Assembly: GCA_018696595.1 (NCBI GenBank)
Contig: JABHQW010000003.1
Coordinates: 177,907-241,906 of the forward strand
Source: Candidatus Woesearchaeota archaeon
GTDB taxonomy: Archaea > Nanobdellota > Nanobdellia > Woesearchaeales > GW2011-AR9
Length of the DNA: 64,000 nt
Direction of reading: 5' to 3'
Part shown: piece by piece, positions 1 through 64,000 of the stretch
How positions within the stretch are numbered: position 1 is the stretch's first letter
How the letters are laid out: every line of letters begins with the position of its first letter
Made by a program: the position numbers and the translations under genes
Notes under the pieces: model-generated
Database searches by the model: none
The model's input: the letters and a program-made list of their open reading frames with translations, nothing else
What the model was told of the DNA's origin: nothing

Positions 1-444
1 TTGCGCAATGTGGACAAGTTCCCCTAACGTATCTATCAGGGAGAGACCTCTCACAACTGGAACAATAAATAACATTCATTTTCTTTGTATAAATCAGATC
101 CTTCTTTCTCAATTCGCTAAAAAAGTATTCAGCTAATTCTTTATTTTCTTCTGAATCAGTATGATAATAATTGTCAAAACCTATTAAAAAAGAGGCAAAA
201 TCTTTTTGGTGTTCTTTTAGAAACTTTGAAGCAAATTTCTTTGGAGACTCTCCTGCTTTTTTAGCGTTAACTTCAATTGGTGTTCCGTGCATATCTGAAG
301 CACAAACATATAATGCATCTTTCCCTAACGATTTTAAGAATCTAGTATAAACGTCTGCTTGAATGTATTCTAAGAGATGACCAATATGAATATTGCCGTT
401 CGCGTAAGGCAAAGCGGCAGTTACAATTATCTTTTCTTTTGCCA
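1..444 (-). CDS. metG: Methionyl-tRNA synthetase, N-terminal part (runs off window start)
   Basis: Reverse-strand translation MAKEKIIVTAALPYANGNIHIGHLLEYIQADVYTRFLKSLGKDALYVCASDMHGTPIE.. with HIGH motif and CxxC Zn knuckle; no stop inside window so absent from ORF track. Confidence 0.95.
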
Positions 445-573
445 TTTCAATTAACTAAGTAAAAATAGATTTATTTAAAGGTTGCTGTATTTTTAAGGGG
501 GCAGTAATTCACCACCCCTGAGGCAGTACAAAACAAAACATTTATAAAGGCCCCATTAAACTTAAGTTTTAAA

Positions 574-804
574 ATGAAAAGAATACATCCCCTAATGGAA
601 CAAAAAAAAACAATTGATACACATTGCCGAGGAGCAGAACAAAGCATCCCCACCTCATTTAGTGCAAGATGCCATTTAACTGAACCAAATTGCCCTCATG
701 CTTCAGGAAATAATTATTTCCCAGTAGAAGGAAAACTGTATCCTGTATGTAGATCAGGAGTGAATTTGGATAAAGAAAGAAAAGCATATGAAAGAATTGA
801 TTAA
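574..804 (+). CDS. Small Cys/His-containing hypothetical protein (76 aa)
   Basis: ORF with CHLTEPNCPH motif; AT-rich promoter-like sequence upstream. Confidence 0.45.
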   Translation: MKRIHPLMEQKKTIDTHCRGAEQSIPTSFSARCHLTEPNCPHASGNNYFPVEGKLYPVCRSGVNLDKERKAYERID

Positions 805-840
805 CAAATCTTTTAAATACTAACAATTCTTAGAGCATTA

Positions 841-2115
841 ATGTTCGATTTCATAAAAAAAATATTCTCCAGTAAAGAACCAGAGCAAGTAGAAGTTGCC
901 CTAGAAGAATTAGAATCTTGGTTTAACAAAAAAGTTTCTAAATTAAGTTACAATATTTTTCTCAAAAATTATTTTCAAGAGATTAAGAAACTAAAAAAAG
1001 AATTGAAAGAAAAAACAGAAAAACTAAGCATTGCAGAAATTAACGAGAAAGAACACAAAGGCGTTGATGACCGAGTAAGGAATGTTGTTAAAGGACACAG
1101 AGACAATTATGTTCGAGAAGCAGAAAGGTTTGGTGAAAATATTAATGTTATTGAAAAAGAAAATTTCTCTACAATTGAAGATTATAAACAAGCCCTTGAA
1201 TTTAACAAGAGAATAGACAAAAAGATTGAAGAGTTAGCGAAAAGAACTGCTAAAAGCTATCAAGCATCACAACACTTATTCTTTGAACCAGTAGAAGCAG
1301 TTTTCAAAATAATCGGACAAACTAATTTACTTGTTAAGAAGTTTACAAGAAAGATTTCTGAGAAAGAATTAACTGAATTAGAAGAGATTAAACAGAAAAT
1401 AAAATCAATATTCTCAGAGAAAGAAAAAGGAAAAGATTTTGAAAAGAAAAGTAAAGAGAAAGCAGAGTTTCTTGAAGGCAAAAGAAAAGAGTTAGAAGAA
1501 AAAGAAAAAGAACTTAATGCCCTGAAAGAAAGCCCAGAACACGAACAATTATTAAAACAAAAACAAGAAATAGAGAAACTAGAAACAGAAATAAAAAAGA
1601 ACGAAAACGAGATATTTACTTTCTTTTCTAAATTAAATAAACCGTTAAGAAAATATGAACGGGTTGCCCTGGATAGTAAACTAATTGCCTTGTATTTAGA
1701 GAATGCAACTAAATCTTTCTTTAACGACGAAGAATTAAAGATTAAAGAAGTGTTACAAGGACTAAAAAGAAGCATAGATTCTTTAAATTTTGAAGAAAAA
1801 CAAAAAAATAACTTTATTGAATTAATTGATAAAAGCGAAACGAGTTTCTTGAATGAATTATTATCTTCTGGCAAAAAATTGAAAGAGGACAAAGAGATTG
1901 TTGTTAAAGAGATTAATCAGAGTGAAGTCTCTAAGAAAATTGAGGAAAAAGAAAAAGAGATTGATAATTCTAAAGAAAGAATCGAAAGAATAGAGAAAGA
2001 ATTGGAAGAATTAAAATCAAAATTAGAAAAAATTGATTTAGAAAAAGTAAAACAAGAAGTTAAAGAAAAACTTCAAAACTTATTCTTTGTTGAGATTACT
2101 TTTTCTTCTTCTTAA
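841..2115 (+). CDS. Long coiled-coil (K/E-rich) protein
   Basis: 424-aa ORF with heptad-like K/E/L pattern; TATA-like cttttaaata about 25 nt upstream of ATG (leaderless). Confidence 0.85.
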   Translation: MFDFIKKIFSSKEPEQVEVALEELESWFNKKVSKLSYNIFLKNYFQEIKKLKKELKEKTEKLSIAEINEKEHKGVDDRVRNVVKGHRDNYVREAERFGENINVIEKENFSTIEDYKQALEFNKRIDKKIEELAKRTAKSYQASQHLFFEPVEAVFKIIGQTNLLVKKFTRKISEKELTELEEIKQKIKSIFSEKEKGKDFEKKSKEKAEFLEGKRKELEEKEKELNALKESPEHEQLLKQKQEIEKLETEIKKNENEIFTFFSKLNKPLRKYERVALDSKLIALYLENATKSFFNDEELKIKEVLQGLKRSIDSLNFEEKQKNNFIELIDKSETSFLNELLSSGKKLKEDKEIVVKEINQSEVSKKIEEKEKEIDNSKERIERIEKELEELKSKLEKIDLEKVKQEVKEKLQNLFFVEITFSSS

Positions 2116-2506
2116 TTGCCTTAAGTTTCTTAGTTACAGGAATCTTAGCACCACAATGTTCACACTCAATAACATAAGCATCTACGCCTTTGAACTTTTT
2201 TCTTTTGTAGACACAAGTGCCTTCCCCATCTTTACCACATTCAGGACAAGTATATTGTGCTTCTAATGTTAAAGAGGCTTCGTGTTCAGCTTTTGGTTCA
2301 GTATGGCCACACCCCGGACAAACATATTCCAAAGAACGTGGTTTCGCCCTACCTGTTTTTGGATTCACTGGTTTACCCATTTTAGCTTTTTTACATTTAG
2401 GACATTCTTTTCTGTAAACCCAAGCTAGAACATTGCCATTCTCGCCAATACTTCGATTTGTAAAGTATAAACATTCTTCCATTGATTCAGGAGTTTTTAG
2501 TGCCAT
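2096..2506 (-). CDS. Zinc-ribbon protein (three CxxC pairs, Lys-rich tail)
   Basis: CPKCKK, CPGCGHTE, CPECGKDG, CEHCGAK; GGTGA Shine-Dalgarno favours internal ATG at 2506 over GTG at 2518. Confidence 0.85.
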   Translation of the reverse strand: MALKTPESMEECLYFTNRSIGENGNVLAWVYRKECPKCKKAKMGKPVNPKTGRAKPRSLEYVCPGCGHTEPKAEHEASLTLEAQYTCPECGKDGEGTCVYKRKKFKGVDAYVIECEHCGAKIPVTKKLKAIKKKKK

Positions 2507-2545
2507 TTCTTTATTCACCTTTTTCAGTTTTCTGATAATAAAATG

Positions 2546-2806
2546 TTATAAGTAATAAACCTTTCCCCCTAATGAGTTTTTGATTGCTTTAATGGTATAC
2601 CCACCAAGATTATCATTGAAAAAATAAACTAATTCTTGCTGACTAGGATTCTCATTACAAGTATCAATAGCCAATAATCTAACATCAAACTTAGCAACAA
2701 ATTGTTCTAGATCAGATAAATTAAATGCTAAAGAAGATAGTTGTTCTACCGTTAAAGGATCAATTAATTCTTCGGACAAGATCATCTTATAATCTCTTAA
2801 TCTCAA
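2546..2806 (-). CDS. Hypothetical protein (86 aa)
   Basis: ORF overlapping the end of the upstream gene (operon-like). Confidence 0.6.
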   Translation of the reverse strand: MRLRDYKMILSEELIDPLTVEQLSSLAFNLSDLEQFVAKFDVRLLAIDTCNENPSQQELVYFFNDNLGGYTIKAIKNSLGGKVYYL

Positions 2807-3584
2807 TTGAGATTGCTGTTTTATTTATCCGAATGTATCTAGGACATTCAGTAAATTCAAGAGAATTATTCTCGCAGTATTTAATAATCTTTTCTTTTAC
2901 ATCATCATTATTGAATTCAACAATTACAACAAAACCCAGATGATTTTTGTTGATAACATTGTAATCTTTCAGATCTCCAATAACTTGGGTTCTTCTTTCT
3001 GTTAGAAACTTGATTCTGTTAGGCAAATCATCAATCTTTTCATTAATAGTTTTTAATTTTTCTTCGTCTTCTAAAACTTCAAAAGTATCTTTGATTTGGT
3101 TGAAGACAGATTCTTCTTTGCAAGAGATGAAACCACCAACTTTTGCTTCAATTAGTTTCCATCTACCAAAAGAAGAAAGCATTACGTCCGCATAATCTCC
3201 GTTGCATAATTTAGTTCCAATCGCCCCAGAGATGTCTAGAACAACTAAACAATCATTTTCTTTACAGATTTTATAGATTTCTTCCATTTGCTGTTCAGCG
3301 TGATAACCACCAGGATTTTGATATAAGAAAACATCTGCTTCTTTTACTTTCTCTTTTAGATCTTCCAAATCAATGATTGCGTTATTACAAGCAACTTTCT
3401 CAAAATCAATTCCCATCTTAGCAGGAAACTTCTCATAACTTAACCAACCACCTTCTTCTGGGATTAAAAGTTTCTTTTTCACTAAATGTAACGCAGACCA
3501 GATGGCTTTATCTCCTTTGAGAACTATCTCTATATGATCGTGTTTAGTTAATTCTTTCAGCTTGTTGATTATTTCTTCTTTCAT
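2787..3584 (-). CDS. PLP-dependent aminotransferase-fold protein
   Basis: CLVVLDISGAIGTKLCNGDYADVMLSSFGRWK pattern of fold-type I PLP enzymes. Confidence 0.65.
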   Translation of the reverse strand: MKEEIINKLKELTKHDHIEIVLKGDKAIWSALHLVKKKLLIPEEGGWLSYEKFPAKMGIDFEKVACNNAIIDLEDLKEKVKEADVFLYQNPGGYHAEQQMEEIYKICKENDCLVVLDISGAIGTKLCNGDYADVMLSSFGRWKLIEAKVGGFISCKEESVFNQIKDTFEVLEDEEKLKTINEKIDDLPNRIKFLTERRTQVIGDLKDYNVINKNHLGFVVIVEFNNDDVKEKIIKYCENNSLEFTECPRYIRINKTAISIEIKRL

Positions 3585-3645
3585 TGAATATAGAATTATC
3601 TAGTTACTTTATAAAAATAATGGAAAAAAAGAAAAGAAAAAAAAA

Positions 3646-4395
3646 CTAACTGGTTTCAGAAGTAGCTAATTCAGTGCAAGTAACCTTTAGCAATTCAACA
3701 TCTATTCCCACTGCAGGAACAATGTTATTACAAAGTTCTGGATTTTTCTTTATCTCTGCTAAACTTACAAAACAAGTAGACGTCGAAAAAGGATCATCCA
3801 TTTTGTTGCAAATAGTTTCGTCTTCCAATAATTCTGCCATTTCCCTGTAACAGTTCTTTTGAGTTACTGCTGAAGCTTCCTCGATAGAAACAGGCAATTT
3901 ATCACAAATTGAAATATCTGATTTGGCTTTTGCCAAAGTTAACAAACATTTTTCATTTGTAAACTTAGAAGTAATCTTATCACAAATGGATTCGTCAAGA
4001 GTAACTTCTGCCATTGCTAAGAAACAATTATTCTTATTTAATTCTGAATCAATTAACTCACAAAAACTAGAATCCTTTTTAATAGTGGCTAAACAATTAT
4101 TCTTGATATTATTTTCAGTGATTTGATTACATAGCTTTTCATCGGAAGAGGAAAGGGCAATCTTATTTATACAAGAATTTTTCATTAACTCGTCTACCTT
4201 ACCACAAACATCTACATTCCCGGTTGTTTCAGCTAAATCAAAATAACAATTTAAATTGTCTAACTTACCGGTCAACAGATCACATTTTTGGTATTCTGAT
4301 TCTAAATCAACCTCCACAACATCTTCAGCAGGACTACAACCAACAATAAACATTGCAATTACTAATAAACTTAAGAAAACAATTATCTTTTTCAT
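3646..4395 (-). CDS. Cys-repeat lipoprotein
   Basis: Signal peptide + lipobox LLVIAMFIVGC; repeated C-D/N-K-x..NxC..LA units. Confidence 0.85.
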   Translation of the reverse strand: MKKIIVFLSLLVIAMFIVGCSPAEDVVEVDLESEYQKCDLLTGKLDNLNCYFDLAETTGNVDVCGKVDELMKNSCINKIALSSSDEKLCNQITENNIKNNCLATIKKDSSFCELIDSELNKNNCFLAMAEVTLDESICDKITSKFTNEKCLLTLAKAKSDISICDKLPVSIEEASAVTQKNCYREMAELLEDETICNKMDDPFSTSTCFVSLAEIKKNPELCNNIVPAVGIDVELLKVTCTELATSETS

Positions 4396-4452
4396 ATATA
4401 TCAACCCCTATTTTTAAATTAAGTTAAGTTAATATTTTATTATTAATAAAGG

Positions 4453-5082
4453 TTACGTAAACCAACTAATGATAGTATAAAAACGAAACTGTTGTGCTAA
4501 ATTCAAAGGTAATGTGGACCGATATAACCATATACCTATTATCGCCAGTATTAAAAAAGTTCCAATGATACTAATAATTAAACCATATCTCCTAATGTTC
4601 TTAGGTTTAAAATATAAAATAATGCCAGATGCACTAAGCCCCAAACCAAATAATCCAATTACCAAAATAACCAAAGCCCCAAGATAAGATTTCTTCCAAC
4701 CAAGAAACCATGAAGTCTGTGCCACCCACAAAAAGAAAGAAAAAATCAAACTTCCAAGCCCGCATAAAAAACTCCAGATTCCAAAATTAATTCTTTTCTT
4801 CTTATTAATCTTTTTAGGTTTCTTAACTAATTTTCCATTCTTTCTATCCTGAACATAACTATAAACATGGTAAACAATGTAAAAAAAAGTATAAGCTACT
4901 AAAAGTGGAAACAAGAAAAACCCAAAATTATCCAAAATCCGGCTAATAACAGTACATTCATTGATAAAACCACATTCAGATCTTTTTGTTGCTTGTGTAT
5001 AGATTAAAAATAAATTAATTACATAAAACGAAACTAGAACGTACCATTTCAACGAAAATAATTTCTTAATTTTCGGATTCAT
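4453..5082 (-). CDS. Multi-pass membrane protein
   Basis: Several hydrophobic segments. Confidence 0.7.
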   Translation of the reverse strand: MNPKIKKLFSLKWYVLVSFYVINLFLIYTQATKRSECGFINECTVISRILDNFGFFLFPLLVAYTFFYIVYHVYSYVQDRKNGKLVKKPKKINKKKRINFGIWSFLCGLGSLIFSFFLWVAQTSWFLGWKKSYLGALVILVIGLFGLGLSASGIILYFKPKNIRRYGLIISIIGTFLILAIIGIWLYRSTLPLNLAQQFRFYTIISWFT

Positions 5083-5106
5083 TTATACACCTTTTTTTAA
5101 TTTTTA

Positions 5107-5400
5107 TCATGCAGCACTTTTGATAAATATGTTAAGTATGAGTAAAACATCTAAAATAATTCCCAGAATACTAAGTATTAATGCCCATTTCTTTTTTTCA
5201 GAAGAAATACTATACAAAACAATTCCAAGAAATCCCAGAAGTAGACCTAACAATAAACCAAAAATAATTAGATTACCTAAACTATACATCAATCTTGTTA
5301 CTCTTAAAACAATAAACAATAACAAAAACAAAAATGGAGCAACAATACTTCCAATACCACACCTCAAACTCCATTTCCCATAATCTTTTTTCTCAATCAC
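5107..5400 (-). CDS. Small membrane protein
   Basis: Three hydrophobic segments; overlaps next gene start. Confidence 0.7.
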   Translation of the reverse strand: MIEKKDYGKWSLRCGIGSIVAPFLFLLLFIVLRVTRLMYSLGNLIIFGLLLGLLLGFLGIVLYSISSEKKKWALILSILGIILDVLLILNIFIKSAA

Positions 5401-6536
5401 TTTTGTTTATGTTTCCTCTTCTTAACCTTACCCAACTTGCCAAACTTAAATTCCCACACTAACCGATGCATTACAGATTTCTTAGAAACAACACCTAAAA
5501 CTTTTTTACCATCCATTACAGGAAGAATCTCCAGCCCAGTTTCAGCAAACTTTCTAAAAGCAGTATAAGCACTATCCTTTGAACCTAAAGTCTTAATCTG
5601 ATGTAAAGGGATAGAAACTTGTTTCAGTTTAATCATTTCTTGCATTTTTACAGGCATCTTATTGATCTGTTTCAAATCTATTATACCAACAAACCCCTTT
5701 CCCTTAACAATAAACACTTCTTCATCTTTATTAGCGTACTTCTTAACAAAATCAACGAACTTCATTGAAGGAGAAAGTTTAGCATACTTTTTCTTAAGTA
5801 ATTCTTTAACACGAATATCTGCAAGAACTTCTCTCATCGCCACTTGTTCATAACTAGCACCAGCAATAAAGAATAAGAACCCCCCTAAGAAAACAAACCA
5901 TAACCCTGCACCAATCCCATTAAATAATCCAATAACACCTAAAACTATCAAGAATCCAGCAAAGAATTTCCCAATACTAACCGCAATCTTTGTCGCTTTT
6001 CTCAAATCTTTAAAATACCAATAAAGAATTGCTCTGAAAGCTCGACCACCATCTAAAGGAAATGCTGGGATTGAATTGAATACGGCCAAGATCAAATTTA
6101 ATTGATACAAATAAAAACTAATCGCAGTAATAAATACACTAAAACCATTCTGGTTAACTAAATAAAATACTCCAGCCAACAATAAAGAAAATATGGGCCC
6201 AGCAATCGCCATTTGAAATTCTGAACTTGGTTTCATATCTTCACGAGTAATTCCAGCGACACCACCAAAAAAGAATAATGTGATTGATTCAACTTTAATC
6301 CGTTTAGCTTTAGCAACTAATGAATGTGATAACTCATGTAATAAAACTGAAACAAATAATAGTAAAGAAGCAGTTATGCCCATCGACCAATACATCTCTT
6401 TAGACAGATCTGGAAAGAATTCTGGAAAAAAGCTAGCAGATAAACTCCAAGCTAGTAAAGCAAACACAAACCACCAAGTGAAATGTAATTTTATATCTAT
6501 CCCAAATATTCTAAACAGCTTAGTCGAACCTCTCAT
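5397..6536 (-). CDS. Site-2-protease-like M50 metalloprotease with C-terminal CBS domains
   Basis: LLHELSHSLVAKA (HExxH) and NSIPAFPLDGGRAFRAIL motifs; CBS-like C-terminus. Confidence 0.93.
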   Translation of the reverse strand: MRGSTKLFRIFGIDIKLHFTWWFVFALLAWSLSASFFPEFFPDLSKEMYWSMGITASLLLFVSVLLHELSHSLVAKAKRIKVESITLFFFGGVAGITREDMKPSSEFQMAIAGPIFSLLLAGVFYLVNQNGFSVFITAISFYLYQLNLILAVFNSIPAFPLDGGRAFRAILYWYFKDLRKATKIAVSIGKFFAGFLIVLGVIGLFNGIGAGLWFVFLGGFLFFIAGASYEQVAMREVLADIRVKELLKKKYAKLSPSMKFVDFVKKYANKDEEVFIVKGKGFVGIIDLKQINKMPVKMQEMIKLKQVSIPLHQIKTLGSKDSAYTAFRKFAETGLEILPVMDGKKVLGVVSKKSVMHRLVWEFKFGKLGKVKKRKHKQK

Positions 6537-6612
6537 TAAGAAGAATTATTATTTTTAATTATATAAATGTTTGTTTTAAAGAAAAAAAAGAAAAAAAGAA
6601 AAAAAGGTTTAT
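6480..6612. repeat. Copy A of duplicated segment (M50 5' end + promoter + lipoprotein 3' flank)
   Basis: Shares ttttaattatataaatgtttgttttaaagaaaaaaaagaaaaaaagaaaaaaaggtttatt and flanks with copy B at 7928-8053. Confidence 0.85.
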
Positions 6613-7844
6613 TATGGACAACCAGCACCAGCAATTTCTCCAACCATCTCCCAACCGGAATTAGTATCACATTTAGGAACTCCGTCAGAAATCCAACCAA
6701 ATTTTTTCATTGTACCATTTGCTTCACAGATTGGTATGCCACATTCCTTACATAACGGTTTTTGATAATACGAATTGAAACCTTCTCCAGCCTCATAACA
6801 GGTCCCGTTATTTTCGTAAAGAGGACGACAATCCTTAGGGATTTCAAACTCTTCCCCAGGGAAACAAGAACTACTAGTAAGATTAACAAAGTTATCCCCG
6901 TCACAATAAGTATCAATTTGTCCTATATTACAACATCCTGTACCCTCCAAACAATAGTTTTCGGTAGGCCCACAGTATTGATCTGTTTCATAAGTACTAC
7001 AACTTTGGTTGTAGTATTCTGTATACGCAAGCCAATAACCATATGGTTTTTTACAAGTAATCTCTCCAGTTGCTTGACCTTGTTCACAATTAGGTGATTC
7101 TACACAAACACTATCTACACAAGTTCCGCTTTCGCAAACCACACCACAAGCACCACAATTATTAGAGTCTGTTGCAATATAATTATCACAAGCTAAACTA
7201 CCATCATTATCTTGACAGTTCTTCCAGCCATTATCACAAGCACAGTTGGCCCCATTAGTACTATCAGAATTTACAAGGCAGTATGAATTTATACCACAAT
7301 CTTGCTCAAAACCACCACAATTTTCATTGGTTGTACAATAAGCAGTCACAATCATTTCTATCCCTTGATTAGCATAATTATAATATTCTTCTTCATTAAG
7401 AACAACTTTGCCATCGACAGTAACAACTGTTTTATCAACCCAACCGTCCCCGTCATTATCTACTCCATCACAAATTTCAGCTTGAACACAAGTGCCAGCA
7501 GCAATATCACACCCATTCTCGCAAGCTAACCAAGATCGAGAAATAGTATTTCCACTTCTACCAGAATTACAATAATATTCTACAATTTTTCCTTTATAAC
7601 ATCGATCCGTATAAGGACCATAATCTTTTCCATATCTTGTAAAAGTTAAACTTCCTTTTACAAATACGCTAGAGTCAGCATCAGGACTTTTATCACAAGA
7701 ATCTACAGGGGAAAAAGAAGCCTGTCCGGCAAGAGCACCAGAGTCTCCTTCAAAACCTTCCTCTGCAGGAAGTTCTTCAGCACAACCAACAATAAACATT
7801 GCTATAACAAGCAGAATCAACATAATTAAAACATTTCTTTTCAT
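6612..7844 (-). CDS. Cys-rich lipoprotein (paralogue of 8049-9725)
   Basis: Lipobox VIAMFIVGC; NCGACGVVCESGTC; CEQGQATGEITC..YNQNCSTYETDQYCG shared with next gene. Confidence 0.85.
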   Translation of the reverse strand: MKRNVLIMLILLVIAMFIVGCAEELPAEEGFEGDSGALAGQASFSPVDSCDKSPDADSSVFVKGSLTFTRYGKDYGPYTDRCYKGKIVEYYCNSGRSGNTISRSWLACENGCDIAAGTCVQAEICDGVDNDGDGWVDKTVVTVDGKVVLNEEEYYNYANQGIEMIVTAYCTTNENCGGFEQDCGINSYCLVNSDSTNGANCACDNGWKNCQDNDGSLACDNYIATDSNNCGACGVVCESGTCVDSVCVESPNCEQGQATGEITCKKPYGYWLAYTEYYNQSCSTYETDQYCGPTENYCLEGTGCCNIGQIDTYCDGDNFVNLTSSSCFPGEEFEIPKDCRPLYENNGTCYEAGEGFNSYYQKPLCKECGIPICEANGTMKKFGWISDGVPKCDTNSGWEMVGEIAGAGCP

Positions 7845-7927
7845 TTTCACATCACTCCTCATTTTTTACTAAATTAAATTAAATTAAGTAGACTTTATTC
7901 CTTTATAACTTTTCCCCTATCATAAAA

Positions 7928-8053
7928 GTGAAAAGTAATTTTATATCTATCTTAAAAATCTTAGTTGAACCTCTCACTAAAAAGAATTATTTTTTTAATT
8001 ATATAAATGTTTGTTTTAAAGAAAAAAAAGAAAAAAAGAAAAAAAGGTTTATT
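7928..8053. repeat. Copy B of duplicated segment
   Basis: See copy A. Confidence 0.85.
7935..7981 (-). pseudogene. Fossil of the 5' end of the M50 protease gene
   Basis: Minus strand reads GTG AGA GGT TCA ACT AAG ATT TTT AAG ATA GAT ATA AAA TTA (VRGSTKIFKIDIKL), matching MRGSTKLFRIFGIDIKLHFT at 6480-6536. Confidence 0.75.
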
Positions 8054-9725
8054 CAATCAGACTACAGTCTCCACCCTCACACAAGTAACCATCTGGACAC
8101 CCCTCACCAGGATAATATTGATAACCAAATCCATTTTCATTACAAATTGTAGTGTTATAATTATATGTATTATAATTTGCATAACATTCTATGGACGTAT
8201 CTCCTGGATTACAAGGATCCTGACAACCGGCTTCATTGTTCACGATTTCACAAACGAGAGGTTCTCCACTAATTGGACTGATTTTACTAGAACAATCAGT
8301 AACAAAAGTTGTATTCACCCCTGGACAATCGTAGATGTTTGTGAAAATGTAATTATCTCCTTCACAACTATACTTATACTCTTTATGTTTACAACATCCG
8401 AACCCATCTAAACAATTATGTGGTTGAGACCCATAACCACAGAATTTATCTTGTTCATAAGTACTACAATTTTGGTTGTAATATGTAAGAGTCGCATAAG
8501 TTTTTGGCCCTTTTGTCCCACAAGTAATCTCTCCAGTTGCTTGACCTTGTTCACAACCAGGTTTTTCCACAGCAACACAATTATTAGCCTCACAACTATA
8601 ATCTGAAGGACATTCTAAACCCCCCTCATACTGTTGATAATTACAGTTAACTGTTCCACCACAACCATCATCAATAATGCCACATTCTTTGATTCCCCCT
8701 GCATAATCTTGATAAATACATTCTTTTGGAACACACTCAGCACAAACATGTTTAATGTCAAAATCACCAACAAGAGCATTAGAAGCATTAACAAAGTTGT
8801 AAGTGATTCCCCCATGCTTCAAATTAAAAATTACTTCCCAAGAATTGTCATTAAAACTTAATGGCCTTGTATGTGTGTCCCCAGTTTGAAAATCCTTAAA
8901 CAGTATATTCTTACCATAAAGGTCATCAACTTCATCTGCACCTTTATACCCAAACACGTTCCCGTCAGCAGTAATAAAGTTTCCTTTATGTTTGATTATA
9001 GTATTCTCAGTACAATCTCCCAACTCAATTGGAATTTGTTCTACACATTCAACTTCATCAGCTGCACAATCACTTTTACAGGAAGACCACAAATCATCAC
9101 AATTGTTTTCTCCTTCTTCTTCACAGTCATATAAATCTTCACCACAATCTTTCTCACACTTCTGAAGAGCTGCAGTACATTCTGCGGTATTAACCTTTGC
9201 AACACAAACTCCCTCAGCATTACATTTGTAATCTGATCCACATTGACTATCAGAACTACACTTACAAGCCCAAGCAACATAATTCTTAGTCATCGGGTTT
9301 TTAATGTCTCCGTATTGAAGTTTAAGTGGTACACTAACAAACTCATTACAACCATGATTGCTTACTTTACTATAATCAACAGAAGGTAAATCTCCAGAGC
9401 AACGTCGCTCATAAAATTTATTTTTTCTACCATTGTAATAATCTGTCTTTGAAAAAACTTTTTGAACACCATACTTTTCTTTAAGTACAGTAATGTAACC
9501 AGGAACATAGATATTACTTCCACCGTCTGAATCTTCACAAGAGACATAAGTGGTGCTTCTTATTTTAGTTGCCTGACCAGCCATTGCTTCGCCTTCTTCT
9601 TCATCAAATCCTTCTGGGAATTCCATGTCATCCGGATCAACTTCTTCATCAACTTCTGAACCACAACCAACAATAAACATTGCCATAACAAGCATACTTA
9701 ATAGAATTAAAAAATTTTTTTTCAT
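8049..9725 (-). CDS. Cys-rich lipoprotein (paralogue of 6612-7844)
   Basis: Lipobox VMAMFIVGC; CEQGQATGEITC..YNQNCSTYEQDKFCG. Confidence 0.85.
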   Translation of the reverse strand: MKKNFLILLSMLVMAMFIVGCGSEVDEEVDPDDMEFPEGFDEEEGEAMAGQATKIRSTTYVSCEDSDGGSNIYVPGYITVLKEKYGVQKVFSKTDYYNGRKNKFYERRCSGDLPSVDYSKVSNHGCNEFVSVPLKLQYGDIKNPMTKNYVAWACKCSSDSQCGSDYKCNAEGVCVAKVNTAECTAALQKCEKDCGEDLYDCEEEGENNCDDLWSSCKSDCAADEVECVEQIPIELGDCTENTIIKHKGNFITADGNVFGYKGADEVDDLYGKNILFKDFQTGDTHTRPLSFNDNSWEVIFNLKHGGITYNFVNASNALVGDFDIKHVCAECVPKECIYQDYAGGIKECGIIDDGCGGTVNCNYQQYEGGLECPSDYSCEANNCVAVEKPGCEQGQATGEITCGTKGPKTYATLTYYNQNCSTYEQDKFCGYGSQPHNCLDGFGCCKHKEYKYSCEGDNYIFTNIYDCPGVNTTFVTDCSSKISPISGEPLVCEIVNNEAGCQDPCNPGDTSIECYANYNTYNYNTTICNENGFGYQYYPGEGCPDGYLCEGGDCSLIE

Positions 9726-9745
9726 TTTCACATCAACCTCATTTT

Positions 9746-9785
9746 TTACCAAATTTTAAATTAAATTAAATTAAATTAAATTAAG
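9746..9785. repeat. AAATT pentanucleotide repeat tract upstream of lipoprotein gene
   Basis: aaattttaaattaaattaaattaaattaaattaag; shorter tract (3 units) upstream of the paralogue near 7870. Confidence 0.85.
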
Positions 9786-9813
9786 TAAACTTAATTCCTT
9801 TATAACTTTTTCC

Positions 9814-10530
9814 TTACCCTATAGTATAAACCATTTCCTGAATGCCACCAGCATAAGCCTGGTAAGTGATTTCAATAATGTTTAATTTAACCCCACCATA
9901 AGTCAGATTTTCACCCATAGCAACAAAATTACTTTTGTGATCGTCAATGATAATTCTTGCCCCTTCTTCACTCAGAATATAAAGAGTAACATTATGTTCA
10001 ACATCACCAACAGTAATTTGGGTAGTCTCACCAACTTTCAAAAGAAGAGTAGGGTTTTCTGCTTCTTCATCATCATCAACGGGTTCAACAACTTCAACAG
10101 GTTCTGTATAATTCTCTGGCATAGGATTACATTTCCCATCTAAACAACCAAAATCACAATCTTCTTTCTTAATCCAACCACAATCTTCTTTTTTATAACC
10201 TCTACGAGATTCGTCAATACATTTAAATCCAACATCACAAACTTCTGCTGGCTTACAAACACCATCAACACAAGAAGTTTTACAATCTTTTTTATCGCCA
10301 AAAGTACAATCAGAATTCCGATAAACCATTTTATCGCTACTTAGACAAACCCAACCAGCTTGACAATCTCCTGCAACTTCAGTTTCAGATTCTTCATTAG
10401 AATCATTAACCGCATCAACATCAACAGAATCATCAGTTTCATTAGTATCATCTTCAACAGAGTCACAAGAAACAAGTAATAAACTAAAAATAAAAACCAT
10501 AAATAATAAAATTATTTTTTTAATCATCAT
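9814..10530 (-). CDS. Cys-rich lipoprotein
   Basis: Signal peptide with LLVSC lipobox, Asp/Glu linker, Cys-rich repeats. Confidence 0.8.
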   Translation of the reverse strand: MMIKKIILLFMVFIFSLLLVSCDSVEDDTNETDDSVDVDAVNDSNEESETEVAGDCQAGWVCLSSDKMVYRNSDCTFGDKKDCKTSCVDGVCKPAEVCDVGFKCIDESRRGYKKEDCGWIKKEDCDFGCLDGKCNPMPENYTEPVEVVEPVDDDEEAENPTLLLKVGETTQITVGDVEHNVTLYILSEEGARIIIDDHKSNFVAMGENLTYGGVKLNIIEITYQAYAGGIQEMVYTIG

Positions 10531-10606
10531 TAAAACACCCCTTTTAATATTTAAAGTAATATTTTGTCATTTATATTTGTTTTGGAAAAGTTAATTAAAG
10601 AAACCC

Positions 10607-10948
10607 TTGTTCAAACAATTTATGTTTTGTAAAACCTGCGGCTCTTTACTAAGACCAAAAACTACTCCTTACGGAAAATGGATGGCTTGCCCTAATGGGC
10701 ATTCTCAACCAAAACTAAATCAAGAAGACACTAAACTTCAAACCAAAAACACAAACGAAGGAAAATTATTAGAAGTTAATCTAGGAGAGAACCCCTTATC
10801 TGTGCATGACCATATCTGTCCAAGATGTGGACATAACAAAGCAGAACTGATTGAAATTAGTGCAAACTATTCTGACGAAGATAACATTTACAGAATGAAA
10901 TGTGGCAAATGCAGTTTTGTTGTCCAGTTAGAAGGTAAGACCACTTAA
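10607..10948 (+). CDS. RpoM/TFS-like two-zinc-ribbon protein
   Basis: N-terminal CKTCGSLL..CPNGH and C-terminal CPRCGHNKAE..SDEDNIYRMKCGKCSF. Confidence 0.7.
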   Translation: MFKQFMFCKTCGSLLRPKTTPYGKWMACPNGHSQPKLNQEDTKLQTKNTNEGKLLEVNLGENPLSVHDHICPRCGHNKAELIEISANYSDEDNIYRMKCGKCSFVVQLEGKTT

Positions 10949-12426
10949 CCTTTAACATTACCAATTGGAACCAACTTAACAACTTTCTTAGCAATACCTA
11001 ACTGGCTAGATGTTTCCGCAACAATTTCTATATCTTTGTATGCACCACCTGCTTCTTCAGCAAGACCTCTCATGCTAACCCCATGAACATAAATTCCTTT
11101 CTTCAACATGCTTTCTTGTAACTGAGCACCATCAAATTGTCTTTTAGCAGCAGCACGACTCATAATCCGACCAGCACCATGAGCAGTAGAAGCAAAAGTT
11201 TCTTGATCTGCTTTATCGTTACCAACCAAAATGTAAGATCCAGTTTCCATACTTCCTGGAAGAATTACTGGTTGACCAATTTCTTTATATCTGTCAGGCA
11301 ACTCCTCATTCCGAGCAGGACCAAAAGCACGAGTTGCTCCTTTTCTATGTACAACTAACTCTTTCTCTTTACCATCAACAACATGTTTCTCTAATTTAGC
11401 AATATTATGACAAACGTCATACACTAAATTAATCTCGGTTGATTCTCCAAAAATTTTCTTAAAAACTTCTCTAACTCTGTGCATGATAACTTGACGATTA
11501 GCAAATGCCATGTTTGCAGCACAAGCCATAGCAGAATAGTAAGCTTTCCCATCAGGAGAATTCATTGGTGCACAAGCTAGTTCCTTATCCAGAATATTAA
11601 TCCCATATTGTTTCATTACTCCTAAAAATTTACGCATGTAATCTGTTCCAACTTGATGCCCTAAGCCCCGAGAACCACAATGAATCATTAAACAAACTTG
11701 CCCATCCCCAGTAATTCCCATAGTTTTAGCAATTTCCGGATCAAGAATATTTTCTTCTTTAACTTCTTGAATTTCTAAAAAATGATTACCCGAACCAAGA
11801 GTTCCAACTTGATCAAATCCTCTTTTGATTGCTTTATCAGAAACATCTACAGGATTAGCGCCAGGTAATTTACCGCTACTTTCAGTATTAGCAACATCAT
11901 CTTCTGTAGCATAACCATTTTCTAAACACCACTGAGATCCTTTAATTAAAACTTGTTTGAATTCTTCTTTAGTAACTTTTACAAAACCAGTACAGCCAAC
12001 ACCTGCTGGAACTTCTTTGAAAAGTGTGTCAACTAATTCTTTAATTTTTGGTTTAACTTGATCAACAGTAAGGTTTGTGGTAACTAAACGAACTCCACAA
12101 TTAATATCAAATCCAACACCGCCAGGAGAAATCACTCCACCTTCTTCTGGATCAAAAGCAGCTACGCCGCCAATGGGGAAACCGTATCCCCAATGTCCGT
12201 CTGCCATACAAGCAGCATACTTTTGAATACCTGGAAGAGAAGCAACATTTGCCAGTTGATCAAAAACTCCACGATCCATTGAATCTAAAAGAACTTTGTT
12301 AGCGTAAACTCTACCTGGAACATTCATCCCTTGTTTATATGAAGTAGGCAATTCCCAAATATTATCTTCAATTTTCTTTATACATTCTGGTGGACCCATT
12401 TTAATTTCTTTTTTATGACCATTCAT
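10945..12426 (-). CDS. rtcB: tRNA-splicing ligase RtcB
   Basis: GHWGYGFPIGGVAAFDPEEGGVISPGGVGFDINCGVRL, HCGSRGLGHQVG, GSMETGSYIL; no intein seen. Confidence 0.97.
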   Translation of the reverse strand: MNGHKKEIKMGPPECIKKIEDNIWELPTSYKQGMNVPGRVYANKVLLDSMDRGVFDQLANVASLPGIQKYAACMADGHWGYGFPIGGVAAFDPEEGGVISPGGVGFDINCGVRLVTTNLTVDQVKPKIKELVDTLFKEVPAGVGCTGFVKVTKEEFKQVLIKGSQWCLENGYATEDDVANTESSGKLPGANPVDVSDKAIKRGFDQVGTLGSGNHFLEIQEVKEENILDPEIAKTMGITGDGQVCLMIHCGSRGLGHQVGTDYMRKFLGVMKQYGINILDKELACAPMNSPDGKAYYSAMACAANMAFANRQVIMHRVREVFKKIFGESTEINLVYDVCHNIAKLEKHVVDGKEKELVVHRKGATRAFGPARNEELPDRYKEIGQPVILPGSMETGSYILVGNDKADQETFASTAHGAGRIMSRAAAKRQFDGAQLQESMLKKGIYVHGVSMRGLAEEAGGAYKDIEIVAETSSQLGIAKKVVKLVPIGNVKG

Positions 12427-12493
12427 TTTAATTACCTCAATATTAGTATAGTATCAATTAACAGAAAATCAGCATAATCTTATTTAAAAGTTT

Positions 12494-12970
12494 CTAACTA
12501 AAAAACATCCCTATCCAAGTACCAACAAAATGAGTAATAACAATAACAATAACAGCAATAAATAAATGTTCAGCAATCATTTTCCAAGGACTTCTTTTAT
12601 TTTTCCAAGCCAAGTAATAATTTAACACAACTAACAAAAACATACCCCAAATAATTGCAACAATCATTGCAGTAAACAATTCAAATAACAACACAGGAAT
12701 AATAAAAGTTAACGCAAAAACTAATTTAGTAAAAAAAGTAGCAAAAGTTGATTCCCAGACTTCTTTATGAGTTTTACGATGATCTGATTCCTCAGACATA
12801 TGAATACCTAAGGCATCAGAAAAAGCATCAGCAATTGCAATGGTTAAGATTCCACCAAGAACAACTAATTTGGAACTTGTTCCGGCATTTAGGCCAACCA
12901 TTAAACCAAGAGTAGTAATAACTCCAGAAGTTAAACCAAAACTAAAACCTGTCCTCATTGAGCTTTTCAT
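12494..12970 (-). CDS. VIT1/CCC1-like membrane protein
   Basis: GFSFGLTSGVITTLGLMVGL..AIADAFSDALGIHMSEESD. Confidence 0.65.
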   Translation of the reverse strand: MKSSMRTGFSFGLTSGVITTLGLMVGLNAGTSSKLVVLGGILTIAIADAFSDALGIHMSEESDHRKTHKEVWESTFATFFTKLVFALTFIIPVLLFELFTAMIVAIIWGMFLLVVLNYYLAWKNKRSPWKMIAEHLFIAVIVIVITHFVGTWIGMFFS

Positions 12971-13067
12971 GAAATAAAAGGAAAATTTTAAGGTTTATAA
13001 TATTTTGGTTGTTATTATGCCCACCTAATTCCACAAATCTTTTAAAACCAACCACAAAAAAGCAAAT

Positions 13068-13349
13068 ATGTATAACCCATTAGCAAAAGAGCATCCAGCC
13101 GAAGTATTTAAGACCTATATCAGCCACAAAGCGGACGAGTTAGGAAGACAGTTAGCAGAACCATTAGCCAAAGCAGTGGGAACAACAGCAACTGCCTACG
13201 CTATGTTAGCATCTCCTTTAATAATTGCTTCTGGATTAATTAATGGTTCAGATAAACCGGTAGAATTATTAGACAAAACAGTAGTCGTTCCTTTTAATGT
13301 ACTTGAAAGTTTAGAAGGAAAATTAAGAGATTATTTTACTCGCCCATAA
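13068..13349 (+). CDS. Hypothetical protein (93 aa)
   Basis: ORF with TATA-like cttttaaaac upstream. Confidence 0.6.
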   Translation: MYNPLAKEHPAEVFKTYISHKADELGRQLAEPLAKAVGTTATAYAMLASPLIIASGLINGSDKPVELLDKTVVVPFNVLESLEGKLRDYFTRP

Positions 13350-13717
13350 ATATCTTCATAACGAATAATATCATCTTCTTTATACTCACCTTTAGAAACT
13401 TCTAAAACAAAAGCAGAACCTTCACCAGTACTTTTCATTGTGTGCACATGCTTAACAGGAATAAAAATATTATCTCCAGCAGATAAATTAAATGTTTCTA
13501 AGTTCTTTTTAATAACATCAAGACCCTCATGAACCGGTCCACGTAAAACTTCAATTTTACCAGAAATAACGTACCATGATTCTTCACGATAATTGTGGCT
13601 TTGTAAAGAAAGTTGTCCAGAAACTTCAAGAATTTTAACAGAGCATTGTTCATTATCAGCAAATAAAGTATAATTACCCCACGGCCGTTTCTCAGAATAA
13701 AAATCTTTGTCTTTCAT
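13331..13717 (-). CDS. Cupin, mannose-6-phosphate isomerase type II-like
   Basis: EKRPWGNYTLFADNEQCSVKILEVSGQLSLQSHNYREESWYVISG. Confidence 0.88.
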   Translation of the reverse strand: MKDKDFYSEKRPWGNYTLFADNEQCSVKILEVSGQLSLQSHNYREESWYVISGKIEVLRGPVHEGLDVIKKNLETFNLSAGDNIFIPVKHVHTMKSTGEGSAFVLEVSKGEYKEDDIIRYEDIYGRVK

Positions 13718-13822
13718 TGATTAAAGAACGTAGTAATCATTTATTAATTTTGTTTAATTGAATTCTCTAATTAAGTACAATATATACATAACTATTATAA
13801 AACCATCAAGTAAAAACACCCT

Positions 13823-14419
13823 ATGCTTAGTAAAACTGAAATAAAGCGACAATTGTTTCATTTAGCCTTAGGTTTAGCACTAGCGGGATTATACTATTTA
13901 GACATTATCGGCCCCTTAACCATGTTCTTAGGAATAATTTGCGGTGGCCTATTAAGTTTCATTAGTAAAAGAGTAGATATACCAATCTTCAGCACTTTCT
14001 TGGATCACTTTGAAAGAAAAGAAGTTAGAAAAAAATTTCCAGGAAAAGGAATGATTTTTTATTTTATTGGAACATTATTTGTAATGCAACTTTTTGAGAA
14101 AGATATTGCTTTAGCAGCAATTATGGTTCTTGCTTTCGGAGATTCAGTAAGTCACATGTTTGGAGCAAAGTTTGGAAAGATAAAAAATATTATTAGTGGT
14201 GACAGTAAAAAACTTTTAGAAGGAACTTTTGCTGGAACTGTTGCAGGAGCTTTATCAGCAGCATTATTTGTGCCATTTCCAGAAGCGTTCCTAGGAGCTT
14301 TAGCAGCAATGATCTTTGAAGTATTCAAAATTGATTTCAATGATAAAACGCTTGACGACAATATTGTTGTACCGCTGATTGCAGGAACAGTAATGTTTCT
14401 GATTCGAACTTATTTGTAA
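13823..14419 (+). CDS. Polyprenol/diacylglycerol kinase or phosphatidate cytidylyltransferase-like membrane protein
   Basis: EIKRQLFHLALGLALAGLYY..FGDSVSHMFGAKFGK..KLLEGTFAGTVAG. Confidence 0.75.
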   Translation: MLSKTEIKRQLFHLALGLALAGLYYLDIIGPLTMFLGIICGGLLSFISKRVDIPIFSTFLDHFERKEVRKKFPGKGMIFYFIGTLFVMQLFEKDIALAAIMVLAFGDSVSHMFGAKFGKIKNIISGDSKKLLEGTFAGTVAGALSAALFVPFPEAFLGALAAMIFEVFKIDFNDKTLDDNIVVPLIAGTVMFLIRTYL

Positions 14420-14512
14420 AAAATTATAACTTAATTATCCCTTAAACCACCACAATTCTTTTAAACAAACAATTCTTACAAACTAACATCATATCCAAAG
14501 AGGTGTTTTAAA

Positions 14513-15064
14513 ATGTGTAATGATTGTGAAGAACATAAAAAAGATAAAAAGTGTTGTGAAGAAAATAAAGAAGAATGTTGCGAAGAAAAAACAGAGCAAT
14601 GTTGTAACGAAAAGAAAGATTGCTGTTCTGAAGAAAATAAAGAATGTTGTGAAGAAAGTCCTTCTGCCGAAGAAATTATTGAAGAAGTAAAAAGAGAAGA
14701 CGAACAAGAAGAAGCAAAAGAACAACCTAAAGCTTACCCTGCTGAAGAGCAAGGAATAACAGAAGAAACAACTGAAACAACTGACATCAAAGAAGAGATG
14801 GACATGGGTGAAAGAGATGAAAATCTTGATACAGAAGTAGGCCGAGAAAAACAAGTTGAAGATGATGAAATCAATCCAGAAGAAGCAGGTTTCATGCAAG
14901 GAGAATCTGGAGCTGGTCAACTTGGAAAAGATGCTCTTACTGGAGAACCTTTAATGGATATTGAAGATGTTGTTGAAACAGAAATTGATGGCCAGATGTA
15001 CAGGTTTGTAAATCAAGAAAACGCTGAAGAGTTCCGAAAGAAGAAAGAAAAAGAGAACCAATAG
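14513..15064 (+). CDS. Cys-Cys/Glu repeat protein with acidic linker and C-terminal module
   Basis: KKCCEENKEECCEEKTEQCCNEKKDCCSEENKECCEE then acidic tract and IDGQMYRFVNQENAEEFRKK; GAGGTG SD upstream. Confidence 0.75.
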   Translation: MCNDCEEHKKDKKCCEENKEECCEEKTEQCCNEKKDCCSEENKECCEESPSAEEIIEEVKREDEQEEAKEQPKAYPAEEQGITEETTETTDIKEEMDMGERDENLDTEVGREKQVEDDEINPEEAGFMQGESGAGQLGKDALTGEPLMDIEDVVETEIDGQMYRFVNQENAEEFRKKKEKENQ

Positions 15065-15139
15065 CTTTCTTATTTTTTTATTTATCTTTATTTCTATTAC
15101 ATAAACCATTATATACTTCTAAGCTAAAAAGTCATTAAA

Positions 15140-16261
15140 TTGCCAATTTTACAACCATTGTATGAAGATGTACAAGTAGAAACATTTCAAGGAAAATATC
15201 AAGTCCAACTAGAAATTCTTCCAGAATCCACATTAACAAGAGATGACATTCAAAGAGTCTTAGAATTAGCTTCTTGGAGAAAAGACCCAAATACAGAACC
15301 AGTTAGTTATGAAGGGGGCAGAGGTATATTAGTTCCAAGAAAAGAACCAATAACAATTCAAGATCAAAAATTAGAAACATTGTTAATTAGCGGAATTGGT
15401 TATCGTAAGATGTTAGTTGATGATTCTGGAAATGCAAGTGTTGAAGAAGATATTTTTTATCCGCCATCAACAGAAAATTTTATGGATGGTCTTCCAAAAG
15501 GATTGATTGGCTATAGTTACGCCAAAGGAGAAGAAATCGTTGATGAATTTGATGGATATTCCCCGTTAGGAACATACACGACAGAAACATTAAAAGAAAA
15601 GATTGAACAAACAAGATTAGCATCGGGCTTAGGGTTAACCAAACTGATTGTCCCCCCAATTGAAGCATATGGAAGATTTGTTAATGAAGAATTACAAAAT
15701 GATTCTGGAAACTTTGGGTTCTTAGTTTTTTCGGTTCCAGAGAATAACAAAAGATTCAGGGAAAGATTAAGGAACATAATTTGTAGTGGTAAAGAAGATA
15801 ACACCATATTGAATCACGTTCTTCAATCTATGCAATCATTCATTTCGGTCATTTATCCGGGACTGTATGAATTACATTGGAAGGGTTATGCTCATGGATC
15901 AACTCATTTATCCAATTGGTATTCAGAAAATAAAGCCATACTCAGCGATTGGGAAACAACACAAAAGTTAGATGGAAATAGAATAGATAATGCATTAAAC
16001 TGTTTAATTGATTTTCACAGACCAATTGTAGAGATGTGCCACCTTATTAAAGACTTTGAAATTGATCAAGAACTATTAGAAAAAATTGAAGAGGCAATAT
16101 TTTATGATGCGATTGAAAATTATTGTCCCGAAAGATATCCTGGATTCAATCTTGATCCCAGAAAAATAGATTTAAGAGACAAAGATTCAAAAACAAGACC
16201 AGAGTTAATTGAATGGATGAAGCAATGTATGGAAACAGAATTATCACTAAAAATTGTATAG
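15140..16261 (+). CDS. Hypothetical protein with APH/kinase-like HG..H..N and DWE motifs
   Basis: 373-aa ORF from TTG start; YAHGSTHLSNWYSENKAILSDWETTQ. Confidence 0.7.
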   Translation: MPILQPLYEDVQVETFQGKYQVQLEILPESTLTRDDIQRVLELASWRKDPNTEPVSYEGGRGILVPRKEPITIQDQKLETLLISGIGYRKMLVDDSGNASVEEDIFYPPSTENFMDGLPKGLIGYSYAKGEEIVDEFDGYSPLGTYTTETLKEKIEQTRLASGLGLTKLIVPPIEAYGRFVNEELQNDSGNFGFLVFSVPENNKRFRERLRNIICSGKEDNTILNHVLQSMQSFISVIYPGLYELHWKGYAHGSTHLSNWYSENKAILSDWETTQKLDGNRIDNALNCLIDFHRPIVEMCHLIKDFEIDQELLEKIEEAIFYDAIENYCPERYPGFNLDPRKIDLRDKDSKTRPELIEWMKQCMETELSLKIV

Positions 16262-16394
16262 CTAAAGCTACTTTAAATATTTATAATAAAAATGATTTAA
16301 CATTAAAACATAGCTAACGCTAAGTATAAATTTCTTTCAATCTAAACAACATAGCTAAAGCTATTCTAAAATTAAAAAAAAGAAAAAAATGAAA

Positions 16395-19365
<2,971 letters not shown>

Positions 19366-19522
19366 TCTTTGTGTATGGCTCATCAATATGATGTAATTTC
19401 GTGATGGAATTGTGAAACTCTCACTCCATCATATCTTAACCAATAACCGCCAAGAATTAAAATTCTTGAAGATTTATGTTTTGTGCCCTAAAAAAACTCA
19501 ATGGATTTTCAGGAACACAAAA

Positions 19523-19598
19523 TGGACCCGTCGGGATTCGAACCCGAGGCCTCCTCCTTGCAAGGGAGGCGCTCTAATCCGGACTGAGCTACGGGCCC
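19523..19598 (-). tRNA. tRNA-Ala (UGC anticodon)
   Basis: GGGCCCGTAGCTCAG..CTTGCAA..GGTTCGAATCCCGACGGGTCCA, 76 nt, G3:U70 identity pair; located between 16S and 23S. Confidence 0.97.
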
Positions 19599-19640
19599 GG
19601 TAATGATTTTACATATGTTCTTTTTTTATAAAAAAAAAAA

Positions 19641-21209
<1,569 letters not shown>

Positions 21210-21642
21210 TTTCGTTTTTATTTTACATCCCTAGAATACATTATTGGTCACTTTAAAGCTACTTATTTGGAATTGTCAAAATTTCATCGTCCAAAATTAA
21301 TTGGATCACCTATTTCATACTCAATATTAGTTGAGTACACATGTGTTTCTCTTCTAGAAAAGAGGGTGTTTATAAAGCTTTCTGAAAAAAGCCCTTAATC
21401 TTGCTTAAATGGAGTTAGAAATCACCAAAAATGGTGCTTTTTTCAATAAAAAAATAAAAAATGAGTTACAATAAATTTTTGTTTTTTATCCTCATACAAT
21501 TATCTTTTTCTTTAATCTTCTCGTCGTAAAGTTTAATCCAAACTAATAAAGTTATCCTAAACGACTAAAGAACCAAAGAAAAAAATGACTAAATTGTCCC
21601 ATACCCACAAGATTTAAATACCCCTGAATTTTACTTTTTTCC

Positions 21643-22671
21643 ATGCTAACAAATAAAGAAGTCAAATATTTGAGGGAAGAGTTAGCCAATGCTAAGAACC
21701 CATTATTCTTCTATGATGATGATCCGGATGGTATTTGTTCATTTGTTCTGTTATACAAAATCCATAGAGAAGGAAGAGGAATAATAGTTAAAGCATCACC
21801 AAAACTAGATTCAAGATTAACCCATAAAGTTCAGGAAAACTCGCCAGATAAAATATTTATTTTAGACATACCTATTACTAGTCAAGAATTTATTGACCAA
21901 GCAAAAACACCAGTCTATTATATAGACCATCACGAACCATTAGAATTAAACAAAGTCAAATATTATAATCCCCGAATTAAAAATCCAAGTGCATACATTC
22001 CCACAACAAGAATGTGTTATCAAATTAGTGGAGATAAAAACAATCTTTGGATTGCAACCGTTGGTTGTTTAGCAGATTGGCACATGCCAGATTTTATTGA
22101 TGAATTTATTAAAGAATATCCTCAACTATTAGATAAAAACAAAGATTTGAATTATGCTGTGTACCACCAACCTGTTGGAAAATTAGTAAGAATATTTTCA
22201 TTCTTACTGAAAGGGCCAACGTCTGATGTGAGAAAGTCAATAAAAATCCTGACCCGAATTAAAACACCTTTTGAAATACTTAACCAAGAAACTTCACAAG
22301 GAAAATTTCTTTATCGTCGTTTTGAAAAAATTAATCAACAGTATGAAGATTTAGTAGCAGAAGCAAAGAAAAAAGCAACCCGGAGCAAATTGTTATTATT
22401 TTATTATTCAGAAAACAAATGGTCATTCACAGCAGACTTAGCTAATGAGTTAGTTAACCTCTTTCCAAAAAAAGTTATAATTATTGCCAGAAATAAATCA
22501 GGAGAGATGAAATGTAGTGTCAGAGCAACAAGAAACATCAGAGACCCCCTCCAAAAAGCTTTAGTTGGAATCCAAGGCCGCGGTGGAGGACACGAAAACG
22601 CTTGCGGCACAGTAATCAAAGAAGAAGATTGGGAACAGTTCTTGAAAAACTTCAAAAGGGAAATTAAATGA
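21643..22671 (+). CDS. DHH-family phosphoesterase (archaeal RecJ-like)
   Basis: FFYDDDPDGICS, YYIDHHEP, CLADWHMPD, GRGGGHENACG. Confidence 0.92.
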   Translation: MLTNKEVKYLREELANAKNPLFFYDDDPDGICSFVLLYKIHREGRGIIVKASPKLDSRLTHKVQENSPDKIFILDIPITSQEFIDQAKTPVYYIDHHEPLELNKVKYYNPRIKNPSAYIPTTRMCYQISGDKNNLWIATVGCLADWHMPDFIDEFIKEYPQLLDKNKDLNYAVYHQPVGKLVRIFSFLLKGPTSDVRKSIKILTRIKTPFEILNQETSQGKFLYRRFEKINQQYEDLVAEAKKKATRSKLLLFYYSENKWSFTADLANELVNLFPKKVIIIARNKSGEMKCSVRATRNIRDPLQKALVGIQGRGGGHENACGTVIKEEDWEQFLKNFKREIK

Positions 22672-23072
22672 ATTTCATTTTGGAAATTTTAATGTTATTG
22701 TTTGCTTGTACTGGAATAATCTTTGGAGTTATATTAGCAATGATCGCGCCCGAAGAGTTGAGTTCTGGAAAAAAGTATTTTTTATTAATGAAAAGAGTTT
22801 TGTTTATAATTCTCTTTTTCTTTGTGAACTATTTATTATACATTGCTGAGAATTATGTTTTAATTATAGTGTTTAGTATATTAGCAATAATCTTGTTTGT
22901 AATTGAATTAACTATTTGGAAAAAAGCTTATGAAATTGCTAATTATGTTATATTCTTAATACCTTACTTTTTTGTTCTTGGAAGCAATAATAAAATGATT
23001 TTAGCAACAATGATATTTATTTATGGATTACCAACAGGAACACTAATTAAGAGAAAGTTAGAAAATGTCTAA
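22668..23072 (+). CDS. Membrane protein
   Basis: Four hydrophobic segments; ATGA overlap with upstream gene. Confidence 0.7.
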   Translation: MNFILEILMLLFACTGIIFGVILAMIAPEELSSGKKYFLLMKRVLFIILFFFVNYLLYIAENYVLIIVFSILAIILFVIELTIWKKAYEIANYVIFLIPYFFVLGSNNKMILATMIFIYGLPTGTLIKRKLENV

Positions 23073-23712
23073 GACAGATTTAGAAGAAAAGATTAAAGAA
23101 AAAGTTTCCAGTTTGTTAGAAGAAACCATGGAAAAGCATTGGGGTATTACAATTCCCAAAATCGAAGAAGATTTAAGTGGGAAATTAAGCCATCCTCAAC
23201 TGAATATTTATGTTCCTTTAAATTTAAGTTTTTCCGCTGCAAAGAAATTCTTCAAAGCAGAGTTTCTAAAAAGAGAATTGAGATTGCATAAAGGCAACAT
23301 TTCACAATTAGCTAAAGTATTAGGTATCGATCGAAGAAGCGTACATCGAGTAATTAAAGATTTGGGTGTTGATGTAGAAAAATTGAGGAAAGAAATCCAA
23401 TCAATCGAAGATTCTCAGACTGGTTTTGTTGATCACGCAATTCGTTCAACTCTTGACCAATATAAAGAAGTAATCCAGCCACAAAAAATGGAAAAGATGT
23501 ATGAAGAAGTTCATGAACTTTCTAGAAACATTGCCAAGATTCTTCCGCACCAAGAACTAAGTTGGAAAGAAGCTGAGAAAGAGTTTGAGAGACAGTTTTT
23601 GAGTGAAGCACTTAAAGAAAGTAAAGGTGTTGTTACAAAAGCAGCTTCTAAGTTAAAAATTCGGGTAGAGACTTTACATCGGAAGATTAAAAGGTTAGGA
23701 TTGGAGAGATGA
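23065..23712 (+). CDS. Protein with two Fis-type helix-turn-helix segments
   Basis: LRLHKGNISQLAKVLGIDRRSVHRVIKDLG and ALKESKGVVTKAASKLKIRVETLHRKIKRLG. Confidence 0.8.
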   Translation: MSKTDLEEKIKEKVSSLLEETMEKHWGITIPKIEEDLSGKLSHPQLNIYVPLNLSFSAAKKFFKAEFLKRELRLHKGNISQLAKVLGIDRRSVHRVIKDLGVDVEKLRKEIQSIEDSQTGFVDHAIRSTLDQYKEVIQPQKMEKMYEEVHELSRNIAKILPHQELSWKEAEKEFERQFLSEALKESKGVVTKAASKLKIRVETLHRKIKRLGLER

Positions 23713-23788
23713 GTAGACTCTATCACCAAAAACTTTAATAAGCATTACAAAATCATAAATTAACATTAAAAGGGGATGAGGTAGCAAG

Positions 23789-24427
23789 ATGGTTAAAAAA
23801 TTTTTAAAAAATCTATTCAGTAAGCTTAAATTCAATCCATTTGCAAGAAAAAGCCATGTTAAATTAGGATTATATGGGCCACCGAATGGAGGAAAATCAA
23901 CATTAGCTAATCGGGTTTGTCTGGATTGGTTAGGTGAAGAAATGTCTTCTGTTTCACATATTGCTCACGAAACTAGAGAGATCAAGATTAAAGAGCAAGT
24001 AAACATTAAAAATAAGAAAGGGAAAGAATTAACTTTTTCTCTTGTTGACACTCCTGGAATCGCAACAAAGATTGATTATGAAGATTTCTTAAAAAGAGGG
24101 ATGAAAAAGAAAGAAGCTAAAGCTCGAGCTAAAGAAGCAACTAAAGGAGTTATTGATTCAATTAAATGGCTTGATGAAATGGAATGTGTAGTTGTGGTTT
24201 TAGATGCAACAAAAGATCCATATTCACAAGTTAACATTACAATCATTGGAAACTTACAAGCAAGAAATATTCCAGTATTAATCGCTGCCAATAAAATTGA
24301 TCTTAAAAGAGCTAACATGGATGTCATTAAAGCAGCATTTCCACAATATGAAATTGTTGGAGTTTCTGCAAAATATGGCAAAAATTTAGAAGAGTTTTAT
24401 GAACAGCTGTTTAAGGTAGCAAAGTAA
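23789..24427 (+). CDS. Era-like GTPase
   Basis: GPPNGGKST (G1), DTPG (G3), NKID (G4), SAK (G5). Confidence 0.92.
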   Translation: MVKKFLKNLFSKLKFNPFARKSHVKLGLYGPPNGGKSTLANRVCLDWLGEEMSSVSHIAHETREIKIKEQVNIKNKKGKELTFSLVDTPGIATKIDYEDFLKRGMKKKEAKARAKEATKGVIDSIKWLDEMECVVVVLDATKDPYSQVNITIIGNLQARNIPVLIAANKIDLKRANMDVIKAAFPQYEIVGVSAKYGKNLEEFYEQLFKVAK

Positions 24428-24509
24428 AATACATGATAGATTATATATAATAAAAAACAAGATTTAAAAAGTGTAAAGATTTACTAAATAAGAAAGAGGT
24501 TAAGAAAAG

Positions 24510-24923
24510 ATGGTTACATTCCAATTCGTTCCGTACACAGACATTGAAGTTATGAGTTCTGCTAAAAGGATTAATAAGCTTTTAAAAATTGTAAAAGAAG
24601 AGAAAATTGTTTTAATGGAAGGCAGACTTAAGAAACACGAGGAAGCTGATTTAATTGAAATTACTATGGAAGAAATTTCCCCAAAGTTCAAAGGTATTGA
24701 ACTAAGCGTAGTATATCCTGATAAAAAGAAACAAGATTTGGGTCAAAAAATGCGTGGTGCCTTTGCTAACGTTTTGTTAGGAGACCGACAAGGCATGACA
24801 ATTATTGGACCTGCTTCTGTGGTTAAAAGAATTGAACAAAATCCTGATAAGATTGAATTGTTTACTAAAGATAGTAAAAGTAAGCCAGTTGGTCCAAAGA
24901 GAAGATACAGAAAAAGAAAATAA
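24510..24923 (+). CDS. DUF2073-family protein
   Basis: Family pattern and position after Era-like GTPase (conserved archaeal neighbourhood). Confidence 0.8.
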   Translation: MVTFQFVPYTDIEVMSSAKRINKLLKIVKEEKIVLMEGRLKKHEEADLIEITMEEISPKFKGIELSVVYPDKKKQDLGQKMRGAFANVLLGDRQGMTIIGPASVVKRIEQNPDKIELFTKDSKSKPVGPKRRYRKRK

Positions 24924-24990
24924 AGAATTAGTCTTTATTTACGAAAATAGAATCAAAAGTATTAAAAAACAATAAGTTATTTATTTTAAT

Positions 24991-25371
24991 ATGCCACATC
25001 AATGTGTAAGGTGTAATAAATTATACCAAGACGGAGCTCAAGAAATTCTTAAAGGATGTAGTTGTGGCGCTAGACTGTTCTTTTACATTAAGAAAAAGCA
25101 TATTGAAGATGGTAAAACTTTAGTGAGTAACTTTTCTAAAGAAGATAAAGACCAAATTGAAAAAGATGTTACTGAGATTTTGCATATCAAGAAAGAAGAC
25201 AAGAATAAGCCAGTAGTTTTAGATTTGGAAAGTATTCGTATTGCTGGTCCTGGAAAGTATGAATTGGATTTAGTCCATATGTTCAAAAAAGATCCGATGG
25301 TAGTTAAGTTAGAAGAAGGAAAGTATGTTATTGATCTTGCTCAAATGTTTAAAGAAGGCAATAAAGAGTGA
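24991..25371 (+). CDS. Zn-ribbon protein, DUF2072-like
   Basis: HQCVRCNKLYQDGAQEILKGCSCGARLFFY. Confidence 0.82.
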   Translation: MPHQCVRCNKLYQDGAQEILKGCSCGARLFFYIKKKHIEDGKTLVSNFSKEDKDQIEKDVTEILHIKKEDKNKPVVLDLESIRIAGPGKYELDLVHMFKKDPMVVKLEEGKYVIDLAQMFKEGNKE

Positions 25372-25392
25372 TTGTTAAGTAAGTTTTAAAAT

Positions 25393-26097
25393 ATGGCAAA
25401 TAAAAAGCTAGTAGATTATATTAAAAAAGAGGAAGCAAGAGGTTATTCTATTCAACAATTAAGAAAAACTTTACTTGAAAGCAAATATAAAAAGGAAGAA
25501 GTTGAAGAAGCATTTAAATTTTTAAATAAAGATGAAGAACAAAAAAGCTTTCCTTTTTTAGCTTTTACAACATTATTGTTAGGATTTGGAGTAGTTTCTT
25601 TATTGTTAACATTTCTTTTTATTTTAATGATTTCTCTCTTAAGTGTCCATATAACAATTGGTTATTTTCTAATCATTTTATTTGGATTAATTACTGGATA
25701 CTATTTTTATCATGTTACTAATTCATTAAGAATTAAAGATAAGTTAAAAGCGATTATCGGAATAGTTTCTCCTATTTTCTCTTTAGTTCCTATTATATTG
25801 TTATTTAGATCAATCAGGTTATTACAAGAAGAGCTGAGTTCTTTTGCCGCACAAGGAAAAGACTTAATGTTGGGAGGCGGAGTGCATCAAATTTTTAGTC
25901 AAAGTATTCCCCACCCGTACATTTCAGCAGCAATTTTTTATATTTGTTGTAATGTATTTATAATTACAAAAATCGTTAAAGATAAGAAACAAAAACATTT
26001 AATGTGGTATCTTTTAGCACCCACTTTACTTTTTCTAATTTGGTTAATTACAGAAGTTGTCACAAAAACAATTATGGCAAACACATTAGGATTATAA
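25393..26097 (+). CDS. Membrane protein with N-terminal small helical module
   Basis: LVDYIKKEEARGYSIQQLRKTLLESKYKKEEVEEAF followed by TM segments. Confidence 0.75.
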   Translation: MANKKLVDYIKKEEARGYSIQQLRKTLLESKYKKEEVEEAFKFLNKDEEQKSFPFLAFTTLLLGFGVVSLLLTFLFILMISLLSVHITIGYFLIILFGLITGYYFYHVTNSLRIKDKLKAIIGIVSPIFSLVPIILLFRSIRLLQEELSSFAAQGKDLMLGGGVHQIFSQSIPHPYISAAIFYICCNVFIITKIVKDKKQKHLMWYLLAPTLLFLIWLITEVVTKTIMANTLGL

Positions 26098-26145
26098 CTT
26101 TCCTTTAACATAAGTTTTAAATATTATACACTTTCTGAGAATTTT

Positions 26146-26856
26146 ATGATATTAATTAATGATCTAGCAAAAGAAGATCATCATATGCATACCTGTACTT
26201 TCTCTGATGGAGACAATACTGCTGAAGAGATGATTAGAGTAGCTGGAGAAATTGGTTTAGAAAGGATTGCAATTACAGACCATAGTAAAATGATTATAGA
26301 TTCTTACTGGACAAATTTAAAAAGGGATCTTAGTCCAAAACTCAATAGAGACAAATTTAAAGAAAGATGGCAAGGCCAACAAGATAACGGAGTTAATGTT
26401 ATTATTGGATTAGAAGCAGACTTAGTTAATGAAAATGGAGATGTTTGTGATTATAATTGGGATCCGTGTTTTAAAGAAGATTGGTTAATCTTATCTGCCC
26501 ATTTATATGGCTATGATGGTGATGGATCAAAAGTCATGCAAGGATATCTTAAAGCAATACAAAGATTTGGTGAAAGAATTAAAGTGATTGGCCACCCTTA
26601 TTGTTCAAGAGATTTTTCTCCCTATACTGACATGAAAGAATTAGCAAAAGCTGCTAATGACTATGGTATTGCTGGAGAGATAAATGGAAAATGTTTTTCT
26701 AATCCAGAAAGACTTCTTGATTTTAAACAATTGGAGTTAATGTTAGAACACTTCGATAGAATTGTAATTAATAGTGATGCCCATAACACAAGAGAATTGG
26801 AGAATGGAAGACTAAAACCATTTCAGTATCTTAAAGAGAAGGGATTAGTTTTATAA
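26146..26856 (+). CDS. PHP-domain phosphoesterase (histidinol-phosphatase-like)
   Basis: DHHMHTCTFSDGDNTAEEMIRVA, AITDHSK, INSDAH. Confidence 0.88.
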   Translation: MILINDLAKEDHHMHTCTFSDGDNTAEEMIRVAGEIGLERIAITDHSKMIIDSYWTNLKRDLSPKLNRDKFKERWQGQQDNGVNVIIGLEADLVNENGDVCDYNWDPCFKEDWLILSAHLYGYDGDGSKVMQGYLKAIQRFGERIKVIGHPYCSRDFSPYTDMKELAKAANDYGIAGEINGKCFSNPERLLDFKQLELMLEHFDRIVINSDAHNTRELENGRLKPFQYLKEKGLVL

Positions 26857-27363
26857 CTTACCTTTAACGGCTTTATCACTTATTATTGCGCTATGGCCAG
26901 TAGGATCTTCAATGATAAGTTTTAATTTCTCTCTGCCAACAAGAACTTTGCCCAACTTCTTAACTTGGTTTTTAGCTTTTTTTCTTAAAGAAGCATCGTC
27001 TTCGCCTTCAACAGAAGCTTCAATGATTTTTTTTACTCTCTCAATTAAACCTTCGACATTAGTTATATATCCGCTAGAAGCAGGACCTGGTTCCATAGTA
27101 ATAACATGTGGGATTTTTACAGTTGCGTCCCCGGACTTAACAACTTTAACATTTAAATCATCATCTGAATTGATTTCAAAAGTATATTTGCAAGGTTCTT
27201 TCTTTTCTGCAGGCTCAATGTCTGACTTTCTATAACCACAATCAGAACATTCCACTGAAAGAATAAATATCCTTCCGAAGTGCGGTATTTCTGCTTCTTC
27301 TTCTCTAAGAGTAGCTTTATTTCCACCACAAATTGAACAATGTTGATTTTTTAACTCAGCCAT
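26851..27363 (-). CDS. ZPR1-type zinc finger protein
   Basis: CSICGGNKATL..IPHFGRIFILSVECSDCGYRKSDI..SGYITNVEGLIERV. Confidence 0.92.
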   Translation of the reverse strand: MAELKNQHCSICGGNKATLREEEAEIPHFGRIFILSVECSDCGYRKSDIEPAEKKEPCKYTFEINSDDDLNVKVVKSGDATVKIPHVITMEPGPASSGYITNVEGLIERVKKIIEASVEGEDDASLRKKAKNQVKKLGKVLVGREKLKLIIEDPTGHSAIISDKAVKGKL

Positions 27364-27480
27364 GTTAATTAGAAAGAGAGATAGGTTTAAAAAGATTTCG
27401 CCGCGGAGGAATATTAATCTAAAAAAATTGTTTTTTCCATCACAATATTCTTTATATATCCCCCCATATTACAAAGAGCA

Positions 27481-29292
27481 ATGTCAAAGATTAACTTATT
27501 AAGTGAAGATTTAATCAACAAGATAGCTGCTGGAGAAGTGATTGAAAGGCCAGCTTCTGTTGTTAAAGAACTAGTTGAGAACTCATTAGATGCTGGCGCG
27601 GATATAATTACAGTTGAGATTAAGGATTCTGGAAAGAAACTAATTAAGATTTCTGATAACGGATCTGGAATGAGTGAAGAAGATGCAAAAAAATGCATTT
27701 TAAGACATGCAACAAGTAAAATAAGTAAAGCAGATGATTTGTTTTCTATTCAGACTCTAGGGTTTCGTGGAGAAGCTTTGGCAAGTATTGCCGCAGTTTC
27801 AAGGTTGTCAATTATAACAAAACAAAAAGATTTAGTTGAAGGATTTAACCTTGTTGTCGAAGGTGGCAAAGAAATCAGTTCAGGGATTATTGGCACAAAT
27901 ACAGGAACAACGATCGAAGTGCATGATTTATTCTTCAATGTTCCAGCAAGAAAAAAGTTTCTCAAAACTGATGCTGTAGAATTAAGACATATTGTTGATA
28001 CTGTTTTAAAATATGCTTTAATCAATCCTACCGTAAGTTTCAAGTTAGTTCATGAAAAGCATGAATTAGTTAGTTCCCCTGCAGTTAAGGATTTACAAGG
28101 AAAGATTGCTTCAATTTATGGAATAAATCTAGCAAAAGAACTTTTAGAAGTTAGTTCTGATCAAGAGGCCGTTAAAGTAACAGGATTCATTTGTAAACCT
28201 TATCAGGCAAGGAACGACAAAAACCAACAACAAATTTTTGTTAATAATCGTTGGATTAGAAATGAAACAATCAATAAAGCAGTTTATGAAGCGTATCATT
28301 CACTTTTATTTGTTGGTAAACATCCAGTTTTTATTTTAAACATTGAAATTAATCCGGAAGAGATTGATGTTAATGTTCACCCAGCAAAAACTGAGATTAA
28401 AATTGAACAGAAAGAACAAGTTTTTTCTGCCGTAATGGAAGCAGTTAGAAAAACTTTGGAAAACCATGACTTAATTCCAGAATTAGATATTGATCATGAA
28501 GAGCAATTAACTTTTGGAATTGATAAAAAAGAAGTTGAAGTTAAAAAAGAAAAAGCCAAATATTTGTTTGAACCAAGTAAACAAACAATATTAAAAGATA
28601 AAGAAGAAAGTCCCATAATTAGTGTAGATAACTTTGAAGAAGGCTCTTATACAACTCCTGAAGAAGAGGTTTTTGTTTCTGAACAAAAAGAAAAGAGAGT
28701 GTTAGAAAAGAGTTTAAGATTACCAGCAATGAAAATTCTAGGGCAAATACATAAAACATTTTTTATTGCCGAAACTGAAGGTGGTGCTTTATTTATTGAT
28801 CAACATGTTGTTCAAGAAAGAGTTCTTTATGAAAAGTTCATGAAACAATTAATGAACAAAGAAGTTGCTGTGCAAGAATTGTTGCAAGGGGAAGTTATTG
28901 AGTTCTCTGCTGCAGAAAAAGTTTATGTTAACGAAAGTTTGGTAAAAATGAAAGAGTTGGGATTTACGTTAGAAGAGTTTGGAGGAAATAGTTTTGTTTT
29001 AAAAACCGTACCATCATTATTTGGCAGATTGCAAGCAAAAGATTTATTATTCTCTGTTTTAGATAAATTAAAAGAAGGTAAAAACAAGTTAGAAGAAATT
29101 CAAGAAGAAATTATTACTCGAATGGCTTGCCGTGCTTCTGTAAAAGCAGGAGATACAATGACCATTAGAGAAATTGAGAAATTGTTATCTGAACTGGCTG
29201 AATGTCAGTTGCCTTACACTTGTCCTCATGGCCGTGCTGTGTTGATTAAAGTTCCTGTTAGTGAGTTGGAGAAAAAATTTAAAAGAAAATGA
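27481..29292 (+). CDS. mutL: DNA mismatch repair protein MutL
   Basis: IAAGEVIERPASVVKELVENSLDAGAD, GFRGEALASIAAVS; C-terminal DQHVVQERVLYEK, ACRASVKAGD, CPHGRAVLIK. Confidence 0.97.
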   Translation: MSKINLLSEDLINKIAAGEVIERPASVVKELVENSLDAGADIITVEIKDSGKKLIKISDNGSGMSEEDAKKCILRHATSKISKADDLFSIQTLGFRGEALASIAAVSRLSIITKQKDLVEGFNLVVEGGKEISSGIIGTNTGTTIEVHDLFFNVPARKKFLKTDAVELRHIVDTVLKYALINPTVSFKLVHEKHELVSSPAVKDLQGKIASIYGINLAKELLEVSSDQEAVKVTGFICKPYQARNDKNQQQIFVNNRWIRNETINKAVYEAYHSLLFVGKHPVFILNIEINPEEIDVNVHPAKTEIKIEQKEQVFSAVMEAVRKTLENHDLIPELDIDHEEQLTFGIDKKEVEVKKEKAKYLFEPSKQTILKDKEESPIISVDNFEEGSYTTPEEEVFVSEQKEKRVLEKSLRLPAMKILGQIHKTFFIAETEGGALFIDQHVVQERVLYEKFMKQLMNKEVAVQELLQGEVIEFSAAEKVYVNESLVKMKELGFTLEEFGGNSFVLKTVPSLFGRLQAKDLLFSVLDKLKEGKNKLEEIQEEIITRMACRASVKAGDTMTIREIEKLLSELAECQLPYTCPHGRAVLIKVPVSELEKKFKRK

Positions 29293-29600
29293 AATGTTCA
29301 CAATGCGGTGTTTGTTGTAAATTATTTGTAATAAACCTTAATGAAGAAGAGTATCGTTCTGGTAAATTTAAAACTGTCTTTGAAAAGTTTGGTAATTTTG
29401 ATTGGAGAGAAGCAGAATTAATTGGCGCCCATTTACTTGCTCAGAAGGAAGATGGCCAAACTTGTATATATCTTCAAGAAGGAAAATGTTCTATCCATGA
29501 AGTTCGTCCGCAAGTATGTAGAGATTTCTTTTGTGATTCTAAAGAAGAATGGCACCAAGAGATGATTGAAAGAATAAAAAATTATAAAAAAGAGAATTAA
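29289..29600 (+). CDS. YkgJ-family Zn/Fe-chelating Cys cluster protein
   Basis: CSQCGVCCKLF..CIYLQEGKCSIHEVRPQVCRDFFC; ATGA overlap with mutL. Confidence 0.88.
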   Translation: MKCSQCGVCCKLFVINLNEEEYRSGKFKTVFEKFGNFDWREAELIGAHLLAQKEDGQTCIYLQEGKCSIHEVRPQVCRDFFCDSKEEWHQEMIERIKNYKKEN

Positions 29601-30739
29601 CCTCTTCGTTCTACTTTCTGCATCCAATCTTTAGTGTCTTCTACTTCTCCGGTTTGAATTCCTGTTAGTAATGCATACATCTCCGTACTTACTGATCCCA
29701 CTTGACCATCTCCTACAACCATTTCTCTGACTCTAGTTCTTTTTCGTTCGCCAAGATCCATAATAAAGCTACCAACAGGAGCAACAGTTGCTGCTGTTCC
29801 TAATCCACCAGTTTCGGTTATTTCTCCAAGAGCGATGTCAGTAACAAAATCTAAAGCTGAAACTTGTTCTTGTAATACAGGATGTCCTAAACGATCACCC
29901 AACTCTAAAAATGAACGGCTAGTAATAGATTCTAAAATAGTGTCAGTAAACTGGGGAATAATGATTTCCCCATCCCTAGTCACCATATAAACATTCATTG
30001 CTCCAGTTTCTTCAATAAATCTATCTGTTGCATCCATATAAAGCACTTGTTTAGCTCCAAATTCTTTTGCTCTTTCAGCTGCTTTTAAGGAAGCGGCATA
30101 ATTACCCCCAGTCTTAGCAGTCCCTACACTTTTAGGAGCAACACGTTTATGTTTATCAGTTAACATTAATTTAATAGGACTAAAGCCATCAGGGAAATAA
30201 GCACCACTAGGAGAAAGAAATGTACAGAAAACATAATCTGAACTTGGTTTTACTCCCAAAAAACCACCAGTACCAAACATAAATGGTCTGATATAAATAG
30301 AAGCATTATCTTGTTGTGGCATCCATAATCGTTCTACATCAAGCAAAGCATTAATTCCTTCTAACTGAACTTCTTCCGGAATTTCTGCCATACACATCTC
30401 TCTTGCTGAATGATTGAGACGATTAACGTTCTCATCTAACCTAAATGTATAAAGTTCCCCATCAGGATGTTGAAAAGCTTTTACTCCTTCAAAGATAGTT
30501 TGAGAATAATGTAATGTTGCCATGTTAGGCATTACATTTACTCTATTTACATGATTAGCGGTATCAACCACTTCAAATGGACCGTAAGGAACAATTCTTG
30601 GCGAATGCCATTCTCCATTAGAATGATCCATTAAAAACATATGGTCGGAAACTAATCCTCCAAACCCTAATGGTTCTTTTTGTTCAAATTGTTGTTGAAG
30701 TCGCTCAGATTTAGGTAGAAGATCGTATTGGATATCCAT
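29597..30739 (-). CDS. ilvE: Branched-chain amino acid aminotransferase (class IV)
   Basis: LHYSQTIFEGVKAF, GTAKTGGNYAASLKA, EETGAMNVY, TETGGLGTAA. Confidence 0.92.
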   Translation of the reverse strand: MDIQYDLLPKSERLQQQFEQKEPLGFGGLVSDHMFLMDHSNGEWHSPRIVPYGPFEVVDTANHVNRVNVMPNMATLHYSQTIFEGVKAFQHPDGELYTFRLDENVNRLNHSAREMCMAEIPEEVQLEGINALLDVERLWMPQQDNASIYIRPFMFGTGGFLGVKPSSDYVFCTFLSPSGAYFPDGFSPIKLMLTDKHKRVAPKSVGTAKTGGNYAASLKAAERAKEFGAKQVLYMDATDRFIEETGAMNVYMVTRDGEIIIPQFTDTILESITSRSFLELGDRLGHPVLQEQVSALDFVTDIALGEITETGGLGTAATVAPVGSFIMDLGERKRTRVREMVVGDGQVGSVSTEMYALLTGIQTGEVEDTKDWMQKVERRG

Positions 30740-30889
30740 TTTGGTTGGAAGTAATGGAACAATCTATTTAAACATTATTAATCAATATTCAATAGTGTTT
30801 ATGAGGAAATAAAGAATTGTTTATTGATTATCAAAATTTCTGTCATTTTATGAGAAAAGTTTATATATACTTACTCCTTAGTGGTAAAT

Positions 30890-32638
30890 ATGTCTCTTGA
30901 AGAAGATGAAAATCAATATACTGAAGAAGATTATGGGGGACCCCACTATAGAACTGGAGGCATGGCATATTATGGAGAAGGAGACTTAGAAGACAGATTA
31001 GGTTTCTTAGTAGCCAAACATGATAAAGATGGTGATGGTTGGGAACTTAGTACATCATGGGCATTATACTCAAAAGATGGTAATAATCGTAGATTTGGTG
31101 GTTCACATGATAATATTTCAGGAATAAGAACATTTCCAAATGGATTACAATTTCTAAATACTGATAACAAGATACAGCGTAGTTATTTCTCAATAGAAGG
31201 TATTGAATTTAGTGTTGGTTATCACGGACCCCAATCACATGATAACATAGTGGCTAATTTTGCAAATTGGCAAGAATATTTTAGTTATGATAGAATAAAT
31301 CCAAAAACTTTACAATCAGTTAAAAATTGGTTAATGGATGATAATAATCCAATAGATCAAATAAAAATAGAATTAGTTGCCGAAATTTCGGAAAAATGTT
31401 TATTAGATAAAAGTGAAGCACTCTTTGGGATTAATCCAAGTGAATTTTTAGATATATTCTCTGAAGGTTTAAGAAACCCATTTTATCAGAACTTATTTTC
31501 CCAAGTCATAGATTATTACTTTGAGCTGGGAGAGACTCAACTTAACCCTCATGAACTTAATGAAGCAATTGTTAAGAATACTGCTCAATGGTATTCCGAA
31601 GCAAGGCCATATGAAGAGGATCTTCGTAAAAAAGCTGATTCTTTGGCAGAAGGAGCAAATGCAAAGGATTGCTTAGATGCAATATTAAAACAGGGCCGAT
31701 TTTCCAGTGTTAAAGAGTTAGGAGAATGTGCAAGTATTCAATTACCACATCATTACGTCATCAAGAAACATGCTTCTGGAGGATGGAGCCAAGTATATCT
31801 AATTATAGATAAAGGAGAAACAGATGAAGATTTCATTAAAGTACTCAAAGTTCCAAAAAATAATATTGACATGAATAAAGATCCCAACGTTAAGAAAATA
31901 ATTGAAAAAAATTCTAGTATAGAAAACACCCTTAAAGCAATTGCGGAGGAGGAAAAGAGAATTAATAGCAAAACATCCAACACATCTAATGATAACTTTC
32001 CAAATTTTGAATATCGTCCATTGCCACAGTTCCACGAAAGTTACGTAGGGAATAACGGAATCCCATTATTAATTTACGAATTTATTCGTGGGGAAACCCT
32101 AGAAGATCATTTTGAAGAAGAAAGGCCACTTGAAGAAAAGTTAGATGTTTTAACTAGAACCGCATATTCATTAAACTATATTCACCAGAAAGGATTTACT
32201 CATAATGATATTAAAAAAGATAATTTCATGAGAAGTGAAGTTAATGATAGAGTTTACTTATTAGACTTAGGACTTTCCAGAGTTACTGAATCAGATTCAA
32301 GTATTCGTGGAAAAAGAGCTTATGCCGCTCCAGAAAGAATAACGGGACAATCTAACCCCTCTGAAGAAGCAGATCAATATAGTTTTGGAGTGATGGCTTA
32401 TGAAATTCTTACAGGAGAATTACCCATTGACTTTGGAGAAACTGAAGAAGAAAAAGCAGAGATGGTTATAAAAGTAAGAGATGGCGAAGTTCTTCCAGAT
32501 TACGAATTGCTTAGAGAAAGAGTACCTTCACAACTTGCAGAAATAATTGAAATTTGTTTATCTTACGACCCAAAAGACAGATACGGATCTATGCAAGAGG
32601 TTGAAGATCAATTATGGGCATTGCAGAATCCTGATTAG
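30890..32638 (+). CDS. Hanks-type Ser/Thr protein kinase with long novel N-terminal region
   Basis: HASGGWSQVYLI, VLKVPK, HNDIKKDN, YLLDLGLSR, AYAAPERI, EADQYSFGVMAYEILTGELP; leaderless ATG at 30890 about 27 nt after tttatatata. Confidence 0.92.
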   Translation: MSLEEDENQYTEEDYGGPHYRTGGMAYYGEGDLEDRLGFLVAKHDKDGDGWELSTSWALYSKDGNNRRFGGSHDNISGIRTFPNGLQFLNTDNKIQRSYFSIEGIEFSVGYHGPQSHDNIVANFANWQEYFSYDRINPKTLQSVKNWLMDDNNPIDQIKIELVAEISEKCLLDKSEALFGINPSEFLDIFSEGLRNPFYQNLFSQVIDYYFELGETQLNPHELNEAIVKNTAQWYSEARPYEEDLRKKADSLAEGANAKDCLDAILKQGRFSSVKELGECASIQLPHHYVIKKHASGGWSQVYLIIDKGETDEDFIKVLKVPKNNIDMNKDPNVKKIIEKNSSIENTLKAIAEEEKRINSKTSNTSNDNFPNFEYRPLPQFHESYVGNNGIPLLIYEFIRGETLEDHFEEERPLEEKLDVLTRTAYSLNYIHQKGFTHNDIKKDNFMRSEVNDRVYLLDLGLSRVTESDSSIRGKRAYAAPERITGQSNPSEEADQYSFGVMAYEILTGELPIDFGETEEEKAEMVIKVRDGEVLPDYELLRERVPSQLAEIIEICLSYDPKDRYGSMQEVEDQLWALQNPD

Positions 32639-32664
32639 TTCTCATCTCATTTAGAAACTATATT

Positions 32665-33576
32665 TTAATAATTTAATCCATAAAATGGCCCGGAGATATC
32701 CCAAAGTTTTCTCATAATATTAACTAAATGAGAAACAATAATATGTTCATCAGGACTTAACTTCTTTCTAAGATCATAATAAGTATGGAAAAGTAATTGG
32801 TCTTTGATTTTAGAAATCTCTTCAATCTTCTTGTTATTTTTTTCATAAAAAGCTTGATAAAACAACAACAATGCTTTATTTACTTCCTCAAAAAATTGTA
32901 AAGTGGCTTTTGATACTTTTTGAACAGAATGTTTAGAACAAAATTGATAAATATACCTATATTGATTAGAAATCTTTTCTAAGTTCCAAACAACCAAATA
33001 TTCAAAAATCATTGACTCCTGATTATTTCGATGCTTATTTAGAATTCTTTTACAAAAGTCAGTGTACTTGGTAATTACTTTAGCTTTATGGTGAATCTCT
33101 TCTAATTGGCTAAATTCTTTGTTTTTAAGACTATAAAATATTTCTTCACTAAGTTCCAATAAAAGAATAAAAGAATTTTTAAGAATATCATCAAACTCTG
33201 ATTCTAGTTGCATAGCAATATTTCTAACTTCACATTCTTTTTTTCTTCTAGAAACAACTTCAATTCCCAGAAGCCAATCAACAACACTTTGTATTTCCCT
33301 CAAAGCAGACTCGTCTTCATAATGGAAAATTATTTTATCGTAACCTTTTTTGTAAATATTACCAATTATTGCCCTTATGTTTGAATCAGTACTTTTCTTA
33401 ATCTCAACTTTAGTTTCTCCAACATGAACAGAGTTCCCGCCCCAAAGTTCGAGAATATTTCCTTTCTCATTTAAAGTTACTTCATCGCCTTTCTTGACGT
33501 TATATTTCTTAGTCCACTTAGCTGGTAAACTCACCATTAATGTTGCAGGGCCAACTTGACATACTTTTCTTTTCAT
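32665..33576 (-). CDS. AbrB-like + PhoU-like phosphate-regulator family protein
   Basis: N-terminal VCQVGPATLMVSLPAKWTKKYNVKKGDEVTL followed by helical PhoU-like region. Confidence 0.85.
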   Translation of the reverse strand: MKRKVCQVGPATLMVSLPAKWTKKYNVKKGDEVTLNEKGNILELWGGNSVHVGETKVEIKKSTDSNIRAIIGNIYKKGYDKIIFHYEDESALREIQSVVDWLLGIEVVSRRKKECEVRNIAMQLESEFDDILKNSFILLLELSEEIFYSLKNKEFSQLEEIHHKAKVITKYTDFCKRILNKHRNNQESMIFEYLVVWNLEKISNQYRYIYQFCSKHSVQKVSKATLQFFEEVNKALLLFYQAFYEKNNKKIEEISKIKDQLLFHTYYDLRKKLSPDEHIIVSHLVNIMRKLWDISGPFYGLNY

Positions 33577-33688
33577 ATTAAGATAGAAAAGGAGCAGATA
33601 TTTAAATATTTCGTTTTATTTAAATATAATTATGCATTATTATAATATAAGGATAATGTTTAAATGTTTAGCCAAATGATAGAATTCT

Positions 33689-34069
33689 ATGAAAAGCAAA
33701 ACATATTCCCGTTTCGGGAAATTATTGGAAGATTGTAAACCCTCATTGGGTCAATTGGGAGAAGCATTAATGAATTACGCTGTTAGTAGTGGAAAACAAT
33801 TCTTAGTAGAAAGAGAACAAAGAGAAAGCATAAAAGAAAATATTGGAGAAGAATATTTTCAATTAACTGGAAAAGAAACAAATGATCTCTTAAAAAATTA
33901 TATCTCAAGTTCAGTAAACCAAGGATGGCAACTTTACCAAGAGCATGGTGAGAAGAGAGCTGAGTTATTTACGATTGATCGGTTAAAGAAAGCCAAGGAT
34001 GATTTTACATTAGAAGCTAAAGTTGTTAGTGCAATTGATGCAAAAGTAGAATATTTAGAAAATAAATGA
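33689..34069 (+). CDS. Hypothetical protein (126 aa)
   Basis: First ORF of same-strand island with SD-led genes. Confidence 0.6.
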   Translation: MKSKTYSRFGKLLEDCKPSLGQLGEALMNYAVSSGKQFLVEREQRESIKENIGEEYFQLTGKETNDLLKNYISSSVNQGWQLYQEHGEKRAELFTIDRLKKAKDDFTLEAKVVSAIDAKVEYLENK

Positions 34070-34084
34070 TGAGGCAAATAAAAA

Positions 34085-34297
34085 ATGGTGAAATATGAAA
34101 AAAACACTTACGAATGGAGTGGTCCAACAGATGGAGTATTAGGAACATCAACATATCGAACTGATGTGTGGGATGATTCTGGATATAAAGTAGCAGAAGG
34201 AATAGGTTCTTCAAGAGAAGAAGCAGAAGACAATGCCAGAGATAATATTATTGAAGAAGGAGTAAACATGGGAGAATTCTATAAAACCATGGATTAA
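34085..34297 (+). CDS. Hypothetical protein (70 aa)
   Basis: Short ORF 15 nt after previous gene. Confidence 0.6.
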   Translation: MVKYEKNTYEWSGPTDGVLGTSTYRTDVWDDSGYKVAEGIGSSREEAEDNARDNIIEEGVNMGEFYKTMD

Positions 34298-34329
34298 GAA
34301 TAACTATTAATTACGGAGGAAAAATAAAA

Positions 34330-34770
34330 ATGGAAATGAGACCCCTTGAACATAAAATCGCCCTCCTAATTGATGGCCCAAATATGTACCCAATAGAGTT
34401 TAAAGAAATCAAAGAAATAGCAGAAAGATATGGAACAATTGTATTGACAGAAGTTTATCTTAACAAGCATGCTTCGAGAGGGTTAATTGAGGCAGCAATA
34501 AACGGAGGATATCGTCCAGTAATAGAAGCAATTGATGATATTGATACTTCTCTTTGTACTAGAGCCACAGAAATAATCTGTTCTCCACGTTATGAACAAG
34601 TAGATTTAATAGCAATTGCTAGTTGCGATGGAGATTATGTGCCTCTAACGCACAAAACAAAAGAATATGGCAAGAAATGTTTAGCTATTATGAGTGATAC
34701 CAATGGCAGATCTATTGCTTTAAAAAATTCTGTGGATTATCTTGAAATCATTAACCCGAGAACAGAATAA
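34330..34770 (+). CDS. NYN-domain (LabA-like, PIN-fold) putative RNase
   Basis: IALLIDGPNMYP and IASCDGDYVPL; GGAGG SD 11 nt upstream. Confidence 0.85.
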   Translation: MEMRPLEHKIALLIDGPNMYPIEFKEIKEIAERYGTIVLTEVYLNKHASRGLIEAAINGGYRPVIEAIDDIDTSLCTRATEIICSPRYEQVDLIAIASCDGDYVPLTHKTKEYGKKCLAIMSDTNGRSIALKNSVDYLEIINPRTE

Positions 34771-34804
34771 AAAAATAAAAAATAAAAGATTTGGAGGAAA
34801 GAAA

Positions 34805-34957
34805 ATGGAACCATTAGAAAAAATGATAGAAGGTTATAGAAGATTAGAAACAGAAATAGAAACAGATATTGGCTATCAAAAATTAGAAGTTAATTATGGG
34901 AACAAAGATTTAAAGTTAACCCATGAACAATGTCCAAGCCAATGTTCAAATAAGTAA
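34805..34957 (+). CDS. Putative RiPP-like precursor peptide (50 aa, C-terminal CPSQC)
   Basis: MEPLEKMIEGYRRLETEIETDIGYQKLEVNYGNKDLKLTHEQCPSQCSNK; SD ggagg at 34793-34797; ends 8 nt before rSAM ATG. Confidence 0.75.
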   Translation: MEPLEKMIEGYRRLETEIETDIGYQKLEVNYGNKDLKLTHEQCPSQCSNK

Positions 34958-34965
34958 TAACAAAA

Positions 34966-36342
34966 ATGATAATGACTAACCCGAAAACTCGGATATGGGA
35001 AATAGGAAATAAAAAAGTAATGTTTAATTCATTACATGGAAAGCCATTAATACCAACCGAGGGGTTAATCAGATTATTAGAAACTTTTAAAGAACCAAGA
35101 GACCAAGAAGACATCATCAAAACAGTTAGTCAAAAAGAATTAAGAATAATTGAGGACTTGGTCTCAATGGACTTTTTAATAAATCCCCTTAAAGATGTTT
35201 ATGAAAAAGTTAAAGAAAGAGAGAAACAAGAACTTAATAATAACTTAGAGGGATTAAACCTTTATAATCTTAGACTAAACGTAACCTCTTCTTGCAATCT
35301 TGCGTGTCAATATTGTTATGTATATCAAAGAAAAGAAGAAATTTCTTCTTTTAAAAATATGAGTACAGAAATTGCAGAAAAATCAATATCTCTTTTCTTT
35401 AAATTTCTTAAAGAAAAAGAAGAGCAAAGAATACAAACAAAAGCTATTCCCAAAATAAGATATTTTGGAGGGGAACCCTTAATCAATTTCCCAGTAGTCA
35501 AAAGAAGCGTAGAACTAACAAGTCGTTTGGCAGAACAATACAATATTAAGGTCCAATCGATAATCAACACAAATGGTACAATATATGATCAGGAGATAGA
35601 AAAATTTCTTTTAAGTAACCAAGATTTAAATTTAATAATTAGTTGGGATGGATTAGGAGATTACCATGATTTAGTAAGACATTCCAAAAATAATGAAAAA
35701 AGTAGTAAAAAGATAATGAAGAACTTTGAAAGGATGATGGACCAAGGGATAAGACCCACCATCAGTTGTGTACTATCAGAAAGAAATAAGGACCACCTTA
35801 AAGAATTCATTGATTATTTAGCAGAAAAAAAATTAAAATATTTTGGCATTAGTGTACAAACAGTCTCACAAACAGGCGACAAAATGAGTTCAGAAGAAAA
35901 AGCAAAAAGATTAATAGAAGTTATGAGTTATGCTAAAGAAAAAGGAATTGAAGTTGATGGGCCGTGGTCTTGGCAATACAGGTTATTTAATGACAACACA
36001 GAAGTTTCTTATTGTGGAGCAGTAGGAGGAGAAATCCATGTAAGTGAAAATGGAACAGCCCACCCCTGCCATTTAGTTAAACTAAAATATGGTGATATCA
36101 CAAAAATAAAAAAACTAGAAGAATTATTTGTTTCTCAAGAATATAAAACAATAATTAACAGAACAATATCTGCAATGTATGATGATTGTAATTCTTGCGA
36201 TTTAGAAGGTTTATGCGCAGGTGGATGCATGGCAGAATCCTATGAAAGAACAGGAGATTATTCGAAAAGAGGAGAAGGGTGTGAATTTAAAGTAGAAATG
36301 ACAAAACAGTTATTAGAAAAATATCTAGAAGAGATGGACTAA
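34966..36342 (+). CDS. Radical SAM/SPASM peptide-maturase-like enzyme
   Basis: TSSCNLACQYCYVY (CxxxCxxC); C-terminal CGAVGGEIHVSENGTAHPCHLV..CNSCDLEGLCAGGCMAES..GEGC; N-terminal about 80 aa RRE/PqqD-like. Confidence 0.92.
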   Translation: MIMTNPKTRIWEIGNKKVMFNSLHGKPLIPTEGLIRLLETFKEPRDQEDIIKTVSQKELRIIEDLVSMDFLINPLKDVYEKVKEREKQELNNNLEGLNLYNLRLNVTSSCNLACQYCYVYQRKEEISSFKNMSTEIAEKSISLFFKFLKEKEEQRIQTKAIPKIRYFGGEPLINFPVVKRSVELTSRLAEQYNIKVQSIINTNGTIYDQEIEKFLLSNQDLNLIISWDGLGDYHDLVRHSKNNEKSSKKIMKNFERMMDQGIRPTISCVLSERNKDHLKEFIDYLAEKKLKYFGISVQTVSQTGDKMSSEEKAKRLIEVMSYAKEKGIEVDGPWSWQYRLFNDNTEVSYCGAVGGEIHVSENGTAHPCHLVKLKYGDITKIKKLEELFVSQEYKTIINRTISAMYDDCNSCDLEGLCAGGCMAESYERTGDYSKRGEGCEFKVEMTKQLLEKYLEEMD

Positions 36343-36382
36343 TTAAAACAAATTTTACAAAAATAATTAGGTGGTAAAAAAG

Positions 36383-36502
36383 ATGAAACAACAATGCCAA
36401 GCTAAATGCCGCAATGAGACTGATTGCTTAAATAAAGCTTTACCAGAATCAGATTATTGCTGGTTACATAAAAGAAGAGAAAAAGAGAGTAATAAACAAT
36501 GA
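36383..36502 (+). CDS. Small Cys-rich peptide (39 aa)
   Basis: MKQQCQAKCRNETDCLNKALPESDYCWLHKRREKESNKQ; preceded by ggtgg; below track length cutoff. Confidence 0.65.
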   Translation: MKQQCQAKCRNETDCLNKALPESDYCWLHKRREKESNKQ

Positions 36503-36578
36503 AAAAGTTTAAATATATAGAAAGCACATTATTTAATAGAAAGCTTTTTTCAACCACAACAAAAAAGGTCTTAATTAA

Positions 36579-36707
36579 ATGGAAATAAATAAACTCATCT
36601 TTTCTTTAATAAAAATAAGTGTCCTTTCATTCACGGTGTGGTATCTTTATAATGATACAAAAAAAAGAATGAACCATAGTACTGTTGTAGAAGAGAAAGA
36701 AAAATAA
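36579..36707 (+). CDS. Small single-TM peptide (42 aa)
   Basis: MEINKLIFSLIKISVLSFTVWYLYNDTKKRMNHSTVVEEKEK; TATA-like tttaaatatata at about 36509. Confidence 0.5.
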   Translation: MEINKLIFSLIKISVLSFTVWYLYNDTKKRMNHSTVVEEKEK

Positions 36708-36735
36708 AGAACAAAGGAAAAGATAACAAATAAAA

Positions 36736-37809
36736 ATGGCAGAAGGAATAGTAGCAATTATTGTAGCAGGGATTATAGGGTTCCGATTATGGTCCCATTA
36801 TAACCGCAATGGTCGGAATAAAATAGATCGAAAATCTAGGGAGAATCAACAGACATACCAGAACCATACTTATACAACTGCATATGAGACCGCAAATTCA
36901 CATAAACACATACAACAAGAAAATATTAAACTGATCAGAGGAATTAACTTCCAAAGATTTAAAAAAATCAAGTATGTTCCAAAAGAAAGAGATTATTTCT
37001 CAGATTTAGAAGAATTAATTAAATTAGGAATCACCCCTCACATCTTTGTTGAGTCTTTAATGGCCGTTCATTTAGAAGGGAGAAAAGCCAGTTGCTGTTT
37101 TTCAGATCAGATAAATTTTCAGTCTTCAATCGAACAATTAGAACTAATTGCTAAAAAAATAAAAGAGGACTATAACATTTTCATGGATGCGATTGCAATT
37201 CCCTTTGGTAAAGGATGTATGATGCTTTTCTTTTTCTTCAAAGACATCAAAGAATATAAAAGAATAGAGAAGTTACAAAAAATTAGTGAGAACCCAGATA
37301 TATCCCTCGAAAAAATCTTCAAAAACCCAGAATTAGTGAAATTATGGGGAGAAATATTAGATTATCCAAAATGTTGTGTTGATTTCTGTGTTGAAACAAG
37401 GAAAGGCAATAAAGATATAGAAAAAGAATGTTCTGAAATGTTAAAATCCATCCAAGAATATAAGAAAGTTGACAAAAGTAAGATTAAAAAAGATGAAAAA
37501 GATAACGATAAGAAAGAATTATCTATTCCAGAGAAAGTTTTGACAAATTACTTTGCTTACGAATTTTATCCTTGTAATCCTAACTGTAAAGAAGCCAAGA
37601 GAATTGGAGATGAAATTAAGAAAAGATTTAGTGAAAAAGATAAAAATCTTGCTACAGCATTTCAAATCAACTCAGAATTTAACAGCCGTAAAGTGCTAAA
37701 TCTCTGTACTGATCCAAAAATGGAAAAATTCCAGAACATGATGAAAGACAGAATTATTCATCGTTTATTTTCTGTTCATCATGAAGCTAAAAAACTTAAA
37801 ACCAAATAA
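36736..37809 (+). CDS. Membrane-anchored DUF483-like protein
   Basis: N-terminal TM; YPKCCVDFCVETRKG and YEFYPCNPNCKEAKRIGDEI. Confidence 0.75.
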   Translation: MAEGIVAIIVAGIIGFRLWSHYNRNGRNKIDRKSRENQQTYQNHTYTTAYETANSHKHIQQENIKLIRGINFQRFKKIKYVPKERDYFSDLEELIKLGITPHIFVESLMAVHLEGRKASCCFSDQINFQSSIEQLELIAKKIKEDYNIFMDAIAIPFGKGCMMLFFFFKDIKEYKRIEKLQKISENPDISLEKIFKNPELVKLWGEILDYPKCCVDFCVETRKGNKDIEKECSEMLKSIQEYKKVDKSKIKKDEKDNDKKELSIPEKVLTNYFAYEFYPCNPNCKEAKRIGDEIKKRFSEKDKNLATAFQINSEFNSRKVLNLCTDPKMEKFQNMMKDRIIHRLFSVHHEAKKLKTK

Positions 37810-37931
37810 TTCATTTTTCCAATACATAATAAAAAGCAAAGCTTTTTGGGATGTCCTGGAAAATATTTCTTTTTCCAATAGATTTAAGTAACAGTAAACA
37901 TTTCTCAAATTCAGTTAAAAGAGGTCAATAA

Positions 37932-38912
37932 ATGTTAGAAATCTTGTTTGTTGTTTTAATGATTATAGTAAGTTTATTTGTATTAGTCAAAGGAGCAAAT
38001 TATTTGGTTGATGGTTCTGCAGACTTAGCCAGGTTGTTAAAAATATCACCAATACTTGTTGGTTTAACAATAGTGGCTTTTGGAACTTCATTGCCAGAAT
38101 TCATTGTAAGTTTATTCTCGGTCCTAGCAGGTAAAGCAGATATTTCTATGGGAAATATTATTGGAAGTAACATTGCTAACATTGCTTTAGTTATTGGTGT
38201 TTGTGCAATCATAACCAAACTTAAAGTAAAATCGAAAACATTAATCAACGAATATCCATTTATGATTATTTCTAGTTTCTTATTATTAATTCTTGCTAGC
38301 GATATGTTTATTTTTGGAAGAAATGAGTTTACACTAGGCAGAATTGATGGAGCAATTCTGTTAACAATATTCTTATTCTTTATGTATTACATTTTCCGTT
38401 CAATGAAGAGCTCTAAAAAAGAAGTTAAAAAAGAATTTAGAGAAGAGTTTCAACACCAAAATCCCACCTGGAAAAATACTTTGATGATAGTTGGTGGTAT
38501 TGTTGCTTTAATGGTTGGAGGAAAACTATTTATTCTCTATGCCTCAGAATTATCTGTTATTGCTGGTTTAAGCGACTCTTTTATTGGTTTAGTAATTGCC
38601 GCCTTAGGAACCTCCTTACCAGAATTAGCCACATCAGGAATAGCAGCCTGGAAAAAACAAGGTGATATTGCTATAGGAAACATCGTAGGTAGCAACATAT
38701 TTAATATTTTGTTTGTATTAGGAACAATAAGTTTGATTAAACCCATCAACGTCAATCCAGCAATATTACAGATTGATGCCATGATTATGTTATTTGTAAT
38801 GGGCTTATTTTTAGTATTTTCAACTTACGGCAGGAATATTGTTAGAAAAGAAGGTATTATTTTAATAACAATTTATATACTTTACATCATATCTTTGATA
38901 TGGAGAGGATAA
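37932..38912 (+). CDS. Ca2+/Na+ antiporter (CaCA family)
   Basis: Two repeats VAFGTSLPEFIVS..GNIIGSNIANIALV and AALGTSLPELATS..GNIVGSNIFNILFVLG. Confidence 0.95.
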   Translation: MLEILFVVLMIIVSLFVLVKGANYLVDGSADLARLLKISPILVGLTIVAFGTSLPEFIVSLFSVLAGKADISMGNIIGSNIANIALVIGVCAIITKLKVKSKTLINEYPFMIISSFLLLILASDMFIFGRNEFTLGRIDGAILLTIFLFFMYYIFRSMKSSKKEVKKEFREEFQHQNPTWKNTLMIVGGIVALMVGGKLFILYASELSVIAGLSDSFIGLVIAALGTSLPELATSGIAAWKKQGDIAIGNIVGSNIFNILFVLGTISLIKPINVNPAILQIDAMIMLFVMGLFLVFSTYGRNIVRKEGIILITIYILYIISLIWRG

Positions 38913-38919
38913 ATGATAA

Positions 38920-40845
38920 ATGAAATATAAAACATTCACATTAGACAAGTTTCAAGAAGATTCTATTAATGCTATTGAAAACAATTATTCAGTAGTTGTT
39001 TCTGCCCCTACAGGAAGCGGAAAAACCTTAATTGCGGAATATATTATTGATAAACATAAAGATGATGATAAAAGAATAATTTATACAGCACCAATTAAAG
39101 CGCTTTCTAACCAAAAGTATAGAGATTTTTCTAAAGAGTATGGTGAACAAAAAGTTGGTCTCATGACAGGAGACATAGTAATTAATCCTCATGCTAAGAT
39201 TCTAATTATGACTACCGAAGTTTACAGAAATATGGCTGTATCTCAAGATGGAGAATTAGCTAATGTTGCTTATGTAATCTTTGATGAAATCCATTATATT
39301 AATGACCCAGAAAGAGGTTATGTTTGGGAAGAATCAATAATTTATAGTTTAGAAACTGTTCGGTTCTTATGTTTAAGTGCTACAATTCCTAACGCGGTAG
39401 AGTTTAGTAACTGGATCCAAGCCATTAAGAAACACGAAGTTAAAACTGTTAAAGCAACGAAAAGAAATGTTCCGTTAGAAAAATCATTTTATGATTATGA
39501 ACTTGGGATTACAACACTTGAAAAAATTAGACAAGCCAAACAGATTCCTAATGTTCAGAAAAGTCATGGTAAAAAGAAATGGCGTAGAAAACGTGAGCCA
39601 ACACCAAGCCATGTAGAATTAATTAGAGAATTGGGAAAAGATAAAACGCCTTGCTTGTTTTTTCATTTCTCTCGAAGATTATGTCAAGAAAATGCTTTAG
39701 AATTATCTAGAAAGAACTTATTTCAAAAAAATCCTGAAATTATGAGTTTTGTTAATGAAAAATTAAGAACTGCCCCGTTTGAAATCAACAAACTAAAATC
39801 AACGCAGACTTTAAAAGAAACTTTACAGCAAGGGATTGGGTTTCATCATGCTGGATTATTACCAATATTAAAAGAGATTGTTGAAGAGTTATTCACAGCA
39901 GGAAAGATTAATGTCCTTTACGTCACAGAAACATTTGCAGTAGGAATTAATATGCCCGCTAAAACTGTTTGTTTTTATTCATTGCGAAAATATGATGGTA
40001 GAAGTTTTCGGAATCTAAACACAAAAGAATATTTCCAGATTGCTGGGCGTGCTGGTCGGCGTGGAATTGATAAGATTGGTTACGTTGTGACAATGATTAG
40101 CCGTAATGGGTTCAACTATAATGAAATTAGATCTGTAACAGATAAAGACATGGCACCAATCCAATCCCAGTTTAAGTTATCTATCAATAGTGTGCTTAAC
40201 CTAATTGAGAGACACACACCAGTAGAAATTGAAAAAATTTTACGTTTAAGTTTTTTCTCTTATCAGAAATTTGGTAGAAAATATGCAGACATACCCGCAA
40301 AAGTATTAATGGCCAGATATAACAGTGTTGTAAGAAAATTGAATAAATATAAATATATTGTAGATGGAAAGTTAACAGGTAAAGGATACTTCTCTTCCAA
40401 AATTTATGCTGATGAAATTGCTATGGGAGAAATATTTGCAACTGACTTTGTTAAGAATATTGATGAGTATCAAATTTTATTATTGTTAGCTGCTTTAGTT
40501 TATGAACATCGAGAAACAACTGAGTTCAAACGTGAATTTAAGAGTGAGAAACAAAAAGAATTATGGAAACTGCTAATTAATAATGAATTCTTGAAAAGGG
40601 AAAAGAAATTTGACAATCTTAACAAAGTTGGTGTGTTTATTCACCCAGTTTATAATGGTAAGACCTTTTTTGAAGTAATCAATTTAACCAACTTACAAGA
40701 AGGAGACATTATTAGAATTTATGCCCAGATCCTTGATCGAATTGGACAGATTAAAAAAGCTGCAACAGATTCTGAAGTAATTACAAAAATGGAAAACTGT
40801 CAAGGAATTATCCAGAAAGTCTTAGAAGGCATTTGGCTTGTTTAG
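38920..40845 (+). CDS. Ski2-like DEAD/DEAH RNA helicase
   Basis: SAPTGSGKT, DEIHY, SATIPN, QIAGRAGRRG. Confidence 0.93.
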   Translation: MKYKTFTLDKFQEDSINAIENNYSVVVSAPTGSGKTLIAEYIIDKHKDDDKRIIYTAPIKALSNQKYRDFSKEYGEQKVGLMTGDIVINPHAKILIMTTEVYRNMAVSQDGELANVAYVIFDEIHYINDPERGYVWEESIIYSLETVRFLCLSATIPNAVEFSNWIQAIKKHEVKTVKATKRNVPLEKSFYDYELGITTLEKIRQAKQIPNVQKSHGKKKWRRKREPTPSHVELIRELGKDKTPCLFFHFSRRLCQENALELSRKNLFQKNPEIMSFVNEKLRTAPFEINKLKSTQTLKETLQQGIGFHHAGLLPILKEIVEELFTAGKINVLYVTETFAVGINMPAKTVCFYSLRKYDGRSFRNLNTKEYFQIAGRAGRRGIDKIGYVVTMISRNGFNYNEIRSVTDKDMAPIQSQFKLSINSVLNLIERHTPVEIEKILRLSFFSYQKFGRKYADIPAKVLMARYNSVVRKLNKYKYIVDGKLTGKGYFSSKIYADEIAMGEIFATDFVKNIDEYQILLLLAALVYEHRETTEFKREFKSEKQKELWKLLINNEFLKREKKFDNLNKVGVFIHPVYNGKTFFEVINLTNLQEGDIIRIYAQILDRIGQIKKAATDSEVITKMENCQGIIQKVLEGIWLV

Positions 40846-40882
40846 AGAAATCTTTATATAACCATAAAAAATAGTTCTTTGT

Positions 40883-41413
40883 ATGGGAGAAAGTCTTGGA
40901 ACGCCAAGAGCGATTATTCGTTATAGTGGACTATTTGATTTTGACGGCTTTTATGCTGCCGTAATAGATTGGGGTAAAAACCATGGTTATATGTGGCACG
41001 AAATTGATTACAAACATAAAGTTCCTAGTCCTAGTGGAGCGGAACAAGAATGGAAATGGCGGTTAATGAAAGACGTTAATGACTTTATTAATTATGATAT
41101 ACAATTTATCATCCATGCTTATGATTTGCTTGATGTTGAAGTGGAAGTTGAAGGTCGGAAAAAAAACCTTACCAAAGGCAGACTTTATATTTGGATTAAT
41201 GGTACAGTAACTTACGATTGGCAAAGTAAGTTTGGCGGTGGAAAATTTGCCAAATGGTTAGGAGCATTTTATGCCAAGAGAATGAACCCAGAAATTGCTG
41301 GATATTGGGACACGTTATATTATAGAATCTGGAGTTTACAAACAATCATTAAAAAGTATTTCCAAATGCAAACCACCAAGCATCCATATAAAGAATATTT
41401 AAAAGAAGATTAA
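40883..41413 (+). CDS. Hypothetical protein (176 aa)
   Basis: Compact ORF with Trp/Tyr-rich beta pattern; TATA-like tttatataac upstream. Confidence 0.7.
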   Translation: MGESLGTPRAIIRYSGLFDFDGFYAAVIDWGKNHGYMWHEIDYKHKVPSPSGAEQEWKWRLMKDVNDFINYDIQFIIHAYDLLDVEVEVEGRKKNLTKGRLYIWINGTVTYDWQSKFGGGKFAKWLGAFYAKRMNPEIAGYWDTLYYRIWSLQTIIKKYFQMQTTKHPYKEYLKED

Positions 41414-41450
41414 TTGTTTCTAAATTTTTTGTCCGAAGTAATTTCTTTTT

Positions 41451-41530
41451 GTATACTAAAGCCCCGGTGTGTAGTTTACACCGAGGTGGGTACTCTATAA
41501 GAGTACGATGTCCGCCGTGCTTTAGTATAC
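41451..41530. ncRNA. Candidate structured RNA, three-way junction
   Basis: Perfect 12-nt inverted repeat GTATACTAAAGC/GCTTTAGTATAC enclosing hairpins CGGTGT..ACACCG and GTACTC-TATAA-GAGTAC. Confidence 0.65.
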
Positions 41531-41590
41531 TAATAAATTTAATTTTAGATAAAGATCATTTTTAATAATATCAATAAAATAGAAATATTA

Positions 41591-41690
41591 CTAGACAAGA
41601 TCTTACGATCAAAGGAAGTTTAACAGTCCCCGAAGGACTAACCAATTGGATTTTCTAAGCTCAACTCCCGTGTTTTCGTATCTTATCTAG
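41591..41690 (-). ncRNA. Candidate structured RNA
   Basis: Minus-strand helices CTAGATAAGAT/ATCTTGTCTAG, GGGAGTT/AACTTCC, AGTCC-TTCGG-GGACT; wobble pairs form on minus but become A-C mismatches on plus; TATA-like aaaatattatatag upstream on minus. Confidence 0.65.
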
Positions 41691-41779
41691 CATAATCTAA
41701 GAAAGTAAGAATCTATATAATATTTTCTTACCACTATACTTCAGTAAATTTTATATAAAATCAACAGAATTAAAGGAAA

Positions 41780-42532
41780 ATGACATTATATTTAATTGGG
41801 ATTGGACTAAGTACAGAAAAAGACATCACAGTTAAAGGATTAGAAATTGTTAAGAAATGTGATAAAGTTTACTTAGAAAGTTATACTTCACTATTACAAT
41901 GTTCTGTTAAGGATTTGGAACAGTTTTATGATCAAGAAATTATTATTGCAAACCGAGAAATGACTGAACAAGGAGATGAAAAAATTATTTCTGAAGCTAA
42001 AAAAAAAGATGTTGCTTTCTTAATTATTGGCGACGTTTTTTCTGCTACAACCCACGTTCAGCTGTTTAAATTGGCTAAAGAAAATAATGTTAAAGTTGAA
42101 GTAATTAATAATGCTTCAGTATTAAATTCTGTAGGGATTACTGGATTAGAATTATACAAATTTGGTAAAATCACTTCTATCCCTTTTATTGAAGACCATC
42201 CTCAGTTAGAAACACCTTATAACGTTTTGAAGGAGAATGGCGATATGCACACTTTGTTTTTACTTGATTTAAAGCCCGCTGAGAATAAGTTTATGACCAT
42301 TAATGTTGCACTAGAGATTCTGGAAAAAATCGAATCACGGAAGAAAGAAGGGTTAATTAACGATGATTTGTTAGTTGTTGGTTGCGCTCGTCTTGGATGT
42401 GATGGTTTTATTGTTAAAGCAGGTAAGTTATCTGAAATTCGGGCGTTCGATTTTGGTGCACCGTTACATTGTTTAATCATTCCAGGCAAGATGCATTTTA
42501 TTGAAAAAGAAATGTTAGAGTTATGGAAGTAA
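41780..42532 (+). CDS. dph5: Diphthine synthase
   Basis: MTLYLIGIGLSTEKDITVKGLEIVKKCDKVYLESYTS. Confidence 0.95.
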   Translation: MTLYLIGIGLSTEKDITVKGLEIVKKCDKVYLESYTSLLQCSVKDLEQFYDQEIIIANREMTEQGDEKIISEAKKKDVAFLIIGDVFSATTHVQLFKLAKENNVKVEVINNASVLNSVGITGLELYKFGKITSIPFIEDHPQLETPYNVLKENGDMHTLFLLDLKPAENKFMTINVALEILEKIESRKKEGLINDDLLVVGCARLGCDGFIVKAGKLSEIRAFDFGAPLHCLIIPGKMHFIEKEMLELWK

Positions 42533-42548
42533 TAAGTAAAGAAAAAAA

Positions 42549-42878
42549 TTAATAAAAAGCACAAGGCCACATAGATGCTTCAGCTTTAATCTGATCTTCA
42601 ATTTGTAAATTTTCATCACCATTTTCTTTTTCTTTTTTAAGCGCATCTTTTATTTTTTCTCTACGATTCACAAAATAATTCATTATCTCGGGTGTATAAC
42701 CCATTTTTTTTAACGGGATAATATAAGGTTTATCTCCACGAGCAGCTCTAGATGCATCTAATTCTTCTTGGTTTCTAAAATTTCCTTCTCCAACAATATA
42801 AATAGTTGATTGCTTTGCAACTTCTTCTAAAACCGGTTTATCTCCATTAACTTTAACATTTTTATCATGATTTGTCAT
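42549..42878 (-). CDS. Hypothetical protein (109 aa)
   Basis: ORF with plausible start and flanking promoter-like AT sequence. Confidence 0.6.
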   Translation of the reverse strand: MTNHDKNVKVNGDKPVLEEVAKQSTIYIVGEGNFRNQEELDASRAARGDKPYIIPLKKMGYTPEIMNYFVNRREKIKDALKKEKENGDENLQIEDQIKAEASMWPCAFY

Positions 42879-43018
42879 TTTAAATTATCTCCAAACACCA
42901 ACAAACTACCTAGAACCTCTAATATTAGTACAATTCTGAGAGCTATTTATAAATGTTTTCTAGAAAATATATGTTCTAGTAAATAAAGTAATTAAAAGTA
43001 AGAAATTATTGATTAATT

Positions 43019-43363
43019 GTGCAAGAAAAGACTATCTTAAAAACATCTTTAATCGTTGTTTTAGTAGGTTTAGCATTTCTATTTTTCTATGCAGAAGAGA
43101 TTGATTTGAAAGCGATAAATAATGTTGATGAAAGTAATTCAGGAGAATCAATAAAGTTAACGGGCACTATTAGTAAATTAACTACAAGTGATAAAGTTGC
43201 TTTTATTGAATTGGAAGGCCAGCAAACTATTAAAACGGATGTAATTCTATTTAGTAGCGAGAATGTTTATTTGCAAGAGGGAGATTACGTAGAAATCTAC
43301 GGCACTGTTGAAGAATATAATTCTGAAAAAGAGATTATCGCCAGTAAGATAGTTAAGAAATAA
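43019..43363 (+). CDS. OB-fold nucleic-acid-binding-like protein with N-terminal TM
   Basis: IKLTGTISKLTTSDKVAFIELEGQQTIKTDVILFSSENVYLQEGDYVEIYGTVEEY; GTG start. Confidence 0.75.
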   Translation: MQEKTILKTSLIVVLVGLAFLFFYAEEIDLKAINNVDESNSGESIKLTGTISKLTTSDKVAFIELEGQQTIKTDVILFSSENVYLQEGDYVEIYGTVEEYNSEKEIIASKIVKK

Positions 43364-43372
43364 AAGAAAAAA

Positions 43373-44362
43373 TTATTGGGCTTTAGATTTCAGCTCACCA
43401 AAAGCCTTATTAATTTCTTGATCTGTCCAACCAGTATTATGTTTAAGAATTTCTCTTACACCTTCGTCAGAAGTACCCATTCTTTTTTCCTCATGAATCC
43501 AAGTCTTCAATTCATCAAAATTGTAAGCTTTCCTATGCGGATGAACAAAATGTACAACCACTAAGATTAAAACTATGATAAAAGATAGTACTGAAGGAAT
43601 CCCAATGATATAAGTTTTATATTGGTTCCAATAATTCCAATAAGATGATGTTGGTTGTTGTATTTGTGGTTCTACTGCTGGAGGAGGTAAATCTGGTTCG
43701 ATTTTTTGTGGTTGCGGACCAGGGACAGTAATTTGATTACAATTCTTTTGCAATAATGGTTTCTTGAATGTAGTGCCACAAGAATGGTCGTCTACACAAG
43801 TTCTTTTCTGTACTCCGTTACTACAATCGTTCCATAACGAACAGAACCAGGATTCTTTACATTCTTCACAAGATTGAACTTCTTTTTTAGGTTTATCACA
43901 ACCGTTTTTATCTGTACAAGTTCTACTTTGTTCTAAAGTTGCATTACACAATGACCAAGTGCCACATTCCCACTTTGAAGAACAATAGTTTATATTGCCA
44001 CCGCCTGGAGATGGTGTTGTTGTAATGGGAGGCACTGTATAACAACCAGGAGAATCTACACAGAAAAATTGTTCAGTATTACCGTTAGCACAATTCACTT
44101 TAATTTTATATTTTCCTGCGTTTAGATTAGAATTAGTATTATAAGAAGTCACCCAACTATTTTCTCCACTTTTAATATCTACTAACTCATCTGCAGAATC
44201 TAAAAAAACTTTAAGAACAGAATTCCCTGTACATTCAGCAACTGTTAATTGTACATTTTCAGGATGAGAATAATCCGTTTTATCAGTTGTTACAGTTACT
44301 GCTAAAGCTAAACTCATGCAAAGAATAAAAGTTAAAAAGTAGATTATCTTCTTCATTTTCAT
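43373..44362 (-). CDS. Secreted/anchored protein with TSP1-like Cys repeats and C-terminal TM + helical module
   Basis: KWECGTWSLCNATLEQSRTCTDKNGC, SWFCSLWNDCSNGVQKRTCVDDHSC; TM near C-terminus. Confidence 0.8.
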   Translation of the reverse strand: MKMKKIIYFLTFILCMSLALAVTVTTDKTDYSHPENVQLTVAECTGNSVLKVFLDSADELVDIKSGENSWVTSYNTNSNLNAGKYKIKVNCANGNTEQFFCVDSPGCYTVPPITTTPSPGGGNINYCSSKWECGTWSLCNATLEQSRTCTDKNGCDKPKKEVQSCEECKESWFCSLWNDCSNGVQKRTCVDDHSCGTTFKKPLLQKNCNQITVPGPQPQKIEPDLPPPAVEPQIQQPTSSYWNYWNQYKTYIIGIPSVLSFIIVLILVVVHFVHPHRKAYNFDELKTWIHEEKRMGTSDEGVREILKHNTGWTDQEINKAFGELKSKAQ

Positions 44363-46989
44363 TCTCCGTAAGGTGTTTCTAACTCACCTGAAACAGTTTG
44401 TCCTTGATCTGGAAGTTTGTCGTAAACAATCACAGATTTTTTAGTAACTTCACTATCTTGATAATTTACTGAGACAGTATAAGGATTATCTACTTCCATA
44501 CCACCTTCAACCTTTTGTGATTTGATTACTAGAACTTTATCATCTTCACCGTAAAGAACGGTGTAAGCAGTAATCTCTTCAGTGAAATCTTCAAGTGCAG
44601 TGATTAATGTAGCATAGATTCCGTTGTTTGGTTCCACTTCTGTCAAAGTTATTTTTTCTGTTGTTTCTGGAGCTATTGGTTTAGGAAGACAAGCACCTTC
44701 TTCACAGCCAAATTCGCATTTGTAAAACAAATAAGGTGTAATACTTTCAGCTAAACAGTTCCTTTCTAAAATATAATCCATTTCAGTATCAAAAGGTTCA
44801 TCATCAGGATTTAATGGAACATTTCCTCCTTCCCCAGGCGGTAATGCTAAATCAGAACCTACAACACACCCATCATAATCTGTTTTGAATTCTTCATCAT
44901 CCCACCATTTAATAGTTCCTTTGGTAAACGGATCACTATCTGGGTCAGTATCTGTACAAATTTTAACACATTCTGCTTCTTCACAAGCTTCTCCTTCTGC
45001 ACAATCGGTATTTAACTGACATCCTAGATCTTCAACACAAGCACCGTCTGTATTACAAACATTTCCACCTTCACAAGTACCACAACTTCCACCGCAACCA
45101 TCTGAACCGCAAACTTTTCCGCCACATTGTGGTTGACATTCATCACAAACTGGTAAACTTACATCAACACAATCAGCAGATGTATATTGTGAACAAAAAT
45201 CTAACCCAATTAAAGTGCTTAATTGATTGTTTTGATCAATATTAAAACGAACACAACAAGGAAGAACTTCTTCTACGATTAGATTGTCTTGAAGTTTAAG
45301 TGTTTCCAATTTAGTCATACAAGACAGAGCACTAATATCAGTAATATCGTTATCATAAAGATAAAGATTTTTCAAATTGGTCAAACTAGACAAGGGAGCA
45401 ATATTAACAATCTCGTTATTATAAATATAAAGATATTCCAAAGCAGTTAGACTAGACAAAGCACTAATATCCACTATCTCGTTATTACTAAGCCAAAGAG
45501 TTCCCAAAGCAGTTAAACTAGACAAAGGATTAATATCAACAATCTCGTTACCACTAAGACTCAGATATGTCAAACCAATTAAACTAGACAATTTATCTAA
45601 ATCCTTGCTAACAAGTCCATTGCCAAAACTTAAAGATTTTAAAGAAGAGAAATATGAATAATCAGACAAAATAGTTAAGTCATCACCATCAAGTTCATTG
45701 CCATTAAGATACAATTTATTTAATTGATTTAAATTAGATAAGGAAGTGATATCAGAAATGTCGTTATTAACAAGATTAAGATATGTCAAACCAATTAAAT
45801 TAGACAAAGGAGCAATATTAATAATATCGTTGTGACCCAGACTAAGAAATGTCAGAAGAGTTAAATCAGACAAATCACTGATATCAACAATTTTGAAGTT
45901 ACCATAAAGATTAAGAGATTTCAAACCAGTTAAACTAGATAAGGGAGCAATATTAATAATATCGTTATATTTCAGTATAAGATCTTTCAAATTGGTCAAA
46001 CCAGACAAGGGAGCAATATCAACAATGCTGTTATCACCAATATTAAGATCGTTCAAACTAATTAGATTGGATAGGGGAATAATATTAACAATATTTTTGT
46101 TACCATAAAGATTAAGAGATTTCAAACCAGTTAAACTAGATAAGAGAGCAATATCAACAATTGAATTATACTTAAGTTCAAGTGTTTCTAAACTAGTCAG
46201 ATGTTCAATCCCGCCCAATTCAACAATCCCTAAATTATTTGCATTCAACCCAGTCAATTCTACAACATCAGCAGGATAAATATCTCCTTCTGGTTTTTCA
46301 ATAGCGCCTCTAACAGCTGCTTCTAATTGAGGATCATCAAAAGTAATTGCTTCCCCCTGTGCTTCACCTTCAACAACAATAAAAACATCTTCACCTTCAA
46401 CAATTAAATCTGCTGCTTCCGGATCATTGAAATCATAAATATTAAATATATCAAAAATCAAAGGATAATTTCCTGCAAGAGGATCTGCAGCAAAAGTAAT
46501 AGTAGCAATATCAAAAGTTCCACTTTTTACATTATTGAAATTTAGAGTGGAATAATTAAAATGGATTTTATGATCAACAAGATCACAAGTGATATATTCA
46601 AGTTCTGGACCCCAATCGGCTAAAAGATGATTTTCAATTGCTGCTGGACAGTCATCTTTTAAAATTAAATTGCCATAATCTAATGTAAAAGCCAAAGCTA
46701 GAGTTTCTTTATCGGCTTCTAACTGAGTACTAACAACCACTATAATATCTTCTCCTGACTCCGCTATATTCTCTGTTAAGAAAATTCCCGCTTTTCCTAA
46801 TTCTGGAACATCGGCTGTTATAGCTTCTCCAACAACGGGCTGTTTCATAAACAAGAATAATGATAATGCTACAAGTGCAATAATTGTAACTATTGCAATG
46901 ATTAAAGTTTTGTTAACTTCTCCTTGATTTGCTCCAGAATGGGCTTCCCAACTATGTGGAGGTAAAGGTTTGTATCTTTTCCGTACCAT
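44359..46989 (-). CDS. TM-anchored surface protein: cohesin-like domain + LRR (internalin-like) + Cys-rich region
   Basis: N-terminal TM; GEDIIVVVSTQLEADKETLALAFTLDYGNL..; tandem 22-aa LRRs (LTGLKSLNLYGN..IVDIAPLSS). Confidence 0.85.
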   Translation of the reverse strand: MVRKRYKPLPPHSWEAHSGANQGEVNKTLIIAIVTIIALVALSLFLFMKQPVVGEAITADVPELGKAGIFLTENIAESGEDIIVVVSTQLEADKETLALAFTLDYGNLILKDDCPAAIENHLLADWGPELEYITCDLVDHKIHFNYSTLNFNNVKSGTFDIATITFAADPLAGNYPLIFDIFNIYDFNDPEAADLIVEGEDVFIVVEGEAQGEAITFDDPQLEAAVRGAIEKPEGDIYPADVVELTGLNANNLGIVELGGIEHLTSLETLELKYNSIVDIALLSSLTGLKSLNLYGNKNIVNIIPLSNLISLNDLNIGDNSIVDIAPLSGLTNLKDLILKYNDIINIAPLSSLTGLKSLNLYGNFKIVDISDLSDLTLLTFLSLGHNDIINIAPLSNLIGLTYLNLVNNDISDITSLSNLNQLNKLYLNGNELDGDDLTILSDYSYFSSLKSLSFGNGLVSKDLDKLSSLIGLTYLSLSGNEIVDINPLSSLTALGTLWLSNNEIVDISALSSLTALEYLYIYNNEIVNIAPLSSLTNLKNLYLYDNDITDISALSCMTKLETLKLQDNLIVEEVLPCCVRFNIDQNNQLSTLIGLDFCSQYTSADCVDVSLPVCDECQPQCGGKVCGSDGCGGSCGTCEGGNVCNTDGACVEDLGCQLNTDCAEGEACEEAECVKICTDTDPDSDPFTKGTIKWWDDEEFKTDYDGCVVGSDLALPPGEGGNVPLNPDDEPFDTEMDYILERNCLAESITPYLFYKCEFGCEEGACLPKPIAPETTEKITLTEVEPNNGIYATLITALEDFTEEITAYTVLYGEDDKVLVIKSQKVEGGMEVDNPYTVSVNYQDSEVTKKSVIVYDKLPDQGQTVSGELETPYGE

Positions 46990-49208
46990 TATTCATCATC
47001 CTCCATCAATGCAAACGCAATCAGTGAAATCTTTTGTAAGTTATTTTTATCTTCATCTAAAATCCCTACCACTTCGTTTATTAAGTCTACTTTAGTGGGG
47101 TCAGTAATTTCATAATCCTCATCCTCACCATTGGGATCACTTGCAAAGAAATCTTTCAATCTTATTGCTATCTGTACTAATGGATCTCCAGTATCAATTG
47201 CAGTTACTAAATCAGTTTGTGATAATAAAATATTTATTTCAGTTCCAGCTCCAGGAAGACAAGCACCATTAGCACAACCATTAGGACAATCATAAAGCAA
47301 AGATTCAGGATTAACTCCCGTACAAAATTGTTCATTTAATTTACAAGTTTCATCAAAACAAGTAGGAACATTTTTGAGAGCTCCATTTACCATCATCTGA
47401 CAAGCGTCATGATTATCAGGAGACTCGGAAATTAACCCATTCAAGAAATAATTTTTCCCATCTGGATATACATTGGTCACGTCAGTATCTGTACAGGTTG
47501 CAACAACTTCACAAGCACCAGCATTACAACTTTCTCCATTTCCACATTCCCCACAAGTTCCACCACAACCGTCATCACCGCAAACTTTATCTCCACAAAC
47601 TGGAACACATCCGTCTCCAGGACAAGTTCCCCAAACAGGTTTATTCTCATTTGCTAAAGGACTATCTACTGCAAAGTTCCAAGGTTCTTGAGCAATACTT
47701 GTAACACACCAACTACTAAGATCTTGATTAAAAGAAACAGCATTTTTAAACATCACTCCCATACTAGTTACAATCGAAACATCCCAATCACTAATGTCTT
47801 CATTGAAAGAGATAGCATTCTGAAACATATTCACCATATTTGTTACACTTGATACTTCCCAAGAACCAATATCTTGGTCAAAAGAAGAAGCACTATTAAA
47901 CATACCTGGCATAGAAGTTACACTAGAAACATCCCAATCACCAATATATTGGTTAAAAGAAGAAGCACCATTAAACATAGATTGCATATTAGTTACAATC
48001 GAAACATCCCAATCATTAATACCTTGATCAAAAGAAGAAGCACTATAAAACATAGCTGACATAGAAGTTACACTAGAAACATCCCAATCACCAATATATT
48101 GGTTAAAAGAAGAAGCACCATTAAACATAGATTGCATATTAGTTACACCATTACTAGCTTCATCAAACCAATCATCTGCTTTAAATTGAGTAATTTGAGT
48201 TGCTTCCCGGAACATATTCCTAGCAGAATTAATTCCAGTTACCCCTGGACTTAATGAGGATAAAATATTAACTAATAATTCTGGTGTCCCAATAATTTGC
48301 CCATTCGCAGATTCTCCAAAGGCAATTCTACTAGCTTCTCCACAAACATAGACGTCATGAGTTCCAATATCAGCAAAAGGATAACTTCTCAAATCAGTTC
48401 CTTGATAAGTTTCAATAACTCCATCTTCCCATTTTACATTCAGATTAACAGCACCATCTGTTTGAAATTTAAATTCTTGACCTACTTCAATTGTTTCTAT
48501 TTGAAAAGTAAATGGTTGAGCACACATTACTACGCCTCCAACTTCTTCTACACAAGCATCCTCAGCTTCATTCGGTATATAACCAGCATCACAACTTAAA
48601 ACACAATCAGCATCATATTCACCATTAGCAGGATCAGCAGGACAAACATCTCCAGCAAATTCAATAGTAATTATTTTTGCTGGAGTTGAGCCAAGTACTG
48701 ATTCAGGATACAACCCCGGAAATGGAACTGGTTTAAACACAGATTCAATTAAATCTGATCCAGGATCTATTGACAAAGTTACTTGCTCTGACCCTTCAGC
48801 AACCGTTCCTGTTGCTTTAAACTGATACAATAATTTACTTCCACTAATAACTTTGTTTGCTCCCTGTGTAATTGCCTCAATATCCCATCGACAAAAGTTA
48901 TCGCCAACAATACATTCATTATTTTTTCCAGTCGCGGCAGTAAACTCACTTGTAGAAAAAATGGTTCCTTGGCTTACCGCATCAATGAAACCAATAAAAT
49001 CCCCATCTGAAATTAAATAGAGATTTGCGTTTGTTAAAGTTATATCATCCTGCCCAGAGTCCAAGTAAACAGAAACAATAATATCTTCTCCACTGGAATA
49101 CTTCTCCTTATCAGTTGTTATACTAACATCTAGTAATGCTGAAACAAAAGTTGCACATAAAAGTACTGAAACCAAAAAGATAATAATTTTAAAAATTGTT
49201 TTTCCCAT
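46989..49208 (-). CDS. Secreted protein: cohesin-like domain + BspA-like (DUF285) repeats
   Basis: Repeats [23 protein letters not shown]; signal peptide; cohesin-like N-terminus. Confidence 0.87.
47910..47997. repeat. 88-nt exact direct repeat, copy 1 (BspA-like coding)
   Basis: catagaagttacactagaaacatcccaatcaccaatatattgg..attagttaca; identical to 48060-48147. Confidence 0.9.
48060..48147. repeat. 88-nt exact direct repeat, copy 2
   Basis: Identical to 47910-47997, offset 150 nt (two 25-aa units). Confidence 0.9.
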
Positions 49209-49211
49209 TTT

Positions 49212-50639
49212 CTATTCCTCAGGACATTTTATTTCATAAGGATCAGGATTCTCACAAAGCACCTTAGTAATCCCATCAGTTTCAAATACGGTAGTTCCGT
49301 CAACAATGTAATTTGTAGATTCGACCAATGAATCAGGGGAATTCTTGTAAACAATCGCGGGGTCTTGATCATAATCACTATACCAAGTTCCATCATCACA
49401 AACAAAAATAGAAGTACCTTGCCAGAAACCAATCTTAGGGGCTTGTCCTTGTCCTCCAAGGTTACAATCATCTATTACTTTTTTATACACAGGTAATATT
49501 GCGATATCATAATCCTGCATTAATTGTGGGTCTGCAACAATTGGTTGATTGTTATCATCCATGTCTAATTCCCAATAAATATTTCCTGGATAACTAGCAG
49601 CAACTTCACCACCAATACCAATATCACAACCAGCAAGTAAAACTTGTCCATTGGTATCAGTCTTTGCGTTTGCTAGTCCATCACAATCGTGGTCAATAAA
49701 ATCACACTTCTCTTGATCATCATAATCATAAGCAGCAGGAGTTAGTTCATAAGCATTAGTCCAGGTTCCACTTTCACACACTTGTTTAACCCCATAACAA
49801 ACTCCTAATTGTTTATCTGCATTAGGAATTGTCTCGCCATCTTCTAATGTTGCATCATCTTCATTCCAATCATCTAATTCACATTTACTATCTTTACCAT
49901 CACATAATTCCACTGTATTTCCGGGATAACAAGTAGGACAATCATCATCACAATCATCTTCAGTATCGCTCCCTAAACATCCTCGAATATCTCCAGTCCC
50001 ATAATTATCTCCATCTAAATCAACACATTTTGGAACTGGTGTAACTGTTACAGAAACACTAGATGGCCCGTATGCATTTTCATCCACATCATACAGATAC
50101 ACATCAGAAAAAGAAATAACTTTGTCCTCATCAAGATTCCCGCTAGATAACCTGAAAGTGTACTCTCCGATACTGTTTTCGTTAATTATTTTGTTTTTAG
50201 GATCCCAAAAGGTATGTTTATTATTTTCCGGTTCTTCAAGCATACTGGTCAAAACTGATGTTGGTTTACGGCTAATAAAATCAATTCCTGCAGGAAGAAT
50301 AAGCTTAAACTCAACATTTCCAACTTCTATATCATTAGTATCAACAGTTAGAATTACTTTGAAAAGATCCCCATCATTATTATCTAATAAATTCCCCGGT
50401 ACTGCAGTAACCGTTTCATGATCTAACTTAACTCCTTGACCACCATCACTAGTAACGTATTCAGGAGTTCCTTCATAATGAGTAGCTTTTCCTGCTCCCA
50501 CTCCATCACCAATTAAAACAAATGTTAAAAGCCCTCCAACCACTACAAGCAAAATAACCCCCAGAAAGATATAACCCATTTGTTTTTGAGTTAACTTGTG
50601 ATCACCGCTATTTAAATTATTATTTTTTGACTGATTCAT
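49212..50639 (-). CDS. TM-anchored surface protein with cohesin-like domain
   Basis: Internal ATG at 50639 preceded by AGGAGG; MNQSKNNNLNSGDHKLTQKQMGYIFLGVILLVVVGG. Confidence 0.75.
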   Translation of the reverse strand: MNQSKNNNLNSGDHKLTQKQMGYIFLGVILLVVVGGLLTFVLIGDGVGAGKATHYEGTPEYVTSDGGQGVKLDHETVTAVPGNLLDNNDGDLFKVILTVDTNDIEVGNVEFKLILPAGIDFISRKPTSVLTSMLEEPENNKHTFWDPKNKIINENSIGEYTFRLSSGNLDEDKVISFSDVYLYDVDENAYGPSSVSVTVTPVPKCVDLDGDNYGTGDIRGCLGSDTEDDCDDDCPTCYPGNTVELCDGKDSKCELDDWNEDDATLEDGETIPNADKQLGVCYGVKQVCESGTWTNAYELTPAAYDYDDQEKCDFIDHDCDGLANAKTDTNGQVLLAGCDIGIGGEVAASYPGNIYWELDMDDNNQPIVADPQLMQDYDIAILPVYKKVIDDCNLGGQGQAPKIGFWQGTSIFVCDDGTWYSDYDQDPAIVYKNSPDSLVESTNYIVDGTTVFETDGITKVLCENPDPYEIKCPEE

Positions 50640-50652
50640 TTTATTATTCCTC

Positions 50653-51927
50653 CTAATCTCTTTTTCCGTAAGCACTAATAAAGCCCACAACATCATTATT
50701 ATTTAGTATTCCAATAGGTTCTCTTATATCGCTAGACAATTGTCCATTAGCTATATCGTAAGTATCACGAGTAGAGTAATGATTAATTAAGCGAACAACA
50801 TCACCATTGTTAATTATTCCATCAAAATTAAAGTCACCTTCAAAGCAACCAATAAAAGGACCATCTTTGATCAACAATTCTACTTCAGTGTAATGAGAAA
50901 CATAAGCAGCTAAAGAAGCATCTGAGTGAATGCATTTATTATACTCATTTTTGTCGAAGATTCCATCTAAATCTAAATCCACATTACACTTATTATCTTT
51001 AGCATAAAAGTATTCACACGCATCATCATCATTGTCAATATTATCCCCATCAATATCTTCATCACAAAGATCTCCTTTACTATCTTCATCTAAATTTGCT
51101 TGATTGGGATTAACAACTAATGGGCAATTATCTTCTTCATCAATAACCCCATCATTATCATCATCACCATCCAAGTCATCAGTTTCACCATCACCATCAG
51201 AGTCAGGGAAACAATCAAGCGGACAATTTTTTATTGTTTCTTGGTTATCAGCATCACAAATACCATTACCACAACGGTCTTTTATACTAATGTGTAAGTT
51301 GGTGGGTATAATACCGTGTTTTAAACTAGATGGCACACCCCCCGAAAATTGAGTCAAATAAATACGAGAAATACTATCAGAAAGATCTGCCACAATTATG
51401 TCCGTTTCTATAGTTTCTCCAAGAGGCACATCTAAAATATGAATATCAAAACCCCCAATAACGTTATTTAACCCATCATTCATTTGAGAGACATAAATAT
51501 TATTTTGGCTAACAGAGCCAAGCACTTCCCCAGCAAGATAATTTCCGTTACTAATAAATTGATTATTGTCACCAAAATATACATTATTATTATCTATATT
51601 AATCCATGCAACCTTTTTTTCAGGTTCAATTGTATCAAGAGGATTTAAATTAGGAAGAAAAGACAAATAATTAGATTCTGAATTGATTACAACATCAAAA
51701 CCAGTAATGAACGGAGAATTGGTCTCACCATCGACTGGATAAACACTAACAAAAATGGATAAATCCTCACCTTCAAAAATATCTACTGAATTTTCTCCTA
51801 CACTATTAGCAATTTTAACTGAAACTGAATCTCCTGTTTCTGTATCTGATAAATCAGCGTAAACAAAAAGGGAAAAAACTAGAAGAAAGCACAAAATTAA
51901 CATAAACAATCCTTTTTTTGTTTTCAT
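50653..51927 (-). CDS. Secreted protein: cohesin-like N-terminus, Asp-rich Ca-binding repeats, dockerin-like C-terminus
   Basis: GDFNFDGIINNGDVVRLINHYS..ILNNNDVVGFISAYG; DSDGDGETDDLDGDDDNDGV. Confidence 0.85.
   Translation of the reverse strand: MKTKKGLFMLILCFLLVFSLFVYADLSDTETGDSVSVKIANSVGENSVDIFEGEDLSIFVSVYPVDGETNSPFITGFDVVINSESNYLSFLPNLNPLDTIEPEKKVAWINIDNNNVYFGDNNQFISNGNYLAGEVLGSVSQNNIYVSQMNDGLNNVIGGFDIHILDVPLGETIETDIIVADLSDSISRIYLTQFSGGVPSSLKHGIIPTNLHISIKDRCGNGICDADNQETIKNCPLDCFPDSDGDGETDDLDGDDDNDGVIDEEDNCPLVVNPNQANLDEDSKGDLCDEDIDGDNIDNDDDACEYFYAKDNKCNVDLDLDGIFDKNEYNKCIHSDASLAAYVSHYTEVELLIKDGPFIGCFEGDFNFDGIINNGDVVRLINHYSTRDTYDIANGQLSSDIREPIGILNNNDVVGFISAYGKRD
50789..50866. repeat. 78-nt identical block in dockerin coding region, copy 1
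   Basis: aagcgaacaacatcaccattgttaattattcc..aataaaaggaccatct. Confidence 0.9.
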
Positions 51928-52029
51928 TACTAACTATCCTCTTTTTTAATTTGTATATTAAGTAATATTTTATCTTTTATATAACTTTTGCCGATACTAA
52001 TTCTCTTGAACATATCACTTTTAATCAAT

Positions 52030-53748
52030 TTAATCACCCGCTATATCCCTTAACCCATAGGCACTAATAAATCCAACAATATCACCGTTGTTTAATACAC
52101 CTATCGGTTCCCTTATATCGCTAGACAATTGTCCATTATTTATATCGTAAGTATCACGATTAGAATAATGATTAATCAAGCGAACAACATCACCATTGTT
52201 AATTATTCCATCAAAATTAAAGTCACCTTCAAAGCAACCAATAAAAGGACCATCTGTAATTAACAAACCGACTTCAATGTAATGAAAAACGTAAGTAGAT
52301 AAAGATTCATCTGAGTGAATACATTCAAAATATTCTAAACTATCTACAATACCATCCCCATCTGAATCGCCTTCACTTCCTGCTCCAGGAAAATCATCAG
52401 GATCATTTGGATTAGAACCTGCAGCGATTTCTTCGACATCTGTAACACCATCCCCGTCTGAATCAATAATTAAAACACATTGATCTAAACAAGGTTGAAG
52501 TAAATCACCACATTCTGGACAACCAGAATATTTCTTACAACCACCCAAACAATTTTCAACTTCAAGTTCACAACTAGATTGACATTCTGAATCTACAACA
52601 TAACAATCACCATTAGAACAAACATCATCTTGATCACAAACACCACAATCTCCACCACAACCATCTAGACCACAAGTTTTACCCTCGCATTGGGGTTCGC
52701 AAATATCTCCAGAAACACATTTATAATTTTGACAAGTCAGTTCATCTTTACAATAATTATCTAACAAACAGAATTCTCCAACATCAGAAAGAGGTCCATT
52801 ACAAAGATTATCTTCACCACAAGTTCCAGAAACACATTGTTTATCACCCATACAAAAGGAACCTTCTTTACCCGCAGAACATATCTTATTAGAAATATGA
52901 CAATTACCAGAGATACAATCTTCCTTTTGGTTACAAGCTCCTCCCAATTTTAAAGAACCAACACATTCATTGTCCGCCCCACAAACCCCAGAACCACAAT
53001 CATCATCTTCTAAACAACAAGTTCCACCATCGGGACCAACTTTACCCAAACAATCAGAATCAGTACAATCGGTACCAGGAACATCCAGCCCTTCGCTTCC
53101 TGCTTTACCAAACAAATTATTACGTGGTTTTGCCCCAATATTTTTTTGAACATCGCCACTACCAAAATTTAAATCTCCTCTTTTCATAACCGCTTTATTA
53201 ACAAAATCTTTATTCTTAAGCCCATTACTTGTTGGAAGAATTGCCCTACCAGAAATATCTCCAGAATAACTTTCCTCAGAAGTTAAAACCAATAATTCTC
53301 CAGGATCTAAATAAAAAGCCCAACAATCAATTACCAAACAAGGACCCAAAGGACTAACTTGATCAGTTTCAATTAATTTTTCAAAGAAACCAAGATTCTC
53401 TTCGTCAACTTTAACACTAGTATCTGGATTTTGTTTACTTAATTCTTCAGCAGCACTATACATTTGGGAGTGGGTAGGAAATTCTTTAGATTTGAAAGAA
53501 TCATCACCATCATTATCAATTCCATCAGCACATCTGGTTTCTATCTTGGCTTTTGTATCAATTTTAGAACTCATCAATCCTGAAACAGATACTTTTACAA
53601 CTAAAGGTTGTTCTGGTAATGGTTCTATTAAGAAAATCTTATCTCCTAATGGAACATTAAAAAAGCTGTCGTCGGAAATAACCAAGGTTGGTAAAAGAAA
53701 TAGTAAAACAAATAAAAGTACAATTCCCCTCTTATTTAACTTATACAT
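52030..53748 (-). CDS. Secreted Cys-rich protein with dockerin-like C-terminus
   Basis: GDFNFDGIINNGDVVRLINHYS..VLNNGDIVGFISAYG; signal peptide. Confidence 0.85.
   Translation of the reverse strand: MYKLNKRGIVLLFVLLFLLPTLVISDDSFFNVPLGDKIFLIEPLPEQPLVVKVSVSGLMSSKIDTKAKIETRCADGIDNDGDDSFKSKEFPTHSQMYSAAEELSKQNPDTSVKVDEENLGFFEKLIETDQVSPLGPCLVIDCWAFYLDPGELLVLTSEESYSGDISGRAILPTSNGLKNKDFVNKAVMKRGDLNFGSGDVQKNIGAKPRNNLFGKAGSEGLDVPGTDCTDSDCLGKVGPDGGTCCLEDDDCGSGVCGADNECVGSLKLGGACNQKEDCISGNCHISNKICSAGKEGSFCMGDKQCVSGTCGEDNLCNGPLSDVGEFCLLDNYCKDELTCQNYKCVSGDICEPQCEGKTCGLDGCGGDCGVCDQDDVCSNGDCYVVDSECQSSCELEVENCLGGCKKYSGCPECGDLLQPCLDQCVLIIDSDGDGVTDVEEIAAGSNPNDPDDFPGAGSEGDSDGDGIVDSLEYFECIHSDESLSTYVFHYIEVGLLITDGPFIGCFEGDFNFDGIINNGDVVRLINHYSNRDTYDINNGQLSSDIREPIGVLNNGDIVGFISAYGLRDIAGD
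52178..52255. repeat. 78-nt identical block in dockerin coding region, copy 2
   Basis: Identical to 50789-50866. Confidence 0.9.
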
Positions 53749-56465
53749 TGTCCATCAACACATCTTTCCAAAACACATACATCCCCACATTCTCCACAAT
53801 TAAATGGATTAGTATTTAAATCACAACCACCAACTTCACGACAACCTGAAAACAGATTTAGGGTATTAAAATTATTATCACTAATACTGTCAAAATCGTC
53901 ATCTTCATCATTACAGTATTCTAAACTCACTTGAGGATCGGGATAAGAGCCATAATAAGTCTCAAGAATTTCAGAACCAACTTCTTGATCTTTATTCCAA
54001 CTAAATTCCGCTAAAGTTTCCAAATCATTAATAGTTAAAACAATTTCATCAGGAGAAGGAGAACATTTTCCTACAAAACATTGTCCAAACCAACCTTTTG
54101 GTTCAATTCCTGCTTTTTGTAGATGATATTTAAAAAATTCTACAACTTCTCCATCCCAATTTGGAGCTACAACAAAATTTTCATGACTGATTCCTTTAAA
54201 CAAAGATAAACTATTTCTAATGAAATAAACTCTGTCAATAACATTATACCACCAAGGCGATACTATAAATTCATTTTTTTGTTCTCCCAACAAAAAGAAA
54301 GCATCACCTCTTGCACTTACATCATATTGCGTTTCATAATAATTATCATTTCCCCCCTGCATTGAAGGTAAAATAGAATTGCCAAAAATAATTAGTTCTG
54401 AGTTAGGATAATATTCTTCTTTTAATTCAATCCATTTTTCCATGCCATATTCAAAGAATTCTGCATTAGTCATTCCGGTCATATCTCTGTTATACGCTCT
54501 GATTTCATCCATAGGCACATGAAAATACTTTAAATCGGGAAATAGTAACTTTGTTGGCTGAAGAACTTTTGTTTCCATTTCTTGCCAGAAATAATCATCA
54601 GCAAAATTTGGAAAATAATGATTTAATTCCCCAGGCCTATCTCTTACAAACAGCAATTCATAAGTAACTTTAACTTTGCTACCTTGCGGAATATCATTCA
54701 ACAGATTAATTTCTGTTTCAGTTGCATCTGTAGAAAGAATATCTTTAATTCCATTTGCACCAATTTCTTTATTAGGTTCTATTGAATAATCAACACCTTC
54801 AATTAAATTACCCTCATCGAATTTCACATTAACAACTCTTTTTACATTCCTCAATAATCCATTCAATCGGGTAATGGTTACTGGACCAAATAAAGCCTCT
54901 CCCTGACAATCAGGCCCCCTATCTCTAACTGTAACCACTATTTTTTCCCTTCCTTCAGCTACAAAAAGAGGAAAAGTAATTGTTTGTTTTCCTTCTTTAA
55001 GATCATCAGTCCCACCCGCCTGGTGAACACCTAATAAACTCTCGTGATCAACACCAGCTATTGGTTTAACACCAATGCTAAACGAAAATAAACAATCAGT
55101 TCCTTTAGAATCAACATCAACTTCAATTGAACCAGTATACATGCCTGGAATAATTGAATTTTCATCTGGTTCACTATCAACAACATTATTTTCATATATA
55201 AAATAACTTTTCTGATTATTAAATTCTCCAATTACCATCTTCAAACAATTTTCTTCTTGATTAAATGAACATGGCTCTTCTTGCCAAGAAACTGATTGAT
55301 CACCATAATCATGACCTAATTTTAATAAAGTCACTGCATTATCACCCATTTCGGAATAATCTTGACCTAAATCAAATATTTTTGAAAAAGTTTTTTCTGG
55401 AACTAAAATCCCCCCATCACCAACAATAAATGGTTCTTCTAAAATTAACCAACCAACTAAACATTTTGGACAAAAATCGGGAGACCCAGGAACCACTAAT
55501 TCATTATCAGTAATTCTTAACATGGGTTCAACAAAATGATCAAGTTTGTAATTGTAATCTTGAATTTTATTATTTTTCACTTTGTTGGTATCAGTTAAAT
55601 AAAACGCTCTTTCAGTTTGGCCATTCATCTTCAACCTAGAAAGAATATTCGTAACTGGTGCTTGATTAGGCCTGTTGTGATAATATAATCTATGCTCATA
55701 ATCCGGCCAATCTATAATTGTCCCTTCTGGAATTAATCCACTTTCAAAAATCCACCAAAAAGTTTGTACTGCATAAAAACTTCCTGCTTCAGTATCACCA
55801 TAAAAAGAAATAACTTCATTGAAACCGTCCAGATCTAAAATATATCCCTCTCCAAACCCCCGTTTTTCTCCTTCTAAAGTTAATTCCTGATCCAAGTTCA
55901 AACCCTTTTCTTGAAGATAAGAACCAATATAATCTTCACCATCATTTGTGCTGATAAGCATGACTTTAGTTGGGGGGACAGAAGTTATATCAACAATGTC
56001 TAAATCTAACCCCTTGTTAAGAAGATCTTCTTTTAAAAAGTTGGCAACATTAAACAGTTTTTCATTACTTTGATCAACCGCAATTTTCCAAGAATTGTCA
56101 ATTACTAAATAATTAATTCCGTTAACTATTTCTTTGGGTTTAGGAACAATTTTTATTTTATCCAAATCATTTGTTGTTATTTCATACTCTTCTCCAGAAC
56201 AAATTTCTTTTTTTTCAACATTAAAATTAGTTAGAAGATTACCCCCTTTTGTTGCTAAGATTTGATAACAATCCCCATCTAATTTAACATCAATAGAATC
56301 TTGATCCTCAAAGTTCAAATAGAAGTTTTGGGAATAATATTCTTCAGGAGTTTGATAAGCTTCCCCAACCAAAGTACTTTGAGGATAAAACAATAAAATT
56401 GCAACTAAGATAACCGCTATAGAAATACCTACCACTAACCAAATCTTATGCTTGTCAACATCCAT
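53736..56465 (-). CDS. TM-anchored GH20-like (beta-hexosaminidase-like) protein
   Basis: N-terminal TM; PKPKEIVNG..GFGEGYILDL..FYGDTEAGSFYAVQTFWWIFESGLIPEGTIIDWPDYEHR; FHVPMDEIRAYNRD. Confidence 0.75.
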   Translation of the reverse strand: MDVDKHKIWLVVGISIAVILVAILLFYPQSTLVGEAYQTPEEYYSQNFYLNFEDQDSIDVKLDGDCYQILATKGGNLLTNFNVEKKEICSGEEYEITTNDLDKIKIVPKPKEIVNGINYLVIDNSWKIAVDQSNEKLFNVANFLKEDLLNKGLDLDIVDITSVPPTKVMLISTNDGEDYIGSYLQEKGLNLDQELTLEGEKRGFGEGYILDLDGFNEVISFYGDTEAGSFYAVQTFWWIFESGLIPEGTIIDWPDYEHRLYYHNRPNQAPVTNILSRLKMNGQTERAFYLTDTNKVKNNKIQDYNYKLDHFVEPMLRITDNELVVPGSPDFCPKCLVGWLILEEPFIVGDGGILVPEKTFSKIFDLGQDYSEMGDNAVTLLKLGHDYGDQSVSWQEEPCSFNQEENCLKMVIGEFNNQKSYFIYENNVVDSEPDENSIIPGMYTGSIEVDVDSKGTDCLFSFSIGVKPIAGVDHESLLGVHQAGGTDDLKEGKQTITFPLFVAEGREKIVVTVRDRGPDCQGEALFGPVTITRLNGLLRNVKRVVNVKFDEGNLIEGVDYSIEPNKEIGANGIKDILSTDATETEINLLNDIPQGSKVKVTYELLFVRDRPGELNHYFPNFADDYFWQEMETKVLQPTKLLFPDLKYFHVPMDEIRAYNRDMTGMTNAEFFEYGMEKWIELKEEYYPNSELIIFGNSILPSMQGGNDNYYETQYDVSARGDAFFLLGEQKNEFIVSPWWYNVIDRVYFIRNSLSLFKGISHENFVVAPNWDGEVVEFFKYHLQKAGIEPKGWFGQCFVGKCSPSPDEIVLTINDLETLAEFSWNKDQEVGSEILETYYGSYPDPQVSLEYCNDEDDDFDSISDNNFNTLNLFSGCREVGGCDLNTNPFNCGECGDVCVLERCVDGQCIS

Positions 56466-56561
56466 TCTCTTTTATCTAAGTAATACTTTTTTATTTATAT
56501 ATATATTGTTTCAGAAAAACATTTAAACAACCTAACTTTCCAACAAAACGAGGTGCTTACA

Positions 56562-57107
56562 ATGACTAAAACTGAAGAAAACTTAAAAACCGCTTTTGCT
56601 GGCGAATCGCAAGCAAGAAACAAGTATGATTATTTTGCAAAACAAGCCAGGAAAGAAAAATTACTTTATTTAGCAAAAATCTTTGAAGAAACTGCTTTGA
56701 ACGAAATGCAACATGCTAAAGACGAATTTAAACTTCTTAACGGAATTAAAGATACAAAAGAAAATTTGAAAGCAGCAATTGCTGGTGAACATTACGAAAC
56801 AACAGAAATGTATCCTACCTTTGCTAAGGAAGCAGAAGAAGAAGGTAACGAAGAAGCCGCCAAACTTTTCACAGAAATTGCTAAAGTTGAAAAGGAACAT
56901 GAAGCTCGTTACAAAAAATTGTTACAAATGGTTGAAGAAGGTAAAGTTTTCAAAAGAAATAAACCAATTAGATGGAAATGTAGCAAATGCGGATTTATTG
57001 ATGAAGGAGAAGAACCGCCTGAAGAATGTCCAAGTTGTAAACACGAATCACATTATTTCGAACCAGAGTGTATGTGTTTCAAAGAAGGTTGCGAAATTTG
57101 TAACTAA
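56562..57107 (+). CDS. Rubrerythrin
   Basis: AGESQARNKYDYFAKQAR..ExxH motifs and C-terminal rubredoxin CSKCGF..CPSCK; SD gaggtg before ATG 56562. Confidence 0.95.
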   Translation: MTKTEENLKTAFAGESQARNKYDYFAKQARKEKLLYLAKIFEETALNEMQHAKDEFKLLNGIKDTKENLKAAIAGEHYETTEMYPTFAKEAEEEGNEEAAKLFTEIAKVEKEHEARYKKLLQMVEEGKVFKRNKPIRWKCSKCGFIDEGEEPPEECPSCKHESHYFEPECMCFKEGCEICN

Positions 57108-57118
57108 TTCTTTCTTTT

Positions 57119-57511
57119 TTATTTTTTTAAATAGTTAACAAGAAGAAAATTAAAATATTCACTTCTTTTTTCAAAACAAGACTCACGAATATGTTTTAAT
57201 GGACTTCCTTCAGAAGAAAATTCGTAATGCACTCTCACTTCATTATCATCAAATATTCTAAGATGATATTGATAAACCTCATCACTTACTTTTCTCATGT
57301 TAAGAACTTCGCCTTCATCTTTCCAAGTTAAGATCGCATCTTCAAATCCTTCATTAGTAAGAAATTCACGAAGTTCATTTAGATCACAATTACTTTTCAG
57401 ATAACCCAACAAATATGGCTGTCTTCCTTTGTGAAATTTTACTTTTTCTAACAAACGTAAAACGGGTGGATAGATTGTGTAAACAATTTTCCACATTTTA
57501 GAATATGCCAT
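57119..57511 (-). CDS. Hypothetical protein (130 aa from corrected start)
   Basis: Internal ATG at 57511 chosen because the upstream extension overlaps tRNA-Ser. Confidence 0.7.
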   Translation of the reverse strand: MAYSKMWKIVYTIYPPVLRLLEKVKFHKGRQPYLLGYLKSNCDLNELREFLTNEGFEDAILTWKDEGEVLNMRKVSDEVYQYHLRIFDDNEVRVHYEFSSEGSPLKHIRESCFEKRSEYFNFLLVNYLKK

Positions 57512-57529
57512 TTTGATTAAAATAAAAAG

Positions 57530-57699
57530 CGCCACGGGCCGGACATCCAAGCAAAAAGAGAATCTTAATGCAATTTGAACCGGCGATCCCATAAGGGACT
57601 AGATATTCACGAGATTAGGTTTTCATATTTTGTCATAGACAATATCAAACCCACGCTAAAATAGCAATCTAGCGCAATACCAGACTATGCGACCGTGGC
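57530..57699 (-). tRNA. tRNA-Ser (GCU anticodon) with two introns (57605-57661 at 37/38; about 57543-57573 in T-loop)
   Basis: Exons join to GCCACGGTCGCATAGTCTGGTATTGCGCTAGATTGCTAATCTAGTCCCTTATGGGATCGCCGGTTCAAATCCGGCCCGTGGCG (83 nt): 7-bp acceptor, A14/G15/G18G19/A21, class II variable arm CCC/GGG, T-arm GCCGG-TTCAAAT-CCGGC, G73. Confidence 0.92.
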
Positions 57700-57882
57700 G
57701 CGAACGTAGTGAGCGACGCGGGAAGCATGCTCAGAAACAATTTATTGTTTCTCGCGTATGCGACTGTGGCACTCAAATGTGTTATTACTCATTTTGTTTT
57801 TAAACTTATCGATTAATTTGTAATTGTTTTACTCTTAAAACCACAGAAAATCTTAAATAATCCTTAACTAACCTTTTATCCC

Positions 57883-58392
57883 ATGCTTAAACAAACAGAC
57901 ATCCAAAAAACATTAAGTGCATTCAAACCAGAAAACTTTGTGTTTGTTATTTCTATAGATAAAAACAATAAACCAAACGGCATGGTAGCTGCTTGGAAAA
58001 CAAGAATCTCTGGAACTCCGCCATTGTATGCCCTTGCGTTAGGACAATCAAGTAACACTTACAAACTGATTAAGAAAAGTAAAGAGTTTGTTATTGCAGT
58101 TCCAAATAAAAGTATGGAAAAAGCAATAAAGATTTTTGGTCATCAACATGGGGATGAGATCGACAAATTCAAAGAATCTAAACTAACAACAATTCCTGCT
58201 AAGAAAATTAAAGTTCCATTAATCAAAGAAGCAACTATTTGTTATGAATGTAAGCTAGTTAATACTATAAAAACAGGCAGTTGTAATTTAGTAGTTGGAG
58301 AAGTAGTTGTAGCTCATCATAACAAAAAGAAAAAGGTTATTTTAGTAATGGGAAAAGATAAGGAAGGGAAAAGAATATTCAAAGAATTCTAG
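57883..58392 (+). CDS. Flavin reductase-like FMN-binding split-barrel protein
   Basis: PENFVFVISIDKNNKPNGMVAAWKTRISGTPPLYALALGQSSNTYKLIKKSKEFVIAVP. Confidence 0.85.
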   Translation: MLKQTDIQKTLSAFKPENFVFVISIDKNNKPNGMVAAWKTRISGTPPLYALALGQSSNTYKLIKKSKEFVIAVPNKSMEKAIKIFGHQHGDEIDKFKESKLTTIPAKKIKVPLIKEATICYECKLVNTIKTGSCNLVVGEVVVAHHNKKKKVILVMGKDKEGKRIFKEF

Positions 58393-58428
58393 AAACATTT
58401 ATAAAAAAATAGCACTAAAAATATTATA

Positions 58429-58713
58429 ATGGAAACCGGACAATATCAACAACCGATTGAAGAAGAACGTTACTTAACTGCATTAAATAGTAGAAGATTA
58501 ATCCCTAAAGATTTATCTGGCGCAGTATTGCCTAATGGTGGTGGCAATGGTGGTGGGGATGATGACGATGACAAAAGAGAACCCCATTTAGAATTGTTAA
58601 TTAGAACAAGTAGCCCTTCAAAAAAAGGAGAATATGGCAATAAGGTTTTTGACGTAAAGAAAATAATGAAAGAATATTTTCCCACTCAACAAGAACCCAA
58701 ATACATTTCTTAA
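58429..58713 (+). CDS. Hypothetical protein (94 aa) with Gly/Asp-rich linker
   Basis: PNGGGNGGGDDDDDKREP. Confidence 0.55.
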   Translation: METGQYQQPIEEERYLTALNSRRLIPKDLSGAVLPNGGGNGGGDDDDDKREPHLELLIRTSSPSKKGEYGNKVFDVKKIMKEYFPTQQEPKYIS

Positions 58714-58782
58714 TTAATTACTTTTTTCAACGTCTTCTAGAAACATTTAAGTATAGTTGAAGTCTTCTTAAAGTTTATATAC

Positions 58783-59337
58783 TTGTTAAAAAAAGAGATG
58801 AACATAATGAAAAAATTAATTATTTTAATAATTATTGTCTTACTAATCTTACCACTCGCCACATCTAGATCAATTACTGTTTCTGGAGAAAAATTTTTTG
58901 GATGTAACCTAATTTCAGAACAATATGAACAATACCAAAATGAAAAAGGAATTAAAACAAATAATCAAATAGTAGCAGCAGGGTTAGATTATTTAATAGA
59001 TGATGAAAACCCAGATTATGATTACGCATGTATGTTCTCTGAAAATAAAACAGAATGTAAATCCTGTGTTGCAAATGTTGTTCTTCAAGAAAAAAAAAAT
59101 AATCTGAAATCAGAGGAAAGAAAAATAAAAAGTGAACGTAATTCTAAAATTACCTCTGGGGTTCTTATTGCTTTAATATTAATTTCAAGCATTTTATTAT
59201 ACAAATCAATTAAAAATGGAAAATTAAAGCATAGAAAATTATGGATCACTTTATTATCAATTGGATTAAGCATTTGTGTACTACTTTTTATACTGCGTTT
59301 AATTGCAATAGCCTTATTTAGTACCAATCTGAATTAA
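58783..59337 (+). CDS. Secreted/membrane protein
   Basis: N-terminal signal and two C-terminal TM segments; ATGA-rich start, probable start at an internal Met. Confidence 0.65.
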   Translation: MLKKEMNIMKKLIILIIIVLLILPLATSRSITVSGEKFFGCNLISEQYEQYQNEKGIKTNNQIVAAGLDYLIDDENPDYDYACMFSENKTECKSCVANVVLQEKKNNLKSEERKIKSERNSKITSGVLIALILISSILLYKSIKNGKLKHRKLWITLLSIGLSICVLLFILRLIAIALFSTNLN

Positions 59338-59345
59338 GAAAAGTT

Positions 59346-59687
59346 TTAATTTTTAGAAACCTTAAAGAGAACTCCAGGAACTAAACCAAGACATTTCTTA
59401 CTACCACAAGCACATTCCATCTTCAGAAAAGGAACTTTCTCTTTAACATAATTGCAAGTTATTTCTTCGCCCTCATTAATATTTCTTAAAGCGATATTCT
59501 CACCCTCTTTTTCTGTAAGATTAGCATCACAAGAATGATTCAAAAAAGAACTAGGAGATTTAACAACAACCGACACATCTTCTAACAAAGAATCCCATCT
59601 GAACACTATTTCACCTTTCTGAAAATCTTTATTAGCAAAAACTCCTTTCCCTTGAATCTTAGAATCTTTAATAACAATACCCGACAT
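59346..59687 (-). CDS. SET-domain protein methyltransferase-like
   Basis: GKGVFANKDFQKGEIVF, FLNHSCDANL, INEGEEITCNY, post-SET-like CACGSKKCLG. Confidence 0.9.
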   Translation of the reverse strand: MSGIVIKDSKIQGKGVFANKDFQKGEIVFRWDSLLEDVSVVVKSPSSFLNHSCDANLTEKEGENIALRNINEGEEITCNYVKEKVPFLKMECACGSKKCLGLVPGVLFKVSKN

Positions 59688-59689
59688 TT

Positions 59690-60118
59690 TTAAATGTCTA
59701 CTAGAACTTTAGCATACCAACCTTTATCGGTTTTCTTAACTTCAAACATATGCATTGTAATTGCTTTAATATCTACTTTTTGTTCATGTTTCTCAGGATC
59801 AATCTTCTCACCATAAGCAATACAGGTTAATTTATACTTGCCATTTTCTTCTGTAACTTTACAATCAAACTTAGAAAAAATTATTCTTTCTGAATCCTTA
59901 TGAAATAATAAATCATCTAAGAAGTCAAACAATAAATATTCAATATTTTCATTTTCTCCTGTAATTTCTCTTTTCTGTTCAGCAGAAAATTGTTTCAGAT
60001 TAACTTGTACTTCTTCTACAGCTAACCCGCATTGTTCAAATAATTCCCCCAATGTAGAAGCTTCCGCTACAAAAAGTTCATCCGCAGTATGTTCCAGGAA
60101 TTTATAGTTTGCTTTCAT
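59690..60118 (-). CDS. Archease
   Basis: YKFLEHTADELFVAEASTLGELFEQCGLA..ENIEYLLFDFLDDLLF. Confidence 0.92.
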   Translation of the reverse strand: MKANYKFLEHTADELFVAEASTLGELFEQCGLAVEEVQVNLKQFSAEQKREITGENENIEYLLFDFLDDLLFHKDSERIIFSKFDCKVTEENGKYKLTCIAYGEKIDPEKHEQKVDIKAITMHMFEVKKTDKGWYAKVLVDI

Positions 60119-61872
60119 TCTAATATCGCCTTAATCCGTCTAACACCAGCACTTGAAGACCCTTCCTTCTTAATTTTAAAAACTCCCAACTCAGAAATAT
60201 TTGAAACATGAGGACCCATACAAATCTCTTTGGAATAATCCCCAACAGTATAAACAGAAACTTTCTCTGGATACTTTGCACCAAATTCCCCGTGCGCCCC
60301 AGAATCTAAAGCGTCCTGTAATTTCATCTCTTCACGTACAACAGGAACTCCTGAAGAGATTACGCGATTAACTTCTTCTTCAACAGCAGTAAGTTCCTCT
60401 GCAGTTAGTTTCCGATCAAAATTGAAATCAAACCTTAATCGATCTGCAGTAATGTTAGAACCTCTCTGTTTAACATCTTCTTTCAAAACACGACGTAAAG
60501 CTTCATTCAATAAATGTGTAGCAGTATGTAATTTAGTAGTTTCTTCAGACGCATCTGATAAACCACCTTTAAACTTTTTCTCTGCACCAATTCTAGATAG
60601 TTCTTGATGTTTTTCATATTCAGCATTAAATCCAACAACATCAACTTTAATATCTTTCTCAGCAGCCAATTCTTCAGTCATCTCAATTGGAAAACCATAT
60701 GATTGGAATAACAAGAACGCATCTTCACCAGAAATTTCTTTTGCATTTTCAGCAAGCTTAGCAAACTTGTTCAATCCTTTTTCTAAAGTTCTCTTGAACT
60801 TATCTTGTTCTTTTCTCAACTCTTCAAAGATAATATCTTTCTTCTCTTCTAATAATAGATACTCTTGATTATACATAAAAATAACAATTTCTGCCAAGGA
60901 AGTTAAATCAATCTTTTCAATAGCTAATCCTAATGAACGGAAATGTCTGATTGCACGACGAATAAATCTTCTTAAGATATAACCCTGATCAACATTACTA
61001 GGAACAACAGCCCGTTCATCTCCAAGAATAAATACTGAAGCTTTAACATGATCTGCAATGATCCTAAAAGATTTCTCATTTCCAGAATATTTCTTCTTAG
61101 TTACTTTCTCAATCTTTTTAATCAACGGCAAGAATAATTCAGTCATATAATTATCATTTAATCCATTTAAGACAGCAAGAGTTCTTTCAAATCCGCCGCC
61201 AAAATCAATACTTTTCTTTTTCAATTGTTTAAATTTCCCATTCTTAGTTTTCTCATACTCAATAAGAACATCATTTCCAATCTCTACCCACCTGGAATCG
61301 TCAACATCAAACTTTTCTGAAGGAACATCTTTAGATGCCCAGAAATATATCTCTGTACTAGGACCACAAGGACCAGTTTCTCCAGCAGGACCCCACCAAT
61401 TATCTTCTTTACCCAAAAAACCAATTCGTTCTTTTGATACACCTAAACTAAGCCAAGCTCTTGCAGCTTCTTCATCTTTAGGTGCGGCATCGTCTCCAGC
61501 GAAACAAGTGAACGCTAAATGTGATACAGGTAATTTCAATTCCTTAGTAAGAAACTCAAAAGTCATTTCAATCGCTTCTTTCTTAAAATAATCCCCAAGT
61601 GACCAATTCCCCATCATTTCAAAGAATGTGTGATGTGTTGCATCTCCAACTTCATCAATATCACCAGTACGGATACATTTTTGGAAGTTAGTAACTCTTT
61701 CTCCCAGAGGATGATTATTATCTAAGAAAAAAGATACTAATGGCTGCATTCCTGCAGTTGTAAATAGTACAGTGGGATCATGTTCGGGGATTAAAGGTGC
61801 AGATGCAATTACAACATGCCCTTTACTTTGGAAAAACTCTAAATATTTCTGTCTTAGTTCGTTCGCTTTCAT
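60115..61872 (-). CDS. alaS: Alanyl-tRNA synthetase, short form ending after editing domain
   Basis: LEFFQSKGHVVIASAPLIPEHDPTVLFTTAGMQPLV..THHTFFEMMGNWSLGDYFKKEA; ends SSSAGVRRIKAILE; start corrected to MKANELRQKY. Confidence 0.95.
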   Translation of the reverse strand: MKANELRQKYLEFFQSKGHVVIASAPLIPEHDPTVLFTTAGMQPLVSFFLDNNHPLGERVTNFQKCIRTGDIDEVGDATHHTFFEMMGNWSLGDYFKKEAIEMTFEFLTKELKLPVSHLAFTCFAGDDAAPKDEEAARAWLSLGVSKERIGFLGKEDNWWGPAGETGPCGPSTEIYFWASKDVPSEKFDVDDSRWVEIGNDVLIEYEKTKNGKFKQLKKKSIDFGGGFERTLAVLNGLNDNYMTELFLPLIKKIEKVTKKKYSGNEKSFRIIADHVKASVFILGDERAVVPSNVDQGYILRRFIRRAIRHFRSLGLAIEKIDLTSLAEIVIFMYNQEYLLLEEKKDIIFEELRKEQDKFKRTLEKGLNKFAKLAENAKEISGEDAFLLFQSYGFPIEMTEELAAEKDIKVDVVGFNAEYEKHQELSRIGAEKKFKGGLSDASEETTKLHTATHLLNEALRRVLKEDVKQRGSNITADRLRFDFNFDRKLTAEELTAVEEEVNRVISSGVPVVREEMKLQDALDSGAHGEFGAKYPEKVSVYTVGDYSKEICMGPHVSNISELGVFKIKKEGSSSAGVRRIKAILE

Positions 61873-61978
61873 TTTAAGAGTAGGAATATGGTTTGTTTTA
61901 TATATTTTATTAGTAATTGCAGTATATACTTTGTAATAAACAATTCTTTTTAAATCTGAAACAAACAACATAAGCTTA

Positions 61979-62617
61979 ATGGCAAAAGGTAAAAGTAAGA
62001 AACAAAAAAAAGTTCATCAGAATAAATACGAGAACGCCCCAAGGGGACCCAAAAGAACGGGACGAAACAGAGTAGCACACCCACAACATTCTATTGAAGA
62101 ATTAGTTGAAGAAACTCCACAAGTAGAAGTAAGAGAAACAAGACCAAACCAAATAGAACCAAAAAATAATCCAACTTACTTGCAATATGATGATTGGCAA
62201 GTGAGTGAAACTTTTCCTGATTGGGATGGAAACATCAATTTATACGCTTCTAACAAAGTAGACTTAGTGTTGTATGATCCAAAAGCAAGACTTTGCCTTT
62301 TAGTTGGTGCTTGGCAAACAGGAAAAGTTTTCAGGAATCAGATGAGAAAATTTAAAGAAGAAACTGGCGCAGTAATTGAAGCACATAAAAACCCAAAATT
62401 AGGTGTAAGAACAGCATTAGCTTATTCTACAAACCCAGAAGAGATTAGAGAACATCTTAATCCCGAAGCAGAAGTGTTAGTTGGTTTCCCACATGCAGGA
62501 AAAGGAACCAGTTTACTAATGAGCCACAATAGGGACAATTCAAACAAACAACATAAACTAAACACAATAATGCTTCATTACTTACAAAGAGCAGATTCTA
62601 ATTATTTTAGTATTTAA
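61979..62617 (+). CDS. Hypothetical protein with basic N-terminus
   Basis: 212-aa ORF, leaderless-like start. Confidence 0.65.
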   Translation: MAKGKSKKQKKVHQNKYENAPRGPKRTGRNRVAHPQHSIEELVEETPQVEVRETRPNQIEPKNNPTYLQYDDWQVSETFPDWDGNINLYASNKVDLVLYDPKARLCLLVGAWQTGKVFRNQMRKFKEETGAVIEAHKNPKLGVRTALAYSTNPEEIREHLNPEAEVLVGFPHAGKGTSLLMSHNRDNSNKQHKLNTIMLHYLQRADSNYFSI

Positions 62618-62634
62618 GAATCAACCAAACTTCT

Positions 62635-63198
62635 TTATTTAATATTATCAGAAACTAATTTCGCAATAACTTCAAAATCACTTTTCATCTGAGCAAACAT
62701 TTCCGGATTTCTACCAGAATAAAGATAACTTGCAGGATGAACAACAGGAACAACAGTTATTCCTCGAAAATCAAACATTTGTCCCCTGATAGATTTAATA
62801 CCAGTTTTACCAATGATTCTTTCTGTAGCAAAATTTCCAATAGTTACAATAACTTTTGGTTGCATAACTTCGATTAATTGGTCTAACCGTTCACGACAAT
62901 TCTCAATCTCATCTTTCTTTGGGTTTCTATTATCTTCTGGTCTACATAAGACAGTATTAGTAATAAAAATATCTTCTCTTGACAAATTGACAGAGTTTAA
63001 TAATTCTGTAAGAATCTTTCCAGACATCCCACAGAAAGGAACCCCTTGTTTATCTTCGTTCGCCCCAGGGGCTTCGCCAATTAATAAAATATCTGAATTA
63101 GGATTACCAGAACCAAACACTACTTGTGTTCTATTCTTACAAAGTTCAGTACATTTAGAACAAGTAGAATAATGTTGTTTTAACTCTTCGAAGTTCAT
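62635..63198 (-). CDS. Uracil-DNA glycosylase, family 4-like
   Basis: CSKCTELCKNRTQVVFGSGNPNSDILLIGEAPGANEDKQGVPFCGMSGKIL..VVPVVHPASYL. Confidence 0.93.
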   Translation of the reverse strand: MNFEELKQHYSTCSKCTELCKNRTQVVFGSGNPNSDILLIGEAPGANEDKQGVPFCGMSGKILTELLNSVNLSREDIFITNTVLCRPEDNRNPKKDEIENCRERLDQLIEVMQPKVIVTIGNFATERIIGKTGIKSIRGQMFDFRGITVVPVVHPASYLYSGRNPEMFAQMKSDFEVIAKLVSDNIK

Positions 63199-63262
63199 TT
63201 AGAGATAGAATTGTTTTAAGTTTATTAAATTAATGAAAAATAAAATATTAAAAAAATAAGAA

Positions 63263-63532
63263 TTATTCTTTCTTAACTTCTTCTTTAACTTCTTCAGCAA
63301 CTTCTTCAGCAACTTCTGCTGACTTGCTGATCATCTCAACATATTTGCACTTACCACAAACTAAACGATCTTTGTGTTTACCTAAAAACATTCCAGGCCC
63401 GCACTTTGGACAAGTTCTATTCTTACGAGTAATTTTGTCGCCAGAAATTTCAAACAAAGCAGATAATTTCTTACCTTCTTTCTTAACCTTTTCTTTTGGT
63501 TTTTTATCTTTTGCTCCACCTTTCTTTGCCAT
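63263..63532 (-). CDS. rps27ae: Ribosomal protein eS31 (S27ae)
   Basis: RTCPKCGPGMFLGKHKDRLVCGKCKYVE. Confidence 0.93.
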   Translation of the reverse strand: MAKKGGAKDKKPKEKVKKEGKKLSALFEISGDKITRKNRTCPKCGPGMFLGKHKDRLVCGKCKYVEMISKSAEVAEEVAEEVKEEVKKE

Positions 63533-63960
63533 TATTCTTCACCCTCTTTCTTCTCTTCAGCAGGAGCAACTTCTTCTTTAGGTGCCTCTTCAACAGGTTC
63601 AGCTTCTTTCTTAGATTCTTCTTCAGCTTTCTTAGCTTCTTCCTTAGCTTCGGCAGCAGCTTCTTCAGCTTTCTTCTTATCTGCATCAATCTTTTTCTTC
63701 ATATGTTTTGTCAACATTTCAGTTTTATCCCTAGCTTCTTCACTTTCATAAACTAACGCAAAAAAATCTGCTTTCTGTTGACTAAATTGAGAATAAATAT
63801 TTTTTATAATTACTAAACTAGCATCTTTCTTCATTTCTTTAGATAATGCTTCTACAAGTTGTACATTAGTAGGAGTAACTCCTTCATAATCAATTGAACC
63901 TTTAACTTCTACTCTTTTTAGTAAATTATTATCTTTCTTTTCTTTGATTTCTACTTTCAT
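63532..63960 (-). CDS. rps24e: Ribosomal protein eS24 with long acidic/Ala-Glu-Lys tail
   Basis: MKVEIKEKKDNNLLKRVEVKGSIDYEGVTPTNVQLVEALSKEMKKDASLVIIKNIYSQFSQQKADFFALVY. Confidence 0.93.
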   Translation of the reverse strand: MKVEIKEKKDNNLLKRVEVKGSIDYEGVTPTNVQLVEALSKEMKKDASLVIIKNIYSQFSQQKADFFALVYESEEARDKTEMLTKHMKKKIDADKKKAEEAAAEAKEEAKKAEEESKKEAEPVEEAPKEEVAPAEEKKEGEE

Positions 63961-64000
63961 TTTTACCTTACCTTAATTGCATATTCGCCTTTAACTTTAA

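Follow-up and report, generated by a model that had tools for sequence, protein, structure and literature searches.

We propose that two adjacent genes in the genome of a woesearchaeal archaeon form a RiPP cassette, in which a 50-residue peptide is modified at Cys43/Cys47 by a radical SAM (rSAM)/SPASM enzyme with an N-terminal RRE. We put the probability of this reading at about 0.7. It is highly probable that the peptide is the substrate of the enzyme, and the odds of a Cys thioether as the product are a little better than even. The two genes lie within a 64,000-nucleotide stretch of DNA, referred to here as the window, whose numbering is used for all positions. An earlier note on this DNA had placed the pathway in a small-genome archaeon. 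This is supported by a diphthine synthase gene (Dph5, 1.2e-86) at 41780-42532, which points to an archaeal origin, and by the assembly itself, which amounts to 1.19 Mb and is 97% complete.

The candidate precursor, MEPLEKMIEGYRRLETEIETDIGYQKLEVNYGNKDLKLTHEQCPSQCSNK, is encoded at 34805-34957 on the forward strand and occurs in a single copy in the genome. A GGAGG Shine-Dalgarno sequence (34793-34797, forward strand) lies 7 nt upstream of its ATG, and its end is followed after 8 nt by the ATG of the rSAM gene (34966) on the same strand. The short Shine-Dalgarno-led frame that the earlier note had reported directly before the rSAM gene is thus borne out in its coordinates, sequences, GGAGG and gap. 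The arrangement GGAGG-N5-9-ATG is found seven times on the two strands of the whole window, and three of these sites open long frames, of 50, 475 and 512 codons. By inspection, there is no comparable Shine-Dalgarno site before the rSAM gene, which is probably translated by coupling to the peptide gene, so that the peptide would be made in excess of the enzyme.

The region 34805-34957 is a real gene. With a codon model built from the long genes of the window itself, the peptide gene has a log-odds of 0.35 bits per codon, which is near the 75th percentile among 58 long genes and exceeds that of each of the 149 spurious ORFs (35-75 aa). This settles in favour of coding a check that had been suggested for the frame. 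The peptide has no match in Pfam and a chance match alone in NCBIfam (E 0.09), and a search over 350 genomes found no homolog, only noise (E >= 0.037); none of the five matches that were inspected contains an rSAM gene. An empty homolog search is what one would expect if the 50-codon frame were no gene at all, but given the strong Shine-Dalgarno sequence and a codon score that beats every spurious ORF, this is very improbable. Near the C-terminus, the sequence CPSQC (Cys43-X3-Cys47; 34931-34945, forward strand) is a candidate core, chosen from the sequence and from the CX3C cores found near relatives. Two cysteines near a C-terminus are weak evidence when taken alone, as three of 58 window proteins have them.

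The downstream gene (34966-36342, forward strand) encodes a putative radical SAM/SPASM peptide maturase of 458 aa. Pfam recognizes both a radical SAM domain (PF04055, 1.2e-17) and a SPASM domain (PF13186, 4.1e-5). The radical SAM motif CX3CX2C, formed by C110-C114-C117, is encoded at 35293-35316, and the SPASM domain, with seven conserved cysteines in invariant columns, at 36013-36282, both on the forward strand. The SPASM set follows the pattern C350-X12-G-X4-C368...C408-X2-C411-X5-C417-X3-C421...C439, and the alignment indicates that the cluster ligands in both domains are kept in relatives. The CX3CX2C motif and the SPASM-like seven-Cys C-terminus noticed previously are therefore both complete.

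The leading NCBIfam matches of the enzyme are mostly peptide maturases, with PapB (NF047865) in first place at 1e-45, although no curated cut-off is reached by any of the matches listed, the best being PapB with 156.4 of 340 bits. An AlphaFold model of the whole protein has a pLDDT of 84 and a pTM of 0.85. Among solved structures, Foldseek ranks TigE first (8vpo, 2.3e-22) and CteB second (5wgg, 8.7e-21), and further matches include anaerobic sulfatase maturases, SuiB and ChlB. A peptide-maturase role is likely. PADLOC also matched the enzyme to viperin (8e-15), a reading that we rejected since only the radical SAM core is shared. The enzyme family and its precursor are claimed by no model that we used.

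The extra N-terminal domain of the enzyme had been proposed to resemble an RRE or PqqD, with an AlphaFold check suggested, and structure prediction agrees. Residues 1-72 (34966-35181, forward strand) are predicted to adopt an RRE fold of three strands followed by three helices. When the first 94 residues were modelled alone, the same strands and helices were obtained, followed by a linker helix, with a pLDDT of 84. Each of the best 22 solved structures matched by the domain on its own is either an RRE or a RiPP enzyme that bears one, including TbiB1, PbtF, ThcOx, McbB, a heterocyclase, MccB and CteB; the best probabilities are 0.96-1.00 but the E-values are at least 0.037, as the domain is small, and the list is uniform. 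Pfam finds no PqqD domain in the N-terminus, nor in a SCIFF control protein (L059), and we therefore regard its PqqD models as uninformative here. RRE domains bind leader peptides. The TigE structure 8vpo also belongs to the reference structures of a 2025 RRE survey (PMC12710340).

The cassette is part of a block of about 8.2 kb (29592-37814, located with blastn) that is absent from a sister species, whose adjacent exchanger protein is 87% identical. Along a single contig of that species, homology breaks off at 29591 and picks up again at 37815, and on these grounds we consider the block accessory. It also encodes aminotransferase-like, protein kinase, AbrB-like, NYN nuclease, small zinc-finger-like and DUF483 proteins. 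No direct repeats of at least 10 nt were found between the two boundary regions, and a search of the sister species with the DUF483 protein was empty. The kinase-like protein (30881-32638) matches the PADLOC models mad6 (3.7e-35) and PD-T4-6 (2.4e-31), probably through the kinase domain alone. The small zinc-finger-like protein (36383-36502) begins 40 nt after the rSAM gene; it is a Cys-rich protein of 39 aa with a CX3C of its own and a weak likeness to HGGxSTG/zf-C3Hc3H. Beside the peptide/rSAM pair we recognised neither a protease gene nor an exporter gene.

Relatives of the enzyme are distant. Searching about 350 genomes of the order turned up no ortholog of the peptide gene or of the rSAM gene, the best rSAM homolog there being 29% identical, and a pattern search found no close rSAM orthologs in the public genome set or in viral contigs. 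The best full-length homolog is from the Lachnospiraceae (L058, 156 bits). In a phylogenetic tree the window protein groups with this homolog and two proteins from Patescibacteria (L060 and L141) with support of 97/91, and the sister group is made up of proteins from Patescibacteria and from archaea, both of this order and of others. When TigE is added it joins this group (83/81), with support below the starred level. Few further members came from searching the order to which the Patescibacteria homolog belongs and the family of the Lachnospiraceae one.

Short Cys-containing peptides recur beside these relatives. Of 45 rSAM homologs, 19 adjoin an ORF of 25-110 aa that has two or more cysteines, compared with 7 of the 44 genes used as controls (p = 0.006), and for four or more cysteines the counts are 12 and 2, respectively (p = 0.004); the comparison was designed after the pattern had been seen, mixes subfamilies and includes some HxsD-like matches that are not precursors. 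For example, a 32-aa Shine-Dalgarno-led ORF ending VVIVCTCRQQSNCS lies 3′ of L141, and a 34-aa ORF with KLCMQSGGCTDNPS lies 5′ of L143, the Cys segment of the latter peptide being also given as KLCMQSGGCTDNPSKKK. Cys-rich peptides also adjoin L053 and L047. In one subfamily, the peptides upstream of L046, L048 and L054 carry one to three RCxGWCH cores, which are CX3C as in CPSQC; the L054 peptide contains FRCKGWCHKG, and NCBIfam has no model that matches the L048 peptide.

The archaeal peptides of L046, L048 and L054, with their cores before a conserved rSAM/SPASM gene, are a multi-core RiPP candidate. A 63-aa peptide with WSDGWDDWSDGGWNDQWANWDDG lies just before the rSAM/SPASM gene of L002 (1043-1234, reverse-complement coordinates) and resembles a Trp-rich RiPP precursor. 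The 72-aa peptides of L055 (850-1068) and L056 (1146-1364, both in reverse-complement coordinates) overlap the start of the rSAM/SPASM gene, end in GAAHPGCCKQ and are near-identical across two genomes. Furthermore, the archaeal rSAM/SPASM genes L044, L025, L026, L027, L034 and L038 adjoin further rSAM and HxsD-like genes and resemble His-Xaa-Ser systems. A protein with a long His-Xaa-Ser (SHGSHG) repeat follows the rSAM/SPASM gene of L044 (2784-3176, reverse-complement coordinates).

The Lachnospiraceae homolog has no short peptide beside its gene, and its neighbours are a phosphoribosyltransferase-like gene, a dehydrogenase and an aminotransferase-like gene. It is mainly this locus that argues against a peptide partner being universal. 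Together with the Cys-rich nature of the small protein downstream of the window enzyme, a homolog set among metabolic genes would suit an enzyme that modifies another target, such as the 39-aa zinc-finger-like protein or a small molecule, with the 50-aa protein unrelated to it. We consider this unlikely, given that RRE domains bind leader peptides, that the peptide and rSAM genes are 8 nt apart on the same strand and that the peptide has a high coding score.

If the 50-aa peptide is the substrate, as we favour, the cassette may work as follows. The strong Shine-Dalgarno sequence would cause the peptide to be produced in excess, and the downstream enzyme would use its RRE to hold the acidic leader, which spans roughly residues 1-38. 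A residue close to the C-terminus of the peptide would lose a hydrogen to the radical SAM cluster, while Cys43 and/or Cys47 of CPSQC may be bound at a site left open on the first auxiliary [4Fe-4S] cluster. A CPSQC cysteine would then form a thioether to that carbon near the C-terminus, with a change of -2 Da per bond. Could a RiPP-type enzyme perform some other chemistry on the same peptide, for instance forming a cyclophane or an ether, or epimerizing a residue? SPASM maturases of many chemistries give similarly weak NCBIfam scores, and His40 and several Tyr residues are available in the peptide. That said, its C-terminus lacks the aromatic-X-X repeat that is typical of three-residue cyclophanes and Cys peptides recur beside relatives, which makes this alternative improbable.

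The kind of cluster described here is already known. The parts of an antiSMASH survey considered here list predicted ranthipeptide/sactipeptide-type clusters among archaeal RiPPs, with predictions that span Asgard, TACK and DPANN archaea, and, all cluster types taken together, 221 in Nanoarchaeota (PMC12144867). These are survey-level predictions, and in those parts of the survey the enzyme family, precursor and structure found in the window are not described. The suggestion that the system is possibly undescribed hence holds for the family and fails for the kind, since rSAM RiPP clusters had already been predicted in DPANN archaea. Most of these archaea have never been grown in culture, and hardly any product of their predicted RiPP clusters has been characterised. 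Short Cys peptides by rSAM/SPASM genes recur over several archaeal orders and Patescibacteria, and the two-gene cassette of the window is small enough for co-expression. The enzyme falls between thioether synthases on one side and a cyclopropyl synthase on the other, so its product would reveal how the outcome of the reaction is set by the ligand of the auxiliary cluster.

Comparison with characterised maturases retains the earlier reading of a RiPP system; it does not bear out the sactipeptide/ranthipeptide label, as the peptide lacks the PapB acceptor motif CX3D/E and TigE, the nearest solved relative, is a cyclopropane-forming enzyme. In a sactipeptide, the thioether joins a Cys sulfur to an alpha-carbon. 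PapB, a ranthipeptide maturase, is the best NCBIfam match over the rSAM and SPASM domains and shares a Cys-containing core. However, the window enzyme falls short of the NF047865 cut-off and its precursor has no Cys-X3-Asp/Glu motif, thus we rejected assignment to this family. PapB needs Cys-X3-Asp/Glu in that order and refuses the reversed order (PMC9413430), and neither Cys43 nor Cys47 is followed by Asp or Glu in the peptide sequence, so strict PapB chemistry is unlikely.

TigE (PDB 8vpo, from Paramaledivibacter caminithermalis) resembles the window enzyme over its full length, including the RRE (phmmer 6.9e-24, residues 15-452; Foldseek TM 0.71). TigE makes cyclopropanes, not thioethers; its precursor, TigB, is said to contain repeats, and the Tyr of its GYW motif is reported to be a ligand of the first auxiliary cluster. 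In contrast, the window enzyme has Pro333 at this position (G332-P333-W334; 35959-35967, forward strand), and the alignment gives GFW for L060 and L141 and GKW for L058. With the Tyr missing, we rejected assignment to the cyclopropyl synthases TigE/TvgB. The Pro would leave the auxiliary-cluster site free for a substrate Cys. Since an open site would suit such a Cys and strict PapB chemistry is unlikely, a thioether at Cys43 or Cys47 is our best guess, not a result.

The likeness to TigE nonetheless raises the prospect of a RiPP maturase on the cyclopropyl-synthase side, which forms a C-C bond or makes another change on an aliphatic residue and leaves the Cys pair as a metal or disulfide site only. 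TigE is the best match in both structure and sequence and joins the clade of the window protein in the tree. Ile22 of the peptide (TDIGY) gives an Ile-Gly that recalls the TVGG motif of the TvgA precursor (PMC9062424), and a Val is also a possible target. Against this stand the Pro in place of the GYW Tyr, the modest support of that clade and a peptide with a C-terminal CX3C in place of the repeated TIG/TVGG of the TigE/TvgB precursors; we judge it a poor prospect beside Cys modification. A bolder idea, which we hold to be rather doubtful, is that a maturase lineage of small-genome archaea and Patescibacteria, which shares ancestry with cyclopropyl synthases, lacks the Tyr ligand and uses the open site for Cys cross-linking of peptides with C-terminal Cys cores. 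If true, the Tyr-less lineage would form a RiPP subfamily that is as yet undescribed, and would provide a natural switch between the two chemistries, cyclopropane and thioether.

CteB, a SCIFF thioether maturase (PDB 5wgg) and the second-best fold match, has the RRE-rSAM-SPASM layout in common with the window enzyme. An open auxiliary-cluster site in CteB has reportedly been proposed to bind a substrate Cys. The window enzyme differs in scoring 103 of 425 bits against the SCIFF model TIGR03974, below its cut-off, and in having a precursor that is not a six-Cys SCIFF peptide, and we rejected a SCIFF assignment for these reasons. Along with TigE and CteB, the RiPP maturase SuiB is among the best solved relatives of the enzyme.
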